Notes under the pieces: model-generated
Databases searched by the model: none
The model's input: the letters and a program-made list of their open reading frames with translations, nothing else
Told to the model about the DNA's origin: nothing
Program-made: the position numbers and the translations under genes
In this document: positions 1 to 37,764 of the stretch, in pieces
Layout: each line of letters opens with the position of its first letter
Position numbering within the stretch: position 1 is the first letter of the stretch
Source: a virus
Reading direction: 5' to 3' (one strand)
Virus record (IMG/VR): IMGVR_UViG_3300031772_000115
Span: 1 to 37,764 of that record
Length of the DNA stretch: 37,764 nt

Positions 1-2
1 AT

Positions 3-3000
3 ACTAGAATCATTTACGAAACCTTATCACCATTCTTAATAACTGGTGTTCAAAACTTACTTGATTTTATTTACGGATATGCGGATTTCGCCAGATCAAT
101 TGGTTTCGTCTTTAATGATCCGTCCTTATCTGAAATTAATAAAAAAACACAACAGTTGGTAAGTTGGCAATTTGAAATCGAACAAATGATAGACACAATT
201 TATACTGGTCTTGGCACTTCTACCATTGCCGTACTTGAACCAGAACTTGGTATACCAGACGTACCTCTCGTCGAAGTAAGCCCATTCAAAAATGCCATTT
301 GGTTTAAACCAGATCGAGGCATCGTTTCAAACGTTATCAGTGGTCCATTTTCTGACATTCGGACAAGCCCATCGGTTTATGACCAAAATGGGAAACCGCT
401 TCCACAAAAAAGCGTTGTTGCATTAAGAGAAGATAAGAAAACTAGAGTTTATTTACCAACTCCAGTTGGTAGTAATTATGAAGTTAATGGTGAACAAACT
501 TTTGGGGTATCATTAGAAAATAATAACCACATTGGTGGTATTAAACTATTCGTTGATGAATATGAAAATATTATAATTTTCAATGATTACACAGACAAAG
601 GAGATCTAATATACGATCCATTCTTAGGTCTTTCTGTTGGTAAATTTACTATATCATTCGAACGTGTGTCTGATTACACATTTAGACCAAACGCGGGTGG
701 CTACTTTTTATCTGGTAATGACCTAATTCAAAACATCGAAGCAGCAGTGGGAACTCTTCCTTTATTCTATGACACGTATGTAGTTAATGAGCAAGCACCA
801 TATGTAAAATACGCGCGAGCCGCTGTTGGATATCAAAATCCAGCATATTTGGATCAACTTCAGCAAGTAACAGAAAAATCTAAATTTTTATTCTGGAAAG
901 GATTGATCCAAAACAAAGGCACCATAAATGCAGTCAAAGCTTTTACTAATGCAAGACTATTTCTAGGTGCAGAGGTCGATGAATTCTGGGCGTACAAACT
1001 CGCTGAGTATGGTGATTCTCGAACCAAGATTACACCAGAACTTAAACTTTTTACGACTGATGTTACACGAAATCAAATTCGTTTCCAGTTCACAAGTCCA
1101 GGTGATCCATTGGAGAGCACTTTTACTGAAGTTACTTTAGCAGACAGAAATCGTTGGTTCAATCAACCAGATCAAGTAGAAGCAATTAGTGAAAACAGTC
1201 GCAATGGTAACTTTTACTTTGACGCTAGAACAATTGCAAAAGAAAGTAAACCAAACTTCATAATACATGATTCTAATTATTACATTAGACTTAATATCCC
1301 AGTCGATGATGTTAACTTTACTTTTTCCAATGGAACCGGACAAATTACATCAATATCTACGTCATTTAGTGCAAACGTTCCAGTGTCATTCCTTACCACA
1401 TTTAACTTTATAGTTGGTGCTCGTAATATTGATGTTTATTTTATTGATCAATCTATATTACCAGCCTCGATAACTTTGTTAACTCCTGGAGTCGATTATA
1501 TTGAAACCTCTAATAACACAGTGGAAGTTACTTTTACCTCCAATAAATTCGGTCAAATATTAATTGAAAAACGAGTTGGATTGCTTATTAATAATGTACA
1601 TTACGAATTCATCAATTCTAGAATTTTAAAGATGTTGTTTACTCCAAACAACACGCCGGGGTCTGAATATAATTTACTGGATTACACTGTGTATTTGTTA
1701 AATGTAAACAAATATTCTTCTAGTCCTATTACTTTGATAGATTATTTGGCTGGTACGATCTTGGACAAAATTCAGCTATGGCATCCTGCTATAGGATTAC
1801 AATATTCCGAATCATTACAAGCAATCGATCTAGTAAGAGATAGTGATCCAGCATTGTATTCAAACAACCTCGATACCAATATTTCAACATATTCTCCACT
1901 TAACTTGTGGAATGAGCTTGAAGTTGGAACAACTTGGTTAGATACTTCTAACTTAGGGTACATACCATATTATGATAAAAAAGTTTTTGATTTGAATACT
2001 CGAATCTATTATTGGGGTAGTCTTGCTGATTGGGCATCAATAAATCTATACCAATGGGTTGAATCCAACGTATTACCATCGGAATGGGACGAACTTGTAG
2101 CAGCAGATGCAAACGATCCGTCACTTATAAATGAAGAGAAACATACAGGCACGCCGCTCAAACGCTTATATGTTCGTTATTTAAACACACTAACAAATGT
2201 TTGGGGTCCGTGGACTGAATTGGACAATGCTTATTTCCAAGAATACGACATGGTATTAGTAGGACCAACACAAACTTTAATTATTACCGATTTTGATGTA
2301 GCTGTTGGAGATGTTGTTAACGTTTACATTAACGGTTTCTTTATCGAAGAAGCTACAGTTCAACAAACAGTTGACGTTACTCCAATTCCTGATTCTATAA
2401 TAAAAACTGTTACTGTTACCACAACACTTAATCCACAGGACACGGTTCGTATTATAAAGCCTTTACCAGTGTTTACGGAAGATCAACAATTTGCTCAAGC
2501 AACTAGTTCGTCTACTAACGTTCAATACCAAAACGATTATCCGTATAGCACCATTAACATAGTAAATAACCAAGGAATTATTGTTTCTACCAAATATTAT
2601 TTCTGGGTTCAAGGTGTACAAACTATTTCTGATGATAGAGATTTAAGCATCGCAGAAGCAGCATCCCAAATGAAAAAAATACCAGTACCATACATGTTTT
2701 TTCAGAACTTTAAGAATTTTTCTGGTCCAGAACCGCTTGTTGACACATTAGACAGAACTAGTGAATATCTAAATCCAACCCCTGGATTCTATTCAGAAAT
2801 CATCATAAATGGTATTGGAAACAATATTATTCAAGAAAACGACCGTTATAAACTTCGTTTCGTCAAAGATCTAACGTTAAGAGATATTCTAGTAGATGGA
2901 ATAGATTTGAAGATTAAACACGAAGAATGGGGTATGATTCGTCAAAATCAAACTGATGTAATCCCGCGCGACCTTTGGGATAAAATCACGGAGTCTATAG

Positions 3001-3419
3001 TTGGATACAAACTTGCTGATCCAACCATACCAGTTCCATCGGTAGATAGAGAATTTTATGATAATCAATATGGTACGTCTACTCGTTGGGGATTGGGTAA
3101 TGAACAAGCGTTTGTTGACGGTGCTTTAGCTGTAAATACAATAACTAAAGAAATTTTAGATGAATCTTTTGATATTAGTCCTATCGACCGAGACATTTTC
3201 TTTGAAATTTATTTCTTCGATAGACCAGAAAACATAATCGATGCTATGAATACAATTTACACTTCATTCCCGGCAAAAACAGTTAACAGAATTTGGTTTT
3301 CTGTATTGATGGATGCACTCACTTTACAACATCAAATGAAAGGAATATTTAAAACTTCTTATCTAGCACTACACGGTATTAGACTTCTCGAAACGGCGCA
3401 AAAGGCACTAGATGACTAA
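3..3419 (+). CDS. Large virion structural protein (baseplate/tail), 5' end outside window
   Basis: The reading frame is open from the first bases of the window: in-frame codons run from position 3 into the TTG at 156 without a stop, so the gene begins upstream and at least 1138 residues are visible. The protein is rich in Asn, Tyr, Phe and beta-branched residues, with no signal peptide or membrane segment. A stretch near positions 560-720 (reading IIIFNDYTDKGDLIYDPFLG and then RPNAGGYF) resembles a segment I associate with large virion proteins of myoviruses, from memory only. The C-terminus looks helical. It overlaps the next gene by 8 bp (3412-3419), so the two are translationally coupled and probably assemble together. 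Its size is like T4 baseplate wedge protein gp7, but I see no specific match. Structural role fairly sure; exact identity unknown. Confidence 0.7.
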   Translation, partial: TRIIYETLSPFLITGVQNLLDFIYGYADFARSIGFVFNDPSLSEINKKTQQLVSWQFEIEQMIDTIYTGLGTSTIAVLEPELGIPDVPLVEVSPFKNAIWFKPDRGIVSNVISGPFSDIRTSPSVYDQNGKPLPQKSVVALREDKKTRVYLPTPVGSNYEVNGEQTFGVSLENNNHIGGIKLFVDEYENIIIFNDYTDKGDLIYDPFLGLSVGKFTISFERVSDYTFRPNAGGYFLSGNDLIQNIEAAVGTLPLFYDTYVVNEQAPYVKYARAAVGYQNPAYLDQLQQVTEKSKFLFWKGLIQNKGTINAVKAFTNARLFLGAEVDEFWAYKLAEYGDSRTKITPELKLFTTDVTRNQIRFQFTSPGDPLESTFTEVTLADRNRWFNQPDQVEAISENSRNGNFYFDARTIAKESKPNFIIHDSNYYIRLNIPVDDVNFTFSNGTGQITSISTSFSANVPVSFLTTFNFIVGARNIDVYFIDQSILPASITLLTPGVDYIETSNNTVEVTFTSNKFGQILIEKRVGLLINNVHYEFINSRILKMLFTPNNTPGSEYNLLDYTVYLLNVNKYSSSPITLIDYLAGTILDKIQLWHPAIGLQYSESLQAIDLVRDSDPALYSNNLDTNISTYSPLNLWNELEVGTTWLDTSNLGYIPYYDKKVFDLNTRIYYWGSLADWASINLYQWVESNVLPSEWDELVAADANDPSLINEEKHTGTPLKRLYVRYLNTLTNVWGPWTELDNAYFQEYDMVLVGPTQTLIITDFDVAVGDVVNVYINGFFIEEATVQQTVDVTPIPDSIIKTVTVTTTLNPQDTVRIIKPLPVFTEDQQFAQATSSSTNVQYQNDYPYSTINIVNNQGIIVSTKYYFWVQGVQTISDDRDLSIAEAASQMKKIPVPYMFFQNFKNFSGPEPLVDTLDRTSEYLNPTPGFYSEIIINGIGNNIIQENDRYKLRFVKDLTLRDILVDGIDLKIKHEEWGMIRQNQTDVIPRDLWDKITESIVGYKLADPTIPVPSVDREFYDNQYGTSTRWGLGNEQAFVDGALAVNTITKEILDESFDISPIDRDIFFEIYFFDRPENIIDAMNTIYTSFPAKTVNRIWFSVLMDALTLQHQMKGIFKTSYLALHGIRLLETAQKALDD

Positions 3420-5775
3420 AATAATTGATAGAGACCCAATCCAAGGATTGATCGATTACATTCTCGATATTAAACCCTATCACAGCAAAATCGCCGAAGT
3501 GTCTACTGATTTTGTTATTAATGATGATGTTAACGTAACAATTTTAGACTCAAATGCTTTCGACGGAGAGATCACACAAAATCGAGATGCGTTATATGCT
3601 TGCGATGAAGGATTTGGTGTTGCACCGTATGGTGAAGAAGATCAATCGATTAGTTACATTCCAGACCTTGGCACAAAAGGAATTATTACTCCGGTAGATG
3701 ACGGTTTGGCTTATCCAATACTTTTCATCGATCCATTCACAACTTCTTTCTTTGTTGAAGAAGATAAGACATTAGTATTTCCCCCATCAATAGTTTATAC
3801 TATAACAGCAGTCATAACAGGGGTGAATGGAACCTGGAAGATTACAGGCAACCACGCAACTTCTTTTACCACAGGTCAAACCTTTATTGTATCCAATAAC
3901 ACTGGAGATGGTGAAGATGTATATACCGTCTTATCCGCTACAAATAATGGAGCAAACACAGATATTGTTGTTAACGAGACAATACTAGTTAACGCTTCTG
4001 GAGATGGAAATATTACCACTGGCATTTTTCTTTTACAAGAATCATACGCTAACAATGGTTATTGGCAAATAATTAGTTCTGAATATCAAATTGGTTCACC
4101 GCCTAATTTTGTAAAAATATTTGAATATGAACAAGCTACAATCATAAATGGTGATCAAGGTCTTCAAGAATTTTGGATATTAGGAGATCAAACCTTAAAA
4201 TTTACAACGGGCTTCGCTTTTACTATATTCGGTTCCTCTGGAAATGATGGAACATATGAAGTAGCTAGCGTTTTGTTTGATGGATTTAATAGTACGACTA
4301 AAATAACTACAGTCGAACCAATTCCAAGCTCTACCTTTGATGGTATTTTAGCATGGAGAGAAAACGGAGATATTTTAAAATCATACACTCAAGTAACTGC
4401 ACAGTTCATTTCTGCGTTTCCAATATCTTTTACTATTATCGACGTTCCGAGTTTGGTTTCTCCATTTACCTTTAAAATTAGTAACGACTTCACTAATCAA
4501 TATGATAACGGTGACAGTTTTACGATTATTAATTCTACTCAAAGTTATAACAATTCTTCATGGATTATAACTAGCGAAGCCGCACCCAACTCCTCGATAA
4601 TAGCAGTTAACACAACACTCAAAAAATTTACCATAACAGGTAACTTAGTATCTGATTTTAACACTCCTGGTGAATTTCTTTATGTAATAGGAAGTATAGA
4701 TAGTACCTACGGTTCTATAGCAAACCGAGCGTGGGAAATTATATCCGCTTCTCCTAACGGTCCTAACACAGATGTTTTCGTAAAAGTCCCTTTTGGATCA
4801 ATCTTTATCGACCCAGATATAAACAAAGGTTCTTTGAAAGCCAATTATGCTTATGTCATAGGTACACATGTGTTTGAAAACACAACAGATGGAAACATTA
4901 TAATTCCACCATCAGGGCCACCAACTCTAACTCTTACAATCTTTAGAGTTAATGTTCCTGCAAGCCAATTTATCGTAGTTGGTAATTATACAGCGAGTTT
5001 TCCTGCTACAACATTATTTAAAATAGATGGGACCAATGGAAATGGAAATCAAGGAAAATGGCAAGTCGTAGCATCATCTTATGATGCCATCAATAACTTA
5101 ACTAGAATTACTTCAAACTTCGTTGAAATATTTCCTAATCCAAGTATTTTTGATGGGCAAATAGATGCGATATATCGTTCTAATTGGGATTTACCAGAAC
5201 TTTGTATAAACGCATCACAAACAACGATTTCTGGTTTTATTGATGAAGACCTTCAATTCATATACGGATCAAGTATTCGATTCTATGATACTATTTTTAT
5301 ACCACCAGTTGGTGATAGTTATATTCCTTGGGGTGGCGACGATTATGCTTGGGATAATAATGGATGGGAGGCTGATCAATTACCATTAGAAGATACTCAA
5401 GATGGTATAATAACGCCTAACGAACGTGGTGGAATGTTTATTGATTCTTGGGACATGCCATATTATGACATTGATGCGTATGATGCTAGACTAGCCCAAT
5501 TGGCACAACATTATGGTTCTTCGTACCCACCTCAACAATTTTCAATAGTCTCAGCAAATAGTACTACCGACGTTTTCGTAGTCGCGGATGATAAGACTAC
5601 AATCTTTACTCCTGGAAGGGCGTTTGGTGTTAATGGAACATCGGCAAATGACGGAACATATTTTACAGTTTCATCAACTTACAATGCTGGTCAAACAACA
5701 ATTCAAGTAGCATCAGTCTCAGTAACACAAGGTGCCACAGGAATAATCATTGCATCAATAACCTATCGTCCATAG
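3412..5775 (+). CDS. Virion structural protein with about six repeated beta modules
   Basis: 787 aa. The N-terminus (residues 1-30, DRDPIQGLIDYILDIKPYHS) is a compact helical segment followed by Thr/Asn/Gly-rich beta sequence. About six divergent modules of 60-80 residues can be aligned by eye at residues 143-207, 254-314, 353-400, 405-476, 520-587 and 710-783. Each has the pattern F-x-hydrophobic-G, a T/S-F-x-x-G step, an F-x-hydrophobic-x-G/N step, NdGtY/W-x-V/I-x-S, then a T-x-I/V strand and a closing G-x-I. Such repeats suggest an elongated, tandem beta-sandwich protein exposed on the tail, possibly for host-surface contact. That role is inference. The start overlaps the upstream structural gene by 8 bp. 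No chaperone, peptidase or fibre-tip motif was recognised. Confidence 0.7.
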   Translation: MTKIIDRDPIQGLIDYILDIKPYHSKIAEVSTDFVINDDVNVTILDSNAFDGEITQNRDALYACDEGFGVAPYGEEDQSISYIPDLGTKGIITPVDDGLAYPILFIDPFTTSFFVEEDKTLVFPPSIVYTITAVITGVNGTWKITGNHATSFTTGQTFIVSNNTGDGEDVYTVLSATNNGANTDIVVNETILVNASGDGNITTGIFLLQESYANNGYWQIISSEYQIGSPPNFVKIFEYEQATIINGDQGLQEFWILGDQTLKFTTGFAFTIFGSSGNDGTYEVASVLFDGFNSTTKITTVEPIPSSTFDGILAWRENGDILKSYTQVTAQFISAFPISFTIIDVPSLVSPFTFKISNDFTNQYDNGDSFTIINSTQSYNNSSWIITSEAAPNSSIIAVNTTLKKFTITGNLVSDFNTPGEFLYVIGSIDSTYGSIANRAWEIISASPNGPNTDVFVKVPFGSIFIDPDINKGSLKANYAYVIGTHVFENTTDGNIIIPPSGPPTLTLTIFRVNVPASQFIVVGNYTASFPATTLFKIDGTNGNGNQGKWQVVASSYDAINNLTRITSNFVEIFPNPSIFDGQIDAIYRSNWDLPELCINASQTTISGFIDEDLQFIYGSSIRFYDTIFIPPVGDSYIPWGGDDYAWDNNGWEADQLPLEDTQDGIITPNERGGMFIDSWDMPYYDIDAYDARLAQLAQHYGSSYPPQQFSIVSANSTTDVFVVADDKTTIFTPGRAFGVNGTSANDGTYFTVSSTYNAGQTTIQVASVSVTQGATGIIIASITYRP

Positions 5776-5782
5776 ATAAATA
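5775..5782 (+). promoter_or_regulatory. Candidate T4-type late promoter (GATAAATA)
   Basis: One mismatch from TATAAATA. It starts at the stop codon of the preceding gene and lies 19 bp before the ATG at 5802, which has its own AGAGGT ribosome site. It would drive the 78-aa and 373-aa structural genes. Confidence 0.45.
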
Positions 5783-5801
5783 CTTAAAGAGGTAAAATAA
5801 A

Positions 5802-6038
5802 ATGCATGACATATACAAGACAACTGATATAATCTTAGCAGCTTGTTTAAAAATTAATGGATATGAATTAGATTCTATCAAAAAGGGCGAAGCTAATAAA
5901 GGCATATTCATTTTTATGAATGTTCCAAAAGAGTTTATCGCTGATTATGATTTAGGAAAAATTTTGGTTGAGCCTGTGGTATTTAACAATTGTATCAAAC
6001 AACTTACAACTAGCGTTAGACGCATGCTACAACAATAG
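5802..6038 (+). CDS. Small conserved-looking phage protein, unknown function
   Basis: 78 aa, starting at ATG with AGAGGT about 10 bases upstream. Mixed alpha/beta composition with several Lys and Asn residues, no cysteine pair likely to bind metal and no membrane segment. It lies between two structural genes on the same strand, 26 bp after the repeat protein and 15 bp before the 373-aa gene, behind a late-promoter-like GATAAATA. The context suggests a late gene, perhaps a small virion or assembly protein. I do not recognise the family. Confidence 0.6.
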   Translation: MHDIYKTTDIILAACLKINGYELDSIKKGEANKGIFIFMNVPKEFIADYDLGKILVEPVVFNNCIKQLTTSVRRMLQQ

Positions 6039-6053
6039 TCACGAGGAATTATT

Positions 6054-7175
6054 ATGAAGCAAGAAAGAGTATTCATTGAAGCTACGGGTCATGTGTTGAT
6101 TAAAGACGATCTTAACAACATATTGCTTAATAAGAAAAATGCTGTACACCCCCAAAACATGGCCCGCATAATCGGTCGAGCATTGGCCCATGAAGAAAAT
6201 TCATGGATTTACCGTATGGCATTCGGCAATGGAGGAACCATTGTTTCTAGTAATTTTGAAATTACTTACAAGACACCAAATGACGGACAACCTCCCGATC
6301 CTAATACCTGGAAGTCTCAACTTTACAATGAAGTATACTCAGAAATCGTAGACGATCAAAGTGGTTTGATTGGTACTGGTCCAGGTGCTGTACCCGCTAA
6401 TGATCCTCCTTCAATTCCTAACGTATCCGGTCCCGGCGTTCGAAGCACAGAACTTGGTACCACAACCCAAGTTTTAATTGAATGTGTTCTTAATCCATCC
6501 GAACCAACAGGTGAATTCCCTACCGACACGGTAGGTCCACCAAACGTTCAAGTTTCCCAAGGAACGTTCGTTTTCGATGAAATTGGTTTATTCACTTCTG
6601 GGCTTCCTCAAGTAGCAACTGCTGGATACCAAGATGCTAATGTTGACACACGAGATGGCACTGATGATAGTGGATTAGCTCCAAGCACTTTATATACTTT
6701 CCAAATTACTGTTGACGGTGGTGCATTACAAACTATTAATATAACTACCCCAAGTTCTGGTTCTGGTGCTTTGGGAGTTATAACATATAGTGATTTGGTT
6801 TCATTATTAAACGGTCCAATCACAGGCGCTACAGTTAGTATAGATGGAGCGCCAACCCCCACCACTAACACTTTTGGATTCTTACGTTTCACAAGTGCTA
6901 CCACGGGCGCGTTGAGTGAAATCGATATTGATGTTCCTCTTGCTCCACCGGGTAATTGGTTATTCAATAGTTTAAATACGTTTGTTTATCCTACTGGAAT
7001 TTTGACTGCTATTCCTGGGGTTCCTGCTGGATTACAAAATGCCCCGACTGCTCCTGCAACAGAAGCGGATAGATTGTTGACTCATATAATTTTTAGCCCA
7101 ATTTTGAAGGCAGCTAATAGAACTTTAACTATTTTATATACTTTAACAATAAGCGTAGCAAGATCTTCATTCTAA
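6054..7175 (+). CDS. Virion structural protein
   Basis: 373 aa, preceded by a clear GAGGA ribosome site. The N-terminal 70 residues (FIEATGHVLIKDDLNNILL, then RIIGRALAHEENSWIYRMAFGNGG) form a charged alpha/beta head. The rest is Pro/Gly/Thr-rich with long beta stretches (for example GPGVRSTELGTTTQVLIE), as in tail-fibre or baseplate accessory proteins. It closes the leftward structural block and ends only 7 bp before the convergent stop of the homing endonuclease gene, leaving no terminator on its own side; the likely original terminator now lies beyond the inserted gene, at 9374-9405. Structural assignment rests on composition and neighbours. Confidence 0.6.
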   Translation: MKQERVFIEATGHVLIKDDLNNILLNKKNAVHPQNMARIIGRALAHEENSWIYRMAFGNGGTIVSSNFEITYKTPNDGQPPDPNTWKSQLYNEVYSEIVDDQSGLIGTGPGAVPANDPPSIPNVSGPGVRSTELGTTTQVLIECVLNPSEPTGEFPTDTVGPPNVQVSQGTFVFDEIGLFTSGLPQVATAGYQDANVDTRDGTDDSGLAPSTLYTFQITVDGGALQTINITTPSSGSGALGVITYSDLVSLLNGPITGATVSIDGAPTPTTNTFGFLRFTSATTGALSEIDIDVPLAPPGNWLFNSLNTFVYPTGILTAIPGVPAGLQNAPTAPATEADRLLTHIIFSPILKAANRTLTILYTLTISVARSSF

Positions 7176-7182
7176 ACGATTT

Positions 7183-9219
7183 TTACTTAGAATAAGTATA
7201 TAGAATATTACCACAGTCCCATAATTTCATGTAATTACGTTCTATCATTATTTCTTTTTCGGTTTTATTTTTATCAAAACCTTGTTTCACCAATTCAGAC
7301 TTTCTGAATTTAAATCTATGAAGTCGTTTTGAACCGTTAGGCGTAACATACCAATAATTTGGTGCTGTATTATGAGTTAAAGTAAAATTCAATTTTTTAT
7401 ACAATTCTCCATTTGACCATCTTCTATCGGCATAAGAATAAATTGTATTCCAATTATAATTTAATTTGAAATGTGTCAATAGTTTGCTGGCTGCGCCGCG
7501 TACAATATAATCAATATCAACTGCAAATCTATTTAATTCCCAAGAACCTTGTGTAACTTTTCTACCCTTCGACAAATTATTTTTGCCAAAAGTCATAACA
7601 GAAACTAATTTGTTTCCGTAAAATAATCCCAAATTTATTGAAGAAATATCTCTACCTTGTAAATGATTTTTTTCTAAAAAATCATTTTTTATACTAGGGT
7701 CAATTTCAACAATCCTACACTTTCTAGCACTTATTTTAATTGCTGGAGACATATTAAGTATATGAAGTATCTTGCTTTTGACTAAATCTTTCCTAGTCAT
7801 CCATTCATCCTCTAAAATTGTTATCAGTTTATACCCCAAATCAGTACACAATTTGAGTTTGTTAAGATGATACATCTTATCTTTACCATTAATTTCACTA
7901 TGCCAATAAAGACCACAATATTCAATAGCCAATTTATGACTTGGAATAACAATATCCAATTCATAAGGATGTATAAGTTTCCTGTTATTATGCTGGCATT
8001 CAATACCCAACCCTGTAATAAAATCATATAACTCTATTTCAGAGACAGATCGATTTTTGGTTATTATGTCAATCCCATGAGAAACGAAAACAGATTTTAA
8101 AGTTTGTATACAACATTCCAACATTTCACACATTTGAGTCATGTTATATTTTTTATATAATTCAATTAATTTATCTTTATTATCTTTTATTTCCCATAAT
8201 TTTTTAGATATACTCGCATCGCTAATTGTTCGTAATTCACAACCCCAACGTTTAAGTAAACGTGGTAAATAACATTTAGATACTTCCAATAAATCTGCCA
8301 ATTCTTTGGTTGATACTCTTTCATTTAAATATAAATAAAATATTTTTTCTTTGGTAAGTTCTGGATGCTTAATAAAAAACATACGTTCATTTTCTTTTCT
8401 AGTATCAATTCCATTTTTGCGAAGTAATTTACTTAAACGTAATAATGAAATATTAAACTTTTTTGCTAATTCTTTTTGGTTAATATCTGTATTAAGATAC
8501 AAATCTATTATTTCATTTTTTGACTCTTCTATGCTAGTGTCTGACATAACCATAAAACTGTTTTTAATTTCAAAACCATGATTAATTAAAATAACTCTTA
8601 AAGTTTCATGACGACATTTTAATAGTTCTGCCATTTCAGAAATGTTATGTGTAGAATACATTTCCTCTAATTTTTTCCTATCATTCTTAATAGAGTATAA
8701 CTCATCACTTAATCTAGTTTCACTCGCCTCTCTTATTTTAACTCCCCATTCTTTACATTTTTTTCTTAAATACCCAACAGAAACTCCCATTAATTTAGAT
8801 GCTTCTACGAAAGTCAATCTCTTTAAAATATACAACTCTTCAAAATTTTCCTTTGTCAATTCAAGTTCAGCATTTCTTTGATTTTTTATAGATCTAGACT
8901 GAAACGATGGGATGCGTAATATATCATGATAATCAAGTATAGAAACAATCATACCTATTCCACAATCGAAAATTTGGCCTAACTTTTCTGTACTTAACTC
9001 TTTTTCATATAATTCACTGATATATTTTTTATCTAAAACTTTATCTATATATTGATATTTTAAATGTGTAAGCCATTGTGGTTTCAAAATATTTTTGGAT
9101 CGCAGAATGCGTTGAATTGGAATAACTGAGACATTGAAAGAAATAGCAATCTCTTTAACAGGCATATCCTGTTTATATAATTCGCATATTTTTTCTTCAT
9201 CAATAATAATTTTTTTCAT
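7183..9219 (-). CDS. Free-standing homing endonuclease: seven HTH units plus Vsr-like nuclease
   Basis: 678 aa. Residues 8-386 are a tandem array of seven helix-turn-helix units (about 8-45, 64-103, 122-163, 181-218, 234-274, 289-330, 348-386) sharing a pattern LY-x(4-6)-s-x-x-E-h-A-x-x-h-x-V/C-S-x-x-x-L-x-x-h-L-x-x-x-G-I. Residues 392-490 are a Vsr/EDxHD-type nuclease: ELDIVIP, then AIEYCGLYWHSE, YHLNK and ILEDEW hold the likely catalytic Glu/Asp/His residues. Residues 498-678 form another domain (INLGLFYGNKLVSVMTFG, then AASKLL and YSYADRRWSNGELY) that looks acetyltransferase-like. The family is mobile and typical of phage intergenic insertions. The gene sits between convergent structural genes, next to a 110-bp duplication. 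It uses ATG with a weak ribosome site, and it lies downstream of two terminators, so expression may be low. Confidence 0.85.
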   Translation of the reverse strand: MKKIIIDEEKICELYKQDMPVKEIAISFNVSVIPIQRILRSKNILKPQWLTHLKYQYIDKVLDKKYISELYEKELSTEKLGQIFDCGIGMIVSILDYHDILRIPSFQSRSIKNQRNAELELTKENFEELYILKRLTFVEASKLMGVSVGYLRKKCKEWGVKIREASETRLSDELYSIKNDRKKLEEMYSTHNISEMAELLKCRHETLRVILINHGFEIKNSFMVMSDTSIEESKNEIIDLYLNTDINQKELAKKFNISLLRLSKLLRKNGIDTRKENERMFFIKHPELTKEKIFYLYLNERVSTKELADLLEVSKCYLPRLLKRWGCELRTISDASISKKLWEIKDNKDKLIELYKKYNMTQMCEMLECCIQTLKSVFVSHGIDIITKNRSVSEIELYDFITGLGIECQHNNRKLIHPYELDIVIPSHKLAIEYCGLYWHSEINGKDKMYHLNKLKLCTDLGYKLITILEDEWMTRKDLVKSKILHILNMSPAIKISARKCRIVEIDPSIKNDFLEKNHLQGRDISSINLGLFYGNKLVSVMTFGKNNLSKGRKVTQGSWELNRFAVDIDYIVRGAASKLLTHFKLNYNWNTIYSYADRRWSNGELYKKLNFTLTHNTAPNYWYVTPNGSKRLHRFKFRKSELVKQGFDKNKTEKEIMIERNYMKLWDCGNILYTYSK

Positions 9220-9240
9220 AGCATGTTTACTTAAATAAAA

Positions 9241-9350
9241 TTGAACGAAATTAACCCCATAAAAAGACTCACATTATCACATGAGTCTTTTTTCGTTTTC
9301 CGAATAATTTATTTTTTTATTATGAAACTGGTTGTTGCGTAGGAGCCATT
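9241..9350. repeat. Direct repeat copy A (110 bp)
   Basis: Near-perfect copy of 9352-9461, differing only in the lengths of three A/T homopolymers. It contains a second copy of the last nine codons plus stop of the 146-aa gene and of its terminator hairpin. It lies between the intact gene and the homing endonuclease, so it is most simply read as a duplication linked to that insertion. Confidence 0.95.
9261..9293. terminator. Rho-independent terminator, duplicated copy A
   Basis: Perfect 11-bp stem (AAAAAGACTCA at 9261-9271 with TGAGTCTTTTT at 9282-9292), a 10-base loop and T/A tracts on both sides, so it can work in both directions. Confidence 0.85.
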
Positions 9351-9351
9351 A

Positions 9352-9461
9352 TTGAACGAAAATTAACCCCATAAAAAAGACTCACATTATCACATGAGTC
9401 TTTTTCGTTTTCCGAATAATTTATTTTTTTATTATGAAACTGGTTGTTGCGTAGGAGCCAT
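9352..9461. repeat. Direct repeat copy B (110 bp), original locus
   Basis: Copy B overlaps the intact 3' end of the 146-aa gene and its terminator, and is therefore the likely parent of copy A. One base (9351) separates the copies, giving a 111-bp period. Confidence 0.95.
9374..9405. terminator. Rho-independent terminator, copy B
   Basis: Same 11-bp stem as copy A (9374-9384 with 9395-9405) and the same 10-base loop. It ends the leftward late unit that finishes with the 146-aa gene at 9432. Before the homing gene arrived it probably served both convergent units. Confidence 0.85.
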
Positions 9462-9872
9462 TTGAGGTTTTGGTTCAGGAGCCTGCATCAAGTGTAATGG
9501 AACACCCATACGACCAGAACCCATAGGCATATTAACACCAGAAGCCGTCTTAGCACGAACGAGTTGACTGAAATAATCAAGCGCGTTCTTACCGTTACCC
9601 AAAGTAATTTGAGACATCAGATCCCAAAGTTCATACGTAGGGGCATTTCGGTTGGATATAATCCTGAGTATACGTTCTTTATCAATCCCATCGAGGGACG
9701 CAAGTGTAATATAATTAATATCCCCATTAGGAAATATTTTCATTACTGCACATTCTGTTAAGGTACCATTACCTTCTAGATCCAACCAATAAACGTGAGG
9801 ATATTGACCCTTGAACATTCTAATGGTTGTCGTACCTTGCACTGGTTGTTGATACATCGGTTGTTGAGCCAT
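9432..9872 (-). CDS. Unknown late phage protein with Gln/Pro-rich ends
   Basis: 146 aa, starting at ATG after AAGGAG. Both termini are Gln/Pro/Met-rich and probably flexible (start MAQQPMYQQPVQG, end MAPTQQPVS). The centre (residues 18-105) is a compact alpha/beta domain containing YPHVYWLDLEGNGTLTECAV and a helical LWDLMSQITLGNGKNALDYF segment. A perfect TATAAATA lies 37 bp upstream, so it is probably a late gene, and it stands next to PAAR and structural genes. The 3' end is duplicated downstream (copy A). I do not recognise the family. Confidence 0.65.
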   Translation of the reverse strand: MAQQPMYQQPVQGTTTIRMFKGQYPHVYWLDLEGNGTLTECAVMKIFPNGDINYITLASLDGIDKERILRIISNRNAPTYELWDLMSQITLGNGKNALDYFSQLVRAKTASGVNMPMGSGRMGVPLHLMQAPEPKPQMAPTQQPVS

Positions 9873-9909
9873 AATTTACTCCTTTTTACTTTGATTATTG
9901 CTTTGAAGT

Positions 9910-9917
9910 TATTTATA
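9910..9917 (-). promoter_or_regulatory. Late promoter, perfect TATAAATA
   Basis: Exact T4 late-promoter octamer on the minus strand, 37 bp before the ATG of the 146-aa gene, in the 77-bp space after the upstream structural gene. Confidence 0.6.
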
Positions 9918-9949
9918 TGGCAAAAAATTGACCATGCGAATCAATTAAA

Positions 9950-10600
9950 TTAAGTAACAAAAGGTGTATACTTAATCCATGTAACTCCATTCCATTGTAA
10001 AGTTTCTCCTACTGGAACAAGATCATAACCAACGTCACGGCGAACGACATATGACATTAATCTCTCTGGCCCAGTTCTAATAGAAAAAAATGTTGGGTCT
10101 GGTGGTATTGGTGGTCCATTACCACCAATTAATGCTATTGAAGGAATCTCATCAAATACATTACTATCAAATTTACCTCTAAAAACATAATCTGTTTCAG
10201 GAGATGGCATTTCTATAATTTTACTACTACGATTCACCACTTCTCGTAATGATATTATAGACGGAGAAGGGATGGGCGGCGGAGTTGGAGTAAGAGGTGG
10301 TCCAGGAGGCTGAACCTGTATAGGAGGTGTAGAATTTGCGTAAATTACACTATAAGTCTCGGTTGATAAAACTGGATATGGTGATAATGGGCTTCTCTGA
10401 ATTACAGTGAATACATAATTTCCACTAACTACATTACCCTGAATATAAATGTAATTCGCAACTTTTCCATTTGTTTTACTTCTAAAAAATGTACCCCCAA
10501 CTGCTCTACGTGATTTTGTTTCATCTGTAACATACAAACTACACGGACTATTGCTAGCAGTAAACTTTGGTCTAAAAGAATATGATGGTGCGCCACTCAT
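9950..10600 (-). CDS. Virion-associated protein with a proline-rich linker
   Basis: 216 aa. An N-terminal beta-rich segment (residues 1-90) is joined by a strongly proline-rich linker (about 91-113, with runs such as PPGPPLTPTPPPIP) to a C-terminal beta domain ending in QWNGVTWIKYTPFVT. The ATG begins one base after the stop of the PAAR gene and has no clear ribosome site, so translation is probably coupled to the PAAR protein. This suggests a partner of the baseplate spike or a tail-associated accessory protein. Family not recognised. Confidence 0.6.
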   Translation of the reverse strand: MSGAPSYSFRPKFTASNSPCSLYVTDETKSRRAVGGTFFRSKTNGKVANYIYIQGNVVSGNYVFTVIQRSPLSPYPVLSTETYSVIYANSTPPIQVQPPGPPLTPTPPPIPSPSIISLREVVNRSSKIIEMPSPETDYVFRGKFDSNVFDEIPSIALIGGNGPPIPPDPTFFSIRTGPERLMSYVVRRDVGYDLVPVGETLQWNGVTWIKYTPFVT

Positions 10601-10601
10601 T

Positions 10602-11624
10602 TTAAAATGACAACTCGTATAAGCCGCTGAAATATTTGTCAGACATTGCTTTTTTTGTTAGTACAGATCCTCTTTTTGCGTCTGCATATGATATATGATA
10701 CCATATTGAACTCCGCAATGGTCTGTTTTGTTCGTAAATGAATTGATCGTATAAACCTGTATTTTTAATGTCTATAGCACGTTGATTAAACTCATCAGGA
10801 GTCACTAAATTAGAGAATGTTATATCAGAGGCTTGTCCTTTGAAATGTTGACTATTTGTAGCTCCATTTCCTACATGTCTAAACCCAGAATTTATCTGCA
10901 AACTTCCATACAATTTTAACAATGGTTCCAACACATTAACACAAAGTTTTCTAAGATTACAAACAATTTGTTGTTGCGTCAATCCAACTTGCGCTATTAG
11001 AGGATAGTTACTTACAACAGTATTCGTAGTTAATTGCGATAAAACATAATGTTCCGATAATCTAAAACTTCCAGGAAAACTTCCAACATAGCTAAAAATA
11101 TCCTCACAATCTGAAGGAATAGTTTCTGAACTTGGAGGAGAGGTTAGATCCAACACTGGAGGAGTATTATTTTGAAATACAAATTTAGGTCCAAATGCAA
11201 TCGTATACGCAGCATTTTTATTAATTTGTCTAGGGTCATTAGCAGGCAAAGGTGCTACTTCCGGTTCTTCATCTTGTAATCGCATTACGGCGTCCGCAAA
11301 AGTGACAGTTGGATTTGCACCGGAAACTGATTGATTGACTAATACATCTGGAGACCCAGCAGTAAATGTACCTCCGTGACATATAAGTTTAGGGGGAGGA
11401 CAACAATGAATGCTATGGTTGTCCCCAACTCTTCCAACTTTTATATTATTAGCAAAAACATTTGGAGAACCAGAACTTACGTTAGCGGGCGACCAACATG
11501 AATGACCTGTTGTTGCATCACCCAATCTAGCGAAAGGAATTCCGTTTACAAATACATTCCCCGATCCAGCCGCCTGACTATCACCATCACTATATGGATC
11601 TCCTATACGAGTTGCCTGAGGCAT
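10602..11624 (-). CDS. PAAR spike-tip protein fused to peptidase M15-type domain
   Basis: 340 aa. Residues 1-97 form a PAAR-repeat domain (MPQATRIGDPYSDGD, GSGNVFVNGIPFARLGD, GSPNVFANN, then HCCPP and GSPDVLVN), the cone that caps contractile-tail spikes, as T4 gp5.4 does. Residues 98-200 are a linker. Residues 205-340 match the M15_3 (D-Ala-D-Ala carboxypeptidase-like) pattern: SGFRH at 246-250 and the likely zinc ligands H260, D267 (SQHFKGQASD) and H310 (IWYHISY). The fusion would place a cell-wall peptidase on the tip of the spike, where it could cut stem peptides during penetration. A perfect late promoter lies 20 bp upstream and the ribosome site is AAGGAT. Domain calls are strong; enzymatic activity is inferred. 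Confidence 0.88.
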   Translation of the reverse strand: MPQATRIGDPYSDGDSQAAGSGNVFVNGIPFARLGDATTGHSCWSPANVSSGSPNVFANNIKVGRVGDNHSIHCCPPPKLICHGGTFTAGSPDVLVNQSVSGANPTVTFADAVMRLQDEEPEVAPLPANDPRQINKNAAYTIAFGPKFVFQNNTPPVLDLTSPPSSETIPSDCEDIFSYVGSFPGSFRLSEHYVLSQLTTNTVVSNYPLIAQVGLTQQQIVCNLRKLCVNVLEPLLKLYGSLQINSGFRHVGNGATNSQHFKGQASDITFSNLVTPDEFNQRAIDIKNTGLYDQFIYEQNRPLRSSIWYHISYADAKRGSVLTKKAMSDKYFSGLYELSF

Positions 11625-11643
11625 TAAAATTATCCTTTTTTGT

Positions 11644-11651
11644 TATTTATA
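11644..11651 (-). promoter_or_regulatory. Late promoter, perfect TATAAATA
   Basis: Exact late octamer on the minus strand, 20 bp before the PAAR-M15 ATG, in the 49-bp divergent gap. It would also read the 216-aa gene. Confidence 0.65.
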
Positions 11652-11673
11652 GTAAATACTTTGGACACTTTTA

Positions 11674-12120
11674 ATGGACGTTTTTATGTTTGAAACTATT
11701 CTAGCAAAAACTGTAGCTATTTTCGAAGCAATACCCTTTAGTGCTTCTACATGGTTTGTGCTTTTTATATTAGGCTTTTTCGTCTGGTTGTTTATGAAAG
11801 CCCATAAAAATGTCAATAGTAAAGTTAACTGGGAAGATTTGATTGTTGATTCAAAAACGAATAAAGTCACTCCATATAAGGTTGGGTACCTTATTGGTCT
11901 AATTGTCGGCACATGGATTACAATTAAACTATCTGATACTGGAAAATTAAATTTTGATATTTTTGGTCTTTATCTTTCATATTTATTAGGTGGCGCTGGT
12001 TGGATGGCCATGGTCAATAAAAAACAACAAAATGAACGTAATGTTCAAATTGATCAACCCCAAGAAGAACCTGATTCTCCCCCAAAAAAACAATCATTTG
12101 CTCCACCGCCTCCAGAATAG
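11674..12120 (+). CDS. Small integral membrane protein, holin-like in layout
   Basis: 148 aa with three likely membrane segments (about residues 26-41, 68-86 and 95-114) and a hydrophilic Pro/Gln/Lys-rich tail ending in APPPPE. The loop between segments 1 and 2 is charged. A second in-frame ATG lies at 11686. It is transcribed divergently from the PAAR gene and its stop is 2 bp from the convergent RNase H stop. Three segments with a charged tail is compatible with a class I holin or another lysis or envelope protein. However, no lysis gene is adjacent on the same strand and no family was recognised, so only the membrane location is supported. Confidence 0.6.
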   Translation: MDVFMFETILAKTVAIFEAIPFSASTWFVLFILGFFVWLFMKAHKNVNSKVNWEDLIVDSKTNKVTPYKVGYLIGLIVGTWITIKLSDTGKLNFDIFGLYLSYLLGGAGWMAMVNKKQQNERNVQIDQPQEEPDSPPKKQSFAPPPPE

Positions 12121-12122
12121 AA

Positions 12123-13055
12123 TTAAGAACTTAACAATGGAATTAAATAATCCATCTTTTTGGAAACTTCTCTAAGATTATATTTTCCAACAAACCCAAG
12201 AAAATGGAAATGTGAATATTTTGATCTTTCTTGAAAAGATTTTTTTACAACTTCAAACATACGTTCACGAATGTAATCTGGCTGTTGGGACAAATCCATT
12301 AACAAACGATTTTCTTCAAATAAATCTTCAACTAGATAAGTTTTTTCATTAATATCAGTCCACGTATGTTTCATCAAATTGGTTTTTGTATACGAGTCAA
12401 CAAATGCTTTTTCTATAGTCGTTTTACGAATTCCTGGGTAAGCATTTTGAACGTTATCGCTTTGGTCTCCTCGAAACAATTTTTCAAATAAGAAGAAGTC
12501 GGCGTCAATTTTTTTATTAGTAATAATCTCTTTGGATGCTGGATCTATAATTTGTACTGATTCATTCTTCAAAAGTTGATATAAATCTCTATCTTGAGAT
12601 ATAATTGTTACCATATTTTTTTCATTCAAAGCGTACATTTCAACAAATGCTGAAATTATGTCATCAGCTTCTAATCCTTCACCTTTCATACAAACTATGC
12701 TAGTGTGTGTCCTCAATAAGTCTTCAAAATCATCAACGAATTTTAGATACAATTCGTATCTTTCACGTTGTGATGGAGTCAAATTTTGACGACGTGTTCC
12801 TTTATATGCACGGTATGAAACACACAATTCAGACGCTGTATATACTTTTCGCCAATTATTTTTTCCATCAAACGCCAAAACTACAACATCCGGTCTAAGA
12901 TCATTATAATATTTGTTTAAAGTTATGAATGTAGATTTATATGCCAATCCAATTAAATCGTCCAAAGGTTCTTTAGCATGCACATAGAATGTTCTATGCA
13001 ATAAATTTGAAACGTCCACAATCATGTAGCGTTTCGGTAAGTCGAGGTCTATCAT
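12123..13055 (-). CDS. rnh: RNase H / 5'-3' flap exonuclease (T4 Rnh-like)
   Basis: 310 aa, close to T4 RNase H (305 aa). The FEN1/5'-nuclease acidic residues are all visible: D14 (MIVDVSNLLHR), D63 (AFDGKNNWRK), E129/D131/D132 (GLEADDIISA), D155 and D157 (SQDRDLYQLL), and D197/D200 (FRGDQSDNV) followed by the helix-hairpin-helix PGIRKTTIEKAF. In T4 this enzyme removes RNA primers and adjacent DNA from lagging-strand fragments, working with gp32 and the clamp. It lies downstream of a 100-aa gene and in the same strand block as clamp and polymerase, as expected for a replication unit. Confidence 0.92.
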   Translation of the reverse strand: MIDLDLPKRYMIVDVSNLLHRTFYVHAKEPLDDLIGLAYKSTFITLNKYYNDLRPDVVVLAFDGKNNWRKVYTASELCVSYRAYKGTRRQNLTPSQRERYELYLKFVDDFEDLLRTHTSIVCMKGEGLEADDIISAFVEMYALNEKNMVTIISQDRDLYQLLKNESVQIIDPASKEIITNKKIDADFFLFEKLFRGDQSDNVQNAYPGIRKTTIEKAFVDSYTKTNLMKHTWTDINEKTYLVEDLFEENRLLMDLSQQPDYIRERMFEVVKKSFQERSKYSHFHFLGFVGKYNLREVSKKMDYLIPLLSS

Positions 13056-13107
13056 ATTTTATTTTATTGTTATAATTTTATCTGTACGACAACTTTTTCT
13101 TAATATT

Positions 13108-13410
13108 TTATTGATATTCATTATTTGTTGGAGGATTTAATTCATCAGAAGTTTGTTTCCACAAATCTACCATCCATTTTCCAACGATTGTTTCGTCAGC
13201 GGCACCATTGTATCCACTGTTACGAAGATACGTAATAAAAGCTTGGTTCCAATCAAGTTCATATTGTAACCCCTTAATTGGATCAATCCCACAGGCTACA
13301 ACTTCAACCCATGGTTCTTCTAAATTTTTCTTTTCTTTTTCTGTTGTTTCTACTGTTTTAATTCCTGGCTTTACTAATTCATCATAAGCCGCTTTAATTC
13401 TTTCAAACAT
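13108..13410 (-). CDS. Conserved-looking small phage protein, unknown
   Basis: 100 aa with a good AGGAGG-type ribosome site. A charged N-terminal helix (ERIKAAYDELVKPGIK, then a Glu/Lys-rich stretch) precedes a compact segment PWVEVVACGIDPIKGLQYEL followed by DWNQAFITYLRNSGYNGAADE and a Trp-rich end. A sigma70-like promoter lies directly upstream. It sits between the clamp and RNase H genes, where T4-like phages often carry small replication or transcription accessory genes. It does not look like T4 gp33 to me. Function unknown. Confidence 0.6.
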   Translation of the reverse strand: MFERIKAAYDELVKPGIKTVETTEKEKKNLEEPWVEVVACGIDPIKGLQYELDWNQAFITYLRNSGYNGAADETIVGKWMVDLWKQTSDELNPPTNNEYQ

Positions 13411-13432
13411 ATTTCCTCCTTTTCACTATAAT

Positions 13433-13461
13433 ATATAGCAAAAAAAAATTTAGGTGGACAA
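13433..13461 (-). promoter_or_regulatory. Sigma70-type promoter (TTGTCC-N17-TATATA)
   Basis: Minus-strand -35 at 13456-13461 and -10 at 13433-13438 with 17-bp spacing that includes an eight-T run. It lies 22 bp before the 100-aa gene start and would also transcribe RNase H. Confidence 0.45.
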
Positions 13462-13499
13462 ATCGTATACAACGCAACTATTAATAATTAACCTCTTAA

Positions 13500-14207
13500 T
13501 TAGATTTGAGGTAACACATATACATCCATGTTATGTATTACCACTTTTAACATACCTTTTTTACCAACATAAAATGTACCATCCGAAATTTTTTTAAATA
13601 AAGAAAGTACGGTTTTCATTGGGTATCTAACTGCAAACATATTATCGGGCTCGCCGTCGATATTCGTAGCGGGTGAATCAAAAGTATGAACCAGAATATC
13701 TCCATTAGTTTTGTCTACAATTTCAAACTTAACACCATCTTCATTGCCTATAAAAGTCACAAATTCCATCTTCATAGCAGCTTCACCTTTGACTAGGAAT
13801 TGCACTGCCTCAGAAGTTATTCTAGCCGAATACTTCATAACATCGTTCATGCTTTTTGGAGCCACAACGGCTCTCGGATTAGCACAACGATAATCAATCT
13901 TGGTTCCCGTACACTTGAACGTCAATTGCGAAACAGTATCGTCGCGTTCCGAAACAGTTGCATCTATAGAAAAATTAGGTTGACCATATACTAGATTAAA
14001 TCTGGATATAAATGGGTCCATTCTGTTTATACCCATTGCTCCAAACGGCATATTTGGTATACCTTGTGTCTGATATATAATAACTAATTTAGCATCATCA
14101 ATTCCTCGGATCACTCCTTTTTCGAAAATGATGTTTGATATTTTTGCAACATTAGCTGCTTCTAAAGCATTTTTAATGCATTCTATTATGTCTTGTTCTA
14201 GTTTCAT
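13500..14207 (-). CDS. gp45: Sliding clamp (gp45-like)
   Basis: 235 aa; T4 gp45 is 228 aa. The sequence has the alternating beta/helix pattern of two clamp domains, with IIFEKGVIRGIDDAKLVIIYQT in domain one and RYPMKTVLSLFKKISDGTFYVGKKGMLKV near the C-terminus, matching the family's ending of a helix followed by a K-G-x-hydrophobic strand. In T4 the clamp tethers gp43 to DNA and is also the moving activator of late promoters with gp55 and gp33. It is encoded two genes downstream of the polymerase on the same strand, with its ATG 2 bp after the preceding stop. The call rests on fold pattern and context because clamp sequence identity is low. Confidence 0.75.
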   Translation of the reverse strand: MKLEQDIIECIKNALEAANVAKISNIIFEKGVIRGIDDAKLVIIYQTQGIPNMPFGAMGINRMDPFISRFNLVYGQPNFSIDATVSERDDTVSQLTFKCTGTKIDYRCANPRAVVAPKSMNDVMKYSARITSEAVQFLVKGEAAMKMEFVTFIGNEDGVKFEIVDKTNGDILVHTFDSPATNIDGEPDNMFAVRYPMKTVLSLFKKISDGTFYVGKKGMLKVVIHNMDVYVLPQI

Positions 14208-14209
14208 TT

Positions 14210-14659
14210 CTAATATAACTCTCGTTTTAATTGTTCATTTTCATTTTTTAATGACTCTACTTCTTTTTTCAAAGCAGACATAGGATGTTGCGTGCATTGT
14301 TCAATATGTTTATGAAGAACATCTTTCATAGATATTGAAGTTATTTCTCCGCGCCCATATCTATAACCACAATAGACACAATTTACATACAATTCTGATT
14401 GAAGATCATCAATCCATTGCTTATATCTATACAATTCTGTTTCACATGCATTAACTTGTTTAAAAACGTAATAAACAGGGGTGAAATCTGTTGCTGGAAG
14501 ATATTGAAAAAATGAATATACCCCATCAGTTCTAACTGGTTTAAAATTTCCCACGATTTCAAATTTATCAATTAAAGATACTTTATCATCAAAAAGTTTT
14601 TCCGCTTCAGGTAATTCTTTTATTAATTTTACGTAAGTATAAATTATAAATTTATTCAT
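14210..14659 (-). CDS. Small protein with a Cys/His zinc-binding motif and coiled-coil tail
   Basis: 149 aa. Residues 94-125 hold a C-x2-C (CVYCGYRYG) and a later H-x-H-x3-C cluster (LHKHIEQC, then QHPMSALKKEV), a pattern I have seen in small proteins of many unrelated phages. The last 25 residues are a Lys/Glu/Leu heptad-like helix (LKKEVESLKNENEQLKREL). The N-terminal 90 residues are an alpha/beta region of unknown fold. It lies between polymerase and clamp, 6 bp from the polymerase stop and 2 bp from the clamp start, so it is cotranslated with replisome genes. A replication or nucleic-acid role is suggested only by position. Confidence 0.65.
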   Translation of the reverse strand: MNKFIIYTYVKLIKELPEAEKLFDDKVSLIDKFEIVGNFKPVRTDGVYSFFQYLPATDFTPVYYVFKQVNACETELYRYKQWIDDLQSELYVNCVYCGYRYGRGEITSISMKDVLHKHIEQCTQHPMSALKKEVESLKNENEQLKRELY

Positions 14660-14665
14660 ATTATA

Positions 14666-17347
14666 TTATATTCCTATTAAGTCGTTAGTTAACAACGTTT
14701 GTCTCGTCGGCACTTCTTTTCCGATAGCTTTAAATATTAATTCCAGATTATCATCAACAAGTCTATCAGCTTGGCGTTCTCGATCTATTAATGGCTGATA
14801 ATCCATTGTAAACCATTCTGGGATAATGTCAATATCCGTAGGAAGCGCAATGGAAGTAAATTTTCCTTGTTTTTCTTTTAAATAGAAAATTTTGATTTTT
14901 GATCCTGAAAAAATTTGTGGACTAACTTTATCATCATATTTTGTTAAACATTGATTGTAATGAATTGTAGCTGCTACGTTTCCTGGTAATCTGGTTTTAT
15001 CTCCACCGATTTTGTATTGTTGAGTATAATCTTCAACATTTTTAACACCAATTGGTAAACCCAACTCAAAGAAAGGAACATCAAAATTTATGTTATCCCT
15101 AAATTTAATGATGTATCCATCTATTTTACTCCATTCATCACCTCGTAGAATCATTCTAACCACGTCATCCAAAAACTTTTGAACTGCTTTTGGTGTAGTC
15201 GTCTTCTTCATTTCCAACCCTTTTACTTTGAGCTTATCAACTTCTTTATCTTCAAAATAAACTAAGTGTAAGACATATCGTTTTTTGACTACGAAGATAC
15301 CACGATCAGAGACTAATTCAAGGCTAGTTTGGATCTTTTCATCATATCCTGGCTGGCACATGAACGCATCCCGCATATAAGGCTTAATCGATTTATTAAC
15401 TTCTACTGCTATAGTATCAGCGATTTTTATTGCCTCTTCTTTATTGCTCGCCCATGTCTTGAAATAACAAGAGTCCGTATCTCCGTATAGAATTGTCTCT
15501 GATTCAAATTGACCTTTGAAGTGCGGTCCATGTAAAGCAGTTTCTGCTGGTTCATTATGTTCCAATGCTTCTTCAACTGTTTCATATAATGGAAAATTAA
15601 CGTCATAATTTTGACCAAATAACTCTGTTATCTTTTTAGCTTGGTGGTAAAGAACCGATCTACCTGTGCCAGTAACTGAACCACCAAGGCGAGGATCAAA
15701 GAATCTGAAAAAAACGTTTAACAACGCTCCATAGAAACTGTTGAGTTTAATCTTATAGACGTACTGCAAACGATTGTAGTACTCAGATTTATCAATATGA
15801 TAATCATAAGCTTGTTGATCAATACCTTTAACTGCTTTAGATAAATCTATTTCGTCCCCTTTTAATTTTTGATAATCTTTACGTTGCTTGTACCAATCCA
15901 TCAATATGGTAGGGAGGATTCCTGGCTTCTTTTGATCAAAGATAGTTCCATATCCAGAAATAGCCCATTTGTTATCCCTTAGAATTTGTTTCCATTCTCT
16001 CGCAGTATGTTCTTCGATTGTCCCTGTCTCATCATTATGTTCCATAAGTAATATTTCTTCTGAATCTTTGCAAATTTTTTCCCATGCTTTGGCTTTTTCC
16101 AAAAATTGACCAATTAAAGTCTCAGGACTGATATTGATTGCAATGATGCAAGATGGATATAGAGATTTGTAATCAACAGCAGCTATCCAATCATGTAACC
16201 CGCTTTGTGGTAACAAAACCCATGCACCTTTAATTTCTTCTCCAGTGTCTTTAGATTGATAATCTGGAACGCGCATATTAAGATGGTAATGACAGAAATT
16301 CATGAAAGCATAGTCAGATAGGCGAATAGTTCCCAAAACATCTTTAAATTGACCAGTAGAAATATGGCACATAACATTTGCTAATCTTATATAACCAAGC
16401 TTACGCTCGAACCCTTCCAAAATTTCTGTATCACGAATGTTGTATCGCATGAAAAAATTAAAATCGTTTTGATACAAATTATTAAGAGATCCTTCATATT
16501 TCAACTTTGGTAAATGTGGTAAGACTTCCTCTGCCACGCTTTCCAATTTGTATGACTGTCGCTTCTCTTCTTCATACTTACCAAATAATTCTAAGTAATC
16601 AAGATGTACACGACCAGATAATAATACTGTTGGTTGTATCCTTCCGTAGACTTCAGCATCTTTATATTTTGGAGTATCAGCTTCATCGAAACTAAGCTTC
16701 CTAAGATACTTAGGACCAAGCTGCGACTCTATACGTTTAGCTACGTATGGCATGTCAAAATAGTTACTGTTCCAACCACTCAAAATATCCGAATCTTGAA
16801 TTTCATTTATGAAACGACGCAACAAATCTTTTTCGTCTATACACAAAACAACTTCCGCGAGAGTTTTAAGTGACTCGTCAAACGTGGAACGATCCCACTT
16901 AGGGGGAGGAACTGCAAATATAATAGTCTTATTTTTCCACAAATGATGAATAGAAACAGAACAAACTGGTGCATACGGATTTGATGGACTTGAAAATCCA
17001 ACGGTTTCATTATAAAACACTTCAATATCATAAAGAGATATATGAAGATCAGGGGCTGGTTTATTGTAATAATGCTCTGACAGTACCTTGATTTCGGCTG
17101 ATATATCAGATTCATACAATTTCGTTCTTGATTGTTTTAAGTGTTCTTTTATTTTATAAAATTGATCGTATTCTTTAAAATCATGACAAACCAATGACTT
17201 TCCAAATATGCTTTCGTGTGTTCCATTATCATCTTCTGTATAAAAGCGAAACGGGGCGGGATAACGAATCAACTCACGTTGACCGCTTGTCCCTCGTTCC
17301 CAAACCAAAACATCATTTCCTCGTCGTATAGTAGAAATGTAACTCAT
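14666..17347 (-). CDS. gp43: Family B DNA polymerase
   Basis: 893 aa, near T4 gp43 (898 aa) and uninterrupted by intein or intron. The 3'-5' exonuclease residues are visible: D107/E109 (LYDIEVF), the GWNSNYFD block with D198, and Y302/D306 (YNIRDTEIL). Polymerase motif A is D392-x2-SLYPS (391-399), motif B KLNSFYG (about 534-540), and motif C YGDTDS (621-626). The C-terminus should hold the clamp-binding peptide. The start ATG overlaps the stop of the anchored transglycosylase by 4 bp (ATGA), an unusual partner for a replication gene. The upstream promoter at 18129-18157 would serve both. It replicates the phage genome with the clamp and RNase H encoded downstream. Confidence 0.97.
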   Translation of the reverse strand: MSYISTIRRGNDVLVWERGTSGQRELIRYPAPFRFYTEDDNGTHESIFGKSLVCHDFKEYDQFYKIKEHLKQSRTKLYESDISAEIKVLSEHYYNKPAPDLHISLYDIEVFYNETVGFSSPSNPYAPVCSVSIHHLWKNKTIIFAVPPPKWDRSTFDESLKTLAEVVLCIDEKDLLRRFINEIQDSDILSGWNSNYFDMPYVAKRIESQLGPKYLRKLSFDEADTPKYKDAEVYGRIQPTVLLSGRVHLDYLELFGKYEEEKRQSYKLESVAEEVLPHLPKLKYEGSLNNLYQNDFNFFMRYNIRDTEILEGFERKLGYIRLANVMCHISTGQFKDVLGTIRLSDYAFMNFCHYHLNMRVPDYQSKDTGEEIKGAWVLLPQSGLHDWIAAVDYKSLYPSCIIAINISPETLIGQFLEKAKAWEKICKDSEEILLMEHNDETGTIEEHTAREWKQILRDNKWAISGYGTIFDQKKPGILPTILMDWYKQRKDYQKLKGDEIDLSKAVKGIDQQAYDYHIDKSEYYNRLQYVYKIKLNSFYGALLNVFFRFFDPRLGGSVTGTGRSVLYHQAKKITELFGQNYDVNFPLYETVEEALEHNEPAETALHGPHFKGQFESETILYGDTDSCYFKTWASNKEEAIKIADTIAVEVNKSIKPYMRDAFMCQPGYDEKIQTSLELVSDRGIFVVKKRYVLHLVYFEDKEVDKLKVKGLEMKKTTTPKAVQKFLDDVVRMILRGDEWSKIDGYIIKFRDNINFDVPFFELGLPIGVKNVEDYTQQYKIGGDKTRLPGNVAATIHYNQCLTKYDDKVSPQIFSGSKIKIFYLKEKQGKFTSIALPTDIDIIPEWFTMDYQPLIDRERQADRLVDDNLELIFKAIGKEVPTRQTLLTNDLIGI

Positions 17348-18066
17348 ATATTTTTCGTATTAATCTCTTTTTCTAATTTTCGATTGAAAGGTCGAACATT
17401 GTATTCAATATGTTTAACTACATTAGCAGTGTAATCAAAATTAAAATAGTTTTCAACTTTTTTTACTCCACCTGGACCTTGGTTATACGCAACGATTGCT
17501 TCATAAATGCTTTCACTAGTTTTACGATATTTTGCATAATAATCATATCCCATCTTTATACAAAATGTGTCATCAGTGATTAATTTTGCAATAATTTCTT
17601 CTGATGTTATCTTATTAAAAGGTTTTCCAAAAAAAACTTTTGCATATTTTACATGACTTTTTAATACATCTTGTACTGCAACAACTTTCATTTGCATAAC
17701 ACCATAATAGCGTTCACCGACTGGCAAGTGTAATCCTCCAATCCTACCGGCTGTCCCGGCACTGGATTCTTGTAATAAAATCCCTTGAACAACTTCTCTG
17801 GTTTCTTTTCCATATGATGCGCCAATTTCATATGCTGCTGTAAGCAATTCTGTTTGATCTTTGGTAAATGGTCCAATACGCAATCTAGGATATTTTTTAT
17901 AATCCAATTCTTCCTTAGCCATCCGAATTTTTTCAGATAAATTCACTATGTTTGTTTGCGTTTGAATAAGACTATCTTCCGCTACGCGATCTTGAAAAAC
18001 CCAACCAATAAAAATTGTAGTCACTAGGTTTAACAAAAAAGTACTGACAATAACAACTTTCATCAT
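17344..18066 (-). CDS. Membrane-anchored lytic transglycosylase (SLT domain)
   Basis: 240 aa from ATG 18066, or 239 aa from ATG 18063, which is better spaced (5 bases) from AGGAGG. Residues 3-24 are a hydrophobic N-terminal segment that can act as an uncleaved signal anchor. Residues 70-205 show the goose-lysozyme/SLT pattern: VQGILLQESS with catalytic Glu100, YYGVMQMK (120-127) and AYNQGPGG (193-200). Such enzymes cleave peptidoglycan between MurNAc and GlcNAc. The gene overlaps the polymerase start by 4 bp and has a sigma70-like promoter, so it is probably made early or mid infection. It could be a signal-anchored endolysin, or a wall-remodelling or exclusion enzyme. Its SLT domain resembles a degenerate one in the 876-aa baseplate protein. 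Confidence 0.88.
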   Translation of the reverse strand: MMKVVIVSTFLLNLVTTIFIGWVFQDRVAEDSLIQTQTNIVNLSEKIRMAKEELDYKKYPRLRIGPFTKDQTELLTAAYEIGASYGKETREVVQGILLQESSAGTAGRIGGLHLPVGERYYGVMQMKVVAVQDVLKSHVKYAKVFFGKPFNKITSEEIIAKLITDDTFCIKMGYDYYAKYRKTSESIYEAIVAYNQGPGGVKKVENYFNFDYTANVVKHIEYNVRPFNRKLEKEINTKNI

Positions 18067-18128
18067 TACCTCCTATTAAAATTAACGAACAAGAACCCCA
18101 TTGCTTCTTAATTGAAGCTATGGTTAAT

Positions 18129-18157
18129 ATTATATCGAGATTCACAATTTAATACAA
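18129..18157 (-). promoter_or_regulatory. Sigma70-type promoter (TTGTAT-N17-TATAAT)
   Basis: Minus strand, -35 at 18152-18157 and perfect -10 at 18129-18134. It lies 62 bp before the transglycosylase ATG and probably transcribes transglycosylase, polymerase, zinc protein and clamp. The leader has a small GCTTC/GAAGC hairpin. Confidence 0.55.
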
Positions 18158-18175
18158 ACCTCGTTTAATATTAAC

Positions 18176-18442
18176 TTAAACGTCCATCACTGCTTCGTAT
18201 ATTTCCACGATTTCGTTATACTCATCACGAACTTCATTGAAATCACTATTCATAGCAGCTTTGACTACGGCATTTACTACCTTTGGTTTAATGCCATACA
18301 ACGCTTTAATTTGTTTTACGATTTCTTTCGCCTGTTCGGCTTCAGATTTTTGACGAATTTTTGCTCCAACTATTTCGTCGATCATGATTTTGAATTTCTT
18401 TCGTTCTTCTGCGGTTGTCAATGCGTTTGTAGTATCAGTCAT
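18176..18442 (-). CDS. dsbA: DsbA-like double-stranded DNA-binding protein
   Basis: 88 aa; T4 DsbA is 89 aa. After a charged N-terminus the protein is helical, with IKALYGIKPKVVNAVVKAAM followed by an acidic C-terminal helix VEIYEAVMDV. This matches T4 DsbA as I remember it: a G-V/I step, a helix, then a C-terminal E-x2-ELYD-like ending. In T4, DsbA binds late promoter regions and modulates late transcription. AGGAG is close to the ATG and a TTGACA promoter lies upstream. It is the first gene of the leftward replication block after the baseplate genes. Moderate confidence because the protein is small and the alignment is from memory. Confidence 0.6.
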   Translation of the reverse strand: MTDTTNALTTAEERKKFKIMIDEIVGAKIRQKSEAEQAKEIVKQIKALYGIKPKVVNAVVKAAMNSDFNEVRDEYNEIVEIYEAVMDV

Positions 18443-18478
18443 ATTTATTCTCCTGTTATTATATCTTTGTTAAGTAGA

Positions 18479-18507
18479 AATGTACACTAAAATCGAACGC
18501 TTGTCAA
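18479..18507 (-). promoter_or_regulatory. Sigma70-type promoter (TTGACA-N17-TACATT)
   Basis: Minus-strand consensus -35 at 18502-18507 and -10 at 18479-18484, 36 bp before the DsbA-like ATG. Confidence 0.55.
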
Positions 18508-18556
18508 TTATATTAAGATTTCTGTTTCTACCGTCTTATATTTCTCTAACTTTCAA

Positions 18557-21187
18557 TTAGCGCAATAGTTCTCTTGCGATTACCCTCGGTTCTTTATCCA
18601 TCAATTTTGGTAATAATTTAGAATTAAATTCTGCTACTAAAGGATAAGTAGATTGTACAAGTCTTAAATATCCATTCTGTTTAATTCCTTCATCTGATGG
18701 TGATGCCTTTTGCCCTCGCGTGCCGAACGTAACTTGTAAATCTTCCGCAGGAGTATTTGAATTTATGCTTGTTATATTATTATGTCCAACGATAGCCCTT
18801 TCTGAAATTAATGCTGACGTACTTCCAAATTGTTGTTTCCAATAATTCCTATCTTGGACCCAAATACTTGCACACATTCTCAAATTAAAATCGTCAACTC
18901 TAGTAAGAACTAGACGCAAACTAGTTGTGTCGGTTATAGATATATTATTAAACCCCAATTTTTTAAGAGCGTCTGATTGTAATAGCGATTGGTCAGTTTT
19001 TAAATAATTTTGCACTCTAGATATAGTTAAAGTAGTTGCACCATCTATCTTATTAGAAATAGCCAGTGAGCTAGTTACCTTTCTACTTCTACTCTTACAT
19101 GCTTGTGAATCTGTTAAAAGAATACCTTGTAAAATTTCTGGTGGCATGCCTACTTCCGTAGCAATCCTATAGGCATGCAACAAACAATTCTGTTGTTCTT
19201 TTGTTAAACTATCTAAACTTGGTGGTACTAAATTTGAGTTTGGATTTTGTGCTTTGCCTGCACTTATAACATCATCGGATGTTTTACCATTAGTTTGCCC
19301 CGCAGGAGCATCACCATATGTAGTCAAGTCAGCTATATTATAATCATTAGGGACTTGGATTAATTCTAACCGTTGAATAAATTTACCATCTTCTCCAAAT
19401 GTGTTAACTATAGATAAAATTTGAAAAGCCCCATCATACCAAAAAGGAGCAGCAAACGCTTGTTGGACTGTTTGATCCTGAATTCGTCCTGCTGGTGGAG
19501 TTGGCATAAAAATGTTCATTTTTACAATTGATGGCGTTAATGCCCAATTTGACATAACGCTTTGGTTATCTTTAGCTAACTCCTCTGTTGTTAACAATTT
19601 ACCATCTTTACCAATAGGACTCTTTAAATATCCAGAATATAATCTAGGATCACCAGCTATCGTTAAGAAAGAAGATACGTCAGTGAATGATACTGCTCTA
19701 GATAAGTATTGATCATATTTGTAAAAATTTTGAGCATCTGAAATGTTAGATGGTAACGCCGGTGGTTGTATACCAAAAAGTTGCAATTTAGGTGAATTAG
19801 GTTTGTCATCTAAGTTTATCTGCGCCTTTTGTCCGGTAAGATTAGTTCCGGCTCCAGTTTTCATTTTTACTAGACTCTTTGAATCAATACTACTTTCTTC
19901 AATATAATACATTCTATATGTGGTGAATAAATCTAATTTCATTTCAAAGTCTAACACATCTACGTTTAACCCACTATAAATATAATTATATTCTAATAAA
20001 TTATTATTCTCACGGGCTTCGTTAAAAATTAAATCAATGGCGTCCTGTCTTTTCTTTTTTAAAATAGTTGGATCAGTCTTTTGATCTTCCACGGTTGGAG
20101 TTGGCATTGTAGCTACTTTATGTGGATATATGTGATACGTAATAGTCACATTTTTCGGGGTATTCTTTACATCTGAATATATTTTAAAAACAGATCTATC
20201 TGTTTTTGGATTTGTTTGTGTTTTTGGTTTAGTTTGTGAAACTTTATCAAACTCTTCTCGAACTTGTGGAGATAGCATAAGTATTTTTTCTATGATCACC
20301 GTTATGGAATCATTTATACTTGCGTTAAATTGTATTTCATTTCCTCTACCTTTATTCGGAGCTTTTACGTCGGTCACAATATATTCAGGGAAAGGATCAT
20401 ATAATATGAATTCATAATTAACTGGAAGCAAACTAGGATTGGATTCATTGACCGTCTTTTGTTCAGAATTTAAAATATCAGCAAACCTTTTGAAACAAGT
20501 CGAAAGTTTTCCATCTTCTACTTGAAATTTAGCAACACCTCCAATATTGGCCATTTCTTTTCGATTAGCAAATCCGTTAGAATATGCAACAAACTCAATT
20601 TCATAATGGCCACCCGCAGCAGTAAAAGTAGCATCCATTGATAAAAATGCTATTGATAATGGTTTAATTTGTTGAATAGTTGTGGCTCCTTGATCCGAAT
20701 AACCAAAAAAAGAAGTCTTTAACACAAAAACGATACGCTCCGGGTCAGCCTTTAAATTTCTACAAGTTTGGTATAAAAGATCACCAAACCTAACTCCAAA
20801 TGGTTCTTCAATAGTTAAGTTTCCGCCAGAATTAAATGCAGACCGGGCATATTGATACTCATTATCAGCTAATGCACTAACAGGCGGCGGGGACGGAATA
20901 ATGTTAACCGTCAAACTTTTTATTAAAAATTCAGTATCAACCATTGTGTTTATTAGTATAACATACGGTTTGTTAATATCATTATCAATATATTTTGGGC
21001 GTGCTCTCTTACTAACATTACCGATTGCATCAGGTTCTGGAAGAAGTTTATCAAATGGTATTTTTGAAAATTCCCCTTCAACAATAGTACTATCAACACA
21101 GGCCAATAACACATGATGATAACTGTATGTACGATAAGCGTGAAGTGGATTTTCTGAAACAAAAGAATTATTAGTAATTATTGCCAT
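18557..21187 (-). CDS. Baseplate hub-like structural protein with a degenerate lysozyme-like domain
   Basis: 876 aa. Residues 1-300 are a beta-rich structural region (FVLKTSFFGYSD near 154-165). Residues 560-615 contain a strand pattern ending FGEDGKFIQRLELIQVP, which resembles the end of phage hub domains. After a Gly/Asn/Ser-rich linker (615-660), residues 665-806 align with the SLT domain of the 240-aa transglycosylase: HAYRIATEVGMPPEILQGIL with AAYEIGASYGKETREVVQGI, and LVLTRVDDFNLRM with IAKLITDDTFCIKM. The catalytic Glu position is Asp693 (LLTDSQ), and the YGVMQ and AYNQGP motifs are lost. It is the last gene of a three-gene baseplate unit, 3 bp after gp53. By analogy to T4 gp5/gp27 it may be the hub with a retired wall-cutting domain. 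That reading is inference. Confidence 0.7.
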   Translation of the reverse strand: MAIITNNSFVSENPLHAYRTYSYHHVLLACVDSTIVEGEFSKIPFDKLLPEPDAIGNVSKRARPKYIDNDINKPYVILINTMVDTEFLIKSLTVNIIPSPPPVSALADNEYQYARSAFNSGGNLTIEEPFGVRFGDLLYQTCRNLKADPERIVFVLKTSFFGYSDQGATTIQQIKPLSIAFLSMDATFTAAGGHYEIEFVAYSNGFANRKEMANIGGVAKFQVEDGKLSTCFKRFADILNSEQKTVNESNPSLLPVNYEFILYDPFPEYIVTDVKAPNKGRGNEIQFNASINDSITVIIEKILMLSPQVREEFDKVSQTKPKTQTNPKTDRSVFKIYSDVKNTPKNVTITYHIYPHKVATMPTPTVEDQKTDPTILKKKRQDAIDLIFNEARENNNLLEYNYIYSGLNVDVLDFEMKLDLFTTYRMYYIEESSIDSKSLVKMKTGAGTNLTGQKAQINLDDKPNSPKLQLFGIQPPALPSNISDAQNFYKYDQYLSRAVSFTDVSSFLTIAGDPRLYSGYLKSPIGKDGKLLTTEELAKDNQSVMSNWALTPSIVKMNIFMPTPPAGRIQDQTVQQAFAAPFWYDGAFQILSIVNTFGEDGKFIQRLELIQVPNDYNIADLTTYGDAPAGQTNGKTSDDVISAGKAQNPNSNLVPPSLDSLTKEQQNCLLHAYRIATEVGMPPEILQGILLTDSQACKSRSRKVTSSLAISNKIDGATTLTISRVQNYLKTDQSLLQSDALKKLGFNNISITDTTSLRLVLTRVDDFNLRMCASIWVQDRNYWKQQFGSTSALISERAIVGHNNITSINSNTPAEDLQVTFGTRGQKASPSDEGIKQNGYLRLVQSTYPLVAEFNSKLLPKLMDKEPRVIARELLR

Positions 21188-21190
21188 ATA

Positions 21191-21526
21191 TTATGATAGA
21201 GAAAGTGCTCTCTCTGGAGACATCAAAACTATCCTCTCTCCTTCTATGAATTGAGTGTTTATATCTGTTATTGTGTTATATTGTAAAATTAATGTTTGTA
21301 ATCTATCTTTTCCGTAAATATCAAACGCTAATAAATCAGGTCTCCTATTATATTTTTTATTTATAACAAATGGAATATCATCTAACGCTTTAGGAAATAT
21401 TCTTTCTTCCCACCAATCTAGAAACCCAGGGGTAAGTTGCTCAGTTGACCCTAATATTACATATCTAGAATTAGCATCATCCGCAGATGAAGTTGGGACT
21501 CTAAGTTGTGAACTTCTGGCTGCCAT
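21191..21526 (-). CDS. gp53: Baseplate wedge protein (gp53-like)
   Basis: 111 aa; T4 gp53 is 196 aa, so this is a compact form. It keeps the family pattern FLDWWEERIFPKALDDIPFV, then RRPDLLAFDIYGKDRLQTLI and a final INTQFIEGERIVLMSPE, which is the LysM-like peptide that gp53 proteins carry. In T4 it joins the wedge to the hub and to gp48/gp54 at the sixfold ring. The gene is preceded by GGAG inside the end of the upstream tube-protein gene and followed by the hub-like gene, exactly the expected neighbours. Confidence 0.85.
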   Translation of the reverse strand: MAARSSQLRVPTSSADDANSRYVILGSTEQLTPGFLDWWEERIFPKALDDIPFVINKKYNRRPDLLAFDIYGKDRLQTLILQYNTITDINTQFIEGERIVLMSPERALSLS

Positions 21527-21527
21527 A

Positions 21528-22289
21528 TTAGAACTCCGATAAAATTCCTAATTTGTAACTATACAAATCAAAAGTTTGTGAAAGAGCAACAGGTGAATGA
21601 ACTTCTAACAAACTTATTGTTAGATTCATCATAACAGGAAACGGAACCCCGGTTCTTTCATCATTTTTATTAAACCCCGCCCCACCGGCTGCAGTAGGTA
21701 TATAGTCAATATCTGACGGATACGTGTGCTCAAACGACTTAATAACAACTGGTATGCGATAAATGTTACCCAAATGAGCACTAGATGAACTACTAACTCC
21801 AGGAACCGATGATGCTTTATCTGAAGCAACATCAGAATACGCATAAAAATATAATACATCAGGAGGTGACCCCAACAAGTTTCGTAATCTCTGTTGGCCT
21901 CCTGATGTATTATTTGATATTTGTGAAGTCGTTTGTTGTAAACTAAATTGACTAGATAGAATTTTTTGTGAATTTGCTGTACCGAGACCAAAATACGGTT
22001 GGCACCATCCTCTTAATAAATTGAAATATTCAAGGTTACGACGTGCTTCTTTTGTGGTTCTAGCTACGAGTCTAGCTGTAACCCCAAAATTCCTCGATTC
22101 AGTATTTTGATAAACCCATATATTACCAGGAGTATGCACTGGGTTTAGCCCTTGGTAATTGACTGATACACTTTCCGAAATTTCTGGACTAACATCGAAA
22201 ATAACTCTATCGCTAGGATCTGAAGAAGATTCCAACCTAACTTTAAAGCTTTGTGTCATTGTAGATGGTAGTGGTCGTTCTATGCCCAT
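21528..22289 (-). CDS. Baseplate tail-tube initiator/junction protein (gp48/gp54-like)
   Basis: 253 aa. The pattern is a tail-tube-like beta barrel: FKVRLESSSDPSDRVIFDVS at the start, a helix TTKEARRNLEYFNLLRGWCQ, then RIPVVIKSFEHTYPSDIDYI and PFPVMMNLTISLLEVHSP. Such proteins cap the hub and start tube polymerisation in T4 (gp48, gp54). It is the first gene of the baseplate unit, before gp53, with AATAAATA 27 bp upstream and a divergent gp55 gene. Whether it corresponds to gp48 or gp54 cannot be decided; no second copy lies in the window. Confidence 0.75.
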   Translation of the reverse strand: MGIERPLPSTMTQSFKVRLESSSDPSDRVIFDVSPEISESVSVNYQGLNPVHTPGNIWVYQNTESRNFGVTARLVARTTKEARRNLEYFNLLRGWCQPYFGLGTANSQKILSSQFSLQQTTSQISNNTSGGQQRLRNLLGSPPDVLYFYAYSDVASDKASSVPGVSSSSSAHLGNIYRIPVVIKSFEHTYPSDIDYIPTAAGGAGFNKNDERTGVPFPVMMNLTISLLEVHSPVALSQTFDLYSYKLGILSEF

Positions 22290-22316
22290 ATTTTACCCTA
22301 ATTATGTATGTTAACT

Positions 22317-22324
22317 TATTTATT
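22317..22324 (-). promoter_or_regulatory. Candidate late promoter (AATAAATA)
   Basis: One mismatch from the late octamer on the minus strand, 27 bp before the tube-initiator ATG. It lies back to back with the gp55 promoter. Confidence 0.45.
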
Positions 22325-22330
22325 AAATAG

Positions 22331-22359
22331 TTGACAGCTAGCAAAACCTGTAGTATCAT
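22331..22359 (+). promoter_or_regulatory. Sigma70-type promoter (TTGACA-N17-TATCAT)
   Basis: Perfect -35 at 22331-22336 and -10 at 22354-22359, with 17-bp spacing. The predicted start lies about 45 bp before the gp55 ATG, which has AAGGAGG upstream. Confidence 0.65.
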
Positions 22360-22409
22360 TAAGTTGTCAGATACTCTTACAATAATAACAATAAGGAGGT
22401 TATGACAAA

Positions 22410-22991
22410 ATGGAAAAATTAAATAACGAATCGGTAAAATTATTTGATATTGATGATGAAAAAGTTGAAGAAATATTAGTCAGTCTCAATTCAGATACAA
22501 TAGACCCCGAAATCGAACGGTTAGAAAAAGAACTGCTTGACGAAGTTCCTCTACCAGTAGAACCAGAAAAAAAGAAAAAGAAAAATTATTTAAATAATCA
22601 AGATCTTTTAGCAGAAGTTTTAGAGAGCAAGCGTATAGGTCGAATGACAAATAATTTGGCTGTAATGCTGCAAACTCTTTGCAAACGATATGCGACGAGA
22701 GGACAGTTCGCCAGTTATTCATATAACGATGACATGCAATCATACGCAATGTTAATGTTAGTCAAAACTTGGCATGCTTTCAATGAAACTCGCGGAAAAA
22801 ATCCGTTTGCGTTTTTTACAACTTGTGTAACTAATTCTTTCAAACAATTTTTAAATACTGAAAAAAAGCAAGCGAATATCAAAAATGAGACTCTTATTTT
22901 GATAGGATTATCACCTTCGTTCAATTATTTAACAGAATACGAAGAATCCAGAAGATCAGAACATAACGTGGTTTTATCAGAAAACGAGTAA
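22410..22991 (+). CDS. gp55: Late-transcription sigma factor (gp55-like)
   Basis: 193 aa; T4 gp55 is 185 aa. An acidic N-terminal region is followed by a Lys-rich linker (about 50-60). Residues 70-155 are a minimal sigma70 region-2-like helical core: LAVMLQTLCKRYATRGQFAS, then MQSYAMLMLVKTWHAFNETR and NPFAFFTTCVTNSFKQFL. gp55 replaces sigma70 on the host polymerase and reads the TATAAATA late promoter with gp45 and gp33. Strong AAGGAGG ribosome site and a TTGACA promoter upstream place it in early/middle expression. It is followed after 183 bp by gp47. Confidence 0.88.
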   Translation: MEKLNNESVKLFDIDDEKVEEILVSLNSDTIDPEIERLEKELLDEVPLPVEPEKKKKKNYLNNQDLLAEVLESKRIGRMTNNLAVMLQTLCKRYATRGQFASYSYNDDMQSYAMLMLVKTWHAFNETRGKNPFAFFTTCVTNSFKQFLNTEKKQANIKNETLILIGLSPSFNYLTEYEESRRSEHNVVLSENE

Positions 22992-23174
22992 GTATGTTCT
23001 CGTTAAAAGAAAAATAGAAAATAGTATTAAACCAATACGAGGGAAAATAAATTATAAAAATACTTGTTTAGAAAAATATGTGGTGAAAACGCATCTCAAA
23101 AACATATGTCTGTAGAAACCATTAATAATTTAAGTAATAATAACTCCAAAAAATAATAATAATAAAGGATTAAT
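22992..23174 (+). other. 183-bp gap between gp55 and gp47
   Basis: Very A-rich, with many short T/A runs. I see no ORF longer than a few codons, no confident promoter pair and no strong hairpin. AAAGGA precedes the gp47 ATG. Confidence 0.5.
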
Positions 23175-24224
23175 ATGTCATACCTTACCAAGGGTGCATA
23201 TCTGACAGACATTCATTTCGGAAGAAAAAACAATTCAGATCAACACAACCAAGATTGTTTAGATTTTATAAGTTGGTTTTGTAACAAAGTAAAATCAGAC
23301 CCTTCAATTTCTTATGTAAGTTTTTTAGGAGACTGGCATGAGTCACGTCCAGCGATTGGAGCATCGACATTGATGCACTCTTATTTGGGATCAAAAATGT
23401 TAAATGAACTCGGTTTACCAATCTTTTTTGTTGTTGGCAACCATGATTTATTCAATAGAAATAATCGTGACATCTATTCAACTATCCATTTTAATGAATT
23501 TAGCAATTTTAGAATAATTGATAAACCGACTGTAGTTGATGATATGAAAGGGGGAATGTTGTTTTCACCGTTCCTTTTTCATGATGAATATACAGACCTT
23601 GCACAATATCTCAAATTACCGGTATGGGCAGGACACTTCGAATTTAAAGGATTTGTTATAACTGGTTCTGGGGTTAAGATGGAAACAGGCCCAGATCCAC
23701 TAGCTTATCACGGACCAAAACATATTTTTTCTGGTCATTATCATAAAAGACAATCAGGCGGAAATGTTTGCTATATAGGAAACACTTTTCCTATGGATTT
23801 CAGTGATGCTAACGATACTGATCGAGGTATGATGGTATACGATCACACGAAAGGAAAACCAGTCTTTTATAATTGGGACGATGGCCCACGATATACCAAA
23901 ATCAAAATAACAGACATACTTGATGGGAAAATAATCCTAAACGAAAAAATGCGAGTTAGTTGCATTGCTGATATTCCATTAACCTATGAAGAAACAACAG
24001 TTTTAAAAGAAAAATTTACAAGCACTTATGGATTACGCGAGTTTACTTTACTAGAAAGTGGAAGTTCCGAAGAAGCATTAACAGGTACCGAAACCGTTGT
24101 TAGTGGAGATGATCTTAGTAATATTGATCAAATTTTTGAACAAATGATAAAAGAAATCAATACTCCAGAAATAGAACCTGAGTATTTGATAGAACTTTAC
24201 CGAGAACTTAAGGTGCCATTATGA
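23175..24224 (+). CDS. gp47: Recombination endonuclease subunit (Mre11/SbcD-like)
   Basis: 349 aa, near T4 gp47 (339 aa). The metallophosphoesterase motifs are in order: D12 and H14 (TDIHFGRKN), D53 and H55 (LGDWHESR), N89/H90/D91 (VVGNHDLF), GHFEF around 155-159, and GHYHKR near 190, giving the two-metal nuclease site. With gp46 it resects DNA ends for recombination-dependent replication and degrades host DNA. The stop overlaps the gp46 start by 4 bp (ATGA), giving coupled translation of the two subunits. Confidence 0.95.
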   Translation: MSYLTKGAYLTDIHFGRKNNSDQHNQDCLDFISWFCNKVKSDPSISYVSFLGDWHESRPAIGASTLMHSYLGSKMLNELGLPIFFVVGNHDLFNRNNRDIYSTIHFNEFSNFRIIDKPTVVDDMKGGMLFSPFLFHDEYTDLAQYLKLPVWAGHFEFKGFVITGSGVKMETGPDPLAYHGPKHIFSGHYHKRQSGGNVCYIGNTFPMDFSDANDTDRGMMVYDHTKGKPVFYNWDDGPRYTKIKITDILDGKIILNEKMRVSCIADIPLTYEETTVLKEKFTSTYGLREFTLLESGSSEEALTGTETVVSGDDLSNIDQIFEQMIKEINTPEIEPEYLIELYRELKVPL

Positions 24225-26311
24225 TCCGTTTTCATTGCGTAACTGTTAAAAATTTCATGTCTTATGGGAATATTGATACCATATTTAATCTTACGTCTCC
24301 AGGAACAACGTTGATTCTTGGGCAGAATGGAGTAGGTAAAACCACAATAATGAATTCTTTGGTATACGCTATCTATAATAGAACAATATCCAAAGTCAAT
24401 GTTGATGAACTTGTTAATCGAATTAACAAGAAAAACATGGAAGTAACTGTCGAATTCGAAAGAGATGGGCATCAATATAAAATCGAACGAGTCCGAAAGG
24501 GTAGAAGGGTAAACGGAAAAGATACTTGGGTCAAGCTGTACATAGACGGAGAGGATAAAACTCCAGCGAACGTTGAGGAAAAAATTGAAGAAGTTATGGG
24601 TATGCCACACGATATGTTTGTGCGTGTTGTAGTAATTTCCGCGTTACATGCTCCATTCTTAGAACTCAAATCTGCAGAACAAACTAGTTTTATAGAAAAT
24701 CTTTTTAACCTGACCGCATTCTCGGAAATGGCAAAGATTTTAAATACTCTTATGAAAAGTACTAATGAATCTATCACTATAAATCAAATAAGAATAGACC
24801 ATACAGAGAAATCTAAAACAAGACATGTTGAACAGGTAACTAATGCTCGGTCTCGTTTTGTTAGTTGGGATCAAAACAATAAAAAAGCCATTAATGATTT
24901 AGAAAATTCATTAGCGTCACTATCTAAAATAGATTTTGAAAAAGAAACAAAATTACACGAAAGACTGAAAATTATAAAGAACGATATTGAAAGAATTACA
25001 TATCAGGAAGAACAAGTAAAGCGAGCCGTGGAACGAGTAGTCACTTGGGAAAAGAATCATAAACAAAACACAGAAAATGTAGAAACGTCATTGAAGGCCA
25101 TTGCTAGCATAGATTTTGATAAGGAAACAAACCTTCATAACATACTTAAAGAAATAAACACCAAAATAACAGAAATTATTGGGCGTCAAACTACTTTAGC
25201 GGACTTAATTAAAGAATATAAAAAGAAAAAAGAAAAGTATGAAAATGACTTAAAAACCTTACATAAAAAAATATGCCCATATTGCTTACAAGAATATAAA
25301 GATGTAAAAGACAAAGTTGTAGAGAATGAAGGTCAACTCCAAGAAGCTCAAAAAATGTTAGACGGATTCGTTGGAGATTTAACCAAAGTTGAACAAGAAT
25401 TACCTAATTTCAAATCAGAGAAAAAAGAAATTGAAGATTCTTTGCAGATAAAAGATGTCAATCGTCTACAGGAAATGAAGAACCAAAGTCAAATTTTGGC
25501 TCAAAAACTACAAGATTTAAAAAATGTGAATAATCCACATATTGAGGCTATGGACGCGGCGAATAACACACTTACGGAAATACTGAATGGCGCTAAAGAT
25601 TTATCTAAACTAAAAGATGAAAAAGTACAAATCGAGCGAGACACCAAAATACAAACTTTGGAGAAACTACTCGAAGCAAAAAATCAAAACCAGAATTATT
25701 CACAAAATCTAATCCAACTTAGTCGTGGAATAAACCCACATACTGCAGCTTTGGAAGAACTCGAAGCGTTGGTAGTAGAAAATATTGATTATACAGAAAT
25801 CAACGCTTTGAAGAAAAGATTAGATCACCAAACTTTCTTGTATAAATTGTTAACAAAAAGAGATAGTTTTATCCGTAAAGCCTTTATAAATCGAAATCTA
25901 CCATATCTAAATAAACGATTAAAACAGTATTTAGAATTTTTAGAATTACCATTTAAGGTTGAATTCACTTCAGAGTTGACTGCAAATATCAGTCAGTTCG
26001 GGACTGAAGTGAGCTTTTCGTCTCTTTCAAACGGGCAACAAGCTAGAGTCAATCTAGGTCTTGCTTTATCATTTCGAGATGTTCAAGCAACTCTGCATCC
26101 ACCAGTCAATATTTGTTTACTTGATGAAGTGTTCGATTTAGGACTAGATGATGAAGGAATAGATTTAGCTACGAAAATTTTAAAACAAAAAGCTAAAGAA
26201 GAAAAGATAAACATGTTCATCATATCTCACAGAGGGCTATCAAAGACCTTGTTTGATAATGCATTTAGGGTAGTTTTGGAAAAAGACTTTGCTGTTATCC
26301 AATCTGAGTAG
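24221..26311 (+). CDS. gp46: Recombination endonuclease ATPase subunit (Rad50/SbcC-like)
   Basis: 696 aa, clearly longer than T4 gp46 (560 aa). Walker A is GQNGVGKTT (34-42). The zinc hook CPYC is at 352-355. The signature FSSLSNGQQARVNLGLALSF and the Walker B/D-loop ICLLDEVFDLGLDDEGID lie near 598-648. The coiled-coil arms hold internal duplications: residues about 206-258 resemble 266-318 before the hook, and 412-460 resemble 477-525 after it (both contain an NPH step, at 438-440 and 505-507). The extra length probably lengthens both arms in register. It partners gp47 and ends 17 bp inside the convergent 420-aa gene. Confidence 0.95.
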   Translation: MIRFHCVTVKNFMSYGNIDTIFNLTSPGTTLILGQNGVGKTTIMNSLVYAIYNRTISKVNVDELVNRINKKNMEVTVEFERDGHQYKIERVRKGRRVNGKDTWVKLYIDGEDKTPANVEEKIEEVMGMPHDMFVRVVVISALHAPFLELKSAEQTSFIENLFNLTAFSEMAKILNTLMKSTNESITINQIRIDHTEKSKTRHVEQVTNARSRFVSWDQNNKKAINDLENSLASLSKIDFEKETKLHERLKIIKNDIERITYQEEQVKRAVERVVTWEKNHKQNTENVETSLKAIASIDFDKETNLHNILKEINTKITEIIGRQTTLADLIKEYKKKKEKYENDLKTLHKKICPYCLQEYKDVKDKVVENEGQLQEAQKMLDGFVGDLTKVEQELPNFKSEKKEIEDSLQIKDVNRLQEMKNQSQILAQKLQDLKNVNNPHIEAMDAANNTLTEILNGAKDLSKLKDEKVQIERDTKIQTLEKLLEAKNQNQNYSQNLIQLSRGINPHTAALEELEALVVENIDYTEINALKKRLDHQTFLYKLLTKRDSFIRKAFINRNLPYLNKRLKQYLEFLELPFKVEFTSELTANISQFGTEVSFSSLSNGQQARVNLGLALSFRDVQATLHPPVNICLLDEVFDLGLDDEGIDLATKILKQKAKEEKINMFIISHRGLSKTLFDNAFRVVLEKDFAVIQSE

Positions 26312-27557
26312 CTTTAACACGAGTAAGAACAGTTTGTTTTCTACCTTGATAATCTTTATGTTCTTTAACGGTTCCTACGATTGAATATTTTTTTTCTTGA
26401 TCTAACCTATTCGAACTACTATTCCACCAAATGAATAAATGCCCTGGCTCGTCTTCCATTCTAACCAATTGAACATTGCCATAAGCACCTGCAACATCTT
26501 GTGTTCCAATCACAGTAATCCGAGTCGGTGGTATTTTTTGGCCTACAGAACCAACCCATTCATTAGTTTTTGTCGTCTTTTCTAAAGAACTTTGCTTTGC
26601 TCTATTAAACGTTGGTATCAAAGCAACAATATAACCAACATCTCTCAAAGATACCTGTTTACTATTGAGTAAAACATCTAAACTATGCATAAAATTGTTT
26701 CGGGCCTTTTCGGCATCTGGTAGAGCCTTAAACCAAGCAACCATTTCTTTTGCTTTTTCTGTGTCCTGTTGAGACGGCGTTATTATATCCTCATTTTTCA
26801 CCCCAGGTGTGAACGCGCTACGTACATCATCCACAGTACTTGGAATATGCCTTTCCTCAGAAGTTTTTTTGCTTACATAGCCATATTTACCACTTAAAGC
26901 AATTGTCAATGCTAAAACTTCAGTAACATCTACATATCGTTGACCTCTACGACCTCTACCAATCGATTCTTCTTCCGCGTCGTTAAGAATTTCACCAATC
27001 CCACTACGAAAACGGAAGTACCAAACAATAGCCTTTGGATCAGCCCCACCAAGGAAATTAGTAAGACAGTTTCTGCCAATTTGCTTCATTTCCCCACTCA
27101 CGTTCTGAATAAGGAATGTATCTATCCGATTACGACGAGTTTTACACCAATCACAATAATCTGGATCAGCCTCATAAAATTCTCTAACTTTTTGATTAGC
27201 CTCTTCACCAGGAACGGCACGAATTATGTTACCAGAATCTTTGTGTTCAATAGTAGCAATAAATCTCCAACCAGCAAGTTTTGGACTTTCTCCTTCTACT
27301 TTTACTTTATAGAACTTTAGTTTAATTTCTTTACCGGTTATTTCATCTTTTTCAGTTTTGAAAAATTCATCGATAATATGGAGTTGAATAGTAGGAACTT
27401 TAAGCTTTTCTGCTCGTTTATTTAATTTTGCAATTTTTTCTTGAACTAGTGGCCAAGTTCCTTCGGAAACTTCTACCTCATCATCATAAGGCGATTGAAG
27501 CTCTTTAGGTTCAATTCCAACCCCCTCATCTTCTTCGAAAAGTTCATATACTAACAT
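26295..27557 (-). CDS. Zinc-finger protein with possible C-terminal OB-like domain
   Basis: 420 aa. An acidic N-terminus (1-35) leads to a lysine-rich helical section, then a probable zinc site C135-x2-C138 (CDWCKTRRNR) with C164 in GEMKQIGRNCLTNFLGG. I recall this CxWC...GxxC-FLGG pattern from uncharacterised phage and plasmid proteins. The last 80 residues (VTVIGT-like, then AYGNVQLVRMEDEPGHLFIW and KEHKDYQGRKQTVLTRVK) are strand-rich and resemble an OB-fold-like nucleic-acid-binding module. It lies tail to tail with gp46, overlapping by 17 bp. A role in single-strand DNA handling or replication is inferred; T4-type gp32 is not in the window. A perfect TATAAATA lies upstream. Confidence 0.6.
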   Translation of the reverse strand: MLVYELFEEDEGVGIEPKELQSPYDDEVEVSEGTWPLVQEKIAKLNKRAEKLKVPTIQLHIIDEFFKTEKDEITGKEIKLKFYKVKVEGESPKLAGWRFIATIEHKDSGNIIRAVPGEEANQKVREFYEADPDYCDWCKTRRNRIDTFLIQNVSGEMKQIGRNCLTNFLGGADPKAIVWYFRFRSGIGEILNDAEEESIGRGRRGQRYVDVTEVLALTIALSGKYGYVSKKTSEERHIPSTVDDVRSAFTPGVKNEDIITPSQQDTEKAKEMVAWFKALPDAEKARNNFMHSLDVLLNSKQVSLRDVGYIVALIPTFNRAKQSSLEKTTKTNEWVGSVGQKIPPTRITVIGTQDVAGAYGNVQLVRMEDEPGHLFIWWNSSSNRLDQEKKYSIVGTVKEHKDYQGRKQTVLTRVKATQIG

Positions 27558-27576
27558 TTAACTAATTCCTCACAAA

Positions 27577-27605
27577 TTGTATATTATTTATGTTGCATAT
27601 ATATT
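27577..27605 (+). promoter_or_regulatory. Sigma70-type promoter (TTGTAT-N17-TATATT)
   Basis: -35 at 27577-27582 and -10 at 27600-27605, 18 bp before the RuvC-like ATG. The -10 overlaps the divergent late octamer at 27602-27609. Confidence 0.45.
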
Positions 27606-27609
27606 TATA
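27602..27609 (-). promoter_or_regulatory. Late-promoter octamer TATAAATA
   Basis: Perfect octamer on the minus strand, 44 bp before the 420-aa gene. Its target is not an obvious structural protein, so this could be chance in AT-rich DNA. Confidence 0.4.
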
Positions 27610-27622
27610 ACTTAGGGATACC

Positions 27623-28111
27623 ATGATGAAAATAATAGGAATAGATCAATCGTTTTCTTCGTCAGCATTATGCGTAATTGATGAAAGCGCGTTAATTCTA
27701 GATTTTTCTGTTTATAGAAGTCAAAAAGAATTAGACGTATATGAAAAATGCTATCTCGTGGCAAAAAATATTTCAGATTATGTAATTAAATATGAGCCCA
27801 ACGTTATAATACTAGAAGGACTATCTTTTGGCAACCTTGGTAATAGGACAAGAGATTTAGCTGGTTTACAATTTGTTATAATTACGCACTTACGTTATCA
27901 ATTAAATTTTAATAATATAATAATAGTACCTCCACCAACGTTAAAGAAATTTGCTACTGGAAGTGGTCGAGCCGATAAAACATTGATGATTAAAAATCTT
28001 CCAGATAATGTCTCAGAACTATTCAATACTGCTGGTTTCAAAAAGACCACTGGATTAAGTGATCTTGCGGACGCGTATTGGTTAGCATGTTATGGTATTC
28101 CAAGAATCTAA
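27623..28111 (+). CDS. RuvC/RNase H-fold Holliday-junction resolvase-like nuclease
   Basis: 162 aa from ATG 27623, or 161 aa from the next ATG at 27626. It has the RuvC-like acidic set: D8 (IIGIDQSFSSSA), E65 (VIILEGLSFG) and D147/D150 (GLSDLADAYWLA). The middle helix KKFATGSGRADKTLM matches the conserved K-F-x-x-G-x-G-x-x-K segment of phage RuvC-like proteins. The expected job is cutting branched DNA before packaging or during recombination, a task done in T4 by endonuclease VII (gp49). It has its own sigma70-type promoter and follows the gp46/gp47 recombination genes. Confidence 0.85.
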   Translation: MMKIIGIDQSFSSSALCVIDESALILDFSVYRSQKELDVYEKCYLVAKNISDYVIKYEPNVIILEGLSFGNLGNRTRDLAGLQFVIITHLRYQLNFNNIIIVPPPTLKKFATGSGRADKTLMIKNLPDNVSELFNTAGFKKTTGLSDLADAYWLACYGIPRI

Positions 28112-28145
28112 TATACTTATAAATTACGCGGAAAAATTTAATCAC

Positions 28146-28153
28146 GATAAATA
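28146..28153 (+). promoter_or_regulatory. Candidate late promoter (GATAAATA)
   Basis: Same GATAAATA form as at 5775, 25 bp before the acidic-protein ATG. A ribosome site AAGGGAG follows. Confidence 0.45.
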
Positions 28154-28178
28154 ACATATAAACCAAGGGAGATATAAG

Positions 28179-28874
28179 ATGTCCTTACTAAAAGAATTAA
28201 TCAATCTTAATAAAAAACCTATTGTCGAACAAGACGATCCATGGGATCGTGGTTATCTAGACGGGGTTAAAGGTCGCGCACCTTACAATGAAACCCTCGC
28301 AAAAGACAAGTATCCTAACAACAAAGAACACCAAGAAGATTACCTAGATGGCGTTAAGCATGGAATCGGCGACCGTAAAGCTAAAAGTGGAGTGAATGAA
28401 ATGGACTTTGCTTTTGGTGGTGCTCAAGCACAACCAATGACAACCGATGGCCCAATGCCACCAGAAGGTGATGAAGCCGACGCCGAATATGGCGATTATG
28501 CTGATTATGAAAAAGATGATGATGGTGAAGGATCTACATTGGAAGGCGAAGATCATTTAGCATTAGAAATTCCATTTTTTATTAGAATGCTAGAATGGGC
28601 ACGCGAAGAATGTAATAGTGATGAAGAAATCCATAAGCTAGTTGAAAATCTTCTAGCTCTAGATAAATCTCCTCTAACCATGGACGATTACGATACAGCA
28701 CTAGAAGGTATTTCTCAAGATGATGACATGGAAGGTGGTGAATTCGACGATGGTGGTGAAGGTGGTGAATTCGACGATGGTGGCGAATTCGATGAAGTTG
28801 AAGCCGGAATGGGTGAAAACACTGCAGCAAACAAACCTGCCAATGGAAACGGAGGCGTATTTCGCATGGGTTAA
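28179..28874 (+). CDS. Highly acidic protein with tandem GGEFDDGGE repeats
   Basis: 231 aa. The N-terminus has two related motifs, GYLDGVKGR (25-33) and DYLDGVKHG. Residues 80-120 and 180-215 are dominated by Asp, Glu and Gly, and a helical segment IPFFIRMLEWAREECNSDEE lies between them. A near-perfect 27-bp tandem repeat at 28731-28784 (26 of 27 bases, followed by a partial third copy) encodes GGEFDDGGE units. The very negative charge and a late-type GATAAATA upstream would suit a prohead core, scaffold or internal protein, but no family match is claimed. A strong terminator follows 20 bp after the stop. Confidence 0.65.
   Translation: MSLLKELINLNKKPIVEQDDPWDRGYLDGVKGRAPYNETLAKDKYPNNKEHQEDYLDGVKHGIGDRKAKSGVNEMDFAFGGAQAQPMTTDGPMPPEGDEADAEYGDYADYEKDDDGEGSTLEGEDHLALEIPFFIRMLEWAREECNSDEEIHKLVENLLALDKSPLTMDDYDTALEGISQDDDMEGGEFDDGGEGGEFDDGGEFDEVEAGMGENTAANKPANGNGGVFRMG
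28731..28784 (+). repeat. 27-bp tandem repeat inside the acidic gene
   Basis: Two copies, 28731-28757 and 28758-28784, differing only at the last base, followed by a partial third copy. The frame is kept, so copy-number change would add or remove nine residues. Confidence 0.9.
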
Positions 28875-28893
28875 TGTTTTGAAATAAAAATAA

Positions 28894-28925
28894 AAAAAGG
28901 TCAGCTTAAAACAGTTGACCTTTTT
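28894..28925. terminator. Rho-independent terminator
   Basis: Twelve-base stem (28894-28905 with 28914-28925, one G-T pair), 8-base loop TTAAAACA and a T-rich run after it. It ends the acidic-protein unit and works in both directions. Confidence 0.85.
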
Positions 28926-28942
28926 GTTTTTTAGTGTATAAT
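28915..28942 (+). promoter_or_regulatory. Sigma70-type promoter inside the terminator (TTGACC-N16-TATAAT)
   Basis: The -35 TTGACC (28915-28920) is the descending arm of the terminator stem. A perfect TATAAT follows at 28937-28942, 34 bp before the membrane-protein ATG at 28977. Confidence 0.6.
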
Positions 28943-28976
28943 GTTTGTACCTTAACTCTTATTAGGATAATCTAAA

Positions 28977-29450
28977 ATGCGCTTCCTTATTAAATTAATT
29001 ATGAAAGTTCATATCAAACTATGGTGCTGGTATGATAGCTGGGGTGAATATCCAGCGACTCATCAAGCGATGCATTTAACAAATGCATTTATTTTATCTA
29101 TGAGTAATCCTGGTTTTCTGATTCCTTTCTTGTTTGGTTCTTTTGTATCTCACCAAACAATGAAATCTGAAACAGGTAGTTGGGTTCCGTTACTTTGGAA
29201 ACTTATGATTGCTTTAGTTTTCTTGTTAGGATTTCTCGATTTGTTAATAGCACTATTTGCTTTTTGTTATGTCGTAGTGTGTTTCATGTTAGCTTGTATG
29301 CTTTTGGCTCTAGACCTTTGGGAAAAACCCGAAGGCTCCATAGGAATTATAAAAAATTCATATCTAAGAGAAATTTGGGAAGAGGTTGATATGGAACATA
29401 GATTATATGTTCTTCAGAATGCTCTTGCACTGGTAGAGGCTAGTGACTAA
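28977..29450 (+). CDS. Small integral membrane protein, unknown
   Basis: 157 aa. A basic N-terminus (MRFLIKLIMKVHIK) precedes a weakly hydrophobic segment at about 34-58 and two strong membrane segments within 70-111 (LLWKLMIALVFLLGFLDLLI, then an Ala/Cys/Val-rich stretch). The last 45 residues are hydrophilic with acidic patches. It has its own terminator-embedded sigma70-type promoter, so it is probably made early, which suits a membrane protein that modifies the host envelope or excludes other phages. No family was recognised. Its end overlaps the convergent nucleotidyltransferase-like stop. Confidence 0.6.
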   Translation: MRFLIKLIMKVHIKLWCWYDSWGEYPATHQAMHLTNAFILSMSNPGFLIPFLFGSFVSHQTMKSETGSWVPLLWKLMIALVFLLGFLDLLIALFAFCYVVVCFMLACMLLALDLWEKPEGSIGIIKNSYLREIWEEVDMEHRLYVLQNALALVEASD

Positions 29451-30190
29451 TTAAGGGATAGCTCTTTACTAGCAACATCTTTTGCGTGTTGCCAAAGTTT
29501 ATCCAATAGTCCAGCTTTGCGTAAAGCTTTGAAGGCGAGATTGTCAATAGCGAACTCGCCTTCTTTTTTCAAACCTTTTTTACGTGCCTTTCTAATTTTT
29601 TGTTTAAATGCCTCAATTTCAATTGAAGTAACATTACTGGCTAACATAGTTTTAATTTGTTTCTTCAATTCTTCTACCCTTTCAACAACATCATCATGAT
29701 TTAAATCTATGTCTTTTATTTCATTAGGTTGTTTAAGCCATTTATCTTTTTTCAAACTATATATACCCGTTGATTCATGGCTCTCATCCGACATTTGTAT
29801 AGATACTTCAACTGGTAGACCCTTAATTTTCACATCTTTATGATCTTCTCTCCAATTCTTTAATTTTGCTTTGAGAAATTCTTCTAAATCAATTTGTTTA
29901 TTTCCAGTATCTGTTTTAGAATTAAAAATAACATGAATATCTACGTCTGATTTTGAACCCCAATTATAGTTTGCAAGACTTCCAGTAAATGTTATATCTA
30001 AAACTTTAGGAGTAAATTCTTCAAAAGAATCTAAAAATTTTTCAACTATTTTAAGACATTGTTTTCTGATATCAGGACGAAGCTTATCCCCATCCCAAAA
30101 ATCTGGATTTAGTTCATCATGATATTCAAAATCTATATCCTTGTATTCTTTTGTTATTTTTTCAAACAGGAATTCTTTAAAGGTTATCAT
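29447..30190 (-). CDS. Nucleotidyltransferase-fold protein (GSxxN...DxD)
   Basis: 247 aa from ATG 30188-30190, which follows AAGGAG at 30196-30201. An apparent longer reading from TTG 30208 would place that ribosome site inside the coding region and is rejected. The central motif FTGSLANYNWGSKSDVDIHV has the Gly-Ser and paired Asp pattern (D-x-D) of the Pol-beta/nucleotidyltransferase superfamily. Residues 1-60 are charged and helical, and the Lys-rich C-terminus (KIRKARKKGLKKEG) could bind nucleic acid. In phages such proteins are widespread but mostly uncharacterised; substrate unknown. It overlaps the stop of the membrane-protein gene by 4 bp, tail to tail. Confidence 0.75.
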   Translation of the reverse strand: MITFKEFLFEKITKEYKDIDFEYHDELNPDFWDGDKLRPDIRKQCLKIVEKFLDSFEEFTPKVLDITFTGSLANYNWGSKSDVDIHVIFNSKTDTGNKQIDLEEFLKAKLKNWREDHKDVKIKGLPVEVSIQMSDESHESTGIYSLKKDKWLKQPNEIKDIDLNHDDVVERVEELKKQIKTMLASNVTSIEIEAFKQKIRKARKKGLKKEGEFAIDNLAFKALRKAGLLDKLWQHAKDVASKELSLN

Positions 30191-30216
30191 TTCTTCTCCT
30201 TGATACAATATTTATG

Positions 30217-30245
30217 TTGCAGTAGACTTAGACCTCTGATATACT
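30217..30245 (+). promoter_or_regulatory. Sigma70-type promoter (TTGCAG-N17-TATACT)
   Basis: -35 at 30217-30222, -10 at 30240-30245, 29 bp before the helicase ATG at 30275. Confidence 0.5.
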
Positions 30246-30274
30246 ACATAAACAATTAAAATAACGGACTAAAT

Positions 30275-31861
30275 ATGTCAAAAATTCTTGATCATTGGTC
30301 ACACCCATCCAGCCCTCCACGAGAAACTCAAATTAAAGCCTTAGAATGGTTGGAAAAACAAACTGCAAAATACCTGATTTTAGAAGCACCAGTAGGTGCA
30401 GGAAAGTCACATTGTGGAATTACCTACGCCAACTACATTCCTAGTCCAGATAGAAAAAAATCATTCGTATTAACACCACAAAAAATTCTCCAGCGTCAAT
30501 ATGAAGAATCTTTTCCAAATTCACAAGTATTTTCTTTATACGGGAAAGCCAATTATAGTTGTGCGCCTTACAAAACGACCTGTGACATTGGTAACTTAAT
30601 CAAACCAATGTGTGAAATGTGTCCTCATCGCGGGGCGAAAGAAATCGCAAAAGCTACCCCGAATGTGGTTTTAAATTATAAACTCGCACTTTTATCTTTC
30701 CGGTATGCCGGAACGTTTCCAAAACGTCCTCTAATGATTCTTGACGAATGCCATAATGCCGAAGAAGAACTATGTGAATTAGATGCCATCGAATTCACAG
30801 AATATAAATGTAAAAGATATAACATTAAATGGCAAACCCATAAAACAATTCCAGAAGCCATTGAATGGATTCGTAATGACTACCTCCCTCCTTTGATCGA
30901 AAAGGTACTAGAGCTAGCCGACAAAACTGACTCGTTTAGAAACGGATACAAAACCAATATGAGTTCAGGTGACCTAATTCTTGTAAGGGAATATAACGCA
31001 TTAGCTGAACACTCCGAGCTTGTTCAATGGTTAACAACCCAAGAACTAACCAACATTCAAAAAGACTTCGCTTTAATTCATGATAAGAGCAACATGAAAT
31101 TTAAACGATTGTTTGCTGCATTCAGCTTCAAAAATGTATTGTTACCACAAGCGGATCGATTTTTGTTTATGTCTTCTACTATCCTCAACCATAGAGGATT
31201 CTGTCAAGACCTTGGAATTGAATACAACGATTCTGCATTCCTTTCTATGGATTCAGAATTCCCACATGAGAATAGACCAGTTATTTTCATCCCAACTATG
31301 AAAATGAACAAAGATTGGAACACCCCAGAAAATGAAAAAAACCGACATAAAATGATTGCTGCGATGAGTCATATTTTAGAAGGTCATGTAAATGATTCTG
31401 GTATCGTACATACTTCTAGCTTTGCGATAGCAAAATGGTTAACCGATTCACTTCAAACTATAACAAGTCACAAAATTATGCATCATAATCCAGAGTCTGG
31501 AGTTAAAAGAGAAAAAGTAATTAACGAGTTCAAAACGTCTGATAAACCTTGTATTCTATTCTCGCCTAGTATTACTGAAGGTTTAGATTTAATGGGCGAT
31601 ATTGCTCGTTTCGCTGTTTTTGCAAAAGTTCCATATGCATTCTTAGGCGATCAATGGGTATTCACCAGAAAATTAATTTCAGATGAATGGTATGCTAGAC
31701 AAGCTTTGATTGCAATAATTCAAGGTGGCGGTAGAGTGGTACGTTCAAAAGAAGACTGGGGATTTGTATATATTTTGGATAGTAGTTGGAGCTATTTACT
31801 TTCGAAAACTGCCCATACCATTCCTCCGTGGTGGGCAGAAGCCTATAAGGAAATGTCTTAA
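30275..31861 (+). CDS. Superfamily 2 helicase, DinG/XPD-like with Fe-S cysteines
   Basis: 528 aa. Walker A is EAPVGAGKSHC (37-47), the DExH box is LDECHNAEEE (156-165), and motif VI is IIQGGGRVVRS near 470-480. Four cysteines between motif I and motif II (C96, C103, C113, C116, in NYSCAPYKTTC and KPMCEMCPHRG) match the iron-sulphur cluster of XPD/DinG 5'-3' helicases. The protein is shorter than bacterial DinG (about 715 aa), with a reduced C-terminal region. It could unwind recombination or replication intermediates or R-loops. T4 lacks a DinG-type helicase, so this is an added or replaced function. It has its own sigma70-type promoter. Confidence 0.88.
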   Translation: MSKILDHWSHPSSPPRETQIKALEWLEKQTAKYLILEAPVGAGKSHCGITYANYIPSPDRKKSFVLTPQKILQRQYEESFPNSQVFSLYGKANYSCAPYKTTCDIGNLIKPMCEMCPHRGAKEIAKATPNVVLNYKLALLSFRYAGTFPKRPLMILDECHNAEEELCELDAIEFTEYKCKRYNIKWQTHKTIPEAIEWIRNDYLPPLIEKVLELADKTDSFRNGYKTNMSSGDLILVREYNALAEHSELVQWLTTQELTNIQKDFALIHDKSNMKFKRLFAAFSFKNVLLPQADRFLFMSSTILNHRGFCQDLGIEYNDSAFLSMDSEFPHENRPVIFIPTMKMNKDWNTPENEKNRHKMIAAMSHILEGHVNDSGIVHTSSFAIAKWLTDSLQTITSHKIMHHNPESGVKREKVINEFKTSDKPCILFSPSITEGLDLMGDIARFAVFAKVPYAFLGDQWVFTRKLISDEWYARQALIAIIQGGGRVVRSKEDWGFVYILDSSWSYLLSKTAHTIPPWWAEAYKEMS

Positions 31862-31933
31862 TACTCAAAGGTGACATCAGTATTAATTTTTTAAAATAAT
31901 ATTTCATGTAGTTTCATGAATATATTTATACAC
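31862..31933. other. 72-bp convergent intergenic region
   Basis: Holds a 6-bp TTCATG/CATGAA hairpin near 31903-31920 that could be a weak bidirectional terminator, and a minus-strand TATAAATA at 31923-31930 that has no sensible target gene. Confidence 0.35.
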
Positions 31934-32164
31934 TTAATATATTGGGTGTGGGTTTTTACTTTCTTGTTCAAACCGATCTTTTATAAAATCATGCATAACT
32001 TGCCTTTCAGCATGTGACATATTCATAATTTCTGTATATGAAACATACCCCCGCATAAAATATCCAAGCGAAAACACAGCATAAATTAGTTGTTTTGCTT
32101 CAGATTGAAGAGTGGCGATAAATTTACCAACCTCAGATGGTGCCTTCCATTTGAGGATTAGATA
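31934..32164 (-). CDS. -1 frameshift extension of the gp26-like gene (76 codons)
   Basis: Directly behind the gp26-like stop region, the -1 frame is open for 76 codons (first residues YLILKWKAPSEVGKFIATLQ, last residues ESKNPHPIY) and ends at TAA 31934-31936. Before it in this frame there are several stops and no ATG, GTG or TTG until codon 31, so it has no start of its own at the proper place. The junction is a seven-U run, T TTT TTT, in the right phase for a canonical -1 slip (32164-32170). The product would be a 344-aa fusion (268 + 76). The protein sequence is helical and well formed. Comparable frameshifts make the G and GT tail assembly chaperones of lambda-like phages. The site is strong by sequence; use of it is inferred. 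Confidence 0.75.
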   Translation of the reverse strand, partial: YLILKWKAPSEVGKFIATLQSEAKQLIYAVFSLGYFMRGYVSYTEIMNMSHAERQVMHDFIKDRFEQESKNPHPIY

Positions 32165-32967
32165 AAAAAAGTTACAGGGTTCATGGGTACTTCAATTTGT
32201 ATTTCTTTATCACAATCTTTACAAGTTGTTTTAAAAATTGTATCTGGACCCCAATCTCCAGCTTTTTCAATAGCTTCAGAAATTTGTTTCATCCAACCAG
32301 CGCCCAATTCATGAAGCCATTCCAAAATAAATTCTTTCTCTGTAATACCATCAACGCATTCAATAACATTAGAAACAGAAGACAATACTCTTTGTGTTAG
32401 ATATGCTATATCATTCATATCTTTATTTTGAATAGAAGAATCTTGCATCATTTCAATAACATTTTTAAAACGAATCGGTTGGATTTCTATATTTTGACCA
32501 TTAGGTAAGGTAAGTTTATAATTTTCCGTTAGTTTGGTTGGATCAATAACTTTTGCATTTTTCATAAAAACATTAATATCACAATTATAAGATTGTTCTG
32601 TAGCTTCCGGGGAGCAACGATGATTATAATTAATTGGTAACATAGGTCCAAAAGTAACTCTCTTGAGTGCCATAGTCAAGAAATCAACGTCTTTTGCAAA
32701 AAGTTCTAATGGTTTTTCTATATCTGGAATGCATCTATGAAAAACTTCTTCGATTGCGGTACCATTAATAAGTTTATCTGCGCTTTTGAATACTATCTCA
32801 TCGTATGTACTCATTGGATAAACATGAACCTCACCATTTTTAACTGACTGACTCAATTCACCATGTTTATAAAATATACCACCAGAAGGCAAATGAACCG
32901 TTTCTCCTGGTAATTTTATTCTTTCTAATAATGGATTAACTTTTTTAACCATCTGAACTTCTTCCAT
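32158..32967 (-). CDS. gp26: Baseplate hub/tail assembly protein (gp26-like)
   Basis: 269 aa; T4 gp26 is about 208 aa. It shows the T4 baseplate gp26 family pattern: IKLPGETVHLPSGGIFYKHG, then HVYPMSTYDEIVFKSADKLI, EVFHRCIPDIEKPLELFAKD and VDFLTMALKRVTFGPMLPIN. Two cysteine pairs, HRCSPEATEQSYNC and TCKDCD near the end, could bind zinc. AAGGAG precedes the ATG and TATAAGTA lies upstream. In T4 gp26 is a hub/assembly factor. Here the stop codon sits at the end of a seven-U run that opens into a 76-codon -1 extension, as in tail chaperone pairs. It lies divergently from the tape-measure candidate. Confidence 0.8.
   Translation of the reverse strand: MEEVQMVKKVNPLLERIKLPGETVHLPSGGIFYKHGELSQSVKNGEVHVYPMSTYDEIVFKSADKLINGTAIEEVFHRCIPDIEKPLELFAKDVDFLTMALKRVTFGPMLPINYNHRCSPEATEQSYNCDINVFMKNAKVIDPTKLTENYKLTLPNGQNIEIQPIRFKNVIEMMQDSSIQNKDMNDIAYLTQRVLSSVSNVIECVDGITEKEFILEWLHELGAGWMKQISEAIEKAGDWGPDTIFKTTCKDCDKEIQIEVPMNPVTFFI
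32164..32170 (-). other. Slippery heptamer T TTT TTT for -1 frameshift
   Basis: On the minus strand the codons ACT TTT TTT ATC TAA end the gp26-like frame. The heptamer allows both tRNAs to slip back one base, and the next -1 codons are TAT CTA ATC. The stop is two codons downstream. Confidence 0.7.
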
Positions 32968-32992
32968 AAAAACTCCTTAAAATAATCCTCAA

Positions 32993-33000
32993 TACTTATA
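32993..33000 (-). promoter_or_regulatory. Candidate late promoter (TATAAGTA)
   Basis: One mismatch from the late octamer, minus strand, 25 bp before the gp26-like ATG. Confidence 0.35.
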
Positions 33001-33044
33001 TATCCACTAGAATTCAGACACAAAATACATGTTTTGCGTAAGCT

Positions 33045-33052
33045 CATAAATA
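33045..33052 (+). promoter_or_regulatory. Candidate late promoter (CATAAATA)
   Basis: One mismatch from the late octamer, 32 bp before the tape-measure candidate ATG at 33085. Confidence 0.45.
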
Positions 33053-33084
33053 TTTAAAAGCAGATTTTTAGGATAATTTAACCA

Positions 33085-35391
33085 ATGGCTACCAATGTCA
33101 CCGAACAACAATTACAAAAAACACTTGAAAAAGTTCTTGAGAATGCTGGCAAATTAAGTCGTGCCACTCAGTCTATTACTGAAGCGTTAAAGGACACGTC
33201 AGACAAATTCAAAAAAGGTCATTTAGAAAAAGCAGTAAAGAAAACTGCTGACGACATGGGAGTAGCCCTTTCTGGTGGTACAAAAGGGTTACAAAAATTC
33301 TTAATATCCTTAAACTCTCAAATCAAAGCATATGACGCAGTTACAAATTCTCTTGAAAAACTTGATTTTTCAAATGCAGAATCAATAAAAGCTTATAGAG
33401 ATTCCACAGCAGAATATCTCAAAGCAGCAAAAGATGCCGGACAACTTAAAACAATATTCGGAGCAAATTTACAACAACACGAAGCGTTAATTGAAAAATT
33501 CATTACTAATACTGCGAATGTAACAGAGGCAGACTTAGCAAGAATGGGAGCAGTTTTTCAAACATATACGCCAAAATTTCAAGCTTCAATTTCTTCGTCA
33601 ACTAACGCTCTGGATAAATTAAACAAAGAATTACAGAAAAATTCTGTCGGAGACGCGATTAGAGATTCAATTGAAAAACAAGGTGGTGTTGGGAAAGTTT
33701 TGACAGATGCAGCAAGTGGGCCAAATGGTATGATTAAATTTACCAATGCTCTCAAGGGGTTCTTTGCCAACCAATTAGTTAGTGGCATTCAAAAATTTAT
33801 AAGTCAAATGATTGACCAAGCCCGTGAATATCAAAAATATGGTGTTCAACCATATTACGCATCTTCTGCACGTTTGTTGTTACAAACAACAGATTTACAA
33901 AAAATAATGAATGAAAATAAAGACACCATATATGCAGTGAATGGTGGAGCTGAAGCATTCGCAGAGACATTAATTGGATTACAAACACAAACGATGGAAT
34001 TGGCTGGACAAGACCCAATCATGAGCGGAAAACTGGGCGCGGCGGCACAAACATTTACCACTCAATTAGCATCCAGCACATTAGGACTAACTGATCTAAA
34101 AAAGAGATCATCAGAATATTTAAGTGGAGTGAAAAATTTAACAAGAGCCACCGGTATGTCTGCGGAAGAAATTGTAAATTGGAATCAAACAATATTAGAA
34201 GATGGTGAAATTCGAGAAGGATTAGCAAAAGCAACCGCAGAAGAAAGACAAAATATTCTGAAGAATGTTAATGCACGAGTTGAAGAATTGAAAGCTATTG
34301 GATATACAACTGAGAAAGCTAAACAACTTTCTGTAGATTTCGAAAAATTAAGAAGAGCAGCCACACCAGTTCAAAGAATTCGGGGTGCTGCTCAGCTTGG
34401 AGTATTAGCTTCACAAGTAGGTATGAGTCCTGAAGATACTCGTAAATTAATGATTCTAACTAGAAAAAAACGTGATGCGGGAGAAGAAGCAGAATACGAA
34501 AAATTACAACAAGATTTGGGTAAAAGATATCAAGAAAAATTTAATCAATTAGATGCTGCATCAAATCCTTTTGCTGACGTTATGCAAAACTTATCTGGCA
34601 GAGTTGCAGAAGCGTTGCCCGGATTTAAGGCAGTTTTTGATTCAACAAGAGTTGAAGGAACCATTTCAGGCGGTAGAGAACGACAAGGAGACGCAGCAAA
34701 ACAAGGATTAGAAGTCGCAGGAGGGGTCGAAAAGGCAGTTCTAAAAGCAGGAGAAATAGCAGGATGGGTCGAAAAAATATTTAATTTTTTATCTGGGAAT
34801 GGTTTAGTTGGAGTAGTTGTAGGTCTCTTAGGTAGTATGTTAATGGGTGGATTTGGTGGTGTACTAAGTGGTATAGGTTCAATTATTGCCCTGATGAAAG
34901 GGGGTCTAGGTGGTGCTGGTGGCGGCGGTGGAATGACCGGAGCGTTAGGAAAAGCTGGAATTCTTGCGGCGACGGGTGTTGCAGCATACGAAGCTACTGG
35001 CATGATAATGAAAGAGACTGGACTTGATACTGCTTTAAGTAACAAAATTGCAGATTGGACATCAGAACCCGATCCAACCGCTACAACAACAATAGAACAA
35101 ATTAACGAACGACGTTTGAAACGAGGACAACCACCGTTAATAACGCCTCCTGGAGGTGCGCGACCAACTGCACCAGCTTCTGTCACAGAAACAACACCTA
35201 CAGCAGCCAGCGCTGATCCAATGCAATCGTTACTTAACCTAATGCATCAAGCAAAATCTGTGCAAGAACAAATAGCTTCGAACACTGCGGAGTTATTAAA
35301 GGCTTATGTTAATACAGAAGCAGTCAAAGCATTACTTGCACCTGGAATGCAACAAAAAGCATCAATGGAAGCAGCTAGGAAATTACAATAG
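33085..35391 (+). CDS. Tail tape-measure protein candidate
   Basis: 768 aa; T4 gp29 is 590 aa. Residues 1-550 are almost wholly helical and rich in Ala, Lys, Glu and Gln, with no metal or catalytic motifs. Residues about 567-613 are a Gly-rich hydrophobic stretch (VGVVVGLLGSMLMGGFGGVL, then SGIGSIIALMKGG) of the kind tape-measure proteins push into the cell membrane. The C-terminal 120 residues are Pro/Thr/Ala-rich and then helical. It is divergent from the gp26-like gene with its probable frameshift extension, the usual neighbour of a tape measure. A late-type CATAAATA lies upstream. If correct, the length would predict a tail somewhat longer than that of T4. Alternative: another large tail-interior protein. 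Confidence 0.65.
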   Translation: MATNVTEQQLQKTLEKVLENAGKLSRATQSITEALKDTSDKFKKGHLEKAVKKTADDMGVALSGGTKGLQKFLISLNSQIKAYDAVTNSLEKLDFSNAESIKAYRDSTAEYLKAAKDAGQLKTIFGANLQQHEALIEKFITNTANVTEADLARMGAVFQTYTPKFQASISSSTNALDKLNKELQKNSVGDAIRDSIEKQGGVGKVLTDAASGPNGMIKFTNALKGFFANQLVSGIQKFISQMIDQAREYQKYGVQPYYASSARLLLQTTDLQKIMNENKDTIYAVNGGAEAFAETLIGLQTQTMELAGQDPIMSGKLGAAAQTFTTQLASSTLGLTDLKKRSSEYLSGVKNLTRATGMSAEEIVNWNQTILEDGEIREGLAKATAEERQNILKNVNARVEELKAIGYTTEKAKQLSVDFEKLRRAATPVQRIRGAAQLGVLASQVGMSPEDTRKLMILTRKKRDAGEEAEYEKLQQDLGKRYQEKFNQLDAASNPFADVMQNLSGRVAEALPGFKAVFDSTRVEGTISGGRERQGDAAKQGLEVAGGVEKAVLKAGEIAGWVEKIFNFLSGNGLVGVVVGLLGSMLMGGFGGVLSGIGSIIALMKGGLGGAGGGGGMTGALGKAGILAATGVAAYEATGMIMKETGLDTALSNKIADWTSEPDPTATTTIEQINERRLKRGQPPLITPPGGARPTAPASVTETTPTAASADPMQSLLNLMHQAKSVQEQIASNTAELLKAYVNTEAVKALLAPGMQQKASMEAARKLQ

Positions 35392-35400
35392 CGAAACAAT

Positions 35401-37026
35401 TTAATTTTTCCAAACATAAACAGCATTTCCGCAATCCCATATACGATTGTATCCGTTTAATTGCATATTTTCCCATTCGGTTAGTTCTGGATCAAATATT
35501 GGCAAAAGCTTAAAAAGTTTATGTTTTTGAAATTTAATTCTCGATTCAAGATTTAAATCTTTTCCTTTTTTAAAATAAAAATAATTTGGATCAGAATTGT
35601 GTGTATGTGTATAACCTAATATTTTATACATATTTCCAGTTCCGTAGCGTAAATCACAATAAGATATAATTGATCGTGGTTTATATTTTTTAATAAAATA
35701 ACTGTGCAATTTACTGCTCGCTCCAACAACACTATTATTATATAAATTACAAAAACGTGTCATTTCATATTCACATTTTTTATCATATCTGGATTGTGCA
35801 AAAGACATAACAGAAACCAATTCATTTTTGTAAAATAACCCAAGATTAACAGTTGATCGTACATAGCCTTGAAGATGATTCTTATCCAAAAACTCTTTTA
35901 TTTTTTCTGAAGAGATCTCTTCAATTACACATTTTCGGGCATATATTTTATTATTTTTATTTAATAAATATAAAAGTTTAGATTTAATAATGTCTTGTTT
36001 TAAAATCCATTCATTTTGCCAAATCTGAATTAGATGGATTCCATTAGCATTACATTGTGTATATTTATTTAAATGATAATGTCTATCTTTACCTGATAAT
36101 TCTGAGTGCCAATATATCCCATGAACTTCTACAGCAAGATTAAGTTTTGGTATAAAAATATCTAACTCTTGTGGAGATATAACGTTGTAATTTCGTCTTA
36201 TTATTTCTAAATCAACATTGTTTTTCATAAATTCGTATATTTCATTTTCCAACATAGAAAACGAATAATATTTTACTTCAATAAAAAATTTTTGTAAATG
36301 TCTTACAACAGTTTTAAAATGAACGCCCAAACTTTCTGAAATTTCAAATACTTTCTTCTTTTCAACAATATGTTTTTGATACAACCAATCTTTGTCTTGT
36401 AATAGAGCAAAAACTTCTGTTGGAATATGACGTTGAGACTCATACAGGCCATCATCTTTAGTACAAATATTTTTTATTTTATTTTTTATTTCTTCTGATT
36501 CTGCAGGTGTTTTGGTACCAAATTTTTCAATGTTAGTTTTTACTCGTCGTGCTTTAACGGCAGCAACTTGAATAACATTTTCAACACCGTATCTTTCTAA
36601 ATTGGTGGTTTTTTGTTTTTGCTTATATTCCTGAGTTTGTATAGCAAAAGCCGCCCCATATCTTTCTATATTAGTTTCATTAGTTTTCTTAACAATAGAT
36701 TTTCTACCGACACCATATCTTTGAAGCTCAGTTTCTAGTTTTCGTTTTTTTAGATCTTTATCTTGCGTACTACAATATTGACTACAAAATTCTCGGTATT
36801 TTTGTTTTAATGTAGGCTGGGCGTCATCCCATTTAACAGGAACATCACAAACTTTACAGGTAGGTATTTTTTCAGTTTGGTTTATTAAATGAAAAAGTCT
36901 TTGTCGTGGAAAAGCAGGCTCTATTAAAAATAAAGTTTGTTCTTTTAAATAATTCGACAATGATGTTTTTGGTGATACTCTTTGACCACTATTATAAATT
37001 TCAATTAATTGTTCTAATGTATACAT
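35401..37026 (-). CDS. Free-standing homing endonuclease (zinc finger, YG repeats, HTH, Vsr-like nuclease)
   Basis: 541 aa from ATG 37024-37026 after GGGGAAAG. A longer reading from TTG 37050 has no ribosome site and is rejected. N-terminal C-x2-C (57-60) and C-x3-C (81-85) form a likely zinc finger. About four degenerate T-x-h-E-R-Y-G-x-x-N repeats follow (97-180), then one HTH (about 214-247). The nuclease (257-345) has ELDIFIP, LAVEVHGIYWHSE, YHLNK and WQNEW. A C-terminal domain (YGTGNMYKILGY) matches the end of the other homing endonuclease. The two proteins share nuclease and C-terminus but have different N-terminal DNA-binding parts. It sits 8 bp after the tape-measure stop and in front of the portal gene. 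Confidence 0.85.
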   Translation of the reverse strand: MYTLEQLIEIYNSGQRVSPKTSLSNYLKEQTLFLIEPAFPRQRLFHLINQTEKIPTCKVCDVPVKWDDAQPTLKQKYREFCSQYCSTQDKDLKKRKLETELQRYGVGRKSIVKKTNETNIERYGAAFAIQTQEYKQKQKTTNLERYGVENVIQVAAVKARRVKTNIEKFGTKTPAESEEIKNKIKNICTKDDGLYESQRHIPTEVFALLQDKDWLYQKHIVEKKKVFEISESLGVHFKTVVRHLQKFFIEVKYYSFSMLENEIYEFMKNNVDLEIIRRNYNVISPQELDIFIPKLNLAVEVHGIYWHSELSGKDRHYHLNKYTQCNANGIHLIQIWQNEWILKQDIIKSKLLYLLNKNNKIYARKCVIEEISSEKIKEFLDKNHLQGYVRSTVNLGLFYKNELVSVMSFAQSRYDKKCEYEMTRFCNLYNNSVVGASSKLHSYFIKKYKPRSIISYCDLRYGTGNMYKILGYTHTHNSDPNYFYFKKGKDLNLESRIKFQKHKLFKLLPIFDPELTEWENMQLNGYNRIWDCGNAVYVWKN

Positions 37027-37039
37027 GTTACACTTTCCC

Positions 37040-37047
37040 CATAAATA
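37040..37047 (+). promoter_or_regulatory. Candidate late promoter (CATAAATA)
   Basis: One mismatch from the late octamer, 41 bp before the portal ATG, just upstream of the homing gene's start on the other strand. Confidence 0.45.
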
Positions 37048-37088
37048 CAAGTAGTATATTCAACATTTAAGGAAATGTCAACTACAAT

Positions 37089-37764
37089 ATGGCAAAAATA
37101 CAAAGCTTCTTCAGAATAGTTACTCCAAAACCAGACACTGTTTTACAACAAGACAGTCAAGGAATTGATGGTTCATATGCCAGTTTCGGCAATTATTCGT
37201 GGTATCAACGTTTAGTGCAAGGAAGTGCAACTCGCCTCACTAGATATCGTGAATACGATATAATGGATACCGACGTTGAAGTCGCTCGTGCATTAGATAC
37301 CATAGCAGAAGAAATGACTGGGGTTAACAGAAAAACTGATCTATTTTTTGACATAGATTTACCTACAGAAGAAGGTCAAACTATTGATAATACAACCGTA
37401 ATGACTTTACGAATAGCTATACGTCATTGGTCTCGTATAAACAACTTATCAATCCGTTTATTCAAAATTGCAAGAAATGTCGTAAAATATGGAGATTGTT
37501 TCTTCAGAAAACACGGAGAAGACAAGCCTTGGGAATGGATTCCACCACCAAATATTTTAGCCGCTGTAGTAGATGCAATTGATGTAACCAAAATAGTTGG
37601 TTTTCAAATTCGTACCGACACCCGCCGTCCTCGTAGTTCTGGTGGGGCAGGAGGCCCAGGTCCATGGGGACCAGGACATTCAGTTGCACTAGGACAAGAA
37701 TATAATTCAGAATATGTTGCAGCCACAGATATTGCTAGATTCACACTAAACGATGACATGTCAG
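37089..37764 (+). CDS. gp20: Portal vertex protein, N-terminal part (gp20-like), cut by window end
   Basis: Open from ATG 37089 to the window end, 225 codons visible. Start MAKIQSFFRIVTPKPDTVLQ; the core reads QRLVQGSATRLTRYREYDIM, then DTDVEVARALDTIAEEMTG, which is the T4-type portal signature, followed by KIARNVVKYGDCFFRKHGED and PWEWIPPPNILAAVVD. T4 gp20 is 524 aa, so slightly under half is present. The portal forms the dodecameric ring through which DNA is packaged and ejected. AAGGA lies some 16 bases before the ATG, rather distant; a late-type octamer is upstream. Confidence 0.93.
   Translation, partial: MAKIQSFFRIVTPKPDTVLQQDSQGIDGSYASFGNYSWYQRLVQGSATRLTRYREYDIMDTDVEVARALDTIAEEMTGVNRKTDLFFDIDLPTEEGQTIDNTTVMTLRIAIRHWSRINNLSIRLFKIARNVVKYGDCFFRKHGEDKPWEWIPPPNILAAVVDAIDVTKIVGFQIRTDTRRPRSSGGAGGPGPWGPGHSVALGQEYNSEYVAATDIARFTLNDDMS

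Follow-up and report, generated by a model that had tools for sequence, protein, structure and literature searches.

A Putative -1 Frameshift Site and Conserved Extension in the gp26-like Gene of an Uncultivated Virus and Its Relatives

The gp26-like Gene and Its -1 Extension

The window (the whole stretch of DNA that was analysed, positions 1 to 37,764 of IMG/VR record IMGVR_UViG_3300031772_000115) encodes on its minus strand a gp26-like protein of 269 amino acids (32158..32967). The protein matches the Pfam family PF12322 (T4_baseplate; E=2.9e-10, 40.7 bits, above the cut-off of 24.5) and PHROG 150 (baseplate hub; 8.9e-13) and contains CxxC motifs. The 3' end of the gene reads ATG AAC CCT GTA ACT TTT TTT ATC TAA, in which codons F267 and F268 lie on the heptamer T TTT TTT (32164..32170, minus strand) in the phase that is canonical for -1 slippery sites (X XXY YYZ). 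A single sense codon separates the heptamer from the 0-frame stop. A back-slip by one base after the second TTT would open a further 76 codons (YLILKWKAPSEVGKFIATLQSEAKQLIYAVFSLGYFMRGYVSYTEIMNMSHAERQVMHDFIKDRFEQESKNPHPIY), which run from 32164 to 31937 on the minus strand and are read only after the shift; the frameshift product would end at the TAA at 31936..31934. We refer to this extension as the putative TAC-C domain of a tail assembly chaperone (TAC), and to the 269-residue product as the putative short form, TAC-N.

A preliminary description of the locus had reported the heptamer in this phase, the gp26 stop two codons later, the 76 open codons and several peptide strings, all of which agree with the sequence and its translation. 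It had also stated that no usable start lies upstream in the -1 frame, and indeed this frame is shut about nine codons before the slippery site and contains no ATG, GTG or TTG between its last upstream stop and the slip. Within the window's extension the earliest start codons are a GTG at codon 30 and then an ATG at codon 37. The -1 opening exceeds what is expected by chance, since gp26 is the only one of the 29 window genes with a heptamer at most 60 bases from its stop and a -1 frame that is open for more than 41 codons and is not the next gene, and since alternate frames open for at least 75 codons occur at 0.47% of positions inside window genes. The extension alone gave no significant match to Pfam or PHROG.

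Downstream of the slip, a candidate stimulatory hairpin was predicted (32127..32161, minus strand; RNA fold of -13.3 kcal/mol, z=-2.3), with a strong stem that starts 7 nt beyond the heptamer. It may help the frameshift. The downstream regions of seven loci folded with z-scores of -0.4 to -2.5 and without a common form, and we therefore treat the hairpin as tentative, because its form is not conserved among relatives.

Conservation of the Slippery Site Among Relatives

A tblastn search of phage records with gp26 identified 62 relatives, none of which reaches 60% identity; most come from jumbo-sized T4-like genomes. All 11 phage records that were read carry the FF pair on T TTT TT(C/T), and about 70-80 open codons follow in the -1 frame. 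It was gp26 that supplied the relatives; a degenerate-pattern search with the extension alone returned none, and the extension's own matches, in XacN1 and Phosso, lay immediately after gp26. Viral contigs searched with a gp26 alignment contributed another 80 loci. Gp26 relatives with an open -1 extension and a conserved slippery run, for which the preliminary description had proposed to look, were thus found in 90 loci, the window included. Each of these loci has the two-Phe slippery site, and a homologous -1 extension of 69-80 codons follows at every locus that is not cut by a contig end; at 3 of the 90 the contig ends before the extension finishes. Stops or frame-breaking changes, which according to the same description would speak against a frameshift, were present in none of the complete loci.

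The virus is represented by one contig, a 37.8 kb record that is possibly a fragment, and the frame break could in principle be an assembly artefact or the extension non-coding. We give this explanation virtually no credence. The same frame relation recurs in the 90 loci, complete phage genomes among them, and the extension is under purifying selection (see below); the relatives thereby refute an artefactual or non-coding extension.

The complete loci comprise 68 distinct sequences, in which the heptamer is TTTTTTC (54 sequences), TTTTTTT (11), TTTCTTC (2) or GTTTTTT (1). T-TTT-TT(C/T) is hence present in 65 of 68 homologues, and a weaker slip site in the other three. Relatives with such weaker sites (L058, 3001-4073, and L038, L039 and L046; GTTTTTT or TTTCTTC) keep intact extensions, and they are natural variants that would be useful for measuring slip efficiency.

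The heptamer spectrum also bears on the possibility that RNA polymerase, and not the ribosome, slips on the poly-T run and produces a mixed mRNA population encoding the fusion. The run of seven T in the window would favour this, but 54 of the 68 sequences have six T followed by C and two have TTTCTTC, and homopolymer runs longer than these are generally required before transcripts slip efficiently in bacteria. The motif keeps a strict codon phase, as would suit tandem slippage of tRNAs, and we regard a transcriptional origin of the fusion as extremely improbable.

Both Phe columns are invariant in the 43 aligned gp26 proteins, and the 0-frame ends 1-11 codons after FF across the homologues. 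The residue before FF is variable (N, S, T, A, H, R, Y or D), yet the third base of its codon is T in 67 of 68 sequences, for which the naive log10 probability is -19.6 against gene-wide codon usage elsewhere, with the relatedness of the sequences ignored. The slippery nucleotides are therefore conserved beyond the amino acids that they encode.

Selection and Start Codons in the Extension

Among related extensions, pairwise dN/dS is mostly about 0.04-0.3. The pooled pN/pS of the extension is 0.25, and third positions of the -1 frame carry an excess of the changes. Judged from these substitution patterns, purifying selection acts on the extension in the relatives. Extensions of seven relatives match PHROG 18291, a family for which no function is assigned.

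AlphaFold2 (AF2) modelled the extension as all helices (pLDDT 86), in line with the well-formed helical protein end that the preliminary description had read from the sequence. The longest predicted helix spans residues 9-37. A fold search with this model gave no significant viral match and, in the PDB, only unspecific matches to small helical proteins (homeodomains, Z 3-4).

The extension could also be a separate small gp51-like gene, translated from its own start or by translational coupling near the gp26 stop. It is annotated as a separate ORF in XacN1, RAS14, Phosso, BF, GAP32, PBECO4 and S-PM2, and Phosso, Atu_ph07, PBECO4 and BF have an ATG on or close to the gp26 stop from which it could be translated independently. 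However, the GTG and ATG of the window lie inside or after the conserved long helix, and starting at either would lose most or all of it. Among the 68 homologues, the first start codons are scattered from codon 2 to codon 56, yet homology of the extension begins at the slippery site, where most genomes have no start codon. The preservation of slippery nucleotides beyond amino acid need likewise argues against a separate gene, and we consider this explanation very unlikely.

Structural Resemblance of gp26 to Tail Assembly Chaperones

The AF2 model of gp26, built with the 43 aligned sequences, has a pLDDT of 91.8. When 502 solved chains were re-aligned to it, residues 143-238 matched YqbN (3klu; Z 6.2, 82 residues, rmsd 3.2), which we take to be a TAC-like prophage protein, and the HK97 tail assembly chaperone (2ob9; Z 5.3, 90 residues, rmsd 4.1). 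The third match was 5ir0 (Z 4.4), and all other solved chains had Z of 2.2 or lower. The Foldseek E-value alone was not significant for the TAC match. With moderate Z-scores, the modelled structure is supportive but not decisive for a TAC-N fold in the short product of gp26. The chain 5ir0, which resembles the same residues 143-238, is ORF19 of a Vibrio cholerae PICI-like element; from the modelled resemblance, it is possibly a chaperone-like protein in a phage satellite.

Comparison with Lambda, HK97, T4 and S-PM2

In lambda (G/GT) and HK97 (gp14), a short tail assembly chaperone is made together with a -1 frameshifted long form, and this principle is established for lambda and many siphophages. 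The lambda slippery sequence is GGGAAAG. Part of the window's gp26 model resembles the fold of the HK97 chaperone, as described above, but the gp26-like protein differs from the lambda and HK97 chaperones in being larger and in having extra parts and CxxC motifs, and the tape-measure candidate beside it is divergently oriented.

T4 gp26 and gp51 are both members of PF12322. When the fused family (gp26 plus extension) was aligned as a profile, the match to T4 gp26 reached as far as the FF position (single-pair E 6.3e-9) and that to T4 gp51 covered its full length (single-pair E 5.9e-6, probability 85%). The extension alone aligned collinearly but weakly with the gp51 C-terminus (profile positions 202-255; hhalign probability 67%, single-pair E 5.3e-5), and the two have a pattern in common, P-x-E-I followed by an M-x-P-x-E-R-like segment. 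T4 gp51 can accordingly be described as a gp26-like protein with a C-terminal domain that aligns weakly with the window extension, while T4 gp26 has EFF-ELL at the position that matches the window's slippery site. Unlike the window, T4 and the other Straboviridae that were read have one gene for the short form and another for the long form, and T4 gene 26 has TTC TTT at the slip position and runs straight into gene 25. Cyanophage S-PM2 is closer to the window. Its gp26 ends TCT TTT TTC GCA TAA and the -1 frame runs into the annotated gp51, but the two are annotated as separate genes and the extension is shorter, about 61 codons. Given the matches to TAC structures, the gp51 alignments and the layout of S-PM2, gp26 looks like TAC-N, and gp26 with its extension looks like TAC-NC.

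Proposed Frameshift Mechanism

The anatomy of the site, its conservation, the selection on the extension and the resemblance to TAC structures together make it very likely that the gp26 gene encodes a tail assembly chaperone in a short and a long form by -1 ribosomal frameshifting. The G/GT-like frameshift joining gp26 to the extension, as the preliminary description had proposed it, is strongly supported by comparative genomics. We infer a ribosomal shift with an efficiency and a short-to-long ratio such that the majority of ribosomes would end at the gp26 stop codon and yield TAC-N, whereas a minority would move back by one base at the T TTT TTT heptamer and read 76 more codons. The resulting TAC-NC would have 344 amino acids and a C-terminal helical domain. 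If the two forms work as lambda G and GT do, TAC-N would bind along the tape measure protein as a coat, and TAC-NC would recruit tube subunits through its C-terminal domain.

Earlier Reports and Annotation

TAC-N genes of T4-like phages have been described as carrying poly-T frameshift signals (Vladimirov, Gautam and Davidson, Virology 2022, as cited in PMC12846349), and some T4-like phages are said to encode the short and long forms as separate genes (Vladimirov et al., 2022, as cited in PMC10885494). As far as these accounts of the study go, its T4-like TAC genes resemble the window in having a poly-T -1 slippery site in a gp26-family gene and in the TAC-N/TAC-NC scheme. By the same accounts, gp26 frameshifting in T4-like phages was already reported in 2022, and the window is a new example, not a new phenomenon. 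The view of the preliminary description that such a frameshift is not standard annotation for gp26 holds for database records, in which the extension is named hypothetical, predicted ORF or gp51, but the idea itself had been published. The abstract of the 2022 study reportedly gives T4 genes 26 and 51 as a separate short and long pair.

The further claim that ordinary gene callers would miss the extension is only partly correct, since the annotations of many relatives include a shortened version of it as an ORF of its own, beginning at an internal or overlapping ATG. Such starts occur in L004, L006, L012, L103 and other records, and these annotated ORFs lose the first conserved residues after the slip because of them. 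The second domain is in this way truncated or separated in many public annotations.

The wide set of uncultivated and jumbo phages supports the reading of T4-type gp26 as a tail chaperone gene with a frameshift. The slippery site, the conserved extension and the gp51 alignment connect gp26 and gp51, the hub assembly proteins of T4, with the G/GT mechanism of lambda in a way that can be tested. Tentatively, and with somewhat more doubt than confidence, we suggest that the tail chaperones of the wider T4 superfamily, jumbo phages and cyanophages included, might all go back to an arrangement with a single frameshifting gp26 gene, that T4 genes 26 and 51 might have arisen by a duplication that replaced the frameshift, and that many records might wrongly present the extension as an independent hypothetical gene or as gp51.

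The Tape-Measure Candidate and Other ORFs

The presumed client of the chaperone is a 768-residue tape-measure candidate (33085..35391, plus strand), which adjoins gp26 but is divergent from it and does not lie downstream in the same operon. It has no Pfam family above the cut-off, and direct BLASTP against the neighbouring genes of RaK2 and Phosso was not significant. Its name derives from synteny and weak similarity: it resembles a divergent gene at the same place in locus L014 (E=8e-8), and the RaK2 gene in the syntenic position carries an annotation of similarity to a tape measure protein.

Two other large ORFs on the minus strand, at 7183-9219 and 35401-37050, have C-terminal parts that are 39% identical over 350 residues. 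Weak matches of the first are restriction-endonuclease-like and Mom-like; the second matches DUF7487 and is located between the tape-measure candidate and the portal gene. Both are probably free-standing homing-type endonucleases.
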